This document shows, in pieces, positions 1-64,000 of a stretch of 64,000 nucleotides of DNA (its first letter is position 1; each line of letters begins with the position of its first letter). Position numbers and translations under genes: made by a program. Location of the stretch: positions 124,001 through 188,000 of the forward strand of contig CALWSU010000001.1 of NCBI GenBank assembly GCA_944384295.1. The letters are read 5' to 3'. This DNA comes from an uncultured Lachnospiraceae bacterium (GTDB lineage Bacteria; Bacillota; Clostridia; Lachnospirales; Anaerotignaceae). The notes under the pieces were generated by a model, which was not told where the DNA came from, searched no databases, and saw only the letters and a program-made list of their open reading frames with translations.

Positions 1-52
1 TCTCAATATTTACGGGAAAATCTCGCTTATACCGCATATTCAAGTAGAAAAT

Positions 53-135
53 GCGGCTGGTGGGACTCGAACCCACACGGTATCACTACCGCCAGATTTT
101 GAGTCTGGTGCGTCTGCCAGTTCCGCCACAGCCGC
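53..135 (-). tRNA. tRNA-Leu (anticodon CAA), copy 1
   Basis: Read on the minus strand, the gene starts GCGGCTGTGGCGG and ends CCAGCCGC. It has a long variable arm typical of class II tRNAs and the T-loop sequence GTTCGAGTCC. The anticodon stem CCAGA/TCTGG encloses the loop CTCAAAA, giving anticodon CAA, which reads Leu codon UUG. The 83-nt gene has no encoded CCA. An identical copy lies at 1206-1288. Confidence 0.97.
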
Positions 136-153
136 GAATCAACTTACTCAATT

Positions 154-182
154 ATATTATCACAACAAATAGAATTATGCAA
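154..182 (-). promoter_or_regulatory. Promoter of tRNA-Leu copy 1
   Basis: On the minus strand a -35 TTGCAT and a -10 TAATAT are separated by exactly 17 nt, ending about 19 nt before the mature tRNA. The same arrangement with the same -35 precedes copy 2, so the promoter region was duplicated together with the gene. Confidence 0.8.
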
Positions 183-285
183 GTCTTTTTTTCATTTTTT
201 TCAAATTTTTTGAAACACTTTTTCTAAAAATCTTATCATAACAACAAATACACGTATTTTTCATATTATGATAGATTACCAACTA

Positions 286-314
286 TTGACTATAAAAATA
301 GTAAATGCTATACT
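286..314 (+). promoter_or_regulatory. SigA-type promoter of the 201-aa protein gene
   Basis: TTGACT, a 17-nt spacer and TATACT form a near-consensus vegetative promoter. It predicts a leader of about 125 nt before the start codon at 446. I see no recognised riboswitch in that leader. Confidence 0.8.
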
Positions 315-445
315 CTGCTTAGATTTATTTAGTGAACTGTAGTGTTCTGGTTCGCTACACAAGTAGCGCATTATAACAACATACTACAAGAACGATTCGT
401 ATCTATTTTACAATGAGATGAAAGGTTTTTTAAGAGGTGAGCCAA

Positions 446-1051
446 ATGATAAATAGTATTCGCATGAATCATCACAACCCATTTCATTCTTTTACAAATC
501 ATTCTGACAGAATACAAAAACCACAAACAAACTCTTATGATTTCTCTATTTTTGGAGATACACAAAAACAGATGGTAGATGATGAATGTTATACTGGAGA
601 AGATAGGATAGCGTCTCATGTTAGCATTAGCGGATCCGTTCATGTGAAATATGATGAAAGTTCCACAGAAGAAGATCCTGTTGTTTATATATGGGGAAAA
701 GACTCCAACGGAAAGCCTTATGAATCAAAAGTCCATTTAAATGATATAAATCCCTATTACGCAACACCAGCAGAAATGATTGCCTTAAGCGCACATCTAG
801 GTAAAATTGGAGAAAACATCCCAGGAAGTAATATGAACACAATAGGTCTTCTGGCATGTGGATTTGATGTCAATACAAAGACAAATTGTGTCAAATTTGC
901 AGAAACATATATTGAAATGCAAAAGGTATGTCATAATACATCAGAAGTAAATGTATGTCAGCTACAATTAGAACGATTTATATTTTTTTATCAGCAAAAT
1001 CAGCAAAATGATTTTTGGTTACAGGACAACGAAAAAAATGGTGCCGTATAA
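446..1051 (+). CDS. Unknown protein lying between two tRNA-Leu copies
   Basis: This is a 201-residue protein that I do not recognise. The start chosen is ATG 446, which has AGAGGTG about 7 nt upstream; a GTG in frame at 437 overlaps that ribosome site and is less likely. No signal peptide or membrane segment is visible. The N-terminal 50 residues are Asn/His/Gln-rich and probably disordered. A central stretch holds the motif WGKDSNGKP followed by a segment ending AEMIALSAHL. A related WxGKDxNGxP-like string (YWLGKDENGNP) occurs in the unknown protein at 56940-57500, so the two may belong to one poorly described group. It has its own promoter and terminator and is monocistronic. Confidence 0.8.
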   Translation: MINSIRMNHHNPFHSFTNHSDRIQKPQTNSYDFSIFGDTQKQMVDDECYTGEDRIASHVSISGSVHVKYDESSTEEDPVVYIWGKDSNGKPYESKVHLNDINPYYATPAEMIALSAHLGKIGENIPGSNMNTIGLLACGFDVNTKTNCVKFAETYIEMQKVCHNTSEVNVCQLQLERFIFFYQQNQQNDFWLQDNEKNGAV

Positions 1052-1093
1052 TCGGAAATCAAAGACAATCCATAAAAACATATCGTATTTTCC

Positions 1094-1129
1094 GTTCTCC
1101 TATTACGCAAAAATAGGAGAACTTTTTTA
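1094..1129 (+). terminator. Intrinsic terminator after the 201-aa gene
   Basis: An 11-bp perfect stem (GTTCTCCTATT paired with AATAGGAGAAC) with a 7-nt loop is followed by TTTTTT. It lies 42 nt after the stop codon. Confidence 0.9.
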
Positions 1130-1131
1130 TT

Positions 1132-1184
1132 GCAAAAATAAAATTACCTGTAACAATTGAATCCTCAATTATCACAGGTAATTT
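1132..1184 (-). terminator. Terminator of tRNA-Leu copy 2
   Basis: The inverted repeat AAATTACCTGT / ACAGGTAATTT (1141-1151 and 1174-1184) is followed on the minus strand by a T-rich tract. It lies 21 bp downstream of the tRNA. Confidence 0.75.
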
Positions 1185-1205
1185 CTTGCTTTTATAGCAT
1201 ATCAT

Positions 1206-1288
1206 GCGGCTGGTGGGACTCGAACCCACACGGTATCACTACCGCCAGATTTTGAGTCTGGTGCGTCTGCCAGTTCCGCCACAGCCGC
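1206..1288 (-). tRNA. tRNA-Leu (anticodon CAA), copy 2
   Basis: This gene is identical over all 83 nt to the gene at 53-135, with the same anticodon loop CTCAAAA. The flanking upstream sequence is also partly conserved, including the TTGCAT -35 element and the following oligo-T stretch. This points to a segmental duplication. Confidence 0.97.
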
Positions 1289-1306
1289 AAATCAACTTGC
1301 TTGTAT

Positions 1307-1335
1307 ATACTATCATATAAAATGAAATTATGCAA
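1307..1335 (-). promoter_or_regulatory. Promoter of tRNA-Leu copy 2
   Basis: On the minus strand TTGCAT and TAGTAT are separated by 17 nt, matching the layout of the copy 1 promoter. Confidence 0.75.
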
Positions 1336-1378
1336 GACTTTTTTTCATTTTTTTGAATTTTTTTCAATTTTTTTCTAT

Positions 1379-1425
1379 GCGGCTGTAAGTAGCCGAAAAT
1401 ATTTGATTCTTCTACACACAGCCGC
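1379..1425. repeat. Inverted repeat carrying tRNA-Leu acceptor-like ends
   Basis: GCGGCTGT (1379-1386) and ACAGCCGC (1418-1425) are perfect inverted arms. GCGGCTG and CACAGCCGC also match the two ends of the tRNA-Leu genes in the same orientation. There is no T-run on the side expected for a terminator of the upstream minus-strand gene. It may be a tRNA remnant or simply a hairpin; which one is not clear. Confidence 0.4.
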
Positions 1426-1473
1426 CCTTTGTATCACAACCAAAATTCTGACTATCTCTTTATACAAATATAT

Positions 1474-2232
1474 TTAGATGACCGCTTTTCTTGCCAAAAT
1501 CACAAATACGCGCAGCATATCTTCTGACAAATTCAAATTGCCACTTTTATCACCAGACAATACGCCTTCTTCTACGAGTTTTTGAATCACATCTTTTCCA
1601 TATGGCAAATCTTCGATTTTTTGATAGCGTTTCACTTGTTCCTCTTCCTCCTCGCTCTCTGGAATATATTTCACATCAAAAAAAGCACAAATTCCTTTGC
1701 AAATTCCTTCCGCACATAATTTACGATATTTTGTATTTCTCAACAGATTTGCTTCTTCCAAATTGGTCATAAATCCGCCTTCCACCAGAACGGCTGGCAT
1801 ATTGGTTTGTTTGAGCACATACAGCATATCACTTTCTTTGACGCCTCTATCTTTGCGTCCAATGGCTGCCACCAATGCCCGATGCACTGCACCTGCAAAC
1901 GCTTTGCCTTTTGCATCACTTTTGCTATACACCCAGCTTTCTATGCCATTTGCTTGATTCCAGCCATTTCCTGCGGCATTTGCATGAATACTAACATAAG
2001 CGTCTGCCTTAGCATCATTGGCACGTTTGACACGTATAGATAATGAAGTATCTTCTTTCTCTGGTGCCACCATAAGCACCCGAAATCCACAACGACGTAG
2101 CATTTCCTCTAAAAATTGTGCCACAGCCACATTATACTCATTTTCCCGCATCACACTACCATCAGGAAAAGTTGGTGTACGTTTCCCTGCCGTTTCCATA
2201 CCATGCCCATCATCTATTGCAATACAATACAT
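1474..2232 (-). CDS. N-acetylmuramoyl-L-alanine amidase (Amidase_3 family)
   Basis: The 252-aa protein is a zinc amidase predicted to cleave the bond between MurNAc and L-Ala in peptidoglycan. The Amidase_3 fold covers about residues 2-185, with zinc/catalytic residues visible as H10 (DDGHG), E30, H83 (SIHANA) and E151 (EGGF). The C-terminal 60 residues form a small helical tail after an acidic EEEEE linker. No signal peptide is present, so it resembles phage-type or cytoplasmically made amidases exported by another route. ATG 2232 is preceded by GGAGGTG. It follows the HAAS-FtsW-like gene by 58 nt on the same strand, which suggests a cell-wall function for that group. Confidence 0.9.
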   Translation of the reverse strand: MYCIAIDDGHGMETAGKRTPTFPDGSVMRENEYNVAVAQFLEEMLRRCGFRVLMVAPEKEDTSLSIRVKRANDAKADAYVSIHANAAGNGWNQANGIESWVYSKSDAKGKAFAGAVHRALVAAIGRKDRGVKESDMLYVLKQTNMPAVLVEGGFMTNLEEANLLRNTKYRKLCAEGICKGICAFFDVKYIPESEEEEEQVKRYQKIEDLPYGKDVIQKLVEEGVLSGDKSGNLNLSEDMLRVFVILARKAVI

Positions 2233-2290
2233 ATGATTTCACCTCCTTTGCTCTATACTATGCGGACTCGTCCCAATGTGCGCTTTTATT

Positions 2291-3652
2291 TCAAAAATTT
2301 TTGATTTGTTTTTCTAAAATACAGCCATCATTTGCTATATTTTCTCTGCGAAACACAGAAAGCAATATTCCAATCAAAAAAGCGTTTAGCCAAAAACATA
2401 CGATACCATCAGAAACCAGAGGCAATAATTCCATAGACAATATCATAAAACCGAAATTATAAAATATGTAGCCTATCGTTTGAAACAATAATATGGTCCA
2501 TATACAAGTGGCAGTTATTTTTGCATGACTACTTTTTTGGTTTCGTATTTTATGATATGACCAACAAAATAAGAATACAAATGCACATAGAATAAAAAAT
2601 ACAAATAATTTTCCTTTCACAAATGCCACCTTTGCCAAAAATAATTCTGCGCCGTATTCCTTACTTTGTATCACATATAATATTGTTGTACGCCATTTTC
2701 CTTTTGGTACTTCTCCCATTCCCAACCATTGGCTATTTTTCCATAATTCTTGTACCAATGCCGCAACATATCCACTATCATTTTCTTCTCCTGTCATGCG
2801 ACCTACTGCCATATCAAACCGATAGCGCAAAACGAAAAACAGATACAAACACAACAATATCATACCTATTGCTGTCAAAACAAAAAAGAGTCGTTTTCCT
2901 TCCTTTTTTCCTATACCAAACCAATCACAAAAAACAGCTACACCCAAACTGCTCCATGCTGCCACACCATATAGCAAAACATATGATATGTGATCACACC
3001 AAAGCAAATACAGAAAAAACAAGCCAATAGATACAACACAAAGCAAAAATCCTTTCTTCTGCCTTTGATATCCCAAACCATATATTGCAAATTGTGCTAT
3101 AGGCAATATCAATGCGAAATCATAATATGGTATCATACCATATCGCATAGCAAAATAAGGTTGTCCATTATGCTCATGATATAAAACAAAACTCAATCCC
3201 AAAACAAGAAATACCACCAAAACAAACCATTTTCCCATACTATATAGCACTGCGACATCTAAAAAATACGCCAAGAAAAACAAGCCAATTCCTACACCTG
3301 TCAATAAAAATAATGACTCAAACTCTACTATATCACTAAATAAGAAACGACTTACCAATCCAAAACCAAACAATAAAAAAACAGGAATCATGAGTTGCCA
3401 TTGACATTTTGGTCTATGAATCTGGTCTAATGCCATTCCAACTTCTTTCCCCTCTCCCATTTCTAATACAGCGCATATTTCCGCTTCTTCGTCCTGCATA
3501 CCTTGCTCCATAAAATCTTGCTTTTGACACAAAATATGATCTGTCAATTCCCATGCAACTGCTTTTCTTGCGGATTTACATTGAATTTGCTCACAAACTG
3601 TATGCACATATTGTTGCCCCATTTCAGAAAGTACATCTTTTGTCTGCTTCAT
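2291..3652 (-). CDS. HAAS-domain membrane protein related to FtsW/RodA
   Basis: The 453-aa protein starts at ATG 3652, with GGGAAGGG about 6 nt upstream; a GTG at 3658 overlaps that site. Residues 1-85 look like the HAAS/permease-prefix domain often encoded next to PadR regulators (pattern EL..HI, G..DEEAE, MG). The rest has about ten hydrophobic segments. The last 60 residues (LLPLVSDGIVCFWLNAFLIG, then ILLSVFRRE) resemble the end of FtsW/RodA/SpoVE glycosyltransferases, though the PFISYGG signature is degenerate. Its start lies inside the PadR gene, so the two are translationally coupled. The FtsW/RodA relation is inferred from pattern; catalytic activity is doubtful. Confidence 0.7.
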   Translation of the reverse strand: MKQTKDVLSEMGQQYVHTVCEQIQCKSARKAVAWELTDHILCQKQDFMEQGMQDEEAEICAVLEMGEGKEVGMALDQIHRPKCQWQLMIPVFLLFGFGLVSRFLFSDIVEFESLFLLTGVGIGLFFLAYFLDVAVLYSMGKWFVLVVFLVLGLSFVLYHEHNGQPYFAMRYGMIPYYDFALILPIAQFAIYGLGYQRQKKGFLLCVVSIGLFFLYLLWCDHISYVLLYGVAAWSSLGVAVFCDWFGIGKKEGKRLFFVLTAIGMILLCLYLFFVLRYRFDMAVGRMTGEENDSGYVAALVQELWKNSQWLGMGEVPKGKWRTTILYVIQSKEYGAELFLAKVAFVKGKLFVFFILCAFVFLFCWSYHKIRNQKSSHAKITATCIWTILLFQTIGYIFYNFGFMILSMELLPLVSDGIVCFWLNAFLIGILLSVFRRENIANDGCILEKQIKNF

Positions 3653-3983
3653 AATCACCCTTCCCTTCTCCTTCTAATACATTTTGTATCGCTTGTGCAT
3701 ATTTTTTCCATTTTGCAGTTTGTTCTTGTAATTGTATTTTTCCTTGCTTTGTCAACTGATAATATTTTCGTATTCTTCCATCTGCCATTGCTTCATAAGT
3801 TTGTACCCAATTTTCTTTTTCCATATTGTGCAAAATAGGATATAATGTGCCTGCTTTGAGTTGAAACACTTCCTCCGAACGATTTGCCAAAGTTGCAATC
3901 ATTTCATATCCATACATATCTTTTTCTTCCAATAATTTTAATAATAAAAGCGAAATTTGCACGCCTGCATTTTCTTTTGGCAT
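3624..3983 (-). CDS. PadR-family transcriptional regulator
   Basis: The 119-aa winged-helix protein has the PadR core (DMYGYEMI, LKAGTLYPILHNMEKENWV, DGRIRKYYQLTKQGK) at about residues 25-95 and a short C-terminal helix for dimerisation. ATG 3983 is preceded by AGGAGG at 7-nt spacing; an upstream in-frame ATG at 4019 lacks a ribosome site. Its 3' end overlaps the HAAS membrane protein by 29 nt. PadR proteins commonly repress their own promoter and an adjacent HAAS-containing gene, and a strong promoter inside a long dyad lies just upstream (4051-4112). Confidence 0.93.
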   Translation of the reverse strand: MPKENAGVQISLLLLKLLEEKDMYGYEMIATLANRSEEVFQLKAGTLYPILHNMEKENWVQTYEAMADGRIRKYYQLTKQGKIQLQEQTAKWKKYAQAIQNVLEGEGKGDYEADKRCTF

Positions 3984-4050
3984 GGTTTTACCTCCTCGTC
4001 TGATACCAATTTGTTTCATTTTGATTTGTAAATTTCACAATATACAAAAA

Positions 4051-4112
4051 CATATATAGATTATATATATATCTTATGTCTATATCATATATATGTAATC
4101 TATATATGTCAA
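4051..4112 (-). promoter_or_regulatory. PadR promoter embedded in a long dyad (candidate operator)
   Basis: On the minus strand TTGACA (4107-4112), a 17-nt spacer and TATGAT (4084-4089) form a near-consensus promoter. A 13-bp perfect inverted repeat (CATATATAGATTA at 4051-4063 and TAATCTATATATG at 4096-4108) brackets it from the -35 to past the start point. This is a plausible autoregulatory operator; binding by this PadR is inferred. Confidence 0.75.
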
Positions 4113-4127
4113 TTGTTTTTCGCAAAC

Positions 4128-4164
4128 AAAAAGGAAGTTTTCTCACATATATGAAAAAACTTCC
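4128..4164 (-). terminator. Terminator of the fab/acc operon
   Basis: The stem GGAAGTTTT / AAAACTTCC (arms 4133-4141 and 4156-4164) is followed on the minus strand by TTTTTG. It lies 14 nt beyond the accA stop. Confidence 0.88.
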
Positions 4165-4177
4165 TAATTCAAAATAT

Positions 4178-4966
4178 TCAAATTTCTTGATATACACCCA
4201 ATTTACGAAACCGTGCATATCTTTGTTCTGATAATTCTTTTCCTGAAAAACGTTCCATTTCTTGTATATCACTTAACAAACGTTTTTTCAAATCTTCACA
4301 CATGACATCAAATGCATCAAAATTTTCTATGATTACATCTTCCGCAACGCCGAAACGTTTCATATCATCTGCTGTAATTTTCAAGCATTCTGCGGCATCT
4401 GCGGCTTTGCTTGCATCTTCCCATAATATGCTTGCACAGCCTTCTGGAGAGATTACAGAATATACCGCATTTTCTAACATATAAATTCTGTTTGCAACGG
4501 ATAATCCCAATGCGCCGCCGCTACCGCCTTCCCCGATGACAATTGTAATAATGGGTGTTTCCATCCCCATCATTTGCATCAAGTTATCTGCAATGGCTTG
4601 CCCTTGTCCGCGTTCTTCTGCTTCTTCGCCACAATATGCGCCTGAAGTATCCACAAAACATACAATCGGTCTATGGAATTTCTCTGCCTGCTTCATCAAA
4701 CGCAATGCCTTACGATAGCCTTCTGGCATTGGGCAACCAAAATTACAACGAATTCTTTCTTGCAAATCTCTACCACGTTCGATACCGATAAAAGTCACAG
4801 GTTTTCCGTCTAATTCTCCAATACCGCCTATGATAGCGGCATCGTCCGCATATTTACGGTCACCATGTAACTCTGTTCTTTCTGTGAACATGCCTTCGAT
4901 ATATGCGCGTGCAGTCGGGCGGTCTTGCGCTCTGGCTGCCAACAATTTTTCATATGCTGTCATCAT
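4178..4966 (-). CDS. accA: Acetyl-CoA carboxylase carboxyltransferase, alpha subunit
   Basis: The 262-aa crotonase-fold protein is one half of the carboxyltransferase that moves CO2 from carboxybiotin to acetyl-CoA to give malonyl-CoA. Visible family motifs include HGDRKYADD, GCPMPEGYRKALRLM, FVDTSGAYCGEEAEERGQ and GEGGSGGALGL. It lacks the longer N-terminal region found in some AccA proteins, as is usual in Firmicutes. ATG 4966 overlaps the accD stop as ATGA, so it is translationally coupled to the beta subunit. It is the last gene of the fatty-acid operon, and a terminator follows. Confidence 0.97.
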   Translation of the reverse strand: MMTAYEKLLAARAQDRPTARAYIEGMFTERTELHGDRKYADDAAIIGGIGELDGKPVTFIGIERGRDLQERIRCNFGCPMPEGYRKALRLMKQAEKFHRPIVCFVDTSGAYCGEEAEERGQGQAIADNLMQMMGMETPIITIVIGEGGSGGALGLSVANRIYMLENAVYSVISPEGCASILWEDASKAADAAECLKITADDMKRFGVAEDVIIENFDAFDVMCEDLKKRLLSDIQEMERFSGKELSEQRYARFRKLGVYQEI

Positions 4967-5814
4967 ACGCCCGCCCCCTTTCTATGCTGTTTCAACAATC
5001 TTTCTAATGTTGCACGCAATTCTGTTCTGGAAACAATCGCATCTACAAAACCACAATCTTGCAAAAATTCTGCACGTTGGAAATCATCAGGCAATTTCTT
5101 TTTTGTGGTCTGTTCAATCACACGACGTCCTGCAAATCCAATCAAAGCATTTGGTTCGGATAATATAATATCGCCCAACATTGCGAAACTAGCTGTCACG
5201 CCGCCGGTGGTAGGATCTGTCAATACTGTGATATATAAACCGCCTTTTTGGCTATGGAAATGTACTGCACCACTTGTTTTTGCCATTTGCATCAAAGATA
5301 ATACACCTTCTTGCATTCTTGCGCCACCAGAAGCAGTAAAACCTACTACTGGTAAATCATGCTCTGTTGCATATTCAAACAAGCGTGTGATTTTTTCTCC
5401 TACCACGGAACCCATACTGCCCATCATGAATTGTGGGTCCATCACAAAGATTGCACAAGGTTGTTGACGAATGGTTGCTGTGCCACAAATCACACCTTCT
5501 TCTTGTCCAGAAGCCAATCTTGCAGATTCTATTTTATTGGCATATCCTGGAAAATGCAAAGGGTTTTCTGTCTGCAAATGCATTGGAATTTCCTGAAAAC
5601 TGCCTTTATCACAAACTGTCTTGATACGTGTACGCGCGCTGATACGATAATGATGGCCACATACAGGACACACCATTTTATTTTTTGCTACAGAACGTTT
5701 TGTATCAATGGCTTTACAAATGGGACAACGTATTTTTTCTTCTACCTCTGGTGTAATGCCGCCGCTTTCCAGCACATTTCTTGATTTTCGGAACATACCA
5801 ACAATATTATTCAA
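4963..5814 (-). CDS. accD: Acetyl-CoA carboxylase carboxyltransferase, beta subunit
   Basis: The 283-aa protein pairs with AccA. An N-terminal zinc ribbon is visible as C30, C33, C49 and C52 (CPIC...CPVCGHHYR), followed by the crotonase-fold carboxyltransferase core with TASGGARMQEG and DPTTGGVTASFA. The start is taken as TTG 5814 because AAGGAGG lies 8 nt upstream, within the end of accC; the next ATG (5796) has no ribosome site. It overlaps accC by 8 nt and accA by 4 nt. Confidence 0.96.
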   Translation of the reverse strand: MNNIVGMFRKSRNVLESGGITPEVEEKIRCPICKAIDTKRSVAKNKMVCPVCGHHYRISARTRIKTVCDKGSFQEIPMHLQTENPLHFPGYANKIESARLASGQEEGVICGTATIRQQPCAIFVMDPQFMMGSMGSVVGEKITRLFEYATEHDLPVVGFTASGGARMQEGVLSLMQMAKTSGAVHFHSQKGGLYITVLTDPTTGGVTASFAMLGDIILSEPNALIGFAGRRVIEQTTKKKLPDDFQRAEFLQDCGFVDAIVSRTELRATLERLLKQHRKGAGV

Positions 5815-7141
5815 GTTCTGTGCCTCCTTCCGCTAACAATTCGGGTAAAATCAATGTATCATATTCGCCTTTTTGGAATCTTGCATTTCTGACCAAACGC
5901 AACTGGTCTTCGATATTGGTTTGAATCCCATGAATGACCATTTCACATAATGCTGCTTCCATTTTACGAATTGTATCTTCTCTTGTTTTTGCATAAACAA
6001 TCAATTTCCCAATCATAGAATCATAAAATGGTACAATCAAACAATCTTGCACCAAAGCAGTATCAAAATGTACACGAGAACCACCTGGTACATGCAGAAA
6101 ATCTACTTGTCCTGTGCTTTTTGCATTGATACGACATTCCATAGAATGCCCATGCAAATGAATATCGTCTTGTGTAAAATCCAATGGAATCTGGCAAGCA
6201 ATACGGATTTGCCATTTTACAATATCCACATCACTAATTTCTTCTGTGATTGGGTGTTCTACCTGTAAACGTGTATTCATTTCGATAAAATAAAATTGTC
6301 CGTCTGGAGCAAGCAAAAATTCCACCGTTCCCGCATTGACATAATTTGCCGCTTTTGCCGCTTTGACGGCTGCCTGCATCATTTTTTGACGAATTTCTTC
6401 TGTCATAACAGGGCAAGGCGTTTCTTCCAATACTTTTTGTTTATTCAGCTGCAAAGAGCAATCTCTTTCCCCCAAACAAACAATATTACCAAATGCATCT
6501 GCCAAGACCTGCATCTCTACATGGCGTACAGATGTCAAATATTTTTCTAAAAATACATCGCCATTTCCAAAGGCGTTTTTGGCTTCTTCAGAAGCCGCCA
6601 AAAATGCCGCTTCCAAATCCGCTTCTTTTTCTACCACACGAATGCCTTTTCCGCCGCCGCCAGCAGTTGCCTTTACCAAGATTGGATAGCCGATTTCTGC
6701 TGCCAGTCGTTTTGCTTCTGCGGCATCTTTGAGTATTTCTGTCCCTGGAACCACAGGCACGCCGATTTCTTTCATCAATTGGCGGGAATTATCTTTGTCA
6801 CCCATTGCGCGCAATACATGACTATCTGGACCAATAAATATAATACCTTTTTCTTCACACAATGCTGCAAATTCTGGATTTTCAGACAAAAAACCATATC
6901 CTGGGTGAATGGCTTCTGCATTCGATGCCAAAGCCGCACTAATGATATTTTTTTGATTCAAATAACTTTCTGTTGCAGCATTTCCACCAATACAAATACG
7001 TTCATCTGCCAATGCCACAGGCAAAGAATTTTGGTCTGCTTCCGAATAGACAGCAACTGTTTCGATACCCATTTCTTTACATGCGCGAATGATGCGTACT
7101 GCTACTTCCCCTCTATTTGCAATGAGAATTTTTGAAAACAT
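5807..7141 (-). CDS. accC: Acetyl-CoA carboxylase, biotin carboxylase subunit
   Basis: The 444-aa ATP-grasp enzyme carboxylates the biotin of AccB using bicarbonate and ATP. It shows the N-terminal ANRGEVAVRIIRA motif, HPGYGFLSEN, the glycine-rich ATP loop KATAGGGGKGIR, and the catalytic FIEMNTRLQVEHP. The start ATG 7141 has GGAG 8 nt upstream; the longer in-frame extension runs back into fabZ and has no support. It begins 5 nt after the fabZ stop. Confidence 0.97.
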   Translation of the reverse strand: MFSKILIANRGEVAVRIIRACKEMGIETVAVYSEADQNSLPVALADERICIGGNAATESYLNQKNIISAALASNAEAIHPGYGFLSENPEFAALCEEKGIIFIGPDSHVLRAMGDKDNSRQLMKEIGVPVVPGTEILKDAAEAKRLAAEIGYPILVKATAGGGGKGIRVVEKEADLEAAFLAASEEAKNAFGNGDVFLEKYLTSVRHVEMQVLADAFGNIVCLGERDCSLQLNKQKVLEETPCPVMTEEIRQKMMQAAVKAAKAANYVNAGTVEFLLAPDGQFYFIEMNTRLQVEHPITEEISDVDIVKWQIRIACQIPLDFTQDDIHLHGHSMECRINAKSTGQVDFLHVPGGSRVHFDTALVQDCLIVPFYDSMIGKLIVYAKTREDTIRKMEAALCEMVIHGIQTNIEDQLRLVRNARFQKGEYDTLILPELLAEGGTELE

Positions 7142-7146
7142 ATCCC

Positions 7147-7560
7147 TTACTCCTTCATGAGTGCAAAAGAAAATTCTGCACTCACACATAATTTCCCGTT
7201 TACATAGCCTTTGCCGCTTGCCCAGTAAAATGGTCCTTTGTGCTTAATCAATGTACACTCTGTTTCCAAAACATCGCCTGGACGTACACTATTTTTAAAT
7301 CGCACTTTATCCAACCCTGTAAAATACGGCGTTGCGCCTTCTGCTGTTTCAGACAGCAACACACAGGTAGACTGTCCTAAAATTTCACAGAGAATGACAC
7401 CAGGCACAACGGGATTACCAGGAAAATGTCCCTGCAAAAACCACTCGTCTGGACGAATGGTTTTTTTACCATATGCCACACCATCACGTAGTTCGGCTTC
7501 ATCTACCAAAAGCATATTGTCACGATGCGGCAATATTTTTTTTAATTCTTCCTGATTCAT
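7147..7560 (-). CDS. fabZ: 3-hydroxyacyl-ACP dehydratase
   Basis: The 137-aa hot-dog fold enzyme removes water from 3-hydroxyacyl-ACP in the elongation cycle. Catalytic H45 lies in GHFPGNPVVPGV and the paired acid is E59. It has the usual N-terminal LPHRDNMLLVD. It sits between accB and accC as in many clostridial fab clusters, with a 23-nt gap to accB. No separate FabA/FabN-type isomerase is seen in the window, so unsaturated fatty-acid synthesis cannot be assigned to this gene. Confidence 0.96.
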   Translation of the reverse strand: MNQEELKKILPHRDNMLLVDEAELRDGVAYGKKTIRPDEWFLQGHFPGNPVVPGVILCEILGQSTCVLLSETAEGATPYFTGLDKVRFKNSVRPGDVLETECTLIKHKGPFYWASGKGYVNGKLCVSAEFSFALMKE

Positions 7561-7583
7561 GGTTTATCGCCTTCTTTCCAAAA

Positions 7584-8045
7584 TCAATCCTCACGAATAC
7601 GGAATAATACCTGACCATATTCGACAATTTGCGCATTTCCTACACAAATTTCTTCGATAGTACCATTGCAGTCTGCTGCAATCTCGTTAAACATTTTCAT
7701 AGATTCTACAATACATATCGTATCACCTGCGGATACATGGTCGCCTACTGCAACATAGGGTGCCGCATCGCTTTGGGGTGCAAGATATACTGTACCCACC
7801 AATGGTGTCTTTTGTTCATACAAATCGTCTTCCACATTGACACTTGGTTCTTCCACAACTGGCGCAGGTGGTGTATTGGTGATTGGCGACGCTGCTGGTG
7901 CTGCTGGTGCAGCCGGCAAAACAGCCACAGGTGTGGTTGATGCCGCTTCCAATACGATATGCAAATCATCTTGTTTATAATCCAGTTTGGTCAAACCATT
8001 TTGTTTCATGATATTTGCCAATTCTGCGATTTTTTTTGTATCCAT
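7584..8045 (-). CDS. accB: Acetyl-CoA carboxylase biotin carboxyl carrier protein
   Basis: The 153-aa carrier has an N-terminal helical region (MDTKKIAEL), an Ala/Pro-rich flexible linker at about residues 37-70, and a C-terminal biotinyl domain. The biotinylated lysine is K117 in ESMKM, a variant of the usual EAMKM. ATG 8045 is preferred because AGAGGG lies 8 nt upstream; an ATG at 8051 that overlaps the fabF stop is too close to it. It carries carboxybiotin between AccC and AccAD. Confidence 0.94.
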   Translation of the reverse strand: MDTKKIAELANIMKQNGLTKLDYKQDDLHIVLEAASTTPVAVLPAAPAAPAASPITNTPPAPVVEEPSVNVEDDLYEQKTPLVGTVYLAPQSDAAPYVAVGDHVSAGDTICIVESMKMFNEIAADCNGTIEEICVGNAQIVEYGQVLFRIRED

Positions 8046-8050
8046 TTGCA

Positions 8051-9292
8051 TCACCCTCTATATTTTTTAAATGCTACACAAGCATTATGTCCACCAAATC
8101 CCAAAGAAGTGGATAATACTGCTTCCAATTCTGCTGCTTCTGCAACGTTTGGTGTATAATGCAAATCACATGCTTCGTCTTGCTCTAACAAATTAATGGT
8201 AGGTGGTACCAAATCATGTGTCAATGCACAAATTGCTGCAATTGCTTCGGCAGCGCCTGCCGCACCTAACATATGTCCTGTCATAGATTTTGTAGAGCTG
8301 ATATGCACTTTTTGTGCATTGGTTTCGCCCAATGCATTACGAATGGCATTTGTTTCTGTTTTGTCATTCAAAGCTGTACCTGTACCATGTGCATTGATAT
8401 AAATTTTTTCACATGGAACATCTTGTACATTTTCCATAGCATCTTGAATTGCCTTTGCGCTTGCAATGGCTTTTTCATCTGGTGCTGTCACATGATGTGC
8501 GTCACAAGTAGAGCCATAGCCACACATTTCGGCATAGATTTTGGCACCTCTCGCTTTCGCATGCTCATATTCTTCCAAAATCAATGTGCCTGCACCTTCT
8601 CCCATCACAAAACCGCCTCTGCGTTTGTCAAAAGGTAAAGATGCTGCATTCACATCTTCTGAAGGGCTCAATGCCATACATGCACCAAATCCAGCAATGG
8701 CTAAAGGTGTAATAGCTGCCTCACTACCACCACAAATTGCCGCTGTTGCATAGCCATGCAATATCGCGCGATATGCTTCACCAATACAAGTTGTGCCTGT
8801 TGCACAAGCAGTAGTGGCAGATACACATGCACCTTGCGCATTAAATTTGATTGCGATATTGCCTGCTGCAATATTGCTAATCATTTTTGGAATGAATAAA
8901 GGAGAAACGCGTCTTGCGCCTTTCTCTAATAAAGTCTGATAAGAATCTGCAAATGTTTCAAAACCACCAATACCACTACCAAAATATACTGCCAAGTCTT
9001 CTGGTGCAATATTTTCTCCTGTCTGCAATCCGCTGTCTGCCATTGCTTCCGTAGCAGCTGCCAATGCATATTGTGTAAAACGGTCTAATTTCTTTGCGGA
9101 CAACTTATCCATACAACATAAAGGATCAAAGCCCTTTACTTCTGCCGCCAATTTATATTTTGATTCTGATACATCAAAACGGCTGATTTTATCAATACCG
9201 TTTGTACCATTTTTTAATCCTTCCCAAAATGCTGGAACAGTATTACCAATTGGTGTCACTGCACCCATACCTGTTACTACAACTCTTCTCAT
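8051..9292 (-). CDS. fabF: Beta-ketoacyl-ACP synthase II
   Basis: The 413-aa condensing enzyme extends acyl-ACP with malonyl-ACP. The Cys-His-His triad is visible: C163 (TTACATG), the HGTGT motif and the GHMLGAAG motif. Start ATG 9292 has AGGAGGT 7 nt upstream; the longer in-frame extension is not needed. It lies 10 nt after fabG, and its stop overlaps the region of the accB ribosome site. Confidence 0.97.
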   Translation of the reverse strand: MRRVVVTGMGAVTPIGNTVPAFWEGLKNGTNGIDKISRFDVSESKYKLAAEVKGFDPLCCMDKLSAKKLDRFTQYALAAATEAMADSGLQTGENIAPEDLAVYFGSGIGGFETFADSYQTLLEKGARRVSPLFIPKMISNIAAGNIAIKFNAQGACVSATTACATGTTCIGEAYRAILHGYATAAICGGSEAAITPLAIAGFGACMALSPSEDVNAASLPFDKRRGGFVMGEGAGTLILEEYEHAKARGAKIYAEMCGYGSTCDAHHVTAPDEKAIASAKAIQDAMENVQDVPCEKIYINAHGTGTALNDKTETNAIRNALGETNAQKVHISSTKSMTGHMLGAAGAAEAIAAICALTHDLVPPTINLLEQDEACDLHYTPNVAEAAELEAVLSTSLGFGGHNACVAFKKYRG

Positions 9293-9302
9293 AAAGTACC
9301 TC

Positions 9303-10037
9303 CTACATGGCCAGACCACCATCAATACGAATCACTTCACCCGTAATATAGTCGGACTGGTCGCTTGCCAAAAATAATGCCAATTTGGCAATATCTTCGG
9401 GCTGTGCAAATCTCTTCATTGGAATATGATCTACCAAAGCATTATTTTCTGATAGATTTTCTGTCATATCTGTGGCAACAAAACCAGGTGCAATTGCATT
9501 GCAACACACATTACGGCTTGCCAATTCTTTTGCTACAGATTTTGTCAATCCAACCAAACCTGCTTTGGAAGCGGAATAATTGGTTTGACCAGGATTGCCT
9601 ATCAAACCTGAAACAGAGCTGACATTGATAATCTTACCGCTTTTTTGTTTCATAAACACAGGATAAATCTGCTTAATCATATAAAAAGCGCCTTTTAAGT
9701 TTGTATCTACTACGCTATCAAAGTCAGGAATCTTCATCATAGGCACAAGTTTGTCTTTTGTAATGCCTGCATTATTTACCAAAATATCTACGCTGCCAAA
9801 GTCTTTGATAATTTGTTTGCATACTTGCACTACTTGTTCTGCATCTGCCACATTGCATTGATATGCTTCTGCTTTGACACCCAAAGCAAGCAGTGCTTCT
9901 TTGGTTTCTTCTGCTTTTTGTGTATTGCCAGCATATAATAATGCAATATTCGCACCATTTTGTGCAAATAATTTACAAATTGCCGCGCCAATCCCGCGAG
10001 AACCGCCGGTGACAATGGCTGTTTTCCCTTTTAGCAT
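9303..10037 (-). CDS. fabG: 3-oxoacyl-ACP reductase
   Basis: The 244-aa short-chain dehydrogenase reduces 3-ketoacyl-ACP with NADPH. It shows TGGSRGIG at residues 10-17, NNAG, the catalytic Ser (NVSSVSG), YSASK and the C-terminal DGGLAM typical of FabG. It overlaps the end of fabD by 7 nt. Confidence 0.97.
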   Translation of the reverse strand: MLKGKTAIVTGGSRGIGAAICKLFAQNGANIALLYAGNTQKAEETKEALLALGVKAEAYQCNVADAEQVVQVCKQIIKDFGSVDILVNNAGITKDKLVPMMKIPDFDSVVDTNLKGAFYMIKQIYPVFMKQKSGKIINVSSVSGLIGNPGQTNYSASKAGLVGLTKSVAKELASRNVCCNAIAPGFVATDMTENLSENNALVDHIPMKRFAQPEDIAKLALFLASDQSDYITGEVIRIDGGLAM

Positions 10038-10951
10038 GTTCCCTTTACCTCCTCTGCCACATGGCGTGCTTCTTCCATATTTGATACTGCATAAGTTTTG
10101 CTATCAGGAAGAATACGGCTAATCAATTTTTTCAATGTAGTACCTACACCCACTTCGATAAATGTATCAAAGCCATCTGCCGCCATATTTTCAATACTTT
10201 CTTGCCAGCGCAAGGAATGGTTGATCTGCTGTACCATCAAATTTTTGACATCTTCTGTATATGGTTTTGTGGTAAAATTGGAATATACCGTCATAGATGG
10301 TTTCTGCACAGAAACTTGCTCTACTGCTTGAGAAAATTCCACAGATGCCTGATCCATAAAAGGAGAATGGAAACCGCCGCCCACTGCGACTGGCAAACAT
10401 CTGCCACCAGCTTCTTTGACATCTTTTGCAAAGCAGTCCAATTCCTCTTTTTTTCCAGCCACTACCAACTGACCTGGTCCATTATAATTGACAGGGTATA
10501 CATTGGGATAATTTTCACTCAATGCTTCTACTTGTGCATTTTCCAATTTCATAACTGCTACCATAGATGCAGGATTTTCGTTTGCCGCTTTTCCCATTGC
10601 AACACCTCTTGCACAAGCCAAACGGAAACCATCTATCGCACTATATGCCCCAGCGAATGCCAAAGCTGGTATTTCTCCTAAAGAAAAACCCGCTACACCG
10701 TCCGGTGTAATCCCTTCTTGCTGCAACGTCATAGCTGCTGCCAAATCTGTCAAATACAGGCAAGGTTGTGTATTTTCTGTTTGTTTTAATTCTGCATCTG
10801 TTCCGAAAAAGCATTGCTGCAAAGTGCCGGGGCGGATTTCCTCCGCCCGTGCAAATAATTCTTGTACACTAGATTGATTGTCATAGAAATCTTTGCCCAT
10901 ACCGGCTTTTTGCGCACCTTGCCCCGAAAAGACAAAGGCTATTTTACCCAT
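10031..10951 (-). CDS. fabD: Malonyl-CoA:ACP transacylase
   Basis: The 306-aa acyltransferase loads malonyl onto ACP. The family features FSGQGAQ near the N-terminus, the active-site GFSLGE and the GGGFHSPFM histidine motif are present. Start ATG 10951 follows AAAGGAG by 7 nt and lies within the last codons of fabK (13-nt overlap). The longer in-frame extension reads into fabK and is not supported. Confidence 0.96.
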   Translation of the reverse strand: MGKIAFVFSGQGAQKAGMGKDFYDNQSSVQELFARAEEIRPGTLQQCFFGTDAELKQTENTQPCLYLTDLAAAMTLQQEGITPDGVAGFSLGEIPALAFAGAYSAIDGFRLACARGVAMGKAANENPASMVAVMKLENAQVEALSENYPNVYPVNYNGPGQLVVAGKKEELDCFAKDVKEAGGRCLPVAVGGGFHSPFMDQASVEFSQAVEQVSVQKPSMTVYSNFTTKPYTEDVKNLMVQQINHSLRWQESIENMAADGFDTFIEVGVGTTLKKLISRILPDSKTYAVSNMEEARHVAEEVKGTC

Positions 10952-11889
10952 TTTGCCGCTCCTTTCAGCAGTTGTTCTGCTTCTGTTGCAATTTCTTTTA
11001 CAATTTCCGCTGCTGGTTGTGCCTTCTTGACCATACCAGACACCTGCCCAGCCAAGAAACAACCTGCTTTGGTATCCCCTTCTACCGCAGCTTTGCGCAA
11101 CGCGCCAACGCCCAGTTCTGCCACATCTTCGGCAGTGGTTTCAGGTGCATACTCTACTTTCAAAAATTCACGGCTAAAGGCATTTTTCAAACAACGGCAT
11201 GTATTGCCGCCAAAACGACGACCTGTGGTAACAGTAGAAATATCAGTTGCTTTCAAAATCATATCTTTATAATTTTGATGCACACCACATTCTTCTGCCA
11301 ACAGGAAGCGAGTACCCATCTGTACCCCAACAGCACCTAACATAAATGCTGCTGCCATACCACGTCCATCGCCAATCCCTCCGGCTGCCAATACAGGAAT
11401 ATTGACTGCATCACATACCTGTGGCACCAGAGGCATGGTTGCCATATCTCCGATATGCCCGCCAGATTCTCCGCCTTCTGCAATGACTGCGCTTGCGCCT
11501 GCTTTTTCCATCATTTTCGCTGCCGCAACAGATGCTACAACTGGAATCACAGTAATATTCGCTTCTTTCCACATTCCCATATATTTTTTGGGCATGCCTG
11601 CGCCTGTAGTAACTACAGCTACCTTTTCTTCCGCAACAATTTGTGCTACTTCGTCCACATGAGGACTCATCAGCATGATGTTTACGCCAAAAGGTTTGTC
11701 AGTCAGCTCTCTGGCAATCCGAATCTGTTCCCGCAGATAGTCGCCTCCTGCGTTCATTGCAGAGATGATGCCTAGACCGCCGCCATTGGATACGGCTGCT
11801 GCCAGTTTCCCATCTGCAATCCAAGCCATGCCCCCCTGAAAAATAGGGTATTCTATGCCTATCATAGAGCAAATCGGTGATACGATCAT
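10939..11889 (-). CDS. fabK: Enoyl-ACP reductase II (FMN-dependent)
   Basis: The 316-aa TIM-barrel flavoprotein catalyses the last reduction of the elongation cycle, replacing FabI. It shows the nitronate-monooxygenase/FabK pattern: PIFQGGMAWIA, VSNGGGLGIIS, AEGGESGGHIG with the conserved His, and AAGGIGDGRG for FMN phosphate binding. No FabI is encoded in the window. FabK-only organisms are expected to be insensitive to triclosan; that is family knowledge, not visible here. Confidence 0.96.
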   Translation of the reverse strand: MIVSPICSMIGIEYPIFQGGMAWIADGKLAAAVSNGGGLGIISAMNAGGDYLREQIRIARELTDKPFGVNIMLMSPHVDEVAQIVAEEKVAVVTTGAGMPKKYMGMWKEANITVIPVVASVAAAKMMEKAGASAVIAEGGESGGHIGDMATMPLVPQVCDAVNIPVLAAGGIGDGRGMAAAFMLGAVGVQMGTRFLLAEECGVHQNYKDMILKATDISTVTTGRRFGGNTCRCLKNAFSREFLKVEYAPETTAEDVAELGVGALRKAAVEGDTKAGCFLAGQVSGMVKKAQPAAEIVKEIATEAEQLLKGAAKWVK

Positions 11890-11907
11890 TTCTTTCCCTC
11901 CAAAAAA

Positions 11908-12132
11908 TCAGTTCTGTTTGCTTTCAATCATTTTAACCAGATCTTCTACTGTTTCTACTTTGTTGTCACCCATTTCGATTTCAGTATCCAGTTCTTCTTC
12001 CAAGCTCATCAGCATTTCCATAACGTCCAAAGAATCGATACCCAAATCGCTGAATTTTGTTTCCATTTTGATTTCAGATGCTTCACATTCCAGTTTTTCT
12101 GCCAACAGATTAGCAATTTTTTCAAATACCAT
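11908..12132 (-). CDS. acpP: Acyl carrier protein
   Basis: The 74-aa acidic protein carries growing acyl chains on a phosphopantetheine attached to S34 within DSLDVMEML. The length and the Leu-Gly-Ile-Asp-Ser-Leu motif are typical. AAGGAGA precedes the ATG. It lies 18 nt upstream of fabK and has its own candidate -10 element and upstream hairpins (12171-12229), which may give it extra expression relative to fabH. Confidence 0.96.
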   Translation of the reverse strand: MVFEKIANLLAEKLECEASEIKMETKFSDLGIDSLDVMEMLMSLEEELDTEIEMGDNKVETVEDLVKMIESKQN

Positions 12133-12170
12133 AATACATTCTCCTTTTCTTTACTTCAAATTAAAATATA

Positions 12171-12229
12171 ATTATAACATTTCCTCAGGGCGAAAATTTC
12201 GTCCCCAAAAATCCGCATCCATAGCGGAT
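12171..12229 (-). promoter_or_regulatory. fabH-acpP intergenic hairpins and candidate acpP promoter
   Basis: On the minus strand there are three elements in order. A 6-bp stem ATCCGC/GCGGAT (12211-12229) followed by TTTTT could act as a weak terminator or processing site. A near-palindrome (12188-12205) comes next. A perfect -10 TATAAT (12171-12176) follows, without a convincing -35. Together these suggest partial termination and re-initiation ahead of acpP. Confidence 0.45.
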
Positions 12230-12254
12230 GTGTATATGATGCCGCTTCGGCTCA

Positions 12255-13208
12255 TTACCACCTTACAATACAAGCTGCACTTGCCAATCCGCCGCCAAAT
12301 GCCGGCAATAACAGCAAATCGCCCTTTTCTAATTTTCCTTGTCGATTCAACTCATCTAAAGCAATTGGAATACTTGCCGAAGATGTGTTGCCAAAACGAT
12401 CAATATTGACATAAAATTTTTCTTTTGGCACCTTTAACATGACGCTCGCAAAATCAATGATTCTTTGATTTGCTTGATGTGGTACGACATATTTAATGTC
12501 ATCAAATGTCAAATTGTTTTGTTTCAGCAAATACTTACTTTCTTTGCAAATTGCGTTGACTGCAAACTTAAAGGTATCTTGTCCGCGCATATGGATATAT
12601 GGTTTTTTCTGCTCCAATTCAAAAAATGGAGATTTTCCAATAAACTGTGGAATATCAATGACATTATCCCCACCTTGCACATGAAATACGGCGTCTAAAT
12701 AATTGTCACCTTCTCCTAACACAACGGCACCCGCACCATCACCAAAAATGACACAAGTCCCTCTGTCTTCCCAGTCTACAATACGGCTTAATCTTTCTGT
12801 ACCAATCACCAGAACTTTTTTGACCTTTTTGCGGGCAAAAAATCCAGCTGCCGTTTCTAACAGAAACACAAATGCAGAACATGCCGCATTGATATCCATT
12901 GTCATACAGCTCAAACCCAATTTGTTTTGTATCATACAAGATACAGAAGGAGAAATGGATTCTCCACTGACACTTGCTGCCAATATCAAATCAATTTCTT
13001 CTTTTTTGACACCACTATTTTCCAAAGCTGCCAAGGCTGCTTTTGTACCCATATCCGCTGCTGTTTCATTTGTACTGATATGACGTTGTTTCACGCCCAC
13101 ACGTTGTACAATCCATTCATCGTTTGTATCTACCAGTTTGGATATATCATCATTGGTCACCACTTTTGGCGGTACATACATACCCGTTCCCAATATTGAA
13201 AAACTCAT
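12255..13208 (-). CDS. fabH: Beta-ketoacyl-ACP synthase III
   Basis: The 317-aa initiating condensing enzyme joins acyl-CoA to malonyl-ACP. The Cys-His-Asn triad is complete: C110 (NAACSAF), H244 (PHQANQRI) and N274 (FGNTSSAS). Start ATG 13208 has AGGAGGA about 8 nt upstream; the longer frame extension contains that site. It is the first gene of the operon, as in many clostridia. Confidence 0.97.
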   Translation of the reverse strand: MSFSILGTGMYVPPKVVTNDDISKLVDTNDEWIVQRVGVKQRHISTNETAADMGTKAALAALENSGVKKEEIDLILAASVSGESISPSVSCMIQNKLGLSCMTMDINAACSAFVFLLETAAGFFARKKVKKVLVIGTERLSRIVDWEDRGTCVIFGDGAGAVVLGEGDNYLDAVFHVQGGDNVIDIPQFIGKSPFFELEQKKPYIHMRGQDTFKFAVNAICKESKYLLKQNNLTFDDIKYVVPHQANQRIIDFASVMLKVPKEKFYVNIDRFGNTSSASIPIALDELNRQGKLEKGDLLLLPAFGGGLASAACIVRW

Positions 13209-13251
13209 TTTTCTTCCTCCTGCTTTTCGCAATCTTTTGTGCTTACGTTAA

Positions 13252-13281
13252 TTAGTACCCTTTCTTTCCAAAAGGTTACAA
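13252..13281 (-). promoter_or_regulatory. Candidate promoter of the fab operon
   Basis: On the minus strand TTGTAA (13276-13281), an 18-nt spacer and TACTAA (13252-13257) fit a weak SigA promoter. The -10 region reads GGGTACTAATTAA, resembling one half of a FapR operator (TTAGTACC); the second half is not evident. Two copies of TGTAACC lie at and upstream of the -35. The regulator is therefore unknown. Confidence 0.4.
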
Positions 13282-13327
13282 TAAAAATAAAAAATAAATT
13301 TTTTTATTTTGGTTACAGACCATAGCA

Positions 13328-13654
13328 TTATATCAACCGGTTTTTCATGCGTGCCATCAAAAGTATCATGCAAAATGACGCACAGACATAAGAAATCATA
13401 CCAATGCGCAATAACATTCTGCGATGACGTATCCGGTTTGCCAATCGTAAAAAATTCTCTTTGGGTGCATACTCTGATGGAATATTTCGTAATCGTGTTG
13501 GATTCTTGCAGTACTTACGATATAACGCATATTCACGACTGCAAGAAGGACAATGTGCCAAATGTGCAGCAACCGCAGTTTTGGTAGATGGGCTTGCCAA
13601 GCCGTCCTGATACAGCGCAATCAAGTCCATCACAATCTCACAATTCAAATTCAT
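13328..13654 (-). CDS. Zinc-finger anti-sigma factor
   Basis: The 108-aa protein has the ZAS-type anti-sigma domain at its N-terminus. C5 may contribute to the site, and the H31-x3-C35-x2-C38 motif (HLAHCPSC) is clear. A single hydrophobic segment at about residues 80-100 suggests a short membrane anchor with almost no extracytoplasmic domain. Its start lies inside the ECF sigma gene (17-nt overlap), indicating translational coupling and a partnership with that sigma factor. The stimulus is unknown; with so little outside the membrane it may sense a cytoplasmic or redox signal. Confidence 0.88.
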   Translation of the reverse strand: MNLNCEIVMDLIALYQDGLASPSTKTAVAAHLAHCPSCSREYALYRKYCKNPTRLRNIPSEYAPKENFLRLANRIRHRRMLLRIGMISYVCASFCMILLMARMKNRLI

Positions 13655-14141
13655 GCCGCAATCCCTCCATCATTTTTTTCTTTGCTCGAAAAAAGATTAC
13701 TTTCGCAGAATTTTCACTTATTTTCAAAATAAGCGCAATTTCCGAAAACGGCAGTTGTGCATAGATACGCAATACGACAACATCTTGATATTTTTTCGGA
13801 AGTTTTTTGATCATGGTACGCACTGCTTTTTGTGCGTCTTGACGATACATATAATCCGCTGGATCTTCCATCTGTATCCCCAAAGCGTCTACATCTGTCA
13901 TCGCAATATCCAAACGCAATGATTTATTGCGCTTCAGATGTTTTAAGTACACATGTTTTCCTATCGAAGCCAACCATGTAAAGACTGCACATTCTCCACG
14001 AAAACGGTGAAACGACTGATATGCTTGCAAAAAAGTTTCCTGTGCCAAATCTTCTGTCAGAGAACGGTCAGCGCATAGACGATATAAAAAAGCATACATT
14101 CTATCGTAATACGTTTCATACAACATTGCAAATGTATCCAA
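13638..14141 (-). CDS. ECF-type RNA polymerase sigma factor
   Basis: The 167-aa sigma-70 family protein has region 2 (YETYYDRMYAFLYRL, DLAQETFLQAYQSFHRF) and region 4 (LPKKYQDVVVLRIYAQLPFS, EIALIL). Start TTG 14141 is chosen because GGAGGTG lies about 6 nt upstream; ATG codons further upstream in frame lack a ribosome site. It overlaps the anti-sigma gene. The promoter just upstream is an extended -10 type, so autoregulation by the ECF factor itself is not obvious. Confidence 0.88.
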   Translation of the reverse strand: MDTFAMLYETYYDRMYAFLYRLCADRSLTEDLAQETFLQAYQSFHRFRGECAVFTWLASIGKHVYLKHLKRNKSLRLDIAMTDVDALGIQMEDPADYMYRQDAQKAVRTMIKKLPKKYQDVVVLRIYAQLPFSEIALILKISENSAKVIFFRAKKKMMEGLRHEFEL

Positions 14142-14170
14142 CCGCTCACCTCCATTTGATTTCGCATTAC

Positions 14171-14179
14171 AGTATACCA
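14171..14179 (-). promoter_or_regulatory. Extended -10 promoter of the sigma/anti-sigma pair
   Basis: TGGTATACT on the minus strand is an extended -10 element placed about 30 nt before the TTG start codon. No good -35 is present, as is common for this class. Confidence 0.5.
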
Positions 14180-14391
14180 TATGTATGCAGGAAAATCTAG
14201 CTACTTTCTGCGTCATCTTTCGTAAATCAGACAAGAGAAGTAGAAAATACGATAGAATATGACCAAAATGCATCGAAAAACGCGATAAAATATCCTTTAT
14301 TTGAAAAATAAAATCTCTCGATGATTGTCAAAATACCAAATTGACAGCATGCATACTTCCCTTAGAATTTTTATTTTTTGTAGAAAAACTA

Positions 14392-14420
14392 TTGACTTTT
14401 CTATGAAAATAAGGCAAAAT
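14392..14420 (+). promoter_or_regulatory. Promoter of tRNA-Pro
   Basis: TTGACT, a 17-nt spacer and CAAAAT precede the mature tRNA by 15 nt. Confidence 0.6.
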
Positions 14421-14435
14421 ATTAGCGTTGCTTGA

Positions 14436-14509
<74 letters not shown>

Positions 14510-14526
14510 TTCCAGCAAAAGAAAAG

Positions 14527-14564
14527 GACTTGTGAACCCCATTCTCACAAGTCTTTTTCTTTTT
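14527..14564 (+). terminator. Terminator of tRNA-Pro
   Basis: The stem GACTTGTGA / TCACAAGTC is followed by TTTTTCTTTTT. Confidence 0.92.
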
Positions 14565-14600
14565 AAAAATTTTCGTGGAGCAACTTTTCAATTGCTCCAC
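14565..14600 (-). terminator. Terminator of the 135-aa gene
   Basis: The 9-bp stem GTGGAGCAA / TTGCTCCAC (14575-14583 and 14592-14600) is followed on the minus strand by GAAAATTTTT. It lies 12 nt beyond the stop codon. Confidence 0.8.
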
Positions 14601-14612
14601 TTTACATAAAAA

Positions 14613-15020
14613 TTATTCTTTTTCCACAGCAATAAAAATTTCCTCTGCTGGTTTTTGATAGTATCCTGTCATATCTTCCGCAACCGCTTCCGCAATTCTG
14701 GAACCATAATACAGACGACTTGCTTCTACTGCGTCCATGTGATGCTTTTTCGCAAGCTTTGCAATGACTTCTTTCAACAATTCGGTACGTTCTGTATAAT
14801 GCAGATATACCTTTTCTTCGACGTCGCTTTCCAATGCCAATAAACCATCAATCATACCAATATAAAAATTCAAATCCATATCTGGAAACAGATTGCGGCT
14901 ATCCACCATCATTTGCAACACACCATTTTTATCAAAAGACTCAAAAACCTTATTACCTGGTATATTTTTCAAATGGCTATAGTATTCCACACAAGAAACC
15001 AACATTGTCAATTCGTCCAT
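14613..15020 (-). CDS. Unknown 135-aa soluble protein
   Basis: This is an acidic, mostly helical protein without a signal peptide or membrane segment. The first 45 residues (CVEYYSHLKNIPGNKVFESF, then DKNGVLQMM) loosely resemble the small DUF3791-type domain of gut clostridia, but the match is by eye only. AAGGAGA lies about 7 nt before ATG 15020, and a good promoter (15069-15097) and a terminator make it a monocistronic unit. It is divergent from the B3/B4 gene. The function is unknown. Confidence 0.75.
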   Translation of the reverse strand: MDELTMLVSCVEYYSHLKNIPGNKVFESFDKNGVLQMMVDSRNLFPDMDLNFYIGMIDGLLALESDVEEKVYLHYTERTELLKEVIAKLAKKHHMDAVEASRLYYGSRIAEAVAEDMTGYYQKPAEEIFIAVEKE

Positions 15021-15068
15021 TTTGTTCTCTCCTTAACACATTTTGATAAATATTAATATTCTGTTTGT

Positions 15069-15097
15069 ATGATACTCGTTTTTACAAAAAAATGCAA
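15069..15097 (-). promoter_or_regulatory. Promoter of the 135-aa gene
   Basis: On the minus strand TTGCAT, a 17-nt spacer and TATCAT lie about 50 nt before the start codon. Confidence 0.7.
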
Positions 15098-15114
15098 GAA
15101 TCGCTTGTTTTTTC

Positions 15115-15142
15115 TTGACAGAAAGCAAAAATGCGGTATCGT
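15115..15142 (+). promoter_or_regulatory. Promoter of the B3/B4 gene
   Basis: A perfect TTGACA is followed after 16 nt by TATCGT. It is divergent from the promoter at 15069-15097. Confidence 0.6.
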
Positions 15143-15187
15143 ATAAGAAATATCATTTTTCCATAGATACAAAGAAAGGAGCATATT

Positions 15188-15850
15188 ATGATTTCTGTTA
15201 CAATCGACGAAAGTATCCGCACTTGTTGCCCTGCCGCAACATTAGGTTTGTTGCAATGTCAAGTTTCTGTATATTCTGATGATACTGTTTTTCTGGAAAA
15301 ATTCAATCAAAAAATCGCAGAATTATCAGAAGTAGAACTCTCACAAGCAAACAAACGCCCTTTTATACAATCCACACGTCAGGCATATAAAGCCTTAGGA
15401 AAAGAGCCAAACCGCTACCGCAATTCTGCGGAGGCAATGTGCCGTCGTATTGCCAAAGAACGTGGTTTATATTATATCAATAATGTGGTAGACATCAATA
15501 ATTATCTGTCCATTTCCTCCGGCTATGCAATGGGTACTTATGATTTGGCAAACGTAAAAGGCGCAATCACATGGAAACGCGCACCAGAAGGCACTGCTTA
15601 TCAAGGCATTGGAAAAGACGTATTAAATATTTCATTTTTGCCTGCATTATTCGATGAAGAAGGTCCTTTCGGCAATCCTACCAGCGACAATACGCGTGCT
15701 ATGATTACGGAACAAACAAAAGAAATCCTTTTGGTTTACTATACATTCAATGGCGGCGAAGACTTAGAAGATTGGCTTTCTTTGGCGCAAGAATTATTGC
15801 AAGAACATGCAAACGGCACCCATTTTGAAACAACCATTTTACGTGGGTAA
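15188..15850 (+). CDS. B3/B4 tRNA-binding domain protein (PheT-like)
   Basis: The 220-aa protein is a free-standing B3/B4 domain like that of the phenylalanyl-tRNA synthetase beta chain, where it holds the editing site. The diagnostic region covers about residues 60-165 (RQAYKALGKEPNRYRNSAEA, NNVVDINNYLS, GAITWKRAPEG). Family members are thought to edit or bind misacylated tRNA or amino acids; the exact role here is not shown. ATG 15188 follows AAAGGAG at 7 nt. It has its own promoter and terminator. Confidence 0.88.
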   Translation: MISVTIDESIRTCCPAATLGLLQCQVSVYSDDTVFLEKFNQKIAELSEVELSQANKRPFIQSTRQAYKALGKEPNRYRNSAEAMCRRIAKERGLYYINNVVDINNYLSISSGYAMGTYDLANVKGAITWKRAPEGTAYQGIGKDVLNISFLPALFDEEGPFGNPTSDNTRAMITEQTKEILLVYYTFNGGEDLEDWLSLAQELLQEHANGTHFETTILRG

Positions 15851-15867
15851 AACAAATCCATCACAAA

Positions 15868-15904
15868 AACCCCCAAAAAGAAAAATTGTCTTTTTGGGGG
15901 TTTT
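15868..15904 (+). terminator. Terminator of the B3/B4 gene
   Basis: The long stem AACCCCCAAAAAG / CTTTTTGGGGGTT ends in TTTT. It is near-symmetrical, so it may also stop the converging M20 gene. Confidence 0.92.
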
Positions 15905-15932
15905 CAAGTTCTCATTGATATATAATATCGTG

Positions 15933-17117
15933 TTATACCTCGGCATGTTCCAATGCCCAAAGCGCATAATCTACATATATATTGCAAGACAGAAGCAAAG
16001 CTTCTTCATCAATATCAAATAAACCATGATGCTGTGCCACTGCGGTATTGGGATTTTTGGGTGTTCTGGTACCCACAAAAGTATACATACCTTTTGCTTC
16101 TGCTAAATAATCCGCAAAATCATCTGCGCCTAACGCTTTTTCAAAATCAGGTACGATTTGTTCTTTTGGTATGATTTGTTCTGCAATTGCAGTCACTTCT
16201 TCCACTGCCTGTGCGTCATTACAAAGCGGCGCTGCAAAATCTTGAAATTCTACTTTCGCTTCTGCGCCATATAATGCAGCCGTTTGTTCTGCAATCTCTT
16301 TGACTCTTTGATTTGTAAAAGCGCGTGTTTGAGGTGTAAAGCATCTTGTAGTACCTTCTAATTCTGCATGTTCCGCAATAATATTATATTGTGTGCCAGC
16401 ACGTAACACCCCGACACCTACGACTACTGTATCTAATGGCGCTGTATTACGCGCTACAATACTTTGTAACTGCACCACAATTTGTGACGCAATATATAAC
16501 GCATCTATCCCCATGTGTGGTGTGGATACATGCGCACCACGTCCTTTGATATGAATCTTGAAATAATCGCAGCTTGCATTCTGTGGACCTTTTGTCAGAG
16601 CAATTTTACCGCTGTCTAAATTGCTGCTGACATGTGCACCATATACACGTGTTACGCCTTCCATCAATCCAGCTTTTACAAACTGCTTTGCACCCTGTCC
16701 GATTTCTTCCGCTTGTTGGAAAAATAAACGAATTTGTCCACAAAACTCATTTTCTTTTTGCTTCAAAATTTTTGCGGCTGTCAATAATGTCGCAGTATGT
16801 CCATCATGTCCACAGGCATGACAACAACCTGGATTTTGAGAGTGATAAGAAACTTCCTTCAAATCCTGCATTGCCAATGCGTCCATATCTGCGCGCAAAG
16901 CAATGATATTTCCTTTTCCTTCTTTTTTTCCATCAATCCATGCATATACGCCTGTTTCTCCAATGCGACGATGTACAATTCCCATTGCATCTAATTCCTG
17001 TTCGATCTTGGCGCAAGTTTGAAACTCTTGTAAACTAACTTCTGGGTGTGCATGAAAATGTCTACGTAATTGTATCAAATAATCTTTTTGCTCCAAAACA
17101 TATGATTTGTATTCCAT
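15933..17117 (-). CDS. M20 family amidohydrolase/peptidase
   Basis: The 394-aa dizinc hydrolase belongs to the M20D group (IAL/hippurate hydrolase/N-acyl-amino acid deacylase type). Metal-binding motifs are visible as CCHACGHDGHT, the QQAEEIGQGAK glutamate pair and the C-terminal AQHHGLFDIDE. The central dimerisation domain runs about residues 185-295. It is the last gene of the T-box-metNIQ unit, 76 nt after metQ. This suggests deacylation of N-acyl-methionine or cleavage of a methionine-containing substrate brought in by the transporter; that is inference from context. Confidence 0.88.
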   Translation of the reverse strand: MEYKSYVLEQKDYLIQLRRHFHAHPEVSLQEFQTCAKIEQELDAMGIVHRRIGETGVYAWIDGKKEGKGNIIALRADMDALAMQDLKEVSYHSQNPGCCHACGHDGHTATLLTAAKILKQKENEFCGQIRLFFQQAEEIGQGAKQFVKAGLMEGVTRVYGAHVSSNLDSGKIALTKGPQNASCDYFKIHIKGRGAHVSTPHMGIDALYIASQIVVQLQSIVARNTAPLDTVVVGVGVLRAGTQYNIIAEHAELEGTTRCFTPQTRAFTNQRVKEIAEQTAALYGAEAKVEFQDFAAPLCNDAQAVEEVTAIAEQIIPKEQIVPDFEKALGADDFADYLAEAKGMYTFVGTRTPKNPNTAVAQHHGLFDIDEEALLLSCNIYVDYALWALEHAEV

Positions 17118-17193
17118 ATTTTCACTCCCTCTACATCATGCAAAATACAGTAAGAGCAGACCAGCTTTTGCCAATCTGCCCCTTTTTTATTGC

Positions 17194-18225
17194 TTATTCT
17201 GCGCTTGTTGTTTCGTCTGTAGACGCTTCATCTGTATTTGATAACTCTGTTGGTGCTACTGTTGCATCTACAGCATCTGTAGCTGTTGTTTCGTCTGTTG
17301 TAGCTGCTTCGTCTGTTGTTACTTCATCTGTGTTTGTATTGCTTGTTGCATCTGCACCTTCCCATGCACAAATGAAAGCACCTTTATATGTTTCTTCAAT
17401 TGTTTTTTGTACTTTAGGTGTCTGGTATGCAGCAACGACTTTCTGGTATACTTCATTGTCTTTGTCTGCGGTACGCGCTACAATGACATTAATCAAATCA
17501 GGTACTGCTTCATTTGTTTCAGGGTTTACATCTTCTACAAAGATAGTGTCTGCTGTAGGATCTAAACCAGCTGTATATGCGTTACCGCCGTTGATGATAG
17601 CAGCAGTGCAATCAGGCAACAGATTTGCCAATGTTGCGGATTCTGCTTCAATGATGTCGATTTGTTTATTGTATTTTGTAATATCTGCTTTTGTAGGTAC
17701 GAAACCTTTTGCAGGATCACATTCGATGATACCAGCTTTTTCTAACAACTTTAATGCACGACCGCCGTTTGTCAGGTCACTAGGAATTGCAATCACATCG
17801 CCATCTTTGATTTCATCAATGGAAGAAATTTTATCTTTGTTGTTGTAGATACCCAAAGGCGCAATCAAAGTATCGCCAATTGCTGTAATATCATAGCCTT
17901 TCTGTTGGATATCATTTGCCAGATATGCTTTATGCTGGAAAGCATTCAAATCAATATCGCCATCATTCAAAGCCTGATTGGGGATAGCATAGTCTGTATA
18001 TTTTACCAATTCTACTTCGATATTATCTGGTGCAAGCAATTCATTGATAGTATCCCATTGTGCATTGTATTCCCCTACTACACCTACTTTTACAATGGTT
18101 TTTTCTGCTGTACCTTCCTGTGTGTTTGCTGTGTCTGCTGTGTCTGTGCTGCCGCAAGCAGTCAATGCAGCTGCGGTTGCTGCTGTCAATGTCAGCGCAA
18201 TCCATCTTTTCCAATTCTTTTTCAT
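17194..18225 (-). CDS. metQ: Methionine ABC transporter, substrate-binding lipoprotein, with a Thr/Asp/Glu-rich tail
   Basis: The 343-aa lipoprotein has a signal peptide ending in LTAC (lipidated C24), followed by the NlpA/MetQ fold (KVGVVGEYNAQWD, NAFQHKAYL, PSDLTNGGRALKLLEKAG, NGGNAYTAGLDP). It would deliver methionine to MetI/MetN. Unlike typical MetQ (about 270 residues), it carries a C-terminal extension of about 50 residues made almost only of Thr, Asp, Glu, Ala and Ser after the usual end near CAWEGAD. The tail is probably disordered. A lipoprotein is anchored at its N-terminus, so the tail would project outward. Confidence 0.92.
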   Translation of the reverse strand: MKKNWKRWIALTLTAATAAALTACGSTDTADTANTQEGTAEKTIVKVGVVGEYNAQWDTINELLAPDNIEVELVKYTDYAIPNQALNDGDIDLNAFQHKAYLANDIQQKGYDITAIGDTLIAPLGIYNNKDKISSIDEIKDGDVIAIPSDLTNGGRALKLLEKAGIIECDPAKGFVPTKADITKYNKQIDIIEAESATLANLLPDCTAAIINGGNAYTAGLDPTADTIFVEDVNPETNEAVPDLINVIVARTADKDNEVYQKVVAAYQTPKVQKTIEETYKGAFICAWEGADATSNTNTDEVTTDEAATTDETTATDAVDATVAPTELSNTDEASTDETTSAE

Positions 18226-18304
18226 ACTTTCCTACATCCTTTCCTTTTGCTTAAATTCATTAAAATTTTATTGATAGAAATAGTATTCTATTTCGTCACA
18301 ATCC

Positions 18305-18982
18305 TCAATGTGTTGTTCTGCGTATAATCAAATTCCCGATTCCTTGTATGATACTGATAATCACTAAAATAATGATGACCGTTACCCAAATCATATCTCG
18401 ATATCCCATTTGATGTCCGTAACGAATGGCAAAATCCCCAAGACCACCAGCACCAATCGCGCCAGCCATAGCAGTAATACCAATCAAGCTAACCATTGTT
18501 ATCATAGTGACACGTGTAATCCCTGGAATACTTTCCTTTAAATATACGCTAAAAATGATTTCGATTGGAGAAAACCCCATTGCTGCACTGGCTTCCACCA
18601 AACCATAATCCACATCGGACAATACAGACTCAATTTGTCTTGCAAAAAATGGTACTGTACCAGCAATCAAAGCGATATATGCACCTGGTACCCCTGTACC
18701 GGTACCCATAATTGCACGACTGACCGGAATCAACAAAATCATCAAAATAATAAATGGTATGGAACGAATGACATCAATTGCTTTGTCAAAAAAATTATAT
18801 ACGGCTACCTGACGCATAATACCGTCTTTTTTTGTCACAATCAATACCACACCTAATAATAAACCCAATATAAAAGATATGATGCCAGAAACAAAGAGCA
18901 TTTGTAGTGTTTGTCCGATACATTTGACCAGTTCTGCACCCAATGGCTCTAGGTTTGGCGCAATTTGATATAAAAAGCTCAT
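18305..18982 (-). CDS. metI: Methionine ABC transporter permease
   Basis: The 225-aa integral membrane protein has five to six hydrophobic segments and the MetI/BPD permease loop (EASAAMGFSPIEIIFSVYLK) that docks onto MetN. The N-terminal TLQMLFVSGIISFILGLLLG segment is typical of the family. It overlaps metN by 4 nt (ATGA) and is followed by metQ after a 79-nt gap. Confidence 0.95.
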   Translation of the reverse strand: MSFLYQIAPNLEPLGAELVKCIGQTLQMLFVSGIISFILGLLLGVVLIVTKKDGIMRQVAVYNFFDKAIDVIRSIPFIILMILLIPVSRAIMGTGTGVPGAYIALIAGTVPFFARQIESVLSDVDYGLVEASAAMGFSPIEIIFSVYLKESIPGITRVTMITMVSLIGITAMAGAIGAGGLGDFAIRYGHQMGYRDMIWVTVIIILVIISIIQGIGNLIIRRTTH

Positions 18983-20010
18983 TCCTGAATCACCTCCATA
19001 TCTACTTGACGTTCACGAATATAGGCAATCGCCTTTTCCATATTTGCTTTTTCACCGCTTAGTGTTACCACCAATTTCCCAATCGTCTTACCTTTCAAAA
19101 TATCAATATTGCCATAAATAATATTTGCTTTTACATCAAAAGCTTCTGACAAATACGAAATCAAAGGCTCCCCGGCATTATTTGCAGAATAGGTCAGCAT
19201 TACCATTTTTTCACCCGGCTGTAAAATGGTCAAAGGATTTTTTTCTGCGATCAATTCATAAATTTTATCTACATTGCCCGCTGTACTGATAAAATCTTTT
19301 GTAACTGGTTTTTGTGGGTGTACAAAAACATCTTCTGTGGTGCCTTCCTCTACCACATGCCCCAGCTCCATGATTGCCACTCTATCACAAATATCTTTGA
19401 CAACTGCCATTTCATGTGTAATGATGACAATGGTAATGCCCAATTCTTCATTGACTTTTTTCAGCAATGCCAAGATAGACTTTGTTGTCTGGGGGTCTAA
19501 CGCACTAGTTGCTTCATCGCATAACAACACTTTCGGGTCATTTGCCAATGCTCTCGCAATCGCAACCCTTTGTTTCTGCCCACCAGATAACTGAGAAGGA
19601 TAGGCGTCTTTTTTATCGGATAAACCTACCAATTCCAGCAATGACAATATTTTCTGATTTTTTTGCTCTTGTGATAAATTGCTTTTCTTCAATGGAAATG
19701 CAATATTTTGGTATACTGTACGAGAACGCAGCAGATTGAAATGCTGAAAAATCATTCCTATTTTCAGGCGCATTTGACGCAATTTCTTTTCATCTAAACC
19801 TGTCAATTCTACACCGTCCACAGTAACTGTACCTTGCGTTGGTTTTTCTAACAGATTGATACAACGTACCAATGTCGATTTTCCGGCACCTGAAAAACCA
19901 ATGATACCAAATATCTCGCCTTCTTTAATATCCAAAGAAACATCTTGCACTGCATGAACGCTTGATGCACCGCTTTGGAATGTCTTGCTGACGTGTTTTA
20001 ACTGAATCAT
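18979..20010 (-). CDS. metN: Methionine ABC transporter, ATP-binding protein
   Basis: The 343-aa ATPase has Walker A GFSGAGKST, Q-loop IFQHFNLL, signature LSGGQKQRVAIARAL, Walker B VLLCDEATSALD and the H-loop His. These are followed by the C-terminal NIL domain (about residues 260-343) that senses methionine in family members. Start ATG 20010 is 9 nt after GGAG; ATG 20016 is only 3 nt away from it. It is the first gene behind the T-box. Confidence 0.95.
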   Translation of the reverse strand: MIQLKHVSKTFQSGASSVHAVQDVSLDIKEGEIFGIIGFSGAGKSTLVRCINLLEKPTQGTVTVDGVELTGLDEKKLRQMRLKIGMIFQHFNLLRSRTVYQNIAFPLKKSNLSQEQKNQKILSLLELVGLSDKKDAYPSQLSGGQKQRVAIARALANDPKVLLCDEATSALDPQTTKSILALLKKVNEELGITIVIITHEMAVVKDICDRVAIMELGHVVEEGTTEDVFVHPQKPVTKDFISTAGNVDKIYELIAEKNPLTILQPGEKMVMLTYSANNAGEPLISYLSEAFDVKANIIYGNIDILKGKTIGKLVVTLSGEKANMEKAIAYIRERQVDMEVIQE

Positions 20011-20029
20011 GTCCATTGACTCCTTTCCG

Positions 20030-20320
20030 AAAAATAAAAAAGCTCTCATCCGATTAGGACGAAAGCGTAAATTCGTGATACCACCTAACTTCATCTGTTT
20101 TTCACAAAACAGACCTCTGCAAGTACGTCCCAATTGGGGAGATACTCCGGCACTGTAACGGGTGCAACCGTTATGACCTAACCCGAAGGCTCAACCATAC
20201 GACTCCGAGACCATCTTCATATACATACTCCTGCTTTCTTCCACCAACCGAAAACTCTCTGAAAGGCACTCTGTATACTACTCTTCTTTTCCACGTCTTT
20301 CTTCTGTGCAACTGAAACAT
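20030..20320 (-). promoter_or_regulatory. T-box leader (Met specifier) of metNIQ
   Basis: On the minus strand the leader shows a stem I region (GAGAGTTTTCGGTTGGTGG and downstream), a conserved T-box bulge AGGTGGTATCACG (20074-20086), and the usual AATTTACGCTTTCGTCC antiterminator side. It ends with a terminator stem GCTTTCGTCC / CGGATGAGAGC (20041-20065) and TTTTTTATTTTT. The specifier position reads ATG (20218-20220) followed by AAG, matching methionine transport. Uncharged tRNA-Met would favour readthrough. Confidence 0.9.
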
Positions 20321-20349
20321 ATTGTAATCTTGTTATTTCTGTTTGTCAA
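20321..20349 (-). promoter_or_regulatory. Promoter of the T-box-metNIQ unit
   Basis: On the minus strand a perfect TTGACA (20344-20349), a 17-nt spacer and TACAAT (20321-20326). The -35 begins 1 nt after the xdhC stop codon, and no terminator separates the selenium/molybdenum operon from it. Confidence 0.85.
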
Positions 20350-20350
20350 G

Positions 20351-21361
20351 TTATTTTTTAGAAAAATACACGAGATTGTTTCCACCGCAAATCATGCCCA
20401 AAGCAGCACTATCTTCAGCTTGTAATACATAATGTTGTAAATCTTGTTGCCCTGTTTGCAATGCATCACAATGACAAAGTGCCGCATACTCTACCGCACC
20501 GCCTCCAATGCTGCCCGCTACAATTTTTCCATTCTTGACTACCATACGCGCGCCTGCCTCTCTTGGTGCAGAACCGTCCTTTTGTACAATCAAAGCCAAA
20601 CCACAATCTTCTATGGTGCAAAGTGCGTCTAATACCTGTGCATCTATGGTATCTATTTTATTTTTATTTTTCACTTGTATGATTTCCGCCGCAATACAAA
20701 CAGCGATTTCTTCCGGTGTCACTGCACCGATTTTCAAGCCTATGGGGGCGTAGATTTCTTCTATTTTTTGTTTAGAAAAGCCATCTTCTAAAAGTTGTTG
20801 TTTTGTTTTGGCAACCTTTTGTTTGCTCCCAATCATACCAAGATAAGCATATTTTCTGTTTAAAATTTCTCGTACACAGAGCAAATCCGCTTGATGTCCT
20901 CTTGTGACTACAATATAATAACTCCCTGGTACATCTGGAATCTTTGAAAATGCTGTTTGAAAATCACTACATGCTACATTGTCCGCTTCTGGAAATCGTT
21001 CTGTATTGGCAAACTCTTGTCGGTCATCTACCACAGTCACAGAAAATCCCAATAATTTACCCAATCGTACCAGCGATAAAGAAATATGTCCGCCGCCTAA
21101 TATCACCCATTGTGGACTGTTACAAAAACGTTCTACAAAAATCTGATTTTCCTGTACAGCAACACAGGTTTTGCTATCTTGCTTTGCTACCAAAGGCAAA
21201 ACTTCTTTTGCCCAATCCTGCATGCCTTCTGGCGCGTACAAAATTTTATCTTCCTGCCACAAAAACTGTACCCCTTGCAAAGCCCCATCATATACCAATG
21301 CACTACCAACCCAATCATATTGTTGCAAAGCATCTCTTAATGTTTGATATATTTTCTGCAT
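20351..21361 (-). CDS. XdhC/CoxI-family maturation protein with permuted domains
   Basis: The 336-aa protein belongs to the XdhC family, which binds molybdopterin cofactor and helps insert it, with terminal sulfur or selenium, into molybdenum hydroxylases. The order is unusual. The Rossmann domain comes first (WVILGGGHISLSLVRLG at about 85-101, MIGSKQK, PIGLKIGAVTPEEIAV). The XdhC_CoxI domain (GSAPREAGARM, GSIGGGAVEY, LGMICGGNN) is at about 255-336. Canonical XdhC has them the other way round. Start ATG 21361 follows GGAGAAGG. It is the last gene of the operon. Confidence 0.9.
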   Translation of the reverse strand: MQKIYQTLRDALQQYDWVGSALVYDGALQGVQFLWQEDKILYAPEGMQDWAKEVLPLVAKQDSKTCVAVQENQIFVERFCNSPQWVILGGGHISLSLVRLGKLLGFSVTVVDDRQEFANTERFPEADNVACSDFQTAFSKIPDVPGSYYIVVTRGHQADLLCVREILNRKYAYLGMIGSKQKVAKTKQQLLEDGFSKQKIEEIYAPIGLKIGAVTPEEIAVCIAAEIIQVKNKNKIDTIDAQVLDALCTIEDCGLALIVQKDGSAPREAGARMVVKNGKIVAGSIGGGAVEYAALCHCDALQTGQQDLQHYVLQAEDSAALGMICGGNNLVYFSKK

Positions 21362-21374
21362 CTTCCTTCTCCTT

Positions 21375-22052
21375 TTATTGATTCGCTTGTAAACTTCCAC
21401 AGATACAAGGATACATAAAATATTTTTGAAATTGCTGTATCTGTTGTACTGTCATATACTCTGCTTGATTGCCCAAAATACACCCTTGTATTTGCTGCCA
21501 AAACGCACCATATCCTTTGTACAAAATCTGTGCAACATCTTCCATTCGTAATACATGTTTTCCACATATCCCCAATGTTTGCTCTACCAAGGCTGCACGA
21601 TGACATACTTTCTGCAATTCTTGCCCAATACAAGATAAGCCTACTACCGTTATCAAAAAATCGCAAGCCTTTGGCAAGACAGGCTCTGTATCATTTGGAA
21701 ATTTCAAAGGCAAACGTTTTGCGCCGTCTGCTTCTACCAGTACCACATCTGCACAATCATATATCCATATAGATTCTGGCAATGCGCCCATTTTTTCTGT
21801 ACTGATTTGTGTCCCTGCCACGACAAAACCATTTGTTTCTAATTTGTGTTGTATGTCTGCTGCCTGCTCTGCCCATATGCTGCGATTTTCAGGCAAATAC
21901 ATTTTTGTGGTTGTGGTCAAAAGCACCTTTTTTCCCATAGCATGATATTCTTTTGCTAAAGTATATAATAAACTGGTCTTTCCTCCTGCGCCCACTGCAC
22001 AGATACAATGTGCCTGTTCTGGTATTTGTAATTTTTGTACCCAAAAACCCAT
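21375..22052 (-). CDS. yqeC: Selenium cofactor biosynthesis protein YqeC
   Basis: The 225-aa P-loop protein has GAGGKTSLLYTLA near the N-terminus, TTTTKMYLP and a VEADGAKRLPLK acidic motif. These are the features of YqeC proteins found with selenium-dependent molybdenum hydroxylases. The biochemical role is not established; a nucleotide-dependent step in making the labile selenium cofactor is proposed in the literature on these clusters. ATG 22052 lies 2 nt after the DUF3343 stop; a GTG at 22064 is an alternative. Confidence 0.88.
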   Translation of the reverse strand: MGFWVQKLQIPEQAHCICAVGAGGKTSLLYTLAKEYHAMGKKVLLTTTTKMYLPENRSIWAEQAADIQHKLETNGFVVAGTQISTEKMGALPESIWIYDCADVVLVEADGAKRLPLKFPNDTEPVLPKACDFLITVVGLSCIGQELQKVCHRAALVEQTLGICGKHVLRMEDVAQILYKGYGAFWQQIQGCILGNQAEYMTVQQIQQFQKYFMYPCICGSLQANQ

Positions 22053-22054
22053 AG

Positions 22055-22291
22055 CTACACCCACAATTCATAAGAGGCATCATATGTCAAATGATTTTGC
22101 TGCAACAACTGTTCCATATCCGCACGCGCCGTGATTGGCATTTTCCATGCCAAACCACAGCCAGCGGTGATTTGTGTTGGAATAGGAATCAATCTACCTA
22201 CCACACCTGCCTGATGTGCCGCTTCCTCTAACGCCAGTGCTTCTGTAGTCGTATGAAATGCCACTACAAAACAAAGTTCTTTTTTCCTCAT
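22055..22291 (-). CDS. DUF3343 putative Se/S carrier protein
   Basis: The 78-aa protein contains the DUF3343 pattern, including the conserved cysteine in TAGCGLAWK, which is thought to carry selenium or sulfur between enzymes. Start ATG 22291 follows GGAGG by 7 nt and overlaps the desulfurase stop as ATGA. Its place directly after a cysteine desulfurase supports a carrier role. Confidence 0.85.
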   Translation of the reverse strand: MRKKELCFVVAFHTTTEALALEEAAHQAGVVGRLIPIPTQITAGCGLAWKMPITARADMEQLLQQNHLTYDASYELWV

Positions 22292-23433
22292 GTCCATTCC
22301 TCCGCAATTTCGCGCACCGCTTGTATGGCTGTCTGTATTTCTTCTTCTGTGTTAAAATAGCTAAAGCTAAACCGTACCGCGCCTTGTGTTTCTGTTTGAA
22401 AATGCTGATGCATCAATGGTGCGCAATGTGCGCCGCCTCTGGTTGCAATATCGTATCGTTCTGCCAATGCATCACAAACTTCCTCTGCTGGATTATCACC
22501 AATATTGAGCGTGACAATTGGTGCACGTTCTGACTGTGAAAAATCACCATATATTTTTATTTGTGGAATTTGTCGTACTGCTTCATAAAACATACGCATA
22601 TGTTTTTGTTCCTGTGCACGTATATTATCCATACCTGTTTCTGTAATCCAATCCAAAGCAGCGGATAAGCCAGCAATGCCATGTCCATTTAATGTACCCG
22701 CCTCCAAATGCGTGGGCATTTCTTCTGGATGTATTTTTCGATAGCTTTGTACTCCGCTACCGCCCACACAAAAACAGGGCAATGTGATTTCTTTTTGCAG
22801 ACATAAGCCGCCTGTTCCTTGCGGTCCCATCAAAGATTTATGCCCAGTGAAACAAAGTACATCAATCCCCATTTGTTCCATATCTATGGAAAATACGCCT
22901 GCTGTTTGGGAAGCATCTACCACAAAATACAGATTGTGCTTTTTACAAAATGCACCTATACGCACAATATCTACCATATTTCCTGTCACATTAGAAGCGT
23001 GTGTACAGACAATCCCTTTTGTATTGGGCTGCAAGTACTCTTCCAATAAATCATAACGCACCGTACCGCATGCATCACAAGGCAAGATAGAGAGCGAAAC
23101 GCCTTCTTGCTGCTCTTTGCGGTAAAGCGGACGTAATACGCTGTTATGCTCCATTGCAGTCGTGATGACATGGTCGCCAGCATGAAATAGCCCTTGTATT
23201 GTCATATTCAGACTTTGTGTAGAATTGGCAGTAAACACAACTTGTGCAGGATCTGATACACCAAATAAATTGGCTATTTTCTTTCTTGTGCCATAAATCA
23301 CACGTGCCGCCGATAAAGAAGCCGTATGTCCACCGCGTCCACTGTTTCCCATATGTCGTATGGCATTGTATACTGCATCTGCGACTGCTTCCGGTTTGTG
23401 GAAACTTGTTGCCGCACTATCCAAATAAATCAT
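22288..23433 (-). CDS. Cysteine desulfurase-like aminotransferase class V of the Se-Mo cluster
   Basis: The 381-aa PLP enzyme has the lysine K199 (FTGHKSL) that binds PLP, the N-terminal YLDSAATS motif and the catalytic C337 in TRGGAHCAPL. This subtype is found next to yqeB/yqeC/selD and is expected to supply sulfur, or selenium from selenocysteine, for the hydroxylase cofactor. It overlaps modC by 17 nt. Confidence 0.9.
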   Translation of the reverse strand: MIYLDSAATSFHKPEAVADAVYNAIRHMGNSGRGGHTASLSAARVIYGTRKKIANLFGVSDPAQVVFTANSTQSLNMTIQGLFHAGDHVITTAMEHNSVLRPLYRKEQQEGVSLSILPCDACGTVRYDLLEEYLQPNTKGIVCTHASNVTGNMVDIVRIGAFCKKHNLYFVVDASQTAGVFSIDMEQMGIDVLCFTGHKSLMGPQGTGGLCLQKEITLPCFCVGGSGVQSYRKIHPEEMPTHLEAGTLNGHGIAGLSAALDWITETGMDNIRAQEQKHMRMFYEAVRQIPQIKIYGDFSQSERAPIVTLNIGDNPAEEVCDALAERYDIATRGGAHCAPLMHQHFQTETQGAVRFSFSYFNTEEEIQTAIQAVREIAEEWT

Positions 23434-24145
23434 ACTGCCCCTCCTTGTATCCTTGTATCAAAATCCTGCCTTCTTGTGACTGTGGTTGTGCAAACACATC
23501 TTTTGTATTGCCCAATTCCGCAATTTTCCCACATTCCATAACCATACAGCGTTGTGTCAAACGATAGATTTCTTCTTTATTATGTGATACTAGTATGGCA
23601 ATGCCCCCAAAATCTTGTAAAACCGTTTGCATCTGTTCCACCAATTCTTGTCGTAAAAAACTATCCAAAGCAGAAAATGGTTCATCTAATAAAATGACTC
23701 TAGGTTTTGCTGCCAGTAGGCGAATCATTGCAACGCGTTGCTGCTGTCCGCCCGAAATTTTTGCAGGATATTGTTCTGCTACTTCTGCTATATAAAATCG
23801 TTCTAACATATCTCGAATCCAATTTATATTTTTTCGTTTCCCTTGTGCAAAAGCAATATTTTGTGTCACGGTCATATTGGGAAACAGTGCATAGTTTTGA
23901 AATAAATATCCAATACCACGTTTTTTTGCTGGTAAACATACTTTTTTTTGGCTATCATATAAGATTTCATTGTCTAAAGTAATGCTACCACAATCAGGCT
24001 GTAAAATCCCTGCCAACATACGCAATGTTACACTTTTTCCACACCCACTACGCCCTAAAATACCAAGCACCTCATCTTGCAGGTCTAAGGAAATTTCAAT
24101 ATTTTGTGTCTTTACTTTTTTGCATAAATGGGCTTGTAATTTCAA
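23417..24145 (-). CDS. modC: Molybdate ABC transporter, ATP-binding protein
   Basis: The 242-aa ATPase has Walker A GRSGCGKSVTLR, Q-loop LFQNYALFPNMT, signature ISGGQQQRVAMIRLL and Walker B VILLDEPFSALD. It is a short ModC that lacks the C-terminal molybdate-binding (MOP) domain of the E. coli protein. It overlaps modB by 4 nt. Confidence 0.93.
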   Translation of the reverse strand: MKLQAHLCKKVKTQNIEISLDLQDEVLGILGRSGCGKSVTLRMLAGILQPDCGSITLDNEILYDSQKKVCLPAKKRGIGYLFQNYALFPNMTVTQNIAFAQGKRKNINWIRDMLERFYIAEVAEQYPAKISGGQQQRVAMIRLLAAKPRVILLDEPFSALDSFLRQELVEQMQTVLQDFGGIAILVSHNKEEIYRLTQRCMVMECGKIAELGNTKDVFAQPQSQEGRILIQGYKEGQYDLFG

Positions 24146-24813
24146 AATATATCTTCCTCCCCTACCTGTTTCATTCTTTCAAAATAATGAATGCCTATCA
24201 TAGCCAATGCAGATAACACGACAATCAACAGCGACCATGCATATGCTGCGCTGCGGTTGCCTGCCTGTACTGCTGTATAGACTGCCAATGCCATTGTTTG
24301 TGTTTTACCCGGAATATTGCCTGCCAGCATAATCGTTGCGCCAAATTCCCCCATTGCACGCGCAAATGCCAAAATCACACCTGCCAAAATACCACTTTTG
24401 CAATTGGGCAATATCACGCGAAATAAAATTTTCCATTCACCGGCACCCAATGTACGCGCCGCGTCCAGCAAACGAAAATCCATCTGTGCCATTGCTCCTC
24501 TTACCGCACGATACAGCAATGGAAAAGAAACTACAAAAGCTGCCGCAATTGCACCACGCACCGAAAACAGAAAAGGCAGCCCGATTTCATTACAAAAACG
24601 ACCAATTGGGCTATTTTTTCCAAATACAATCAACAGAAAAAAGCCTGTTACCGTAGGCGGCAAAACGAGAGGCAAAGTCAAAACCGTATCCACCAATGGG
24701 CGCAATCTATGTAATTTCATAGCGCCATATGCACACGCAATTCCAAATAATACAGAAAATAGCGTTGCACAAACTGCAACTTGTATGGAAATCCAAAGAG
24801 GGGATAAATCCAT
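24142..24813 (-). CDS. modB: Molybdate ABC transporter permease
   Basis: The 223-aa membrane protein has five or more hydrophobic helices and the EAA-like loop DAARTLGAGEWKILFRVILP. The N-terminal segment SPLWISIQVAVCATLFSVLF and PLVLPPTVTGFFLL are typical of ModB. It follows modA after 15 nt. Confidence 0.95.
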   Translation of the reverse strand: MDLSPLWISIQVAVCATLFSVLFGIACAYGAMKLHRLRPLVDTVLTLPLVLPPTVTGFFLLIVFGKNSPIGRFCNEIGLPFLFSVRGAIAAAFVVSFPLLYRAVRGAMAQMDFRLLDAARTLGAGEWKILFRVILPNCKSGILAGVILAFARAMGEFGATIMLAGNIPGKTQTMALAVYTAVQAGNRSAAYAWSLLIVVLSALAMIGIHYFERMKQVGEEDIF

Positions 24814-24828
24814 GATATTTCCCTCCGT

Positions 24829-25656
24829 TTATTGTGCGATACAAGTAAAGCCATAAGATGTAAAGGCTTCTTTTGCTTCCTCACTGCATAAATAGTCTAA
24901 AAATGCTTGTGCTTGTTCTGGATTTGTGCTAGATTGTACCACTGCTGCTGGATATAATACCTGTGGTGCGTCTTCTGGCGCGGCACAAATCACCTGTATT
25001 TTATCACTTGTCTTGGCATCGGTTGCATATACCACACCACAATCTACTTCACCTGTTTCTACCCATGCCAAAACTTCACGTACATTACTTGCAAATACTG
25101 CTTGTTTTTGTACTTCGTCCCAAATGCCTAGATTTTCAAAAATCTGCATCGCATATTTTCCTGCGGGTACACTTTCTGCTTCTCCTAACGCAATACGAGG
25201 ATTGCTGTCTAAAATTTCTGCAAATCCAGTCACTTTCGTTTCACCTGCCGGCGCAATCAGTACAATTTCATTTTGCAGCATATCTTTTCTGGTGGCAGAA
25301 TCAATCAGCCCTTGTTCTTCCAAAGCATCCATATTGCTTTCGGCAGCAGAAAAGAATAAATCCACAGGCGCGCCTTCTTCAATTTGTGCTTGCAGTGCAC
25401 CACTACCACCAAATGTAAAAGAAATATCGACTTCTGGGTGTTCTGTTTCATATTGCGCGGCTAATTCTTCCATAACATCTGTTAGGCTTGCCGCTGCGGA
25501 GACTGTCAATGCAACCGGTTCTGTTTGTGTGGTTTGTTCTGTTTGTTCCGCTTTGTCTGTCTGGTCTGCTGTGCTTTCCTGTGTGGTACAACCTGCCAAG
25601 CTGCCTATTGCCAACAATGCCGCCATGATAACCCCTATAAAATACTGTTTTTTCAT
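24829..25656 (-). CDS. modA: Molybdate-binding lipoprotein
   Basis: The 275-aa lipoprotein has a signal peptide ending LAGC (C23) and a Thr/Gln/Glu-rich linker. The ModA fold follows, with AAASLTDVMEELA, FGGSGALQAQIEEGAP and DLFFSAA, the residues that hold the oxyanion. Start ATG 25656 is preceded by AGGAGG; upstream in-frame codons fall inside mog. It overlaps mog by 4 nt. Confidence 0.95.
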   Translation of the reverse strand: MKKQYFIGVIMAALLAIGSLAGCTTQESTADQTDKAEQTEQTTQTEPVALTVSAAASLTDVMEELAAQYETEHPEVDISFTFGGSGALQAQIEEGAPVDLFFSAAESNMDALEEQGLIDSATRKDMLQNEIVLIAPAGETKVTGFAEILDSNPRIALGEAESVPAGKYAMQIFENLGIWDEVQKQAVFASNVREVLAWVETGEVDCGVVYATDAKTSDKIQVICAAPEDAPQVLYPAAVVQSSTNPEQAQAFLDYLCSEEAKEAFTSYGFTCIAQ

Positions 25657-26156
25657 GCTTTTTCCTCCTGACTTGCACATTCTCTGGTATGATTTGTTAA
25701 AATATCTAAGCCATGCCGTAATGCAGGCAAAATGCAACTCAAATTTTCTTTGACACCCTTTGGACTTCCAGGCAAATTCACAATCAAAGTTTGCGCACGA
25801 ATCACAGACACCCCACGACTGAGCATTGCTCTTGGCGTAATTTGCATAGAATATGCACGCATGGCTTCACTCAGCCCTGGTACCTGTTTTTGCGCAATCT
25901 CCAAAGTTGCTTCTGGCGTACAATCTCTTGGAGCAAATCCCGTGCCACCGGTCGTTAAAATCAAATCTGCCAAATTTTCATCGCAAATCTTACGCATTGT
26001 TTCGGCTAATTGCATTTGTTCATCAGGCAGTATTTTCTGAATGATTACTTGATAACCGGCTTGCTCCATCATTTCCTTTGCAACTGCGCCGCTGACATCT
26101 TCACGCAGCCCTGCCGCTCCTTTGTCACTTGCTGTTAAAATCGCTACACGATACAA
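25653..26156 (-). CDS. MogA/MoaB-family molybdopterin adenylyltransferase
   Basis: The 167-aa protein has the MoCF_biosynth fold with ILTTGGTGFAPRDCTPEAT and NLPGSPKGV, which bind molybdopterin. Family members adenylate molybdopterin before metal insertion. The only fitting start is TTG 26156, giving a 32-nt overlap with the MOSC gene, with AGGAG 12 nt upstream. The start is less certain than for the neighbours. Confidence 0.9.
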   Translation of the reverse strand: MYRVAILTASDKGAAGLREDVSGAVAKEMMEQAGYQVIIQKILPDEQMQLAETMRKICDENLADLILTTGGTGFAPRDCTPEATLEIAQKQVPGLSEAMRAYSMQITPRAMLSRGVSVIRAQTLIVNLPGSPKGVKENLSCILPALRHGLDILTNHTRECASQEEKA

Positions 26157-26577
26157 TTTCCATCACATCTCCTACTTTTACGATACCGCCTTGCAGCACT
26201 CTTGCAAAAACACCCTCACGCGGCATGATACAATCCCCTATCGCATGAAAGATTTCACAATGGCTATGACATTCTTTTCCAATTTGTGTAATCTCCAATA
26301 AAACATTTTGACAACGCAGTTTTGTACCAACTGGCAACATTTTAAAATCAATCCCAGAAACCAGTAAATTTTCTCCAAAAGCACCAGCTTCCACTTGGAT
26401 TCCTTTTTGCTCAAATTCTTTGACACGTTCATAAGAAAGCAAACTTACCTGTCTATGCCAATTTCCAGCATGTGCATCACCTTCCAAACCAAAGTTTTCT
26501 AAAATTCGTACTTGAGGCAATGCCTTTTTTTGTGTACCACGTTTTTCGCTGATACAAACCGCTTGTATTTTTCCCAT
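26125..26577 (-). CDS. MOSC-domain protein
   Basis: The 150-aa protein is a stand-alone MOSC domain (GLEGDAHAG, AGAFGENLLV, VLLEITQIGKECHSHC, IMPREGVFARVL). MOSC domains handle molybdenum cofactor sulfur or selenium. The conserved cysteine-rich KECHSHCEIF stretch is present. ATG 26577 follows AGGAGG and lies 2 nt after the moaA stop. MOSC genes commonly sit beside moaC/mog in anaerobes. Confidence 0.92.
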   Translation of the reverse strand: MGKIQAVCISEKRGTQKKALPQVRILENFGLEGDAHAGNWHRQVSLLSYERVKEFEQKGIQVEAGAFGENLLVSGIDFKMLPVGTKLRCQNVLLEITQIGKECHSHCEIFHAIGDCIMPREGVFARVLQGGIVKVGDVMEIVSCSDFNSK

Positions 26578-26579
26578 AC

Positions 26580-27536
26580 TCAACCTCCTATCCGCCACAT
26601 GGGGCGGCTTTCATCCGTGCTATGTCCATCTTTTGGTTTCTGCTGTACTGCTTCTTGCAGTATGGTCTTGATTTGTTCTGCTTGATTTCCAGCACGCAAC
26701 AAAGCGCGTAAATCCAAATCCGCAGGGTGATGCAGACACAGCTTCAGTTTTCCGTCTGCGGTAACACGAATCCGATTGCATTGGTGACAAAAGCTATGGC
26801 TCATCGGACTAATCAAGCCAATACTTCCACAAAACGCATCATTTTGATAATAGATTGCAGGTCCGTCTTTTTTGTCTGGCTCTTGCTGTACAAAATCGCC
26901 GTATCTTTCTTGGAACTGCTGCAAAATCTTATCATTCGCAATTGGCTGAAATTTCGCGCCTTCTCCCAAAGGCATCATCTCAATAAACCGTACCTCTATG
27001 GGATATTGTTCTGCCAATTCTGCCAATTGCCAAAGCGCTGCTTCATTTTCTCCCACAACAGGAACACAATTTACCTTGACTGGCAGTCCTACACTACCAC
27101 ATGCAGACAAACCTTCTAATGCTTCTGCCAATACATCTCTTCCAGTTAAACGGCAATAACTTTCCCTTTCCAAACTATCTATACTGATATTGACACCCGC
27201 CAATCCAGCTAATTTTAATTTTTTTGCAACCTTTGCCAAACCAACTCCATTACTGGTCATGACAACTTTTTCTATATTTGGAATTTGTGATATTTTATGC
27301 ACCAAAGATACGACATCTGGACGCATCAGCGGCTCCCCGCCTGTGATTCTGATTTTGCGAATCCCTGCTTGTGCCGCACCTTGACAAAGGCGTTCCCATT
27401 CCTCTATGGTCAGCAACTCAGATTCTGGCAAAAATTGCTGCTGTTCTTCTGCCATACAGTACACACAACGCAGATTACAACGGTCTGTAATGGAAATACG
27501 CATATAATCAATCGTTCTTCCAAATTTATCTTGCAT
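26580..27536 (-). CDS. moaA: GTP 3',8-cyclase (radical SAM)
   Basis: The 318-aa enzyme converts GTP to 3',8-cyclo-GTP in the first step of molybdopterin synthesis. The radical SAM cluster cysteines are C20, C24 and C27 ([10 protein letters not shown]). The C-terminal second-cluster cysteines lie in [14 protein letters not shown] and KLCLHH, and the protein ends in the functionally important Gly-Gly. Start ATG 27536 is 9 nt after AGGAG; ATG 27542 is only 3 nt from it. It overlaps moaC by 11 nt. Confidence 0.95.
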
Positions 27537-28005
27537 ATACATAATCTCCTGTTTTGCCACCGCTTTTTTCATACAAACGAATTTCTGTCATCACCATAGC
27601 GCGATCCATCGCTTTACACATATCATAAATGGTAAGCAAAGCGACTTGCACTCCTGTCAAGGCTTCCATTTCTACACCAGTTTTTCCAACTGTTTTCACC
27701 AAACAAGAAGCTTCGATTTCACAACTTTCTTCCAGCAAATCAAAATCAATACTACATTTTGTCAAAGCCAGCATATGGCAAAGCGGAATCCATTCCCATG
27801 TACGTTTTGCAGCCATGATACCAGCCGTTCTGGCAACTCCTAATACATCGCCTTTTGCCATAGTGCCCGCTTTGACTTTCTCAAATACTGCACGCTGCAT
27901 ACGAATCCGTCCTTTTGCAATTGCAATTCGTTCTGTGGATTCTTTTTCACTCACATCAACCATTACCGCATTTCCTTTTTCGTCAAAATGCGTCAAATCC
28001 TGCAT
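27526..28005 (-). CDS. moaC: Cyclic pyranopterin monophosphate synthase
   Basis: The 159-aa protein acts after MoaA to form cPMP. Motifs seen are [44 protein letters not shown] and [15 protein letters not shown] 28005 follows AAAGGAG by 8 nt. No moaD or moaE is present in the window, so the next step must be encoded elsewhere. Confidence 0.96.
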
Positions 28006-28019
28006 ATTCTCATCTCCTT

Positions 28020-29042
28020 TTACTGTCCAAAACCGCAGTTTGGATATGTGCAGACCTTGCAGTTTTGGCATTGTCCACCATGTGCCAACAAAACAAAATC
28101 TCTTTTTTGCAGACGTTCTCCTGTCAAAAGACGTGGCACCACCAAATCAAATACGGTACGTTTGCTGTACATCACACACCCAGGCAAACCGACAATCGGT
28201 TTCCCTTGTACATATGCCAATAAAAACATGGCGCCAGGCAATACTGGAGTACCATATGTGATGACTTCTCCGCCACATGCACGAATGGCAGAAGGTGTCA
28301 TATCATCAGGATCTACCGACATACCACCAGTGACCTGTACCATATCTGCGCCTTGTTCCAAAAAATCCAAAATCGCCTTTGTAATGGCTTCTGGTTCATC
28401 TCCTGGAAATACTTGACCTAGTATAGACGCACCGACCTCTTTCGCTTTTTCTTCCAACACAGGATAAAATTGGTCTGCAATTCTACCGGACGCAATTTCG
28501 GAACCAGTCGTCACAATCCCAATCTTCGCCGGACAAAATGGTTTTACAGCAATCAAAGGTTCTGTTTGCGCTGCGCAAATACTTTCAAAACGCTGCAAGA
28601 TTTCTTCTTTTACTGCAAGCGGAATCACTCTGGTTCCTGCCAACAAAGTTCCTTTTGTGATACGCTTATTTCCATGTATAGTAGCAAAACAAATTTCATC
28701 TACCTCATTGACTGCATATAATGCTTCCAGATTGATTTTCAGCACACCATCACAAGCGGCACGCAATTCGATTTTGCCCTCTTTGACTTCACTGCAAACA
28801 ATGTTGTCTCCAACTGCCGCTTTTGTCATGCGCAATGCTGCATCATTTTCGTGTACATATCCTTTTTGTGTATCCCATACATAAATATGACGCTTTCCTA
28901 AATCCAATAATTTTTCAATATCTTCTTGTTGTATGATATGTCCTTTGGCAAACGCTCTGCCCTTGTACTTACCTGGTACGATTTCTGTAATATCATGGCA
29001 CAGCACCATACCAACCGCATCTTCTACCTTCACTTTTTCCAT
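28020..29042 (-). CDS. MoeA-like molybdopterin-binding protein with a Cys-rich tail
   Basis: The 340-aa protein has a MoCF_biosynth domain at about residues 170-310 ([50 protein letters not shown]). It is the short MoeA-like type often found with selenium-dependent hydroxylase genes rather than a full MoeA with domains II and IV. The last 20 residues contain four cysteines in [12 protein letters not shown], suggesting a metal or Fe-S site. ATG 29042 is preceded by AAAGGGTGTTGG and overlaps yqeB by 13 nt. Confidence 0.87.
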
Positions 29043-29848
29043 GTCCAACACCCTTTATTTCTCATCATAATTGCTTGTAATACACCGCCTGCAATACATC
29101 TTGCTTTATCTGAAATGGTGTAACAATTTTTCTGTTCGCTGATTCTTGGGTCAATATCTGCAATCTTAAAACCTTTTGTCACAGGGTAACCATCTCGCAG
29201 CAAACCACGCAACACACCGTCAATGCTGGCGTATACTGGCGTATTATCAATGGTTGCCAAAACCTGCCCTTTCTGCACAATATCGCCAATTTTGCTTTGA
29301 TTGTATAAAATGCCAGCCTCTTGCGCATGCATCACACGCTCTTTCCCCACGCCAGCAATAACACCAGGAATCCCTGTGTTTTTCGCTGCACAACTTTCTG
29401 TGAATACACGTCCTAAATTGTGTCCGCGTTTTGTTTCTATAACCATATGTGCATCTACGCCAGCTGTAAATCCTGGACCTAACGCAATGACAGTATCTGC
29501 CATATCTAAAGTAGTACCTAAATTCTTTTTTGCTAAAATGGCATCAATCAAAACATATGGTTTCCAATTTTGTAATATTTGTGCTTCTGCATCACATAAT
29601 ATAGGAATTTTGCCTGCTTGCAATATCTCTTTTGCTTCTGTCAAATCTTGGGCGCGCTGTGCAGTGACACCTTCCACAGTCCAAGATTTTTCATATACTG
29701 CTTCAGAAAACGCAACATATCGCCGTATGGCAGAGGGCTTTTCTGTTTCTAATACCAGCACTGAAAAGCCCGCCTGATATAATTGATATATCGTACCTGT
29801 TGCCAAATCTCCACCACCACGTACCACAATTGGAAACACTTCTCTCAT
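29030..29848 (-). CDS. yqeB: Selenium-dependent molybdenum hydroxylase system protein YqeB
   Basis: The 272-aa protein matches the YqeB family: N-terminal VVRGGGDLATGTIYQLYQAG (Rossmann-like), ALGPGFTAGVDAHMVIET, and a C-terminal biotinyl-like stretch (IGDIVQKGQVLATIDNTPVY). The role in hydroxylase maturation is inferred in the field from co-occurrence. ATG 29848 overlaps the yedF stop as ATGA; the longer frame extension is not supported. Confidence 0.9.
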   Translation of the reverse strand: MREVFPIVVRGGGDLATGTIYQLYQAGFSVLVLETEKPSAIRRYVAFSEAVYEKSWTVEGVTAQRAQDLTEAKEILQAGKIPILCDAEAQILQNWKPYVLIDAILAKKNLGTTLDMADTVIALGPGFTAGVDAHMVIETKRGHNLGRVFTESCAAKNTGIPGVIAGVGKERVMHAQEAGILYNQSKIGDIVQKGQVLATIDNTPVYASIDGVLRGLLRDGYPVTKGFKIADIDPRISEQKNCYTISDKARCIAGGVLQAIMMRNKGCWTWKK

Positions 29849-30456
29849 GGACGAATCACCTTCCCCGCATTTGCCAAAATTTCCGCAATGCGGTACATAT
29901 TTGTCACACTTCCAACTGCAAGTTTTTCTGATAAGCCATAGTGATTCAAGCATGTGCCACAAGTCAAAATTTCAACGCCCTGCGCTTCCATCAATTTCAA
30001 ATCTGCTACTGTTTCTGCACCTTCTACGGAAAGTTTTGCACCGCCATTATACAACAAAATTGTTTCGGGAAGATGCTCTTGTTCTGTCAAAGCATATACA
30101 AAACCTTTCATTAAGATACGACCTAATACATCATCTCCATTCCCCATACAATCAGAGGACAATACCACAACAGTTTTTTGTTCTCTGTTATCTAGTATGC
30201 AAGACACCGTTTCGGATTGATTTGCTGTTGTTTGACTATCTTCTGATATGGTAATGGTAACCGTATAACAATCTTCGCTTTGTTTTTCGCTACTGTACTG
30301 CATTTTTTTCTGTTCTGCCATTTTGCACAGATTTTGTACAGCAATCGCATTATCTACCAATACTGTCACACTGCCCTCTTTCATGGTATCCAATACTTTT
30401 TTTGTTTCAATCACAGGCAAAGGACAAGTTTTTCCTCTGGCATCAATTCTTTCCAT
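29845..30456 (-). CDS. yedF: Selenium metabolism protein YedF (TusA-DsrE fusion)
   Basis: The 203-aa protein has an N-terminal TusA/SirA-like domain with the CP motif at C11-P12 (RGKTCPLPVIETKK) and a C-terminal DsrE-like domain containing CGTCLNHYGL. This two-domain form is tied to selenium metabolism in genomes with selD. It probably accepts sulfur or selenium on C11. It lies 10 nt downstream of selD. Confidence 0.92.
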   Translation of the reverse strand: MERIDARGKTCPLPVIETKKVLDTMKEGSVTVLVDNAIAVQNLCKMAEQKKMQYSSEKQSEDCYTVTITISEDSQTTANQSETVSCILDNREQKTVVVLSSDCMGNGDDVLGRILMKGFVYALTEQEHLPETILLYNGGAKLSVEGAETVADLKLMEAQGVEILTCGTCLNHYGLSEKLAVGSVTNMYRIAEILANAGKVIRP

Positions 30457-30466
30457 AAATATCCTC

Positions 30467-31498
30467 CTATCGTACCAAAATACTTTGTTTTTCTTTTTTT
30501 AACACGCGTCCAATGATACCACACGGCAAACCAAGTGCCTGTATCTCTTGCAAGGCTTGTTGCGCTTCTTCTTTCGGCAAACTTGCTAACAATCCGCCTG
30601 AAGTTTGAGGGTCAAACAGAAGCTCCTCCATCGCAAATGGTACGCCTTGAAATTCTACCAAATCCTCTACATGATTCCGATTACGCTGTGCTGCTGCTGT
30701 CAAATAAAACGCGTCGGCATATGCCAGACTTTCTGGAATATGTGGGATACAAATACTATCCAGTTCTGCGCTATATCCCTTTGCTAACATTTCTTTGAGA
30801 TGTCCCAAGAGTCCAAAGCCTGTCACATCAGTACAGCCATGTATCTGATATTTTCGTAAAATTTCAGAAGCATACTTATTTAATGTTGTCATAGAACGGA
30901 TTGCTAAGTCATACGCCTCTTTTGATGCTTCTCCTATACGTGCCGCTGTACAAACCAACCCCACACCCAGAGGTTTTGTCAAAAGCAATACATCGTCTGC
31001 TTGTACGCCATCGTTTGAAAAAATATGCTGTGGGTGAATGGTACCCATCACAGACAGACCATATTTTACATCTGTATCTGCAATGGAATGACCACCAACT
31101 AGTACGCCACCTGCCTCTAACACTTTTTCATTTCCACCTTGCATAATTTCTCCTAAAATCTGTAAATCCATCTTTTCAGGGAAACAGACAATATTCAAAG
31201 CTGTGCGCACTTCTCCACCCATTGCATAAATATCACTTAATGCATTGGCTGCGGCAATTTGTCCAAAGGTATATGGGTCTTCTACCATAGGTGGAAAAAA
31301 ATCCAAAGTTTGTACAATTGCAATTTCATCGGAAATACGATATACAGCCGCATCATCGGAACTTTCATATCCAATCAGCAAATTTTCGTCTTTGACATCA
31401 GGTTTTGGCAAACAAGATAATACACGTTCTAACACGCCTGCACCCAATTTTGCAGTACAACCGCCGCCTTTACAAAATACAATTTCTTCTTGTTTCAC
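30467..31498 (-). CDS. selD: Selenide, water dikinase (selenophosphate synthase)
   Basis: The 343-aa enzyme makes selenophosphate from selenide and ATP. The catalytic pair appears as C14 and K17 in GGGCTAKLG, so this is the cysteine form, not selenocysteine. [28 protein letters not shown] and GHSIAD are typical. Start GTG 31498 overlaps the regulator stop (GTGA), with GAGGTGG upstream. No selA, selB or tRNA-Sec is seen in the window. With yqeB/yqeC nearby, the product is likely used for a molybdenum cofactor. Confidence 0.95.
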
Positions 31499-31848
31499 CC
31501 TTCCACCTCATTTCCAAAATATTTTTGATATAACACATTTACTTGCATTTGTGCTTCTTTTGAAAATGCAATATATTTTTGCATCATTTCCTTTCCTTGT
31601 GGCGTAATACGACTACCGCCACCATTTTTACCACCACTGGTACGTTCTGTTAATGCAAAGCCAAGTTCTTTCTCTGCTGTTTTTATCATTTTCCATGCCT
31701 TACTATATGCCAAACCCATTTGGGAAGCAGCTTTCTGCATAGATCCATATTGCTCAATCCATTGCAACAAACACAATAGACCTGGACCAAATGCTTTTTC
31801 TTCTTTCCACAAACGTAATGTCATTTTACAATACAATTTTTGTTGCAA
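31495..31848 (-). CDS. ModE-like winged-helix regulator heading the Mo/Se operon
   Basis: The 117-aa protein is the N-terminal DNA-binding half of Mod[30 protein letters not shown]-like helix ([20 protein letters not shown]) and the [10 protein letters not shown] wing. No MOP molybdate-sensing domains are present. Start TTG 31848 is chosen because GGAGGTG lies 5 nt upstream; ATG 31824 is an alternative. It overlaps selD. A palindrome with ModE-type half-sites abuts its ribosome site. Confidence 0.88.
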
Positions 31849-31859
31849 TCTAACACCTC

Positions 31860-31883
31860 CGTTATTTTTTATAAAAAATAACG
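31860..31883. promoter_or_regulatory. Perfect 24-bp palindrome, candidate ModE-type operator
   Basis: The sequence CGTTAT-N12-ATAACG is a perfect palindrome. CGTTAT/ATAACG are the half-sites known for ModE operators. It lies about 32-55 nt downstream of the predicted start point and touches the ribosome binding site of the regulator, so protein binding or an RNA hairpin there could repress the operon. Confidence 0.65.
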
Positions 31884-31921
31884 CTACCCAAAAAAGAAGC
31901 AGCATAATTTCTGCTGTTCGT

Positions 31922-31950
31922 AGTATATCAAAAAAATATCGTTTTTTCTA
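31922..31950 (-). promoter_or_regulatory. Promoter of the 16-gene Mo/Se operon
   Basis: On the minus strand TAGAAA, a 17-nt spacer and TATACT (31922-31927). The start point would be near 31915, giving a 65-70 nt leader that contains a small hairpin (AGCAG...CTGCT) and the palindrome. Confidence 0.55.
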
Positions 31951-31973
31951 TATTTTTTCTATTTTCAAATAAA

Positions 31974-32015
31974 CAGAAAAAAACAGATATATGGACAAAT
32001 TCCATATATCTGTTT
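31974..32015 (-). terminator. Terminator of the lipoprotein gene
   Basis: A 15-bp perfect stem (31981-31995 with 32001-32015) is followed on the minus strand by TTTTTTT. It separates the AIM24/lipoprotein unit from the Mo/Se operon. Confidence 0.92.
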
Positions 32016-32042
32016 TACTAAAATCACATAGAATCAAACAGA

Positions 32043-32402
32043 TTACTGTTGTTTTTCAAAAACAAACTGTACGCCATCTTGTTCCAGTACCAAAGTTGCA
32101 TCTGTTTTTGTCAATGCTACTGTACCGCTGGCATCTGTAATTTCTACGCCTGTTTCTGTTTCTGTCCAGTCTGCTTCGCCAGTCTGTCCCATCAGATCAT
32201 AGCTTGCTTTACCATCTGCTTTGAATTCCAATGTAGATGTACCTACTTCATCTGGGCTGATTGTGATACCCTGTGCGACATAAGAAGTGCAATCCCAAAC
32301 ACCTACATATTCGCTTTCTGACATGTCTGTACCGCCGCCACAAGCTGCTAATGACACCATCATAACCAGTGCTGCACAAAGCGCAAACATTTTCCGAAAC
32401 AT
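32043..32402 (-). CDS. Small lipoprotein, lipocalin-like
   Basis: The 119-aa protein has a signal peptide ending in SLAAC (lipidated C21). It is followed by a beta-rich domain of about 95 residues with repeated short strands (GVWDCTSYV, LEFKADGKASYDL, ATLVLEQDGVQFVF). This resembles the lipocalin-like stress lipoproteins of clostridia. The function is unknown. It starts 25 nt after the AIM24 gene and is probably cotranscribed. Confidence 0.82.
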   Translation of the reverse strand: MFRKMFALCAALVMMVSLAACGGGTDMSESEYVGVWDCTSYVAQGITISPDEVGTSTLEFKADGKASYDLMGQTGEADWTETETGVEITDASGTVALTKTDATLVLEQDGVQFVFEKQQ

Positions 32403-32427
32403 ACTTCATTCCTCCTCAAATATAAAA

Positions 32428-33108
32428 TTAATTATTAGTGACCATGAAAGGTGCCAGCAATTCTGCAACATTACTAATTGGCATAGTTTGCAGTATAATT
32501 TTTCCAGGACCTTTCACTATCGTGTTGAAAAGACCTTCGCCACCCAACAACATATTTTTGACACCTTTGACCGTTACCACTTCCATGGTACAGGTATCTT
32601 CCATTGCTGCCAAATAGCCGGTACTTACAACCAATTGTTGATTGGGCTGCAAATCGTATTCTACTGCATAACCATCAATTTCAATAAATGCTATTCCTTG
32701 ACCGCTTAATTTCTGCATAATAAACCCTTCGCCGCCAAAGAACCCCTTGCCTAGCTTTTCTTGAAAATGAATGGACAACTCTACGCCAGATTCCGAAGCC
32801 AAAAAAGCACTTTTTTGTACGATCATAGATTTGCTTGGACTAATTTCCAAAGGCAAAATCGCACCAGGAAAACTGGAAGCAAAAGCAATCATACCATCGC
32901 CACCCTCGGCAGTATAATGATTTTGGAATACAGAATCACCCGAAAAAAGTCTGCCAAACATTTTTTTCATACCGCCGCCAACGGTTTCCATTCTCATGTT
33001 TGGACTCATCCAACTCATACTGCCACTTTCTGTAATCATCGTTTCCCCATTGTGTAATTCACATACTACAACAGGTAAATTGCCCCCTAGTATCTCATAC
33101 TTCTTCAT
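32428..33108 (-). CDS. AIM24/TIGR00266 family protein
   Basis: The 226-aa beta-sandwich protein shows the family signatures near the N-terminus (GSMSWMSPNMRME), TAEGGDGMIAFASSFPG, ESGVELSIHF and a Gly-rich GEGLFNTIVKGPGKI. The bacterial members have no established function; the fold resembles tryptophan RNA-binding attenuator-like repeats. ATG 33108 follows AAGGGGATTGG. Confidence 0.88.
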   Translation of the reverse strand: MKKYEILGGNLPVVVCELHNGETMITESGSMSWMSPNMRMETVGGGMKKMFGRLFSGDSVFQNHYTAEGGDGMIAFASSFPGAILPLEISPSKSMIVQKSAFLASESGVELSIHFQEKLGKGFFGGEGFIMQKLSGQGIAFIEIDGYAVEYDLQPNQQLVVSTGYLAAMEDTCTMEVVTVKGVKNMLLGGEGLFNTIVKGPGKIILQTMPISNVAELLAPFMVTNN

Positions 33109-33598
33109 AATCCAATCCCCTTATAAATACAAAGTATCAAATATTATCTTACAAATTTTAGTTAGAAATGAAACCAACTATATAGTAATATGTTTGTATC
33201 CATTTTGTCAATCATTTTTCTATGGAATAGTGCAAATTGATATTTGTCTTATTTTTTTCCTATCCATTATTCCGATTTATTCATTGCTATCAACATCATT
33301 TTTATTTAGAACAATAAAATTAAACCATTTTATTTTTTGAAAAATAGCATTTTAAATAAATATGAAAACAAAACAAATGTCTTTCATATGTTGCATTTTG
33401 CATATCAAATTTTTATTCTATGTACAATCATAAAAATTCATTCTATTTTTATTTCATCCCATCAATCAATCATAATTTATATATAATTTTATAAATAGTA
33501 GACAATCCTATACCGTGATTCCTTTCCATGTCTTCTTTTTTCTTGTAAGACATCGGAAAAATCAGAAAATAAGATTGTCTACCATAAATATTTTATTT
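33109..33598. other. Gene-free AT-rich stretch with one long hairpin
   Basis: This stretch of 490 bp has no credible reading frame with a ribosome site. Apart from the promoter-proximal region of the AIM24 gene and the hairpin at 33498-33582, I see nothing in it. Confidence 0.6.
33498..33582. repeat. 85-nt imperfect long hairpin
   Basis: The outer arms GTAGACAATC / GATTGTCTAC pair over 10 bp. Inside, GATTCCTTTCC pairs imperfectly with GGAAAAATC, and ATGTCTT pairs with AAGACAT. The element is flanked on each side by ATAAATA. It could serve as the terminator of the chemoreceptor gene, though no clear T-run follows, or be a tiny MITE-like repeat. Confidence 0.5.
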
Positions 33599-35290
33599 CT
33601 ATTTTTGCTCCGTATCGTATAACATAAATTGATGTACTAGTCTTTTTAAAAGCAGTGCTTGTTCAGATAATTCTTTACTTGCCGCTGCACTTTCTTCTGC
33701 TGTTGCGGAATTGGTCTGCACAACATGAGAAATTTGGTCTACACCTATGCTAATTTGCGTCACAGCACTTGCTTCTTCATTTGCCGCAATACGAATTTGA
33801 TTCACAGAATCATATACCATTTCTGTACCACTGACCACATCTAACAAAGAACTTGCTGTATCTTCTACCAATTGATTGCCCTTTTCCACGGATGTAATCG
33901 AATTTGCAATCAAAACAGAAGTTTCTTTGCTTGCTTCCGCACTCTTGCCTGCTAAATTACGCACTTCATTGGCTACCACTACAAAGCCTTTGCCTGCACT
34001 ACCAGCTCTGGCAGCTTCTACCGCTGCATTCAAAGCCAAAATATTTGTTTGGAATGCAATATCTTCAATCGTTTTGATAATTTTTCCAATTTGTGCGGCA
34101 CTTTCGCTGATTTCCTCTACTGCCTGTGTCATTTCCTGCATTTGCTGATTACAATTTTGCACTACCAATTGTGTATGCTCCGTTTGTTTCCCCATATCTT
34201 CGCTTCGTGTAGCAGTCGTTTGAATTTGACCACTGACTTCATTGAGTGTTGCGGCTAATTGTTCTACACTAGAAGCCTGTTCCGCCGCGTCTTGTGCCAA
34301 AGATTTGGCGCCATCGGATACTTGTTCTGCGCTACTTGCAACCTGTTGTGCTACAATGTCAATCTGCAATAATGTTTGGCTGATATCCCGACGCATTTGT
34401 TCCATAGCCTCTAACAAAGGCGCAAATTCCCCTATATAGCTTTCCTTTGCCTTTGTACGCCATGTAAAATCTCCTTTCGCCATAGCACCTAAATTTTGCT
34501 GTAAATCTAGTGTAATACGAGATAGAAAGTCTACCATATTTTTAATAGCATTTGCCAATTCCCCCAACTCATCTTTGGCATCATATGCAATATCAATTTC
34601 TAATATACCATGTGATGCCGTATTTGCTGCTTGACACAATTGTTGGATTGGTTTTGTAATGCTACGCGTCAATTGTATGGACAAAAATGTGGTTGTACCC
34701 AAAACCAAAACAGCTGACAACACAGAAAAAAGAAACGTTCCTGTTTTTCTTGTTTCACTTTCTGCATAATATCTTTGTGCAGCAGTTGAAATTTCTGTAT
34801 TAATTTCATCTAATACTGTCATTACTGCATCATATTGCGGTATCACTTGCTCTGTATAAATAGAAAATGCTTCTGTATGTTTTTTCTCTCGCAATAGCGA
34901 AAATACTTCTTCCCAGCCATTTTGCATTTGCTGCATAGTACCTTCAAATTCTTCTAATAACGCATCATTCCCTATAAAGTTGGTTTTCAATTGTTCTAAA
35001 TCCTCTGACATATCTTGCAATGCTTGTTCTGCTTGTTGTGCGTAATCATCGGCTTTTGTTGGGTCAGTTTCTAATACTGCAAAAGCCAAATTGCTGCCCG
35101 CCTGCTCTAATCCAGAAGACACCGCGGCAGAATGTACCGTATTTTGATAAGATTCATGATAAAAAGCATCTACGATTTGACCAATTGTAATTTGCGACAA
35201 CAACATAAATCCTACCAATACAGTATTCAAAAAAACAATACAACCAAATACCAATAGACATTTTTTTCCCATTTTTAAATTTTTGAACAT
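33599..35290 (-). CDS. Methyl-accepting chemotaxis protein
   Basis: The 563-aa chemoreceptor has two membrane segments (about residues 10-35 and 185-205) around a 4-helix-bundle sensor domain. A HAMP domain follows ([20 protein letters not shown]), then a long signalling coiled coil whose tip reads [20 protein letters not shown]. No chemotaxis or flagellar genes accompany it here. The ligand is unknown. A small glutamine-rich C-terminal end lacks the pentapeptide tether. Confidence 0.95.
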
Positions 35291-35392
35291 AGGCTACTCC
35301 TTTCCACTTGACGTGTTTCTTATCATGCTTGTCATAGTAGCATATGCATCAAAAATATATTGTGTGCGTATCGAAAAAATACATTTCTATAA

Positions 35393-35428
35393 AAAATAGG
35401 CACTTCTTATATCAATATCAGAAGTGCC
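35393..35428 (-). terminator. Terminator of the 60-aa gene
   Basis: The stem GGCACTTCT / AGAAGTGCC (35399-35407 and 35420-35428) is followed on the minus strand by TATTTTTT. Confidence 0.88.
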
Positions 35429-35451
35429 GAAATTTTTGTTATTTGCAATAT

Positions 35452-35634
35452 TTATTTGTGTTTGTTTCTGTCCACACTATCTACAAACTGTCTTAAATCT
35501 TCCATGGTACAAATTTTAGCACCATTTTTTGATAATGCAATTTGTGTCTGGTCCTCTAAACCCTGATAAAAATGTTTCGCTCTTTCATTATGCAATAATA
35601 AATCCGCCAAATCTTGATATTTTTGTCCTGCCAT
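35452..35634 (-). CDS. Small unknown protein, 60 aa
   Basis: The start is ATG 35634, 9 nt after GGAGG; upstream in-frame codons run into the YigZ promoter region. The protein is mostly helical and charged, with a C-terminal stretch KICTMEDLRQFVDSVDRNK. No membrane segment or known domain was recognised. It has a clear terminator, which supports its being a real gene. Confidence 0.75.
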   Translation of the reverse strand: MAGQKYQDLADLLLHNERAKHFYQGLEDQTQIALSKNGAKICTMEDLRQFVDSVDRNKHK

Positions 35635-35719
35635 GCCAAATTCCTCCTTTTCAACTTCGGAAGTCGCGCTTCCTATATGCTTACTTTCTCCCAGATTTAC
35701 AAAGAATATACGTTTTTTC

Positions 35720-35748
35720 TTGAGCACAAACAGCCTTTTTGTTATACT
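35720..35748 (+). promoter_or_regulatory. Promoter of the YigZ gene
   Basis: TTGAGC, a 17-nt spacer and TATACT with an extended TG motif, 18 nt before the start codon. Confidence 0.75.
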
Positions 35749-35766
35749 GTTAGACAGGTGATAAAT

Positions 35767-36420
35767 ATGTTAAATAAATACAAGACGATATTACAAGAAG
35801 CACAAGCTGAAATTATCGAAAAAAAATCTCGTTTTATTGCGACGGTACGCCCTGTAAAAACCGAAGAGGATGCAAAAGCATTTATAGAATCCATGAAAAA
35901 AAAGTATTGGGATGCAACACATAATGTCTTTGCATATCAAATTGGCGAAAAAAATGAATTACAACGCTTTAGCGATGATGGCGAACCACAAGGCACGGCT
36001 GGTATGCCTGTCCTAAATGTGCTCAAAGGTGAAGATATCAAAGATACTGCCATTGTTGTCACGCGTTATTTTGGTGGTACATTGTTGGGTACAGGCGGTT
36101 TGGTGCGTGCATATGGAAAAGCTGCAAAAGAAGGATTACTTGCCGCTGGTATTGCAGAATTGATATTATACAACCGATATGTCGTTACAGTTTCCTATAC
36201 AGATTTGGGTAAAATACAATACGAAATTTTACAAGATGGGCATGTGTTACATGATACACAATATACAGATAAAGTACAACTGATTGTATTGGTCGAATCC
36301 GACCAATCAGAAGCATTTGAAAAAAAGATGCTCGATATTGCAAAAGGTGAATCTATTGCAGAAAAAACAGACGAAATTTTTGGTGCATGGTGTCAAGGAG
36401 AACTGCAACTGATTGATTAA
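35767..36420 (+). CDS. YigZ/IMPACT family protein
   Basis: The 217-aa protein has the N-terminal UPF0029/IMPACT domain (KKSRFIATVRPVKTEEDAKA, RFSDDGEPQGTAGMP, VVTRYFGGTLLGTGGLVRAY) and a C-terminal DUF1949 domain of about 55 residues. The bacterial function is uncertain; a link to ribosome-associated regulation or proline peptidase modulation has been suggested for relatives. ATG 35767 follows AGGTGATAA at about 7 nt. Confidence 0.92.
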   Translation: MLNKYKTILQEAQAEIIEKKSRFIATVRPVKTEEDAKAFIESMKKKYWDATHNVFAYQIGEKNELQRFSDDGEPQGTAGMPVLNVLKGEDIKDTAIVVTRYFGGTLLGTGGLVRAYGKAAKEGLLAAGIAELILYNRYVVTVSYTDLGKIQYEILQDGHVLHDTQYTDKVQLIVLVESDQSEAFEKKMLDIAKGESIAEKTDEIFGAWCQGELQLID

Positions 36421-36440
36421 CAAAACAACAAACAGAATAC

Positions 36441-36478
36441 GCCATCAAAGCAGAACATACAAAATCTACTTTGATGGC
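36441..36478. terminator. Bidirectional hairpin between converging genes
   Basis: GCCATCAAAG (36441-36450) pairs with CTTTGATGGC (36469-36478). It lies between the converging YigZ and glycosyltransferase genes. T-tracts are weak on both sides. Confidence 0.55.
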
Positions 36479-36486
36479 TATGCTGT

Positions 36487-37770
36487 TCAATGTTCTAATA
36501 AAGGCATTAACTGATTTTTACAAATCCAAGCAATATGATATTGTTTTCTCACAATTGTTTTTGCATGCAAGCATTGATCCTCTCGCATTGCATTGACAAT
36601 ATTTTGCCCATGTTCTTCATAATACTGCGCTTCGGAAGGGTGATACGTTTCTTGTGTATCATACCCAAAATTTTTTGCGTCCCAACGCATAAAATAAGCC
36701 CCTAATATGCCGCCTAATTCTTTTAAAGCTGGTACCGCTTCATTCAACACAATAAAATTCCCTCTGCTTGCTGCTTCTAACACCGTAAGCCCAAACGATT
36801 CCGAAAAAGAAGGGCAGACAAACAAATTAGACAATGTAAACAATTCTAAAACACCTTGTCTGGGAAATCCATCTGGATACCCAATATCAGACGTGAATAA
36901 TAAATCACCATTGCGCAAACCAAATTTTTCCCCTTCTATCCGAATCATTTCTTTATAGGCTTTACTGGAAATATCTGCACTTGGAAAATCACAGAAAATG
37001 ACTTTTGTGCTTTGTTCAGTTTTCTTTTGTATCGCGCCTGCCAATGCTGCTACTTTCTCAAATTTTTTCCCAGTTGTAAGCCTTGCAGGATATACCATAA
37101 CAATCTGCGCTTGCAATAAATCAATATGCTTTGCTACTTGTTGTACCGCTGGACTCATTGATTCTAATAAAGGTAAAGAATTATATACCACAGCGCACTT
37201 TCCTTCTGGAATATCATATTGCTTTGCTAGTGCAGAAATTCCCGAATATGTCGGATATACAAATTTTGTTTTTGGCATATCGGTATATCTTGCAGAAAAC
37301 GGAAATTCCATATATTGTGGTCTATTGACTGGTAAAGAATGTGTAAATTCTAAAAAACGCACATGTGGCAATTCTTTTTGTGCCTCACGAATGGCGATAT
37401 TATGCACCAAATGCCAGCCTTGGTATAGTATATCATGCATAATACAAACATCTACGTCTTGCAAATGTTTGACAAAATCCTTTGCTATGACTTCTACTTC
37501 TGCATAAAAACTATCATGCACTTGTCCGGTTGGCTGCGCATAATCATGCCAAATAATTGGATTTCCATGACATGTATTTGTGATTTTGATCCATTCGATT
37601 CGTGCATCACAAAATATACCTTTTCTTTCCTCATCTGGACAACTTTCACTCACCAATAACTTTGGCGAAATTCCAGCCTGCAACAACATTGCAATTTGAT
37701 CTGCTACAACATTGACCAAAGAATATGTGCTGGATAGTCCATTAAACATAGTCAATATGGCAACTTTCAT
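36487..37770 (-). CDS. Glycosyltransferase, GT4-like
   Basis: The 427-aa GT-B fold protein has a C-terminal nucleotide-sugar binding domain with VYPARLTTGKKFEKVAALAG and the family signature CPSFSESFGLTVLEAASRGN. The N-terminal acceptor domain includes IMHDILYQGWHLVHN. The acceptor and sugar are unknown. No neighbouring polysaccharide genes are present; the nearest gene in the same direction encodes the choice-of-anchor surface protein, and surface glycosylation is only a possibility. Confidence 0.85.
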   Translation of the reverse strand: MKVAILTMFNGLSSTYSLVNVVADQIAMLLQAGISPKLLVSESCPDEERKGIFCDARIEWIKITNTCHGNPIIWHDYAQPTGQVHDSFYAEVEVIAKDFVKHLQDVDVCIMHDILYQGWHLVHNIAIREAQKELPHVRFLEFTHSLPVNRPQYMEFPFSARYTDMPKTKFVYPTYSGISALAKQYDIPEGKCAVVYNSLPLLESMSPAVQQVAKHIDLLQAQIVMVYPARLTTGKKFEKVAALAGAIQKKTEQSTKVIFCDFPSADISSKAYKEMIRIEGEKFGLRNGDLLFTSDIGYPDGFPRQGVLELFTLSNLFVCPSFSESFGLTVLEAASRGNFIVLNEAVPALKELGGILGAYFMRWDAKNFGYDTQETYHPSEAQYYEEHGQNIVNAMREDQCLHAKTIVRKQYHIAWICKNQLMPLLEH

Positions 37771-37805
37771 ATGGTCACTATTCCTTTCTCACCTATAAAA
37801 TTGTT

Positions 37806-38114
37806 CCCCATAAGAAAAAAGTATCTCAGGGTGTCGAAAAAGTCAACACCCTGTCGTCAAAGGCTCATTTCATTCAAGCCTTTGACGAGTAGACAGAAGT
37901 ATAAAGCCCAAAGTTCTATCGGCTAAAAGCCTTGAAACTGCGGATTGAATTTGTGAAACGACACACCGCAAAGAAGTGCGGACAGCCATTTATGGCTGGC
38001 GTTTGCGCAGCAAACGTGTTGACATTCGTTTCCCAAACCCTTCCGCGTTTTTGAAAGAAGTATAAATCTAGTTTTTTGATAGGCTGATTTGTTATCTTAT
38101 TTTTTCTTATGGGG
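37806..38114 (-). terminator. Terminator stem of the choice-of-anchor gene, interrupted by the structured element
   Basis: CCCCATAAGAAAAAA (37806-37820) and TTTTTTCTTATGGGG (38100-38114) are perfect 15-bp inverted arms separated by 279 bp that hold repeat copy 1. On the minus strand the far arm is followed by AACAATTTT. A terminator of very similar arm sequence but with a 6-nt loop occurs at 62739-62776, so these arms look like a terminator whose loop was invaded. Confidence 0.6.
37826..38087. repeat. Dispersed structured non-coding element, copy 1
   Basis: The 262-bp element starts TCAGGGTGTCG and ends near CTGA. It is closely related to 46269-46566. It contains successive hairpins: AGGGTGT/ACACCCT; an 11-bp stem AGCCTTTGACG type; CCGCA/TGCGG (37966-37981); CAGCCAT/ATGGCTG; and CGTTTGC/GCAAACG (38000-38016). 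It lacks about 33 bp present in copy 2. It lies inside a split terminator stem (37806-37820 and 38100-38114). It has no open frame of note. I do not recognise the family. Confidence 0.85.
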
Positions 38115-38133
38115 TTATACTAAAAATTACGTT

Positions 38134-39378
38134 TTATTTTTTGCAACTACAGCTTTGGAACAAATCTATTTTATCTTTCAATACCATTTCCAATTTGGAA
38201 ATCGAGTTGACCATAGATTCCACAGATTGATTGGCTGACAGAATTTCTTGGTGTGTTACATCTTCAAAAGAAAATATTTTTTGTAGCTTTTCACCTTCGG
38301 CATTCAGAATATGCGCTAAGGCAGCCTGCTGCAACGCTACAGATTCAAACACATCAGAAATCGCCTGATTTCGCGGCAAAATGGGCGCTGTGGTTGTGCT
38401 GGTTGTTGTGGTGGTCGATGTAGTTGTACTGGTTGTTGTGGTGGTACTAGTTGTCGTAGTACTTGTGCTTGTGGTACTGCTGCTCGTAGTACTGCTGCTC
38501 GTAGTACTGCTGCTTGTAGTACTTGTCGTGCTAGTACTTGTTGTAGTACTTACAGGCAAACAACTTGTTGCTTCTGGAAGTTCCCCTATAAATAACTCAT
38601 TATGACTTTCTGCATTGCCAGTAAAGGAAGCAAATACAATATTCCCGTTGATTTGGCTATAAGTTGTATTCGCTGCTGCAAATGGCGCCAATACAGAGCC
38701 ATAAATGGCAGTTGTACTATTTGTCCAAGTCAATGCCTCAGGAAAGTTCCATACAATTTTTCTTGCATTTTCTCTGGTTGCTACAATACCATTACGAAAG
38801 ATTTGATAACTGCCAAACTGTATATTGGTTCCTCTCACATTGATCAATATGGTTGCATTCAATGGCGCCACAATATTGATGCCATTCAATTGGTTCAAAG
38901 ATATACCTGTACCATAAATATTGCCGCCGTCAAAATTGAAAATATTCAAATTTTCATTGATACCAGTCAATGTCAATTGATTGAATAATACGGCTCCACT
39001 ACCATTTGCTGCCAATGTATTCCAAAAGGTAGAAGCACATTTCAAATATCGTTCTGCTTCCACAAAATCAATGGGATTTCCTACCACCAGAGAACCATTG
39101 GGATTTCCCATAGTATAATTTATGATAGTACTGGTTGGGCTAATGACAGTATTCCCACTGGCATTGGAACCATTTGTTACATCAACATTTCCTTGTACGA
39201 CAAAAGACGGATCTATATTTGCTGGCGGCAAAGGCGATATATTCGCTCCTACTCCATAATTACTCAATGTTGCATTGCCACCAACTGCCACCCTACCTTC
39301 TGCGTCTGTATTACTCAAACTCATATTGCCCAATACAAACACATTATACAAACTTGCCAAACCGAAATTTGTTGCCAT
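38134..39378 (-). CDS. Choice-of-anchor A domain protein, probable spore-surface protein
   Basis: The 414-aa protein starts at ATG 39378, 7 nt after AGGGGG. Residues 5-270 form a choice-of-anchor A type beta domain (LGNMSLSNTDAEGRVAVGGN, VVGNPIDF, YGSVLAPFA). A linker of about 55 residues is made only of Ser and Thr. The C-terminal 80 residues contain VALQQAALAHILNAEGEKLQ. Unlike usual members it has no signal peptide, so it is not exported by Sec. The C-terminal domain is repeated in the neighbouring gene. A spore-coat or exosporium location is inferred, not shown. Confidence 0.82.
   Translation of the reverse strand: MATNFGLASLYNVFVLGNMSLSNTDAEGRVAVGGNATLSNYGVGANISPLPPANIDPSFVVQGNVDVTNGSNASGNTVISPTSTIINYTMGNPNGSLVVGNPIDFVEAERYLKCASTFWNTLAANGSGAVLFNQLTLTGINENLNIFNFDGGNIYGTGISLNQLNGINIVAPLNATILINVRGTNIQFGSYQIFRNGIVATRENARKIVWNFPEALTWTNSTTAIYGSVLAPFAAANTTYSQINGNIVFASFTGNAESHNELFIGELPEATSCLPVSTTTSTSTTSTTSSSTTSSSTTSSSTTSTSTTTTSTTTTTSTTTSTTTTTSTTTAPILPRNQAISDVFESVALQQAALAHILNAEGEKLQKIFSFEDVTHQEILSANQSVESMVNSISKLEMVLKDKIDLFQSCSCKK
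38476..38520. repeat. Three tandem 15-bp repeats in the Ser/Thr linker
   Basis: Three copies of ACTGCTGCTCGTAGT (one with a single change) encode SSSTT units. They sit within a longer low-complexity run of Ser/Thr codons (about 38388-38553) that is likely to vary in length between strains. Confidence 0.85.
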
Positions 39379-39437
39379 CTTCATTCCCCCTAGAAAAATA
39401 CGTTTCATTGCTACGTTGTTTTATGCTTGTACCAATA

Positions 39438-39473
39438 ATGCAGATGAAACCTCCAAAGAAGTTCCATCTGCAT
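39438..39473 (-). terminator. Hairpin after the small paralogue
   Basis: ATGCAGATG-type arms (39438-39450 and 39461-39473) pair over 13 bp with one mismatch. No T-run follows, so it may be a weak terminator or processing site between the pseudogene and the choice-of-anchor gene. Confidence 0.5.
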
Positions 39474-39487
39474 ATCATGGGACGAGA

Positions 39488-39787
39488 TTAAATCGTATTG
39501 GTAGGTGGTACTTCTTCTTCACATAAACAATTTTCATATGTAGCCAATTTGGATTGCAAAATCATTTCCAGTCTTGTAATGGCATTCACCATAGACTCTA
39601 CAGATTTATTTGTCGCCAACAAAACTTCTGGTGTAACATCTGGCATTGCCACAACTTTCTGGATTTTTTCGCCTTCTGCATTCAAAATGTGTGATAATGC
39701 GGTTTCCTCCAATGCAACAGACTGAATAATATCTGTGATTGCTTATGTTCTTGTAGTGCTGCTTGCTGCGATAACTGGCATACCCAT
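39488..39787 (-). pseudogene. Small spore-domain protein interrupted by a TAA codon
   Basis: From ATG 39787 (GAAGGGAAG 8 nt upstream) the frame reads MGMPVIAASSTTRT and then meets TAA (39743-39745). It continues in the same frame with AITDIIQSVALEETALSHIL, NAEGEKIQ and onward to 39488. The downstream part matches the C-terminal domain of the 38134-39378 protein, where the equivalent position is Gln in RNQAISD; a CAA to TAA change explains the stop. Intact length would be 99 residues. A TTG at 39712 could restart a 74-aa product. Confidence 0.75.
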
Positions 39788-39841
39788 ATTGCATACTTCC
39801 CTTCTTTATTTTGATATTTAGATTGAGCTTACGCTCTTGTA

Positions 39842-39868
39842 TATACTATGTCGCATCATAAAATCTGT
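39842..39868 (-). promoter_or_regulatory. Candidate sigma-K/sigma-E type sporulation promoter
   Basis: On the minus strand AC (39867-39868), a 16-nt spacer and CATAGTATA (39842-39850) fit the AC-N16-CATAnnnTA pattern of mother-cell sporulation promoters. It lies about 55 nt upstream of the small interrupted gene. The assignment is by pattern only. Confidence 0.45.
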
Positions 39869-39891
39869 GATAATGTACCATATTATTTTGC

Positions 39892-39926
39892 AAAATAAAA
39901 AGGCAGTAAGTTGATTCCTTACCACC
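39892..39926 (-). terminator. Terminator after the 54-aa gene
   Basis: The stem GGTGGTAAG / CTTACTGCC (with two G-U pairs) is followed on the minus strand by TTTTTATTTT. Confidence 0.75.
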
Positions 39927-40005
39927 CATGTTTTTAGTATATTTTTTGTTATTTCAGGCGTATGTTATTTTTCAGCATTTTTTATTTCAAACAATAGTTT
40001 TCCAA

Positions 40006-40170
40006 TTAATATCCGTATTCTTTTGCTATGTTTTCTAGTTCCTCTTTGGAAGCATTACGAATACGACTTTCATCTAAAATCATAGCTGGCATACCAGCAA
40101 ACGAACCTGCATATACATCGGATAATAGTTTTTTTCTTAATTCCTCTGTTTCTTGGTATTTTTCCTCCAT
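40006..40170 (-). CDS. Conserved-looking small protein, 54 aa
   Basis: ATG 40170 follows AGGAGGG at about 6 nt and the frame runs 54 codons to TAA. The protein is charged and helical, with a Gly/Ala-rich middle (YAGSFAGMPAMILDESRI) and the ending ASKEELENIAKEYGY. No known function. It lies 81 nt after the aldolase gene on the same strand and precedes a terminator, so it is probably the last gene of that unit. Confidence 0.8.
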   Translation of the reverse strand: MEEKYQETEELRKKLLSDVYAGSFAGMPAMILDESRIRNASKEELENIAKEYGY

Positions 40171-40251
40171 AAAAATCCCTCCTTCTTTGAAAAAATTTTT
40201 GAACTATGTCTGATTTTTCATTTTCTGAAATTGCAATTTCTGAAATATATT

Positions 40252-41076
40252 TTATTTCATCAAAAACAGTTTCATTTTCTTCTCGGTTTCTTCTGCCACA
40301 CCAGCAATCAAATCTTCTAACATGTCAGTTGCGCAAGTTGCACCTTTTTCCAATGCTTTGGCTGCTGCTTTTGCATATGCTTGATTGATGTCTGTAAAAA
40401 TATTGATTTTTGAAATACCACATTGAATCGCTTTTTGAAAATCCGCATTAGTCAAACCAGAACCACCATGCAACACCAAAGGAATCGGCAACAAAGATGC
40501 AATCGTTTGAATTCTTTCAAAATCCAACTTCGGCGGAAATTTATATGCACCATGCGCAGTACCAACTGCAATTGCAAGGGCATCTACGCCTGTATTGGAT
40601 ACAAATTCTTTTGCCTGTTGTGGATCTGTATAAAAAGCTGATGGGTCTTCTCCCCCCGCTTCTCCCACATGTCCCAATTCTGCCTCAATAGTAGCACCTT
40701 TGGCATGTGCTACTTTTGCCATTTCTTTTACTTTCTTTAAATTGGTTTCATAATCCGCAGTAGAACAATCATACATAATCGAAGAAAAACCCAAATCTAA
40801 AGCACGATAGCAGGCTTCTTCTGTCAACCCATGGTCAAAATGCACTACCACTGGCACAGAGGCACGCTTTGCCATAGGCAAAAGCATATCCGCAATTTCT
40901 TCTAAGGAAGCAAGTGGCAAAAGCACTTCTGCGGTACCAATAATCACAGGACTTTGCAGTTTTTCAGCGGCACGCAAAACACCTTTTGCCATTTCTGAAT
41001 TGATTGTATTAAACAACCCAACGCCATATCCTGCCTTTTTTGCAGGAAGCAATACATCATTCATATTCACCAACAT
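40252..41076 (-). CDS. Class II fructose/tagatose-bisphosphate aldolase
   Basis: The 274-aa zinc aldolase has the family motifs VVHFDHG (zinc ligands), SIMYDCST, EAELGHVGE, GTAHGAYK and VLHGGSGL. The length and motif spacing fit the FbaA/GatY/KbaY group. The neighbouring gene encodes a PfkB-type sugar kinase, so the pair may phosphorylate and cleave a ketose phosphate; the substrate cannot be told. It starts 46 nt after the kinase stop. Confidence 0.92.
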   Translation of the reverse strand: MLVNMNDVLLPAKKAGYGVGLFNTINSEMAKGVLRAAEKLQSPVIIGTAEVLLPLASLEEIADMLLPMAKRASVPVVVHFDHGLTEEACYRALDLGFSSIMYDCSTADYETNLKKVKEMAKVAHAKGATIEAELGHVGEAGGEDPSAFYTDPQQAKEFVSNTGVDALAIAVGTAHGAYKFPPKLDFERIQTIASLLPIPLVLHGGSGLTNADFQKAIQCGISKINIFTDINQAYAKAAAKALEKGATCATDMLEDLIAGVAEETEKKMKLFLMK

Positions 41077-41122
41077 AATATTTTCCTCCTACGAAAGTAC
41101 TTATTTTTTTATTTTTTATTTT

Positions 41123-42265
41123 CTATTTTCTATTTTCCCAACCGTTTTCAATTTCTTGCTTTAATACTGGCAAAGGACATAAACCACCCAATGCGTCATA
41201 CTGTTCCACACAAACCGCTCCTGTTGCCGCTGCCAAACGAATACACCATTTGAAGTCATATCCTTGCAGCATAGCAGATAAAAAAGCTGCAATTGTGGTA
41301 TCACCGGCGCCCGTAGCAGATAATACACGTTTGGGAGAATAACTTTTTTGAAAACCTTTTTGTCCAATCCAGTCCGACATAGGCTGTTCTAGCTTTTGTT
41401 CTAATCTTTGTATTTGTTTTGGATTGCCTATATGATAATAAAGCCCAGGCGCGCCACATTTGAGCAATATATGATTTGCTCCCATTTCTTGCAGCATTTG
41501 TGCAATGGGAGATATGTCTTTTTCTACATCTAATATTGCTGTAATTTCTTGATTGCCTGCACGTTCTACCCAGTTTTCATATCTTTTTGGATCTATCATA
41601 AAACAAATTTCCTCAATACTAGGCACAAAAAAATCAACATAAGGCAATACATTGGCTAATATTTTTTTCCAATCTTGCTTTGCCGCTTCCGAAGTAGCAT
41701 CTATTGCCGCCATATCTAAAGAAGTAATCACACCCATATGATATATTTTTTGAAAAATTTCTTTTAATTCTTTTCCATCATGCAAATATAATTGTCGCAT
41801 AATAGAGGGATACCCAAAATGGAATAAATCTGATTTTTCTACGATAGAAAAATCAATATCTTTTATACCAAACGTATCATTTGCACCTGAATGATGTAAG
41901 AATACACGGTCGATACCAGGAATTGCCAATACCACACTATAGGACGTTGTCACATTTGTGTCTATCTGCATACCATCACTGCCGCCATATTGTGCCAAAC
42001 AAGATAGCAAGGTCTGACCCATAGTATCTGTACCAATTTTCCCCATCAATTTTGTATCAATATCAAAAAATTGCATTGCCAACCCTGTATTGGCTACTGC
42101 ACCGCCGGAGTGTATTTCTGCCGCGTCTACATTGACAATTTTTCCAGGCATCAAAATTTGATTGATTTCCTTTGCACTATTGTGAAATACAGGTGTAATA
42201 TCTAAACAGATGTGCCCTGCAACGACGGCTGTTCTTTTTCTTTTCATATCTTGCATATTTTGCAT
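41123..42265 (-). CDS. PfkB/ribokinase-family sugar kinase
   Basis: The 380-aa kinase shows the N-terminal AGHICLDITPVF motif, HSGGAVANTGLAM, and the C-terminal SATGAGDTTIAAFLSAMLQG with the catalytic Asp. It is longer than typical ribokinases because of insertions in the middle (about residues 225-290). ATG 42265 is 7 nt after GGGAG; the longer frame extension lacks a site. With the aldolase it forms a two-step sugar degradation unit. Confidence 0.9.
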   Translation of the reverse strand: MQNMQDMKRKRTAVVAGHICLDITPVFHNSAKEINQILMPGKIVNVDAAEIHSGGAVANTGLAMQFFDIDTKLMGKIGTDTMGQTLLSCLAQYGGSDGMQIDTNVTTSYSVVLAIPGIDRVFLHHSGANDTFGIKDIDFSIVEKSDLFHFGYPSIMRQLYLHDGKELKEIFQKIYHMGVITSLDMAAIDATSEAAKQDWKKILANVLPYVDFFVPSIEEICFMIDPKRYENWVERAGNQEITAILDVEKDISPIAQMLQEMGANHILLKCGAPGLYYHIGNPKQIQRLEQKLEQPMSDWIGQKGFQKSYSPKRVLSATGAGDTTIAAFLSAMLQGYDFKWCIRLAAATGAVCVEQYDALGGLCPLPVLKQEIENGWENRK

Positions 42266-42391
42266 ATCTCCACTCCCTTCTTTTTTCTTTCTCGCTTCAT
42301 TGTAACACACAGATGCAGAAATGTCACGGGAAAGCCTTTTCATTTTTATATAGCATCACCAAAAAATAATATACATTTTTCTATTTTATCG

Positions 42392-42420
42392 TTGACAATC
42401 ACAAAAATCAGAGATATACT
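42392..42420 (+). promoter_or_regulatory. Promoter of the thi operon
   Basis: A perfect TTGACA, a 17-nt spacer and TATACT, about 17 nt before the TPP aptamer. Confidence 0.88.
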
Positions 42421-42436
42421 ATTCTTGTAAAAAGAA

Positions 42437-42525
42437 AACAGGGGAGCTCATAGATTGGGCTGAGAGGAAGGAAACACCTTCGACCCTTATACCTGATTTG
42501 GATAATGCCAACGTAGGAACCATAT
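42437..42525 (+). promoter_or_regulatory. TPP riboswitch (THI element)
   Basis: The conserved boxes are visible in order: GGGGAGCTC, GGGCTGAGAGGA, ACCCTTATACCTGATTTGG, ATAATGCCAACGTAGGAA. It controls the thiS-F-G-H-E operon by binding thiamin pyrophosphate. Confidence 0.96.
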
Positions 42526-42540
42526 TGTAAGAATTGTAAT

Positions 42541-42568
42541 GGGAGATGTTTTGGCATCGCCCTTTTTT
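42541..42568 (+). terminator. Riboswitch terminator
   Basis: GGGAGATG / CATCGCCC with a 6-nt loop is followed by TTTTTTT. It is the expression platform of the TPP riboswitch. Confidence 0.85.
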
Positions 42569-42639
42569 TATTGTTTGTGCAACCAAAAACGGAGCTTTTT
42601 ACGAAAAAATAAAATATTGGTAACGTTGAGAGTGAATTT

Positions 42640-42693
42640 GAGTTCATGAAGGGGTACACCACCGCGGGTGTAATTCTTTGTGAGCTCTTTTTT
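42640..42693 (+). terminator. Second terminator in the thi leader
   Basis: GAGTTCA...TGAGCTC (7 bp), AAG/CTT and TACACC/GGTGTA form a long stem closed by the loop ACCGCG and followed by TTTTTTT. It lies between the riboswitch terminator and thiS. No sensor domain was recognised for it. Confidence 0.8.
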
Positions 42694-42725
42694 CTTTCTA
42701 CGACGCAGAAAGGAGAGATGTATTT

Positions 42726-42923
42726 ATGGTAATCATCAATGGGAATGCTGTTTCCTTTTCCAAACCAACCACCATTGGTGCATATTTAGACGAAAACCAA
42801 TATCGTCGCCAAAGGATTGCAGTGGAAAAAAACGGCGAAATCGTTCCTCGTGCCGCCTATGATACCACCATACTTGCAGATGGCGACAAAATCGAAATTG
42901 TTAGCTTTGTAGGAGGAGGTTGA
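42726..42923 (+). CDS. thiS: Sulfur carrier protein ThiS
   Basis: The 65-aa ubiquitin-like protein ends in GGG, the C-terminal glycine that is adenylated and thiocarboxylated to give sulfur to thiazole. The VIINGNAVSF start and DGDKIEIVSFVGGG end are typical. GAAAGGAGAG precedes the ATG. Confidence 0.95.
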   Translation: MVIINGNAVSFSKPTTIGAYLDENQYRRQRIAVEKNGEIVPRAAYDTTILADGDKIEIVSFVGGG

Positions 42924-42925
42924 AC

Positions 42926-43591
42926 ATGTATCCTTTTTCAGAAGCAGAAATTTTATCTGCTTTACAAAAACGCCACACAATTGCTTTACAAGAAAAACTT
43001 TCTCACGGACATGTTGCCATAGCTGGATTGGGTGGACTTGGCTCCAATGTAGCGTTTGCATTGGCTCGTTTAGGCGTTGGTTTTCTGCATTTGATTGATT
43101 TTGACCGTGTAGACTTAACGAATCTCAATCGACAACAATATTTCCTTTCTCATGTTGGTATGTATAAAACGGACGCCTTGCAACAGCAATTATTGCAAAT
43201 CAATCCTTATTTGCATATTCAAACAAGCTGTGTACGCGTTGATGCACAAAACATAAAAACTTTGTTTGCACAAGCAGATATTATTTGTGAGGCATTTGAT
43301 GACCCAGAAGCAAAAGCTTTATTGGTAAATAGAATTTTAGAAAATTTTCCTGAAAAAAAGCTTGTTTGCGCCTCCGGTATGGCAGGATATGGCAGTAGCA
43401 ATGCCATTCATACCCGCAGAATTGCAAAAAATTTCTATCTATGTGGCGATGAAACAACCGAAATCACAGAAAATCAATGTTTGATGGCTCCACGTGCGGC
43501 TCTTTGCGCAGCACATCAAGCAAATATGATTACACGCCTATTATTGGGCGAAGAAGATGTATCATCTGAAAACGAAAAATCTGAAAAATAA
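42926..43591 (+). CDS. thiF: ThiS adenylyltransferase ThiF
   Basis: The 221-aa E1-like protein has the nucleotide-binding [13 protein letters not shown] at residues 31-43, [15 protein letters not shown] and a FDDPEAK motif. It lacks the CxxC zinc pairs of longer ThiF/MoeB proteins, as in the clostridial short form. ATG 42926 follows AGGAGGAGG; the upstream TTG overlaps the thiS stop. Confidence 0.94.
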
Positions 43592-43608
43592 AAAGAAAGA
43601 AGGTCTTT

Positions 43609-44388
43609 ATGATGCAGCAAAAAAATGATTCTTTGGTTTTAAATGGTCATGAATTTACATCTCGTTTTATTTTAGGTTCTGGAAAATTTTCATTGGATTT
43701 GGTAAAGGCATGTGTCGAAAAAGCACAAGCACAGATTATTACATTGGCAGTACGTCGTGCCAATGACGGTGGATTGGCAAATATTTTAGATTATATTCCA
43801 GATACTGTCACATTGCTTCCCAATACTTCTGGTGCGCGCAATGCCGAAGAAGCCGTACGTATTGCCAGACTTTCCCGTGAATTGGGTTGCGGTGATTTTG
43901 TAAAAGTAGAAATTATGCGTGACACAAAATATCTGTTGCCAGATAACCAAGAAACCATCAAAGCAACACAAATGCTTGCAAAAGAAGGTTTTGTTGTAAT
44001 GCCTTATATGTATCCTGATTTAAATGTTGCCAGAGATTTGGTAGATGCAGGCGCTGCATGTATTATGCCGCTGGGTGCACCTATTGGCTCTAACAAAGGT
44101 CTTTGCACAAAAGAATTTATTCAAATTTTAATTGATGAAATTGATTTACCCATCATTGTAGACGCTGGTATTGGCAGACCTTCGCAAGCCTGTGAAGCTA
44201 TGGAAATGGGTGCAGCAGCGATTATGGCAAATACTGCCATTGCAACGGCTGGCAATATTCCAGAAATGGCAGAAGCCTTCAAAAAGGCAATCGAAGCTGG
44301 GCGCAGTGCATACCTCTCTGGTCTGGGCAGAACATTGGAAAAAGGTGCAAGCGCTTCTTCTCCCTTGACTGGTTTTTTACAAGATTGA
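43609..44388 (+). CDS. thiG: Thiazole synthase
   Basis: The 259-aa TIM-barrel enzyme forms the thiazole phosphate ring from DXP, dehydroglycine and ThiS-thiocarboxylate. Motifs: [48 protein letters not shown] and [19 protein letters not shown]. An AGAAGG site precedes ATG 43609. Confidence 0.97.
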
Positions 44389-44401
44389 GAGGTGTACATA
44401 T

Positions 44402-45616
44402 ATGAATCAGGAACATTTGAACGAAAGTATATTGAGTGAACAAATTTTAGAAGACCAAAAGCAAAACCGTATTGACCATATGAAATATCTGCCGGATATG
44501 GAAGTATTGGATTCCGACGTCATGGAACAAGTCATTTCTGCTATGGAAGCATATGACTACAATACCTACACAGAATCTGACGTGCGCCGCGCTTTGGCAA
44601 AAGAGAATCGCTCTATCGAAGATTTTGCAGCTTTGCTGTCCCCTGCTGCTTTGCCATTGCTAGAAGAAATCGCACAGGCTGCACAAATCGAAACAAGAAA
44701 ACATTTTGGTAACAGTATCTATATGTTTACACCAATTTATATTGCGAATTATTGTGAAAATTACTGCATTTATTGCGGCTTTAATTGTCATAACAAAATC
44801 AATCGTGCGCAACTGAATGCCGATGAAATTGAACAAGAAATGGCAGCCATTGCAAAAACAGGTTTACAAGAAATTTTGATTCTCACAGGCGAAAGTCGCA
44901 GCAAATCTACAGTATCTTATATTGGAGAGGCTTGCAAAATTGCTAGAAAATATTTTAAGGTAATCGGTCTGGAAATTTATCCTGTCAATTCTGATGAATA
45001 TGCTTATTTACATGAATGTGGTGCGGATTATGTGACAGTATTCCAAGAAACTTATCATTCTGATAAATATGAAACCTTACATCTTGCAGGACACAAACGG
45101 ATTTTTCCCTATCGTTTTTATGCACAAGAACGCGCTTTAAAAGGTGGTATGCGTGGTGTTGGATTTGCCGCTTTATTGGGATTGGACGATTTTCGCAAAG
45201 ACGCCTTTGCAACAGGGTATCACGCATACTTATTACAGCGTAAATATCCACATGCAGAAATTGCTTTGTCTTGTCCACGTTTACGCCCGATTATCAATAA
45301 TGACCGTATCAATCCTATGGACGTACACGAAACACAGCTTTTGCAGGTAGTATGTGCATACCGTTTGTTTATGCCATTTGCAAATATTACAGTATCCACA
45401 CGAGAATGCGACAGAGTGCGTGACCATTTGGTACAGATTGCAGCAACAAAAATTTCGGCTGGTGTTAGTACAGGAATCGGCGAACATAGCGAAAATAGCG
45501 AAAAGAAAGGAGACGACCAGTTTGAGATTTCTGACAACCGCTCTGTTGATGAAGTATATCAAGCATTGCTCAAAAACAATCTACAACCGGTCATGAACGA
45601 TTATATTTATGTATAA
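44402..45616 (+). CDS. thiH: 2-iminoacetate synthase (radical SAM)
   Basis: The 404-aa enzyme cleaves tyrosine to dehydroglycine for ThiG. The radical SAM cysteines are C118, C122 and C125 (NYCENYCIYCGF), the CxxxCxxC spacing. The C-terminal QFEISDNRSVDEV motif and ThiH domain are complete. It overlaps thiE by 8 nt. Confidence 0.97.
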   Translation: MNQEHLNESILSEQILEDQKQNRIDHMKYLPDMEVLDSDVMEQVISAMEAYDYNTYTESDVRRALAKENRSIEDFAALLSPAALPLLEEIAQAAQIETRKHFGNSIYMFTPIYIANYCENYCIYCGFNCHNKINRAQLNADEIEQEMAAIAKTGLQEILILTGESRSKSTVSYIGEACKIARKYFKVIGLEIYPVNSDEYAYLHECGADYVTVFQETYHSDKYETLHLAGHKRIFPYRFYAQERALKGGMRGVGFAALLGLDDFRKDAFATGYHAYLLQRKYPHAEIALSCPRLRPIINNDRINPMDVHETQLLQVVCAYRLFMPFANITVSTRECDRVRDHLVQIAATKISAGVSTGIGEHSENSEKKGDDQFEISDNRSVDEVYQALLKNNLQPVMNDYIYV

Positions 45617-46199
45617 ACAGGATATTTTTCAACACACAATTGCGGTTTCTCATAGAAAGTTAAGCAAACGCCCTTTTTTAGAACAAGTAGAAATCGTTTG
45701 TCGCCACAAACCCAAGGCGTTTCTGTTGCGTGAAAAAGATTTGTCCGAAAAAGAATATGCAGTTTTAGCACAAGATGTACTATCCATTTGTAAAAAATAT
45801 CAAGTTCCTTGTATTTTACATACCTATTTTGCTGTTGCACAGGAATTGGGCTGTGATACCATTCATTTGCCTTTGCCCTTATTGCGCACACATCAAAACG
45901 CACTTTCTGCATTTTCTAAAATTGGAACTTCTATTCATTCTTTAGAAGAAGCAAAAGAAGCCCAAGCATTGGGCGCAACCTATTGTACAGCTGGACACAT
46001 TTATGCAACGGATTGTAAAAAAGATATTCCTCCACGTGGGCTTTCTTTCTTGCAAGAAGTTTGTGAACATACCACCATTCCTGTATATGCCATTGGTGGG
46101 ATACAATGTAACCCACTACAAATAGAAGAAGTCCTACATTGTGGCGCAAAAGGTGCATGTATTATGTCTGCTATGATGCAGCTAGATGAAAACAGATAG
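45609..46199 (+). CDS. thiE: Thiamin-phosphate synthase-like protein (ThiE/TenI family)
   Basis: The 196-aa TIM-barrel protein has LLREKDLSEKEYAVLA, the GTSIHSLEEAKEAQALGA stretch, a YCTAGHIYATDCKKDIPPRG loop and VYAIGGI. It ends the thiazole operon. It may join the two thiamin halves (ThiE) or, like TenI, aromatise the thiazole; the short length and the pattern do not settle this. Confidence 0.88.
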   Translation: MYKQDIFQHTIAVSHRKLSKRPFLEQVEIVCRHKPKAFLLREKDLSEKEYAVLAQDVLSICKKYQVPCILHTYFAVAQELGCDTIHLPLPLLRTHQNALSAFSKIGTSIHSLEEAKEAQALGATYCTAGHIYATDCKKDIPPRGLSFLQEVCEHTTIPVYAIGGIQCNPLQIEEVLHCGAKGACIMSAMMQLDENR

Positions 46200-46237
46200 G
46201 AAATATCACTTTTTGTTTTCATATTGCACATAAAAAT

Positions 46238-46269
46238 ACAGAAGGGAAACGCAGATATTTCCCTTCTGT
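46238..46269 (+). terminator. Hairpin after thiE, adjoining the structured element
   Basis: ACAGAAGGGAAA pairs with TTTCCCTTCTGT over 12 bp. No T-run follows because repeat copy 2 begins at the end of the stem; the matching T-run is found beyond the element after a second copy of the right half (46569-46593, then TTTCTTTTC). Confidence 0.7.
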
Positions 46270-46566
46270 CAGGGTGTCGAAAAATACGACACCCTGTCGT
46301 CAAAGGCTCATTTCATTCAAGCCTTTGACGAGTAGGCAGAAGTATAAAGCCAAAGTTCCATCGGCTAAAAAGCCTTGAAACTTTGGCTTTTCCTCGTCGG
46401 AAATGAATTCCGACTGCGGATTACATTTGGGAAACTACACACCGCCAAGAAGGGCGGACAGCCATTTATGGCTGGCATTTGCGCAGCAAATGTGTTGACC
46501 ATCGTTCCCCAAGCCCCTCCGCGTTCTCGACAAAGTAAAAAATGTACTTTTTTACAGTCTGACTGA
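46269..46566. repeat. Dispersed structured non-coding element, copy 2
   Basis: The roughly 298-bp element is related to 37826-38087 and is more complete. It holds AGGGTGTCG/CGACACCCT, the shared 11-bp stem, GCCAAAGTT/AACTTTGGC, GTCGGAA/TTCCGAC, CCGCC/GGCGG (46442-46457), CAGCCAT/ATGGCTG, CATTTGC/GCAAATG (46476-46492) and GTAAAAAA/TTTTTTAC. It is flanked by a 25-bp direct repeat with one mismatch (46245-46269 and 46569-46593). It lies between converging thiE and panC. Confidence 0.85.
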
Positions 46567-46628
46567 AAGGAAACACAGATATTTCCCTTCTGTTTTCTTT
46601 TCATTATTATAGATATAACTGTTTCGGA

Positions 46629-47474
46629 TTAAGATTCATATATAAAATTATCAATCAATCTGGTTTTGCCAATATAAACAGCCATCGCAACCAATACAGC
46701 GCCTTCCATTTTAGATACAGGCTGCATCGAAACTGCATCTACCGCTTGTACATAATCAATTTTTGCCAGTGGCTCTGTTTCAATCAAATTTTTCATCTCT
46801 TGTACAATTTTTTCTGCATCTGTTTCACCATTTTGTGTCAGTTCTTGTCCTAGATGTATCGCCTGACTCAAAATCAAAGCTGCCTTTCTTTCTTCGGGGC
46901 TGAGATAGGTATTTCGAGAACTTTTTGCCAAACCATCTGGCTCTCTGACAATCGGACAACCCACAATTTCAATATCAAAATTCAAATCTCTTACCATACG
47001 TTTGATGATTGCCAATTGTTGCGCATCTTTTTGTCCAAAATATGCTCTATCTGGTGTAACGATATGAAATAGTTTGGATACTACCGTACATACTCCTCTA
47101 AAATGAATCGGTCTTGTTTTCCCACACAACGTTTCTGATAATACTTCCATATTCACATAGGTATGGAAACCCTCTCCATACATTTCTTCTGGTTCTGGGT
47201 GAAACACAAGTGCTGCCCCTACTGATTCGCACAATGCAGCATCTCTTTCCAAATCTCTCGGATATGCTGCAAAATCCTCATTTGGTCCAAATTGTGTTGG
47301 ATTTACAAAAATACTCACTACGACTTTATCGTTTTCTTGACAAGCTCTTTCGATGAGGCTTTTATGTCCTTCATGCAAATAACCCATTGTAGGTACCAAA
47401 CCTACAGACAGTCCAGCTTTCTTCCAATCTTTTACTTGTGCTCTTACTTCGGAAATTGTTTTTACGACTTTCAT
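46629..47474 (-). CDS. panC: Pantothenate synthetase
   Basis: The 281-aa enzyme joins pantoate and beta-alanine. It shows the nucleotidyltransferase motif PTMGYLHEGHKSLI, FVNPTQFGPNEDFAAYPR, FGQKDAQQL and a KSSRNTYLSPEER loop. ATG 47474 follows AAGGGAG. It lies 12 nt after panB. No panD is present in the window. Confidence 0.97.
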   Translation of the reverse strand: MKVVKTISEVRAQVKDWKKAGLSVGLVPTMGYLHEGHKSLIERACQENDKVVVSIFVNPTQFGPNEDFAAYPRDLERDAALCESVGAALVFHPEPEEMYGEGFHTYVNMEVLSETLCGKTRPIHFRGVCTVVSKLFHIVTPDRAYFGQKDAQQLAIIKRMVRDLNFDIEIVGCPIVREPDGLAKSSRNTYLSPEERKAALILSQAIHLGQELTQNGETDAEKIVQEMKNLIETEPLAKIDYVQAVDAVSMQPVSKMEGAVLVAMAVYIGKTRLIDNFIYES

Positions 47475-47486
47475 TTCGATTCTCCC

Positions 47487-48314
47487 TTAATACAACTTTT
47501 GAATAACTTCGTCAGAAATTGCAAATGTATGCTCTTTTGCTGGAAATGCTCCACTTTCCACTTCTGTAATATAGTTCCGAAATGCCTGCAACATCATATC
47601 GCCTATATTGGTATACTGCTTTACAAACTTTGGTGTAAAATCTGAAAACATGCCTAACATATCTTGGTATACCAAAATCTGACCATCACAACCAGCACCA
47701 GCACCAATGCCAATGGTAGGAATGGAAATCGATTTTGAAATCAATTCTGCCAATTTTGCTGGTACACATTCCAATACCACAGCAAAAGCACCTGCTTCCT
47801 CTACTGCTTTTGCATCTTCCAATAACTTTCTTGCTGCATCTTCATTTTTCCCCTGTACCTTAAATCCGCCAAACGCATTTACCGACTGCGGTGTCAATCC
47901 AAGATGCGCCATAACTGGAATAGACGCATTTGTAATTGCTCTAATTTGTGGACAAACAGAAGCGCCGCCTTCCAATTTTACCGCTTGACATTTTCCTTCT
48001 TTCATCAATCTTCCAGCATTATATACAGCATCTTCTATGGATACCTGATAAGACATAAAAGGCATATCCCCAACGACCAAGGCATTCTTTGCCCCACGAC
48101 ATACTGCCGCAGTATGATGAATCATATCTTCCATGGTAACTGGTAATGTATCCTCATAACCCAAAACGACCATGCCCAAAGAATCTCCAACCAAAATCCC
48201 ATTGATTTCTGCCTGATCCATCAGTTTTGCAGTGGAATAATCATATGCAGTCAGCATAGATATTTTTTGTCCTTTTGCCTTTTGTTCTTTAAATGTTGAA
48301 ACTGTGTTTTTCAT
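47487..48314 (-). CDS. panB: 3-methyl-2-oxobutanoate hydroxymethyltransferase
   Basis: The 275-aa TIM-barrel enzyme makes ketopantoate. Motifs: [50 protein letters not shown] and [21 protein letters not shown] 48314 follows GGAGG at 9 nt; the longer extension is not supported. It overlaps the PanG-like gene by 26 nt. Confidence 0.97.
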
Positions 48315-49173
48315 TTTGTATGACCTCCGCAACCTTTGTATAATCCCGATCTGGGTGTTTTTCACCTGCTATCGCCAGCAACTGTTCTGATAAAAGCAAA
48401 TAAATTTGAAGCAATTCTTCTTTTGATTTTACAGATGCATTTCGTATCGCCGAAATATGCTTTTCTATGGTGATTGTATCTGCTCTTTCTACTGGACCAG
48501 TCAATGCTTCCACTTGTCCTTTTTCTAAGATCGCTTGTGCATTTCCCAAAAACAGTGGCGCCAATGCTTGTTGTGCATCTTCTTTTGTAAAGCCGCAACT
48601 TTCCAAAATACAACCTCCCAAAGCATACAGCCCTACCACTAAATTACTTACAACAACCGCACCGCAATGATACAAAGATTTATTTTCTGTTGTTGTAATA
48701 ATCACACGACAGCCTGCTTTTTGCAAAAAATCTGTCATATCTTTGATATGATTTTGGGAACCTTCGATTGTAAAATAAGCATTTTGCAATTCTTGATACG
48801 ACGCATATTTGTTGCTGATTGCATAGAGCGGATGTACAGAATATATCGATGCACCAAGTTTTTCTCCATCAAAAAAAGCGGTCGACGCAATCGAACCGCT
48901 GCAATGACAAATATTTTTATTTTTTATATCCAGATTTTTTATGCAATCCCATACTTCACCAATATTCTGATCTGGTACTGTGATAAAAAGGGTATCGCTC
49001 TCACGCAAAAGGTCTGAGATAGCATCATACGCTTTTGTGTTTGTAAAATCTGCTGCCGATTTGGCTGATTCTGGTGATTTGCTGTAATAGCCGGTCACAT
49101 CTACGTTTTTTTCTTTGAAATATTTTCCCAAAGAAAAACCGACCTTTCCCGCACCAATGAACCCAACTTTCAT
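48289..49173 (-). CDS. Rossmann/DUF2520 protein, probable PanG-type ketopantoate reductase
   Basis: The 294-aa protein has an N-terminal NAD(P)-binding motif ([17 protein letters not shown]), [17 protein letters not shown] and a C-terminal helical DUF2520 domain ([28 protein letters not shown]). It is first in an operon with panB and panC, and the ketopantoate reductase step is otherwise missing here. From memory, a DUF2520-like reductase named PanG fills this step in some bacteria, so the same role is proposed. ATG 49173 follows AAAGGAG at 8 nt. Confidence 0.85.
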
Positions 49174-49311
49174 ACCGTTCACTCCTTTCTAGGTAGTGAC
49201 AGCATAAAAAATCCGCATATTGAGGTATCGTTTCATATCAATACGATCCTACTTCGCATAAAAAATAAATTACTTGTGGTACAGCTTCTTTCCGAATACC
49301 ATCCACAAATT

Positions 49312-49340
49312 ACTATAACATATTCCTACATTTTTGTCTA
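49312..49340 (-). promoter_or_regulatory. Promoter of the pan operon
   Basis: On the minus strand TAGACA, a 17-nt spacer and TATAGT with an extended TG. The leader would be about 130 nt long before ATG 49173; I see no recognised riboswitch in it. Confidence 0.7.
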
Positions 49341-49472
49341 TCCATGATAAAAAAATATACCACAATTTGACAAAACACAAAAATAGAAAATCATATTTCG
49401 TAGTTATTTCTCAAGTTTTGTATGATATAATATAGGAAAATAGACAATATGACACATATCAATATAACAGAT

Positions 49473-50294
49473 TCAGCCAAAATATACAGCCGCAAGTATA
49501 CTTCCTACAGCCACCAATACAACTATCCAAACCAAAACAATAAACAAAACAATATGCTTTGCTTGTATATTCATATGATTCTGCAACTGCGCTATTTGTT
49601 CTTTCATTTGCTCTATCTCTTTGGTACCAAAATGATTGTGAATCCAATTTTCGTCATAAAATTTACGATTTTTATCATAAGAATAACGAAATTGTATCTC
49701 TTTTTTCTTCGCTGTCACTTCTCCGCGATTGCCATAGTGCAAGTGATCAAAAAATACGGTAAAAAAAGCCAAGATTGACTCCAAATCATAATATGCATCT
49801 AATAAAAACACATAATAGAAATCTAAATTATCCATCACTGCCAAAGGCTTTACAATCTCAGCAATTTGCATATCATTCTCATAAATGACGATATGTCTGG
49901 TACTTCCCACAGACACATCATAACAATATAATTGATAATCTGCATATGCAATGACATATTTAGAATCCCATAAGCCATTTGTCAGTTTATAAAACATGGC
50001 ACAACTTTTCCCATTTTCGTCTATTATGTCAAAAATCAGGCTTTTTTGTTCTCCTGTCACGACCCATTTCATAGGTATCGCTGTATTGGAAATATTGTCC
50101 AGCAAATCATAACTGGTCACATAACAGATACTTTCGTCTGTTCTTGTCATCACACATTGCTGTATTCTCTCTGCATGAAATGGCACTTGCAAGTTCATCC
50201 AAGGTGTACCAGCAAAATATTTTAATGTATCATTGACGAGAACCTGAAATTTATTTTTAAAATTTGCTTGTGTTTGCTCCACTTTTATTATCAT
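49473..50294 (-). CDS. Unknown protein with LURP/tubby-like domain and C-terminal membrane anchor
   Basis: The 273-aa protein is beta-rich over about residues 10-170, in a pattern reminiscent of the LURP-one/tubby C-terminal fold (ESICYVTSYDLL, KSLIFDIIDENGKSCAMFY, RHIVIYENDMQIAEIVKP). It then has a helical stretch and a single strong membrane segment at about 247-270. It is the last gene of the accessory operon. The fold call is tentative and the function unknown. Confidence 0.75.
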   Translation of the reverse strand: MIIKVEQTQANFKNKFQVLVNDTLKYFAGTPWMNLQVPFHAERIQQCVMTRTDESICYVTSYDLLDNISNTAIPMKWVVTGEQKSLIFDIIDENGKSCAMFYKLTNGLWDSKYVIAYADYQLYCYDVSVGSTRHIVIYENDMQIAEIVKPLAVMDNLDFYYVFLLDAYYDLESILAFFTVFFDHLHYGNRGEVTAKKKEIQFRYSYDKNRKFYDENWIHNHFGTKEIEQMKEQIAQLQNHMNIQAKHIVLFIVLVWIVVLVAVGSILAAVYFG

Positions 50295-50327
50295 ATCACA
50301 TCACCATAAACTACTGAAAATGACGTT

Positions 50328-50972
50328 TTATCCCTCTACTTTTCCCATCAAATCTATATAACTAAAATAATCATCATCTTCTAATGCCAATGTTGTATCT
50401 ACATAGTATTCCAACCAATCCAAAAAATGCATTGGCTTTTTTGTCTTTGGATCCATCAGAGGTGCTGTACCAACATCATTGGCAAAATCATAAAACCACA
50501 CAGTGCCATAAGTTTCTGGATCTTCTGTATTGACAATCAATATACTATACATTGCGCACCCTTCATGACAAAGCCAAAGAAAGCCAGCATCAATTTCATC
50601 AAATATCGTATCTGACGAATAAATTTCATCATATTCCTCTTCCGATAACTCCATCAAATACAATGGATTTTTCACAGTATAGGGAAATTTCTGCTGCAAA
50701 ACAGGTTTGCTTTCTGCGTCAATATCATTTTCCCCAAACAAAGCATATAATCCATAAAATGGCTGTGTGCCTCCATCTGCTACAGTAATCAAAAACTTTT
50801 TATAATCTTCTGGCAGTTGAATACCATTTTGCATTTCAAAATTTGCAACCATTTCTTCTGAAACAGGAGGATTCCATTGTGGCGGAAAAAGCCCAATATC
50901 GTATTGGGGTTGCTTTTCATTCAGTTTTTTCATTTTCTGCATAATCATTTGTATTCTTTCCTCTATCTGCAT
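50328..50972 (-). CDS. SMI1/KNR4 (SUKH) family protein
   Basis: The 214-aa protein has the SUKH hallmark near the N-terminus (PVSEEMVANFEMQNGIQLPE, DYKKFLITVADGG), a central strand set with GFLWLCHEGCAMYSILIV, and TYGTVWFYDFAND. SUKH proteins are frequent immunity proteins against polymorphic toxins, but many are of unknown role. ATG 50972 follows AAAGGAG. No obvious toxin gene is adjacent. Confidence 0.87.
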   Translation of the reverse strand: MQIEERIQMIMQKMKKLNEKQPQYDIGLFPPQWNPPVSEEMVANFEMQNGIQLPEDYKKFLITVADGGTQPFYGLYALFGENDIDAESKPVLQQKFPYTVKNPLYLMELSEEEYDEIYSSDTIFDEIDAGFLWLCHEGCAMYSILIVNTEDPETYGTVWFYDFANDVGTAPLMDPKTKKPMHFLDWLEYYVDTTLALEDDDYFSYIDLMGKVEG

Positions 50973-51031
50973 AAGTATCTCTACTCCTTTTTCTATATTG
51001 GAATATACTTTATATTTTTTCTAAAATAATG

Positions 51032-51505
51032 TCAAATCAAAGTGTTGCATGGCACAACTTGCAAAAAATAAGTACCTGCACAATAGGTATCTTCAAAATC
51101 TAATTGGATACGATACCCATAAGACTCTAATATTTTGTTGCATGCCGACACTCTATCTTGCAAAGTATCTCTTGTGCCCAAATCCACATATAAATCTATC
51201 AGCACATCTTTTAACAAAGCAAAAATAGATTCTGGTAACTTCGATTGCAAAAAAGCAGAAACTTGCTTTGTCACATCTTCTGCATAGCCATCTATACGTA
51301 AATTTTCTCCATTCCAATTGGCATCATATAACCAAAAGATATCTTCCTCTATTTCATTTTCATCGCAGAGAAACTCTTCAAATTCTTCTTGTGTTTCTAT
51401 CAAAAGCATATCATGAATGACTTCTGCTTTCTGTTGATACAATTCCAAATACTTTTTCGATGCCAAAAGTACATGGATTCTTTCTGTTGCTTCGTCATAT
51501 ATCAT
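51032..51505 (-). CDS. Unknown 157-aa acidic protein
   Basis: This is an acidic soluble protein without known domains. The N-terminal half is helical (YEQQK-like YLELYQQKAEVIHDMLLIE) with an EEFEEFLCDENEIEED run; the C-terminal half includes ESYGYRIQLDFEDTYCAGTY. It lies 6 nt after the large LRR gene and 59 nt before the SUKH gene. It may be an immunity-type protein by position; that is only inference. Confidence 0.7.
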   Translation of the reverse strand: MIYDEATERIHVLLASKKYLELYQQKAEVIHDMLLIETQEEFEEFLCDENEIEEDIFWLYDANWNGENLRIDGYAEDVTKQVSAFLQSKLPESIFALLKDVLIDLYVDLGTRDTLQDRVSACNKILESYGYRIQLDFEDTYCAGTYFLQVVPCNTLI

Positions 51506-51511
51506 TCTCCT

Positions 51512-53764
51512 CTACGAAATGTTAGCATCAAATATTTTATGCTCCAATAAAAATTGTGGAAAGGTTTGTTCTGTTTGTTGCAATTGTGTCACATCGTTCC
51601 AAAAAACAATTTTTTCGCTCCACTTATCCATTGCATAATACCAAACCTCACTGTTTTGTATAGATACTAGTATAGGCAACAAATCACCATTTTGTATATC
51701 TGCCAATATTGTATCTTCATATAGATAGTCATTTTCTGCACATGCTTTTTGTATTGTATCTATGTTTTGTTCCCAAGGATATTGTATCTCTGGATGTAAA
51801 TGATAATCTGATTCTGTCAAAAACCACGTATTTCCATCTGTACTCACACAAGAATCTATTTGTGTTAAAAATAATTTCCACACGAACAATTTATTTTTCA
51901 AATCAATGATTTCTGATACATAATTTGTATTTTCTTTCCATACAAACTTCCCCTCTATCCTTTCACAAAATCGCTGTATTACGACATGATAAAAGTGCAA
52001 TTGTTCTTGTAGTGTCAAAGCACAAGTTTTCAAATGTACCAAATATTCTACCATATCTTCCATACCTATCAGATTTTCACATTGTTTCAAATTGACATGT
52101 TGCAACTGATTGCAGCCTTTTAAGATACGTAAATCACGGAAGTTGGTACTGGATACATCCAATGTTTTCAGATTTTGTAACAAACTCCCTATATCTTCCC
52201 AGCCTATCAGGTTTTTACATTGTTTCAAATATAAATGTTGCAACTGATTGCAGGATTGCAACATATGTAAATCATGAAAACTGGTATCTGATAAATCCAA
52301 CGTTTTCAATGTTTTCAAATTTTGCATAGATTGAAATTTTGAGAAACTGTCTTCCTGTAAATTTTTACAACCTGCCACAATCAATGTTGTGATTTTCTGC
52401 ATACCAGCCAGCAAGGATAGATCTGAAAAATCAGTATACGATACATTCAGCATACGCAAATTGACACATTTTCTCAACCAAGAAAAATCTTTGACCACAC
52501 GACCGGAGAGATTCAATTCTCTTAACTTGATTGCTGCAGCCAGACAAGTATAATCTCCTATTTCGGTCAGAAAAGAAAAATCATCACATAATGTAATACC
52601 ATCTGAACAGTCCAATATTTTTATTTTAGAAATATCATATTTGACTGTAGGCGGATACCCTAATGCTTGCAAGATACCACTGTACAACCATCTATCTTTG
52701 ATTTCTAAACGTGTGGTATCTTTTTGATTTTCTGCTAATTTCTTCTTTCCTCCTGATTTTTCTACCAAACAAGAAATATCACGAGAATATACCATATCTA
52801 CATGATACAAACAGTTTTCCAAAGGTGTTAAATACATCACACGCAATGCGATATGATTTGGTATTTTGTCCCAAGCCAATTGATCGGGCAACTGATCCAC
52901 ATCTGTATAAAGTGTTCTTAACTTTGGCATTTGAGCAACAACAGAAAAATCGGTGATTGGATTATCCGCAATATACAGATGTGTTAGTTTCTTGAGATTT
53001 GCCAAAGCAGATATATCTGTAATCTGATTTCCTGGAAGCCCTAATTCATCCAAATTGACCAATGTACTTAAAAATTGAATATCTTCTATACGCATTTGAC
53101 GCAAATATAGTGTTTTCAATTGTGTAAATTCTGATAAAACTTCTATGTCTTTTGCTTTATACAAACCATTGACCGTCAAAGAACGTAATGTATCTTGACA
53201 ACGCAATTGGCGAAAAGAGTCAATATCTCCTGGATAAAGGTCTAATTTCTTAGCGCCTTCAAAATGTGCATCTGGATTTCCAGCAGAATTATCCCAAAAG
53301 CGTAATTTATCTGTTATTTTTTCTAATTGTGCACGAAAACGACCTTTTTTTAGCGTTTCTAATTGCGTCTGCCATTCTTCAGCTTCCTGCATCAAAAAAC
53401 GTATCTGCAACTGTTGTATGTAAAATGACAGTATTTGAAAAAACTTTCGATAGGAACACCGATAACATATTTCACTTTCTTTTTGAAACAGTACTACGCC
53501 TTGTGCTGGTACAATATGATATGGATTTGGCTGTTTTTTAACCGGCTGTATCTTGCCATTCACTTCCACACACAACTGTTGCGCCAAACGGTAATCTTTT
53601 GCAAATTCTTGATGATATGGCATACCATCTGCAAAACACCGCAACAAATCCCGCATTTCTGCAGCATAAATCGGGGGCATATCCTCCAGACTAGCACCTT
53701 CCCATGCACTACTATAATTGTCATAAAAAAATTCGTCCGTTTTCTTTTGATATGTCTGTATCAT
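51512..53764 (-). CDS. Large leucine-rich repeat protein
   Basis: The 750-aa protein has no signal peptide. Residues about 190-300 carry bacterial LRRs of the internalin type (LKTLYLRQMRIEDIQFLSTL, LDELGLPGNQITDISALANL). A second LRR block lies at about 430-600. There a 46-aa unit is tandemly duplicated (LKTLDLSDTSFHDLHMLQ and LKTLDVSSTNFRDLRILK, each ending NLIG-ED); the DNA copies are 138 bp apart. The last 130 residues form a separate domain. ATG 53764 has AGGAGGG upstream; TTG 53770 is an alternative. It is probably an intracellular protein-binding protein. Confidence 0.85.
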   Translation of the reverse strand: MIQTYQKKTDEFFYDNYSSAWEGASLEDMPPIYAAEMRDLLRCFADGMPYHQEFAKDYRLAQQLCVEVNGKIQPVKKQPNPYHIVPAQGVVLFQKESEICYRCSYRKFFQILSFYIQQLQIRFLMQEAEEWQTQLETLKKGRFRAQLEKITDKLRFWDNSAGNPDAHFEGAKKLDLYPGDIDSFRQLRCQDTLRSLTVNGLYKAKDIEVLSEFTQLKTLYLRQMRIEDIQFLSTLVNLDELGLPGNQITDISALANLKKLTHLYIADNPITDFSVVAQMPKLRTLYTDVDQLPDQLAWDKIPNHIALRVMYLTPLENCLYHVDMVYSRDISCLVEKSGGKKKLAENQKDTTRLEIKDRWLYSGILQALGYPPTVKYDISKIKILDCSDGITLCDDFSFLTEIGDYTCLAAAIKLRELNLSGRVVKDFSWLRKCVNLRMLNVSYTDFSDLSLLAGMQKITTLIVAGCKNLQEDSFSKFQSMQNLKTLKTLDLSDTSFHDLHMLQSCNQLQHLYLKQCKNLIGWEDIGSLLQNLKTLDVSSTNFRDLRILKGCNQLQHVNLKQCENLIGMEDMVEYLVHLKTCALTLQEQLHFYHVVIQRFCERIEGKFVWKENTNYVSEIIDLKNKLFVWKLFLTQIDSCVSTDGNTWFLTESDYHLHPEIQYPWEQNIDTIQKACAENDYLYEDTILADIQNGDLLPILVSIQNSEVWYYAMDKWSEKIVFWNDVTQLQQTEQTFPQFLLEHKIFDANIS

Positions 53765-53789
53765 TCCCAAGCCCCCTCCTCATATAAAT

Positions 53790-54896
53790 TTATTTTGATT
53801 TCTTAGTTTTTTCTATTGCACACTTTTGCTTTTGGAAATATGCAATCTCATTTTGCAACACTTGTTGTGCGATTGTATCTTGTATTTGTGCCTCTGCTCT
53901 TTCTATCTCTATATCTGCTTTTTGCCATTCGCCTAATTGTATCAATTTATCAATTTTCAATAACATCATATAATGCTGAATAGATATTTTATATTTTTTA
54001 CCATCTTGCATGCGAACAACAGAATATACTTTTTCTGCATCCTCTTCTTGTTGCAAGCGTTCCAATTCCTGAAAATAGAATGTCCAATCACCTGTTTTTG
54101 TACCTTCTTGATATGCCTGATTGATTGGTACAATAAACTTTTTACTGTTCCGTACAGAAAGGATTGTCATTCCAAACAAAACAACACATAAACAAACAAT
54201 GCCAATGGCATATCCAAAATATTTCATACTAAAATACCATATCACACCACAAAGAAAACAAACCAGTAAAATACGCCCAAATAAAGCAACACCCCTTGTT
54301 TGTTCCTTCTCTGCTTTCACATACACATAAAGACCAAGCCCCAATATACTCAAAAACAATATCAACAACACACTATTTCCCAATTTCATAGTAAAATCAG
54401 ATACCATTTCTAGGCGTCCTTGTTTTTCTAAGACCCAAAACAAAGCCGGCATCAAAAATCCTAAAAGGATATATCCTTGCATTTCCTGTTTTTGTAAATT
54501 TTCAGGTGGTATCTGGCGGATTTCATTTCTGATTTGGATACTTGCATGCACCATCAATATGATTTGCAATGCATAGACATACAATGGCAATACTGCCCAT
54601 GAAATATCGGAAAATATTCCCAGCAGCTTACAAATTGTAAACACAACGCTAAAAACAAAATACCAAAGCAGTAATTTGAGTACACTTGCCAGATGCAATA
54701 ATTTATAGGACAATACCACAAATACTATAAAGCCCAAAACAGCAGAAACAAAACTACTGACAATCAAAATTGCATACTGCCCTGTCTGATTGCTTAAATA
54801 CAATCCTGCAAAAACACCACCTAAGCCAATGCTTATGGATAGAAAAAAGCCAATGATTAGCAGAAAAATAGGCACTATATGGTCTTTTTTTGACAT
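53790..54896 (-). CDS. Unknown multi-spanning membrane protein
   Basis: The 368-aa protein has about seven to eight hydrophobic segments over residues 5-245, then a cytoplasmic tail of about 120 residues rich in Lys, Gln and Glu (coiled-coil-like EIERAEAQIQDTIAQQVLQN). ATG 54896 follows GAGGGGAAG. No domain is recognised. It lies 25 nt upstream of the large LRR gene, so the two may work together at the membrane. Confidence 0.78.
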   Translation of the reverse strand: MSKKDHIVPIFLLIIGFFLSISIGLGGVFAGLYLSNQTGQYAILIVSSFVSAVLGFIVFVVLSYKLLHLASVLKLLLWYFVFSVVFTICKLLGIFSDISWAVLPLYVYALQIILMVHASIQIRNEIRQIPPENLQKQEMQGYILLGFLMPALFWVLEKQGRLEMVSDFTMKLGNSVLLILFLSILGLGLYVYVKAEKEQTRGVALFGRILLVCFLCGVIWYFSMKYFGYAIGIVCLCVVLFGMTILSVRNSKKFIVPINQAYQEGTKTGDWTFYFQELERLQQEEDAEKVYSVVRMQDGKKYKISIQHYMMLLKIDKLIQLGEWQKADIEIERAEAQIQDTIAQQVLQNEIAYFQKQKCAIEKTKKSK

Positions 54897-54932
54897 ACAA
54901 CTTCCCCTCACACTTTTGTATTTTTCATTTTA

Positions 54933-55910
54933 TCAAACTTGCAATGCCCATTGTATATCAGGATACAACTGTCCATGTTCCACGAAATATCGTACGATTT
55001 TTGCGACCAATTCCATATCATATAATGCCCACATGCGAGGAACTGGCGTTTGACCACCAATCAAAACCGGTGCAAGTATCGTCAAAGTATCATATTCTGG
55101 ATTATAAGGCATGGCATAAATCCCTGCTTCCAAATCGATATAAACTACTGCTACCCAGCCTTTTTCAAATTCTACCATCAAAAAATGGTCTTCTCCCCAC
55201 GGCTCCAAAGAAAACAATAGCGCACCTACTTTTTCTTTGATAATGGCATCTTCGAGCTGTGCCATCATACTTTGTTTCGTTTCTTTTTCCAAAGAATACC
55301 AGTTGTTTTCTTCTCCTTGTGAAAAAGTATGCCATAAAGTATAGGCTTGTCCCGTCAAGGAAACATCTGCAAAACGCACATCTGATGCACCTTCAAAAGC
55401 GCATACAATCTCATTGCTATTGACGATTTTCATATCAAATTGCATATCATCTGTATCATATGGCTCTTGCGTTTGAATGGAGATTTGTTTTTTCAGTTGT
55501 TCTAAAACCTCTATATGTTGTAATTTTTTTCTTTCTGGTAAAGATACTTCTTTGAGTGCTGGTAAATGTAATAACAAAGAACAATCGGAAAAATTGGTAT
55601 CCTCTACATAAAGCTTCTTTAATTTTTTGCATTTGACTAAAAAAGAAAAATCATCTACTCTTACTTCACCCATTCTTAGATATTGCAAATTTTCCATTTC
55701 TCCAATCAAAGAAAATGTATCATCTTCTTCTGCCAACCAAGATGGTAATACAGCATCATAGAAATCATTTCTCAAATCATATCTCCTGTTTTTACTGTCC
55801 AACTTCTTGATTTTCTTCAAATCCCAATAGGTTTGTGGAAATCTATCCGTATTACGAAAAATCCAATCTAATAATCTAGGATCGGCTTTATATTGTTTGT
55901 ATTGTTGCAT
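54933..55910 (-). CDS. Small leucine-rich repeat protein with extra C-terminal domain
   Basis: The roughly 325-aa protein has a short run of LRRs near residues 60-140 (SLIGEMENLQYLRMGEVRVD, DFSFLVKCKKLKKLYVEDTN). A C-terminal domain follows, with LMVEFEKGWVAVVYIDLEAG and VLIGGQTPVPRMWALYDMEL. ATG 55910 is 6 nt after AAGAGG; ATG 55946, 2 nt after the upstream stop, is an alternative. The Leu-rich part resembles the neighbouring large LRR protein. The function is unknown. Confidence 0.78.
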   Translation of the reverse strand: MQQYKQYKADPRLLDWIFRNTDRFPQTYWDLKKIKKLDSKNRRYDLRNDFYDAVLPSWLAEEDDTFSLIGEMENLQYLRMGEVRVDDFSFLVKCKKLKKLYVEDTNFSDCSLLLHLPALKEVSLPERKKLQHIEVLEQLKKQISIQTQEPYDTDDMQFDMKIVNSNEIVCAFEGASDVRFADVSLTGQAYTLWHTFSQGEENNWYSLEKETKQSMMAQLEDAIIKEKVGALLFSLEPWGEDHFLMVEFEKGWVAVVYIDLEAGIYAMPYNPEYDTLTILAPVLIGGQTPVPRMWALYDMELVAKIVRYFVEHGQLYPDIQWALQV

Positions 55911-55948
55911 CATAAACCTCTTTTCCGTATAAATATTTTCTATCATGC

Positions 55949-56716
55949 CTAAAACTCTAAAAGTTCTGCTGCATATTCATCTGGAAGTATGCCATTTTTT
56001 TGATAGATTTCTCGTAAAGTCTGATACTTTTCTGGCTCTGCACTCCATGCATCTTTGAGCGCTTTTTGAACATTGCTTACCACAGACTGAAATAATGGTG
56101 TCACACAAACATCTTCAAATGCCTGCATGACATCAGCAGCGCGATTGGATTGACATTCTACTTCTGCTAATTCAATACATGCATCACTAAAAAAATTGAA
56201 CATTTCATCTAGTTCCACAAAATCAATCTGTTCACAATCTAAAAATTCCTCTTCTACTTTACCGCCATAAATTGCAGTCAACTCCATCAAAAGTGTAGAA
56301 ATCCAGCTCAAAACATTCCATTGACAAGTATAATCTGGAACATCTTGAAAATGATTCTCATAAAATTCTTGTTGTTCGTCTGTCAATTCTTCCCCTACCA
56401 TATATTCCAATACACAAGCATACAAATCGTTTGCAAAATCTTCAAATTCTTTTGGCTGTACTGTACCATACAGAAAATTCCAAAGCAAATCTATACTTTC
56501 TTGCAAAATTGGTACTGGTTCTTCTTCATTTTCTGCTAGACCTTGGCGTACTGTATGACAATATTGTTCCAAAACCAAAAGATTCCCCAACAGTCGAGCA
56601 GAATTACTGCAATTGCGAAAAGCTTCCTCTGCCAATTGGCTACAATCTTGCACCCAATCATTTGCTTGCTGTTTATTCAGTTGTGTATAATCTGTAAATA
56701 TTGCATATCCTTCCAT
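55949..56716 (-). CDS. Unknown 255-aa acidic protein, first gene of the accessory operon
   Basis: This is an acidic, helical soluble protein rich in Glu, Asp and Phe with many conserved-looking aromatic residues (LWNFLYGTVQPKEFEDFAND, QWNVLSWISTLLMELTAIYG). No known domain. It is followed by six genes on the same strand with gaps of 2-59 nt. The upstream region holds TGATACAAT as an extended -10. Confidence 0.72.
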   Translation of the reverse strand: MEGYAIFTDYTQLNKQQANDWVQDCSQLAEEAFRNCSNSARLLGNLLVLEQYCHTVRQGLAENEEEPVPILQESIDLLWNFLYGTVQPKEFEDFANDLYACVLEYMVGEELTDEQQEFYENHFQDVPDYTCQWNVLSWISTLLMELTAIYGGKVEEEFLDCEQIDFVELDEMFNFFSDACIELAEVECQSNRAADVMQAFEDVCVTPLFQSVVSNVQKALKDAWSAEPEKYQTLREIYQKNGILPDEYAAELLEF

Positions 56717-56884
56717 ATAAATACCACCTATTCTTATTTTCTTCTATAACATTTTATTTTTCGTTTGATATCATATCTTTATGTATAAAGTTATTGTATC
56801 ATAAATACCCCAAAAATACGTCTTTCTTCATAATTTTTCTTATAAAATTCATATCAATTTTATCACATTCTAAACAACAAAAAG

Positions 56885-56922
56885 GGGTATCGCATATCAT
56901 TTTTTATGATTTTGCGATACCC
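56885..56922 (-). terminator. Terminator of the coiled-coil gene
   Basis: GGGTATCGCA / TGCGATACCC with an 18-nt loop is followed on the minus strand by CTTTTTG. It separates the 187-aa gene from the accessory operon. Confidence 0.85.
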
Positions 56923-56939
56923 TGTTTCCATTTTAAGAT

Positions 56940-57500
56940 TTAAGAAAATGTATATTCTGCATGTTGTCTCTTATATGCATCATTGTCTTTACGACGCAAT
57001 TCTTGTTCCACCTGCGACAATTGTTGTTCTAATTTTTGTTTCTTATTTTCCTCTGTTTCCATTTGCAATTTCTGTTCTAGTTCTGCTTGTTTTTCTTTTA
57101 GCTTTTGGATTTCTCTGTCTACTTTATCCGTATTGACAGTACATTTTGTAACTTGAGTACCTTGAGATTTCTCCTGTTCGTCTTCTATAGATTGGTTTTG
57201 CTTATCTTTTGTATCAGAAGTATCTTGTACTTGTTTTGGTTCCTTGGCTACATCTTCTGTATGGGCAATATCTTGTGCTTGTTTTGATTCATCTGAATAA
57301 ATCTTCGGATTGCCGTTCTCATCTTTGCCTAACCAATAACGACCAATCGATTCCTGAGGTTCTTCTGGAATATATGTGTCCTGATTGGGATTTATATTTT
57401 GTATATTTTGTATTTCTTGTCTGCTTTGCTCCCCTCTTTCTGTCACTTTATTCCATGCATATATTGTACTGTTAGAAATCAAACGTGAAATCGGTTCCAT
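56940..57500 (-). CDS. Unknown coiled-coil protein
   Basis: The 186-aa protein has a short N-terminal part, the motif YWLGKDENGNPKIY, a long Gln/Asp/Glu/Lys-rich middle, and a C-terminal coiled coil of about 60 residues (DREIQKLKEKQAELEQKLQM). ATG 57500 is 7 nt after GGGAGG. The WLGKDENGNP motif recalls WGKDSNGKP in the 446-1051 protein. No signal peptide. The function is unknown. Confidence 0.78.
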   Translation of the reverse strand: MEPISRLISNSTIYAWNKVTERGEQSRQEIQNIQNINPNQDTYIPEEPQESIGRYWLGKDENGNPKIYSDESKQAQDIAHTEDVAKEPKQVQDTSDTKDKQNQSIEDEQEKSQGTQVTKCTVNTDKVDREIQKLKEKQAELEQKLQMETEENKKQKLEQQLSQVEQELRRKDNDAYKRQHAEYTFS

Positions 57501-57601
57501 TGTCATGCCTCCCATCTGTATCAAAAACATATTGTGATACTTTTAGTTTACGAATGATACAATAAGATGCAAGGCTTTTGATTGGAGATGTTCTCTATAT
57601 G

Positions 57602-58885
57602 TCATGAAATGTTTAATAATATATGTAAAGAAAAACTTTGCTTTTCTTTTTCTATAAACATGGTACCTTGATACTTTTCTGCTACAGATTTGATATTAGA
57701 CAGTCCTGTTCCCATTGGTGGCAAAGGTCCTTCTACACAACTATTTTGAAATTGCAGCATATAAAAATCACCTTGTTGCTCACCTGAAATAGAAATCCAT
57801 TTTTGACTGGATACAACTTGATTCGCTTGCATTGCATTATCCAAAGCATTTGCGAAAATGATACACAAATCAAAATCATCTATTCCACAAGGATTGGGTA
57901 ATCGAAGCGAAATATTTATTTCCATTTGATTCGATTTTGCCAACTCTAATTTTTCGCTGAGTAAAATATCTACCACAGGATTTCCGGTTTGATAGGGAAA
58001 AGATAATGCATTAGCCGCAAAATTCAGTTTTTGTAAATATGCTTTGGCTTCTTCTAAATTTCCATGATTACACAAACCAGACAATACCGATAAATGGTGA
58101 TTGATGTCATGGCGAAATGCTTTTGTTTGTTCCAAACGCATTTTAGCTTCTGCAATATATACTTTCTGTGTATGTGCTGCTTGTTCCATAGCATATAATT
58201 CCGCTTTTGTCTGCAAACCTCGACACACAGAGCGATAGGAATATAATGTACAAAGTAACGCTCCTAATCCCAAGATTTGTAGCGAGAAAAGCGCGATATG
58301 TTTTCCTGACTCTAAGAAAGATACCATTTCCGAAATAACAACAACTTGTGTATAATTGATTTGCATGATATATAATTCCATCAAAAAAAAGAACAAAATC
58401 GGAAAGAATAACAATCCAATCTCTGTCGTTTGTTTGCCTTCCTGCAAAGAGATACAACGCAACACTACATAATAACAACCACCACAAATACATAACGCAA
58501 GAATTGTTGCAAGTATAATCAATAAATAAATCACCGGTTTTGTAAACCAATGATAAAATAATATAGATTCTACTGCATTGACTACACCAAAGGAAAGCTG
58601 TGAAATATAAACCGAAAGTATAGCAGAAACCCATGATACTAAATTTGTATTTTTCATCACAAATCGAATGATAGCATATAAAATCAATAATTCTATCCCT
58701 ATCGCAACACCCCAAACAAACTGAAACCGATGCGCAAACCATTCACAAATACAAAGAAATAGAAAATATAAAATCCAATATTGTATTTTTGTCTGTTTTC
58801 CGGTCACTCTACTTGCAAAAATAATATGCATACTACTTTGCATCACCAAGCAAAAACCATTCAAACAGATATTAAAATAATCCAT
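57602..58885 (-). CDS. AgrC-like sensor histidine kinase
   Basis: The 427-aa protein has six hydrophobic segments in residues 1-215, then a dimerisation helix with the phospho-accepting His in FRHDINHHLSVLSGL. A GHKL-type ATPase domain follows (NPVVDILLSEKLELA, FANALDNAMQANQ, GTGLSNIKSVAEKYQG). This architecture is that of the AgrC/CitA-like HPK10 group that often sense peptides. No agrD/agrB genes are in the window, so the signal is unknown. It begins 1 nt after the response regulator stop. Confidence 0.92.
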   Translation of the reverse strand: MDYFNICLNGFCLVMQSSMHIIFASRVTGKQTKIQYWILYFLFLCICEWFAHRFQFVWGVAIGIELLILYAIIRFVMKNTNLVSWVSAILSVYISQLSFGVVNAVESILFYHWFTKPVIYLLIILATILALCICGGCYYVVLRCISLQEGKQTTEIGLLFFPILFFFLMELYIMQINYTQVVVISEMVSFLESGKHIALFSLQILGLGALLCTLYSYRSVCRGLQTKAELYAMEQAAHTQKVYIAEAKMRLEQTKAFRHDINHHLSVLSGLCNHGNLEEAKAYLQKLNFAANALSFPYQTGNPVVDILLSEKLELAKSNQMEINISLRLPNPCGIDDFDLCIIFANALDNAMQANQVVSSQKWISISGEQQGDFYMLQFQNSCVEGPLPPMGTGLSNIKSVAEKYQGTMFIEKEKQSFSLHILLNIS

Positions 58886-58886
58886 A

Positions 58887-59600
58887 TCAAGATTTCCTTT
58901 CTTTCATACGGCACAAAATTGCATGCGTCAATTCATTTTTACGCAAGCGAGAAACCGGAATGACAGCCCCCTGTGTCAGTATAATTTGTCCATTTTCATA
59001 ACCTTTCACATAATCCAAATTGACCAGATAACTTCTATGACATCGAAAAAAACGATGGTCTACCTGTCTTTCAAAATCTTCCAATTTATGATAATAGTCA
59101 ATGACCGTTCCATCTGATTGATGGATATAAAGTTTTCTGCCTTGTACCTCACAATATAGAATTTTGGAAAGCGAAAGCACCGCACAATAATTTGGTTTTT
59201 GTATCACAATATGTTTCATACTTCTTTGTTGGATATGCTGCATGGCGCGATTCATCATGCTATGAAAATGCTCTACTTCTATTGGTTTTACCAAATAATC
59301 AAACGCCTCTACCGAAAACGCATCAAATACATATTCTTTTAAAACAGTTACAAAAATTAACAAGCTATCACAATGTCGGTTTCTTAATATTTTTGCCGTT
59401 TCCATACCATTTGGAGATTGCATTTGAATATCTAAAAAAATAATATCAAAATCTAAATTGCTTTCTAACAGCGCACTACCGTCCGAAAATTTTTCCATAC
59501 CATAATGGATATGTTGTATGTTCTGCATATATTTTGAGATTTGCTCTGCAATATGATTTACCATAATCCTATCATCATCACAAATTGCAAATTTTATCAT
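58887..59600 (-). CDS. LytTR-family response regulator (AgrA-like)
   Basis: The 237-aa regulator has a receiver domain with acidic residues D8-D10 and phospho-acceptor D57 (IIFLDIQM). A C-terminal LytTR DNA-binding domain follows (VIQKPNYCAVLSLSKILYCE, FFRCHRSYLVNLDYVKGYEN). ATG 59600 follows GTGAGG; a TTG at 59612 is an alternative. It pairs with the AgrC-like kinase. Two LytTR-type direct repeats stand directly upstream of its own promoter. Confidence 0.94.
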   Translation of the reverse strand: MIKFAICDDDRIMVNHIAEQISKYMQNIQHIHYGMEKFSDGSALLESNLDFDIIFLDIQMQSPNGMETAKILRNRHCDSLLIFVTVLKEYVFDAFSVEAFDYLVKPIEVEHFHSMMNRAMQHIQQRSMKHIVIQKPNYCAVLSLSKILYCEVQGRKLYIHQSDGTVIDYYHKLEDFERQVDHRFFRCHRSYLVNLDYVKGYENGQIILTQGAVIPVSRLRKNELTHAILCRMKERKS

Positions 59601-59623
59601 GTTCCTCACCAAGCCTTTCCATC

Positions 59624-59652
59624 AGAATATCAAATTTCAAATCAAGGGACAA
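59624..59652 (-). promoter_or_regulatory. Promoter of the two-component operon
   Basis: On the minus strand TTGTCC (59647-59652), a 17-nt spacer and TATTCT (59624-59629). It is a weak match, consistent with a promoter that needs an activator. Confidence 0.55.
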
Positions 59653-59682
59653 TTTGATTGTCATAAAATAGCGAAAAATTGT
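59653..59682 (-). promoter_or_regulatory. Pair of LytTR-type direct repeats
   Basis: On the minus strand ACAATTTTT (59674-59682) and ACAATCAAA (59653-59661) are separated by 12 nt, the 21-bp period of AgrA/LytTR sites. They end directly at the -35 element, the usual position for activation. Confidence 0.55.
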
Positions 59683-59772
59683 TATAAAATGTTTTTTATT
59701 TTATTGGAACAATATCTCTGATAAAATTTACAACTGAAAACAAATTGGCTTTCATACGAAAACGTCAAATAA

Positions 59773-59807
59773 AAAGTGCTTCCACAACATTTGTTAGGAA
59801 ACACTTT
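59773..59807 (-). terminator. Terminator of the phosphoesterase gene
   Basis: AAAGTGTTTCC / GGAAGCACTTT (one mismatch) is followed on the minus strand by TTATTTG. It lies 18 nt after the stop. Confidence 0.75.
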
Positions 59808-59824
59808 CATTTATCATTATTACA

Positions 59825-60511
59825 TTATATCTTTATAAATTGATGGTACACACCTTGCAGTTTTTCTGTAATCCTTTGGTCTACATGCATATGACCAAAA
59901 TACCACATTTGAAATTGTTCCATTTTTTCCATCTCAAAATACCATTGCTCTAATGTATCTGGCAATGGATACTGAGGTTCCATGCTTTTCTTTTTCTGAA
60001 TATGCTTTCTAACAAAACGGGGGGCTTCGTGTGTAATGACATATTGAATCTCAGATTGATGGTGTTCTAATTGCTGTCTGCCATATTGTATTTCCATTGG
60101 TGTTGGTTCTTCTTCTTTCCACCAACTGACTCCTTCTTGTCGTCTATCCTGATCCGAAGATTTTGCTCCACCAAACACAAAAAATGTCTTTCCATCAATA
60201 GAATATATCTCTCCTCGCATCAAATGCAGCACACGCGGACCAATACGATGCACTTTACCACCGTTCCACGTTTCTATTTGCGTATGATTCAAGAGAAAAT
60301 GATTTTCATGATTCCCATCTACAAATGTAATCGTACCAGGAAATATCTGCTGCAAACTTTCTATATCATGCGGATAATCTTGATCCCAAACATATCCCGC
60401 ATCTCCAGCAATCATCAATACATCTGTAGCATCTAGATTTTCTTTTTCCGCCAACCAAAATAATGGTACAAAAGTTCTATGTTTATCTCCTGTAATAAAA
60501 ATTCGACCCAT
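59825..60511 (-). CDS. Calcineurin-like metallophosphoesterase
   Basis: The 228-aa protein has the metallophosphoesterase motifs in order: ITGDKH (D9, H11), MIAGDAGYVW, VDGNHENH, YVITHEAPR and YFGHMHVD. The substrate is unknown. No signal peptide. It has its own terminator. Confidence 0.92.
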   Translation of the reverse strand: MGRIFITGDKHRTFVPLFWLAEKENLDATDVLMIAGDAGYVWDQDYPHDIESLQQIFPGTITFVDGNHENHFLLNHTQIETWNGGKVHRIGPRVLHLMRGEIYSIDGKTFFVFGGAKSSDQDRRQEGVSWWKEEEPTPMEIQYGRQQLEHHQSEIQYVITHEAPRFVRKHIQKKKSMEPQYPLPDTLEQWYFEMEKMEQFQMWYFGHMHVDQRITEKLQGVYHQFIKI

Positions 60512-60572
60512 ATTCTATACTCCTAATTCTATCATATGCAGATGTGAACCATGCTATCGTTTCCTCAGAAAA

Positions 60573-61556
60573 CTATCCTTTTATATCTTCTGCTTTTTTA
60601 TAATAGTAAATCCCATTTCGTTCTTCTTTTAGAATTTTTCCTAAAAAATATAAATATTGCAAATGTGAAATTGCTTCTCCTGTTGCAAACCATTTTTGTG
60701 GAGCAGGAAAACTTTCCCAATCTTTACACATAATTTCCCATGTCATATCTTGGGCTACCATATAAGCAGTTTTCCATTCATTTGTTAAAATCGAAAGCAC
60801 TTCTTGCAATCTTGCTTCATGATGTTGATATAATTCTTGAATCCGTGCATACATATCCGAAACCATTGTACCATGTGCTGTCAAAAGCAATGAAACATCC
60901 AATTTTTCTATTTTGGCAAGGCTATTCAAATAATCCTGTAATGGATTCTCAACACCCAATTCAATACAGATATTGGGCGTGATTGTGCCTAAAATATGGT
61001 CGCCACAAAATAATATTTTGTTTTCTGCATCATATAGACACATATGTCCCGGCGTATGTCCTGGTGTCGTAATTGCTTGCAATGTATATCCACCATATTG
61101 CAAAATATCGCCTTCTTTGACATATGTAAAATCTACCCGACCCGCATTACAATATTTTCTTCCTGGGTGAATGTCTGTATTTCTTCCGAAGTTTGCTTTT
61201 GGAAATCCATATTTTATAAAAAGATCGTCCAACATATTCCAATATAGATTTCCTGCCTCAAAATTGATGAGTTCGCCTTCTGTTTCACCTGTCAATAAAC
61301 AATTGCCTGCTTGTGAAAATTTTGAAATCAAACCACAATGATCCGAGTGTAAGTGTGTAATAAAAATATCAAATTCTTTTATGCCTAATTCCGCAATCGC
61401 TTCTTGCAATGCCGCTTCACATTCTGGACGATTGAAGCCGGTATCAATCATCAAATTCTTTTCACCAGTAACAAAATATACATTGATTTCTCGCAAAGGA
61501 TTATTGGGCAAAGGTACTGCTTTTTGATAAATATGGTCTGTGATTTTTGTTAACAT
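60573..61556 (-). CDS. Metallo-beta-lactamase-fold hydrolase
   Basis: The 327-aa protein has the dinuclear zinc motif THLHSDHCGLIS, the TPGHTPGHMCLYD histidine and GDHILGT aspartate. A C-terminal helical extension of about 90 residues resembles the winged-helix ends of glyoxalase II-like hydrolases. ATG 61556 follows AGGAGG. The substrate is unknown. Confidence 0.93.
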   Translation of the reverse strand: MLTKITDHIYQKAVPLPNNPLREINVYFVTGEKNLMIDTGFNRPECEAALQEAIAELGIKEFDIFITHLHSDHCGLISKFSQAGNCLLTGETEGELINFEAGNLYWNMLDDLFIKYGFPKANFGRNTDIHPGRKYCNAGRVDFTYVKEGDILQYGGYTLQAITTPGHTPGHMCLYDAENKILFCGDHILGTITPNICIELGVENPLQDYLNSLAKIEKLDVSLLLTAHGTMVSDMYARIQELYQHHEARLQEVLSILTNEWKTAYMVAQDMTWEIMCKDWESFPAPQKWFATGEAISHLQYLYFLGKILKEERNGIYYYKKAEDIKG

Positions 61557-61641
61557 AAAATGCCTCCTTTATATTGATAAATCGGTTCATTTCATACATT
61601 CTGTCCTTACAACATAGAAACATATACCTGTTGTCCACTTT

Positions 61642-61665
61642 TTTGCATCTTTGCATCTTTGCATG
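61642..61665. repeat. Three tandem octamers TTTGCAT(C/G)
   Basis: TTTGCATC, TTTGCATC and TTTGCATG are consecutive. On the minus strand they overlap and follow the predicted start point of the MBL-fold gene, so they may be an operator. Confidence 0.5.
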
Positions 61666-61667
61666 TC

Positions 61668-61697
61668 ATTATATCATGAAATCATAGAAACCGTCTA
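61668..61697 (-). promoter_or_regulatory. Promoter of the MBL-fold gene
   Basis: On the minus strand TAGACG, an 18-nt spacer and TATAAT preceded by an extended TG. Confidence 0.6.
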
Positions 61698-61771
61698 TCC
61701 TCCAGCTTTGTATTCTCAAAGATTGCTGTTTCTTTTTGCATACAACAAAAATTAAAATACGCTATAATCAA

Positions 61772-61800
61772 TTGCAAACAAAAAGCATGTTTGCTATAAT
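61772..61800 (+). promoter_or_regulatory. MerR-gene promoter with dyad in the spacer
   Basis: TTGCAA, a 17-nt spacer and TATAAT. A perfect dyad GCAAAC-N9-GTTTGC (61774-61794) overlaps the -35 and fills the spacer, the usual place for MerR-type operators. Here the spacer is of normal rather than extended length. Confidence 0.7.
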
Positions 61801-61842
61801 GACTTCAATCTTAATATCAAACCGCAAAAGGGGTGATTTCTT

Positions 61843-62697
61843 TTGTCAGAGCAACCAAAATATTATTCTATTGGGAAAGTTGCCTCATTATGCAATGTTC
61901 CTGTAAAAACACTTCGTTATTATGATAAAATCGGGCTATTGGTTCCACAATATCGCAAAGAAAGCAGCCAATATCGATATTATGAACATACACAATTACT
62001 AACATTACATATCATTCGCAAATTACGTTTTTTGGGTGTTTCCCTAAAAGATATACAACAAATCATACATAATTGTGATAGTCGTGCAATGGCAGAATGT
62101 GTCATTGCCAGAATGGATGAAATTTCAAAAAATATACAAGATTTGCAAGACCAATTAGCCATTGGAGAAAGTTTGTTGCAACGGCTAAAAGCTGGTCATA
62201 TTTTTATGGCACAAAATACAAATGATATCGTACGCATTGAACAAATTCCAACTTGCCATGTCATTTTTACACGTAAAATAAAAGTAGATTATCAAAATTC
62301 AGATGTTTCCATTGATCGTTGGTTTGAGCTTTTGGAATTGGCAAAAAAATATCACTTAAAAACAACAGGTTCTATCATACTTACCTATCATAACGCGCCT
62401 CTGGAACAATTCTATAACAAAGACTGCGACTTAGAATCCTGCATACAAGTAGAAGAATTAAAATCTGGTCCAGAATTCAAACAATTTGGTGGATTTCTTG
62501 CAGCAACTGCAATCCATGTTGGAAAAAATGAAGAAATTATACAAACACATGCCAAAGCAATCAAATGGCTGAAACAACAAGGATATGTGATATCTGGTCC
62601 CATTTCGGAGGAATATATTGTTTCTCCTATTGACATTTGCGATGTAGAAGACCACATCACAAAAGTGATTATTCCCATTCAAAAAGCATCTTCTTGA
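61843..62697 (+). CDS. MerR-family transcriptional regulator with effector-binding domain
   Basis: The 284-aa protein starts at TTG 61843 behind AAGGGGTG. The N-terminal MerR helix-turn-helix is clear (SIGKVASLCNVPVKTLRYYD, KIGLL, LRFLGVSLKDIQ), followed by a coiled-coil dimer helix. A C-terminal GyrI-like/BltR-type ligand-binding domain of about 150 residues follows. It probably responds to a hydrophobic or cationic compound and may regulate its own gene through the dyad in its promoter. Divergent from the MBL-fold gene. Confidence 0.92.
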   Translation: MSEQPKYYSIGKVASLCNVPVKTLRYYDKIGLLVPQYRKESSQYRYYEHTQLLTLHIIRKLRFLGVSLKDIQQIIHNCDSRAMAECVIARMDEISKNIQDLQDQLAIGESLLQRLKAGHIFMAQNTNDIVRIEQIPTCHVIFTRKIKVDYQNSDVSIDRWFELLELAKKYHLKTTGSIILTYHNAPLEQFYNKDCDLESCIQVEELKSGPEFKQFGGFLAATAIHVGKNEEIIQTHAKAIKWLKQQGYVISGPISEEYIVSPIDICDVEDHITKVIIPIQKASS

Positions 62698-62738
62698 TTC
62701 CACCATGTTGCGTGATTTTACTATGCTTATAACGCACA

Positions 62739-62776
62739 ATTCCTCATAAGAAAAACAACATTTTCTTATGAGGAAT
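62739..62776. terminator. Hairpin after the MerR gene
   Basis: ATTCCTCATAAGAAAA / TTTTCTTATGAGGAAT pair over 16 bp with a 6-nt loop. The arms are very similar to the split stem around repeat copy 1 (CCCCATAAGAAAAAA). Confidence 0.75.
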
Positions 62777-62827
62777 CACAGAATCTACACCAACATTTTA
62801 TTTTTTTAATTTTTATTTCTGTACATT

Positions 62828-64000
62828 TCAAATCGTGCCATTTTGGCGCAAAACATTGATTTTTTCTTTCGACAAGCCCAATAAGCTTCCATAAATCGCT
62901 TCATTATCTTCGCCCAATAATGGCGCGGCTTTTTGTATACAATCGTCTTCTCCATGTATCTTAATTGGTGTACCTGGAATCCGAATTTCCGTTTCCATGC
63001 CTTTTTGATATACATTCCACAACATATGACGGGATTGTAATTGTGGATGTTCTGCCGCTTCTGGAATAGTTAAAATCACTCCAAATGGAATGGACAGTTT
63101 TGTGATGATTTCTTCTAATTCTGCAATTGTTTTTGTCATTGTCCAATCTTCGATAATAGGTTTCAAAGAAGTCAAATAATTTTCGCATCTTGCCAAATTG
63201 GTTTGATAAAGCGGATTATCTACCAAATCCATACGATTCATTGCGCTGCAAAGCCCAGCAAACATCTTATCCGTTCCACAGCCCATTACAAATTCTCCAT
63301 CTTTTGCACGGAAAGAATCAAAAGGCGCAATACTGGGGTCTTGATTGCCTGCGCGATGTGGTGTCTTTCCAGCAATGGTATATTCTACGACAAAATTTTC
63401 CATAACAGAAAATAGCGTATCTACCATCGCAACATCTAAACGTTTCCCGACACCTGTTTTTTCTCTTTCATACAATGCCATCAAAATCCCCATACATAAA
63501 TATGCACCAGAATAGTTATCTGCAATAGAGGGACCTATTTTACATGGCGGACCATCTGCAAAGCCCGTTACACTCATCATACCGCTCATTGCCTGTGCAA
63601 CAATATCATAACAAGGTCGAGAAGCCAAAGGACCTTCTAAGCCAAACCCACTGATGGAACCATAAATGATACGAGGATTGATTTCCTTTAATACTTCATA
63701 GGAAAACCCAAGCTTTTCCAAAACACCAACTTTATAATTTTCACATACCACATCGGCTGTTTTCACCAATTCGCGAAAAATTTCTTTTCCTTCTTCTGAT
63801 GCCAAGTTGAGTGTAATACCTTTTTTATTGCGATTGATATACGCATAATAACCGCTGTAATCATTTTTCATAGGTCCCCAGCCGCGTGTTTGATCTCCAC
63901 TGCCTGGACGTTCAATTTTGATTACTTCCGCACCATGGTCTGCTAGATTCATGGTACAAAACGGACCACTATATGCCTGTGTCAAATCTAATACACGAAT
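62828..64000 (-). CDS. CaiB/BaiF-type CoA-transferase, truncated at the window edge
   Basis: At least 390 residues are present; the frame is open to the end of the window and begins IRVLDLTQAYSGPFC, so roughly 5-10 N-terminal residues are missing. It is a class III CoA-transferase: AYINRNKKGITLNL, VCENYKVGVLEKLG, SGFGLEGPLASRPCYD, and DVAMVDTLFSVMEN. These enzymes move CoA between carboxylic acids. The substrate is unknown and the operon context lies outside the window. Confidence 0.93.
   Translation of the reverse strand: MRVLDLTQAYSGPFCTMNLADHGAEVIKIERPGSGDQTRGWGPMKNDYSGYYAYINRNKKGITLNLASEEGKEIFRELVKTADVVCENYKVGVLEKLGFSYEVLKEINPRIIYGSISGFGLEGPLASRPCYDIVAQAMSGMMSVTGFADGPPCKIGPSIADNYSGAYLCMGILMALYEREKTGVGKRLDVAMVDTLFSVMENFVVEYTIAGKTPHRAGNQDPSIAPFDSFRAKDGEFVMGCGTDKMFAGLCSAMNRMDLVDNPLYQTNLARCENYLTSLKPIIEDWTMTKTIAELEEIITKLSIPFGVILTIPEAAEHPQLQSRHMLWNVYQKGMETEIRIPGTPIKIHGEDDCIQKAAPLLGEDNEAIYGSLLGLSKEKINVLRQNGTI

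Follow-up and report, generated by a model that had tools for sequence, protein, structure and literature searches.

A candidate A-ENA spore-fibre cassette with a choice-of-anchor A adhesin as predicted terminal subunit in an uncultured Lachnospiraceae bacterium

We analyzed a 64,000-nt stretch of DNA from an uncultured Lachnospiraceae bacterium (GenBank assembly GCA_944384295.1, contig CALWSU010000001.1, positions 124,001 to 188,000), hereafter referred to as the window, in which coordinates are counted from the first letter. On its minus strand lie an interrupted gene that we identify below as an A-ENA pilin gene (39488..39787), a choice-of-anchor A adhesin gene with a C-terminal A-ENA domain (38134..39378, 414 aa from the preferred start) and a glycosyltransferase gene (36487..37770; PF00534, 31.6 bits against a cut-off of 26.4), which together make up a conserved cassette. 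A sigma-K-like promoter (39842..39868, minus) precedes the pilin gene, and a hairpin (39438..39473, minus) lies between the pilin and adhesin genes. The adhesin and glycosyltransferase genes are separated by a dispersed repeat of about 300 bp (37822..38104), which is not part of the cassette; at least 70 matching pieces, counting the repeat itself, were found in the same genome, where 40 of 123 candidates were scored, and a second copy lies in the window at 46269-46562. No PDB relative of the glycosyltransferase was found by sequence at E 0.001. Upstream of the pilin promoter, a 54-aa ORF (40006-40170, minus) had no Pfam or NCBIfam match over its first 52 residues and no counterpart in the other cassette loci.

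The adhesin reading frame is open up to an ATG at 39408 (38134-39408, minus), and we preferred the ATG at 39378, which has GGGGGA 6 nt upstream. A preliminary description of this DNA had proposed a choice-of-anchor A protein that lacks a signal peptide and begins directly with its domain, and both points held. The protein passes the curated cut-off of TIGR04215 (choice_anch_A; 190.5 bits against a cut-off of 29, over residues 21-275 of the 424-aa reading) and is thus a member of that family, and it scores 176.2 bits with Pfam PF20597 (pAdhesive_15; cut-off 23.8); the domain begins about 10 residues past ATG 39378, and no signal-like segment was found at the N-terminus, where hydropathy over 12 residues peaks at 1.77 within the first 40. 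From these two matches and from Foldseek we delimited an ice-binding-like adhesive domain (38584..39348, minus), followed by a pure Ser/Thr stalk (38389..38550, minus; residues 277-330 of the 414-aa form), for which S+T fraction and length were also taken over 23 A2 rows. Its 54 residues agree with the linker of about 55 noted earlier. The C-terminal A-ENA domain (38137..38373, minus) lacks the M-G-M-P tail described below, and neither a sortase motif nor a membrane tail was seen in the protein. In the predicted model of the whole adhesin (mean pLDDT 72), the best Foldseek matches were the ice-binding proteins 7bwx, 5uyt, and 5b5h (E 1.6e-4 to 9.2e-4, query TM 0.26-0.31), and the C-terminus was modelled as a two-helix hairpin (pLDDT about 54-63 in that part).

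The C-terminal domain had also been described as common to the neighbouring gene, and we found 51% identity between the two over 81 aa (E 6.7e-23). Searches of Pfam and NCBIfam gave no match above cut-off for this domain. Against the PDB, a profile of 13 copies of the HILNAEGEKLQ domain (A1) found a single sequence at E <= 0.001, namely 9ihh, "Ex vivo spore-silk A-ENA fibers" (E 1.5e-22), which the adhesin profile also matched (E 1.4e-13). We therefore read the neighbour as an A-ENA pilin gene and the adhesin as a protein that ends in an A-ENA domain. The 9ihh subunit belongs to the same domain family (profile positions 2-76 of 77), and its chain of 101 aa is close to the standalone gene in size; unlike it, the window domain also occurs fused behind a choice-of-anchor A head, and the standalone gene of the window is interrupted. 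A relative's pilin (L027) is predicted to fold as a two-helix hairpin (mean pLDDT 78); with this model Foldseek gave no match at E <= 0.001, and 9ihh was not among the matches listed. A literature search with the exact letters ILNAEGEK found no paper, and one on A-ENA and spore silk had no A-ENA paper among the matches listed; the authors of 9ihh may already describe such fusions.

The interruption of the window pilin gene, overlooked in the preliminary description, is an in-frame TAA (39743-39745, codon 15) after MGMPVIAASSTTRT. Open standalone copies of about 100 aa exist in relatives; the window copy is not open, and no second A-ENA pilin was found in the same genome (91.5% complete). Because of this interruption, we filed the adhesin as an A-ENA-domain protein rather than as a pilin, and this genome possibly makes no A-ENA fibre. 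The fibre is probably not made, unless the stop reflects a variant of the strain or of the assembly.

Among the matches listed, the same adhesin head was present in at least 30 other loci (73-83% identical over the best tblastn piece), a count that leaves out L054, where only a 47-residue head remnant was found. The glycosyltransferase gene reported near the adhesin proved to be a regular neighbour: a gene of the window type adjoins the adhesin in 29 of these 30 listed loci (66-77% identical), the sole exception being L044, which has a contig edge there. A same-strand pilin ORF was recognizable upstream in 19 of the 30 listed adhesin loci, four of them with interrupted pilins (L023, L045, L050, and L090), and was not seen in the other 11, to which contig edges and true absence may both contribute. 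Cassette carriers among the matches listed included Flavonifractor, Pseudoflavonifractor, Butyricicoccus, Angelakisella, and Lachnospiraceae MAGs, and open sets of all three genes occur in the cultured Butyricicoccus pullicaecorum DSM 23266 (L029) and Flavonifractor sp. An112 (L038). Since window-like domains served as queries for these loci, the counts should not be read as natural frequencies. The adhesin was absent from all six same-genus genomes, and the aldolase, kinase, small ORF, and IMPACT-like neighbours of the window had no match at E 1e-5 in cassette loci (flanks of up to 5 kb). Glycosyltransferase identity to the window was 66-78% outside two loci at 58%, and in the glycosyltransferase tree the window neither joined its family member L003 nor had a supported sister. 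Recent horizontal transfer was rejected on composition, as cassette G+C (0.31-0.63) was near flank values in most loci.

The A-ENA domain itself was detected in 41 of 295 genomes of the order and 34 of 398 of the phylum, and a search of named records (best 80 matches) gave 76 loci. In total, 127 loci held 182 different reading frames, which a rule sorted into 70 with a standalone, 69 with a C-terminal, 40 with an N-terminal, and three with a middle domain. Partner domains in 52 chosen proteins included DUF11 (11), SdrD_B (8), collagen (6), SpaA (2), and BclA_C (1). Signal-like segments were found in 0/60 pilins, 0/33 N-fused, and 3/63 C-fused proteins. An M-G-M-P-like motif precedes the domain in 63/70 standalone, 35/40 N-fused, 0/3 middle, and 4/69 C-fused frames (background, 7/790 windows). 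The C-fused group includes at least two pilins with a long open upstream stretch (L033 and L041, re-sorted for the tree), and several standalone frames without the motif are interrupted genes. In F-ENA of Bacillus thuringiensis, N-terminal hooks link the subunits, according to the part of PMC11952670 available to us. By analogy, we infer that C-fused proteins would accept but could not donate a tail, and hence would mark one end of the fibre. An adhesin whose A-ENA domain lacks the tail would join the fibre at one end only, and we take it as a terminal fibre subunit, placed at either tip or base. A recurrent protein of about 350 aa (L056, L073, L076, L086, and others), often encoded divergently, has a 'YKGMAFEGCFFYLT'-like motif close to the N-terminus and ends in an A-ENA domain; A-ENA fibres in general could be anchored by it.

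The promoter of the window pilin gene reads AC-N16-CATAGTATA, and we take the sigma-K consensus to be AC-N16/17-CATANNNTA. Its presence had been claimed earlier; within the window the first pattern is weak alone (4 matches vs 2.1 expected), and it is the relatives that make the claim convincing. Within 150 nt upstream, the consensus was found for 22/61 pilins, 13/63 C-fused, 9/38 N-fused, and 1/3 middle frames, compared with 5/414 control genes from these loci and a rate of 0.5-0.9% in shuffles (pilins vs control genes, Fisher 2.8e-17; the promoter samples, like those for the hairpin, are related sequences, so that p-values overstate independence). Among 23 such sites ahead of pilins, 19 begin 71-88 nt from the start codon, and that of the window lies at 81 nt. 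A sigma-70-like pattern was not enriched in pilins (21/61 vs 156/414), and a sigma-E-like pattern, whose -10 overlaps that of sigma-K, was mildly raised (12/61 vs 32/414). The site in the window precedes the pilin gene, and none was found directly ahead of the adhesin gene. We further compared the junction between the two genes in the window and in 16 of 19 relatives with both genes (n = 17; L032, L045, and L090 left out). A stem of at least 9 bp was present in 17/17 junctions compared with 103/414 control upstreams, followed by a T-run in 16/17 by a lenient rule (not L031), and folding energies were 2.4 to 7.7 standard deviations below shuffles; the window hairpin has a 16-bp stem and a poor T-run. 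A sigma-K-like site was found in 5/17 junctions exactly and in 12/17 with at most one mismatch (controls, 5/414 and 34/414). This arrangement of hairpin and second promoter fits the production of much pilin and little adhesin; the window has no second site.

The same genome encodes a SigK-like factor (NF004471, 293 bits, above the cut-off of 252; TIGR02846, 284 bits, below the cut-off of 298.65), SigE (NF006158, 395 bits), SpoIVA, and Spo0A. Co-occurrence of A-ENA with SpoIVA ran in the right direction and was not significant in either the order (34/41 vs 180/254 genomes without A-ENA, p = 0.13) or the phylum (32/34 vs 306/364, p = 0.14), with G280 taken as positive on a weak match, and was dropped as proof of spore association. 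Nine A-ENA genomes had no SpoIVA, seven of which encode Spo0A, while G117 and G163 (81% and 73% complete) carry A-ENA domains and matched neither protein. The available part of PMC12921279 describes Bacillus ENA subunits as made late in sporulation in the mother cell and suggests sigma-K control.

In a tree of A-ENA domains (76 columns, 81 rows), those of the adhesins formed one clade (99/96) nested among the pilins, with the mosaic genes of L003 and L048 beside it, which fits an adhesin that may have arisen from one fusion event with a pilin domain. In six loci (L003, L047, L048, L053, L061, and L065), an A-ENA gene abuts the glycosyltransferase gene without an adhesin, and its domain is a mosaic with a pilin-like front and an adhesin-like end; switch points differ between these genes, with more than one alternation in L065 (13 pilins and 13 adhesins served as references; L056 and L086, with a glycosyltransferase 58% identical, left out). 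The pilin tail lies in the aligned stretch in five of the six and further upstream in L065. At L054, which keeps the head remnant, the A-ENA gene is a plain pilin. Because six adhesin-less loci hold pilin/adhesin mosaics, we infer that the adhesin may have been looped out repeatedly by recombination between two A-ENA copies, and an adhesin lost in this way would be dispensable for whatever keeps the pilin. L065 was rejected as a fusion that would prove interaction between glycosyltransferase and pilin: its glycosyltransferase match covers 288 of 427 residues and its A-ENA part is mosaic, so deletion is likelier. Ser/Thr residues in pilin tails (mean 4.5 in 20 pilins with a glycosyltransferase in the locus vs 2.8 in 38 without) were also discarded as a glycosyltransferase target, this comparison being lineage-confounded.

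Choice-of-anchor A proteins usually carry an export signal and a surface anchor. In contrast, the window adhesin has no such signal, and its "anchor" is a spore-fibre subunit domain. A contrast set of 29 other choice-of-anchor A loci of the order (longest frame taken unchecked) included 24 frames uncut at the 5' end. Eight frames had no signal-like segment (L133-L136, L143, L148, L154, and L161); L133-L136 are a separate cysteine-rich type, L143 is probably a wrong frame, and L148, L154, and L161 are ambiguous. The four cysteine-rich proteins (order family f6) form a further choice-of-anchor A type that lacks a signal-like segment and is a candidate spore-surface protein; the one at L134:1366-3090 has a Cys/Pro-rich stalk (CPxCP repeats), a Cys-containing C-terminal part, and no A-ENA domain.

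The system resembles F-ENA, F-Anchor, and F-BclA as described in the available part of PMC11952670, in which a small self-assembling subunit is accompanied by dedicated stalked proteins bearing either its domain or a docking peptide. However, by the same partial source the F-ENA subunit is a DUF4183 protein with a beta-barrel neck, whereas A-ENA here is a predicted helical hairpin, and F-ENA has collagen and a C1q-like head where the window adhesin has a Ser/Thr stalk and an ice-binding-like head. Pfam matches of the adhesin and of the pilin part after the stop, taken up to E 1, did not include DUF4183. In Bacillus velezensis (L131, labelled plasmid pDMB05-1, 149465-157680), two A-ENA-domain proteins, one "hypothetical" with an Asp/Pro-rich tail and one collagen-like with an N-terminal A-ENA domain, flank a glycosyltransferase gene. 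Its product is SunS-like (under the family cut-off) and has no similarity to the window glycosyltransferase, and no choice-of-anchor A gene was found in the stretch shown. The part of PMC4319854 available to us, on collagen-like proteins of FZB42, names a cluster (RBAM_007740-007770) for which we made no connection to the A-ENA domain, and this source was set aside.

We consider it likely that the pilin, adhesin, and glycosyltransferase genes form an A-ENA endospore appendage cassette with the adhesin as predicted terminal subunit. The spore-surface role without export proposed in the preliminary description is supported, at the level of sequence, by homology to 9ihh, the sigma-K-like promoters, the missing signal-like segment, and the sporulation genes. 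Its idea of a mother-cell protein at the spore surface gains from the appendage-subunit homology, but since the domain is that of an appendage subunit, "coat" should read "fibre". In relatives with an intact pilin, transcription by late mother-cell sigma-K would be strong for the pilin and weaker for the adhesin, which would be read past the terminator-like hairpin and often from the second sigma-K-like promoter. No export would be involved: small helical pilins produced in the mother cell would polymerize on the spore as the conserved N-terminal M-G-M-P tail of each latches onto the next subunit. The adhesin, as terminal subunit, would display its ice-binding-like head on the Ser/Thr stalk, which the glycosyltransferase probably O-glycosylates. 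More tentatively, and at somewhat short of an even chance, this would be a widespread three-gene spore-fibre cassette of Clostridia, with an ice-binding-like adhesin on a glycosylated stalk derived from one fusion, an M-G-M-P tail that sets the fibre end, and repeated deletion of the adhesin that left chimeric pilins.

Within the cassette, the adhesin might instead sit at the spore-proximal end, its A-ENA domain taking the tail of the first pilin and its choice-of-anchor A domain holding the spore surface. In F-ENA, according to the available part of PMC11952670, it is the anchor in which a stalk is followed by a C-terminal ENA domain, and the tip protein attaches through its N-terminal part, which makes this placement a serious rival to the tip. 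The tail motif missing in C-fused and kept in N-fused proteins points the same way, as does the mean pairwise identity of the adhesin heads, which at 79.7% is unusual for a host-facing adhesin. Against it, the set persists without an adhesin in the six loci that keep a mosaic A-ENA gene with a pilin tail, and the Ser/Thr stalk and glycosyltransferase fit an exposed position better; we regard a basal position as rather doubtful. A further question is whether the window set still works at all. The in-frame TAA, the dispersed repeat between the adhesin and glycosyltransferase genes, the weak T-run, and the missing promoter motif ahead of the adhesin would suit a decaying relic with a dead pilin and a drifting adhesin and glycosyltransferase, and across 40 loci a simple rule flags the glycosyltransferase as broken or partial in eight and the pilin as interrupted in four, although L047 among these four was open on inspection and contig ends and MAG errors may contribute. 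Both the window adhesin, which is 66-75% identical to its relatives, and the glycosyltransferase have fully open reading frames, and decay is a real possibility that we hold to be somewhat less than probable. Finally, many proteins of this family in the order seem to be exported, with a signal-like segment in 16 of the 24 uncut frames, and the window adhesin might be a surface protein of vegetative cells that leaves by non-classical export; its missing signal-like segment, the sigma-K-like promoters, and the spore-fibre homology make this very improbable.

Many gut Clostridia probably pass between hosts as spores, whose means of adhesion are poorly known. Our findings support a specific form of the earlier spore-surface proposal, namely a cassette for A-ENA appendages whose terminal subunit would be a choice-of-anchor A protein, and add the M-G-M-P tail rule, the hairpin between pilin and adhesin, and six pilin/adhesin chimeras that point to repeated adhesin loss. 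If this reading is true, cultured species of Flavonifractor, Butyricicoccus, and Angelakisella would have a named fibre subunit along with candidates for the adhesin and for the glycosylating enzyme, the choice-of-anchor A family would gain a new type of anchor, and the polarity of the fibre would become testable from sequence.
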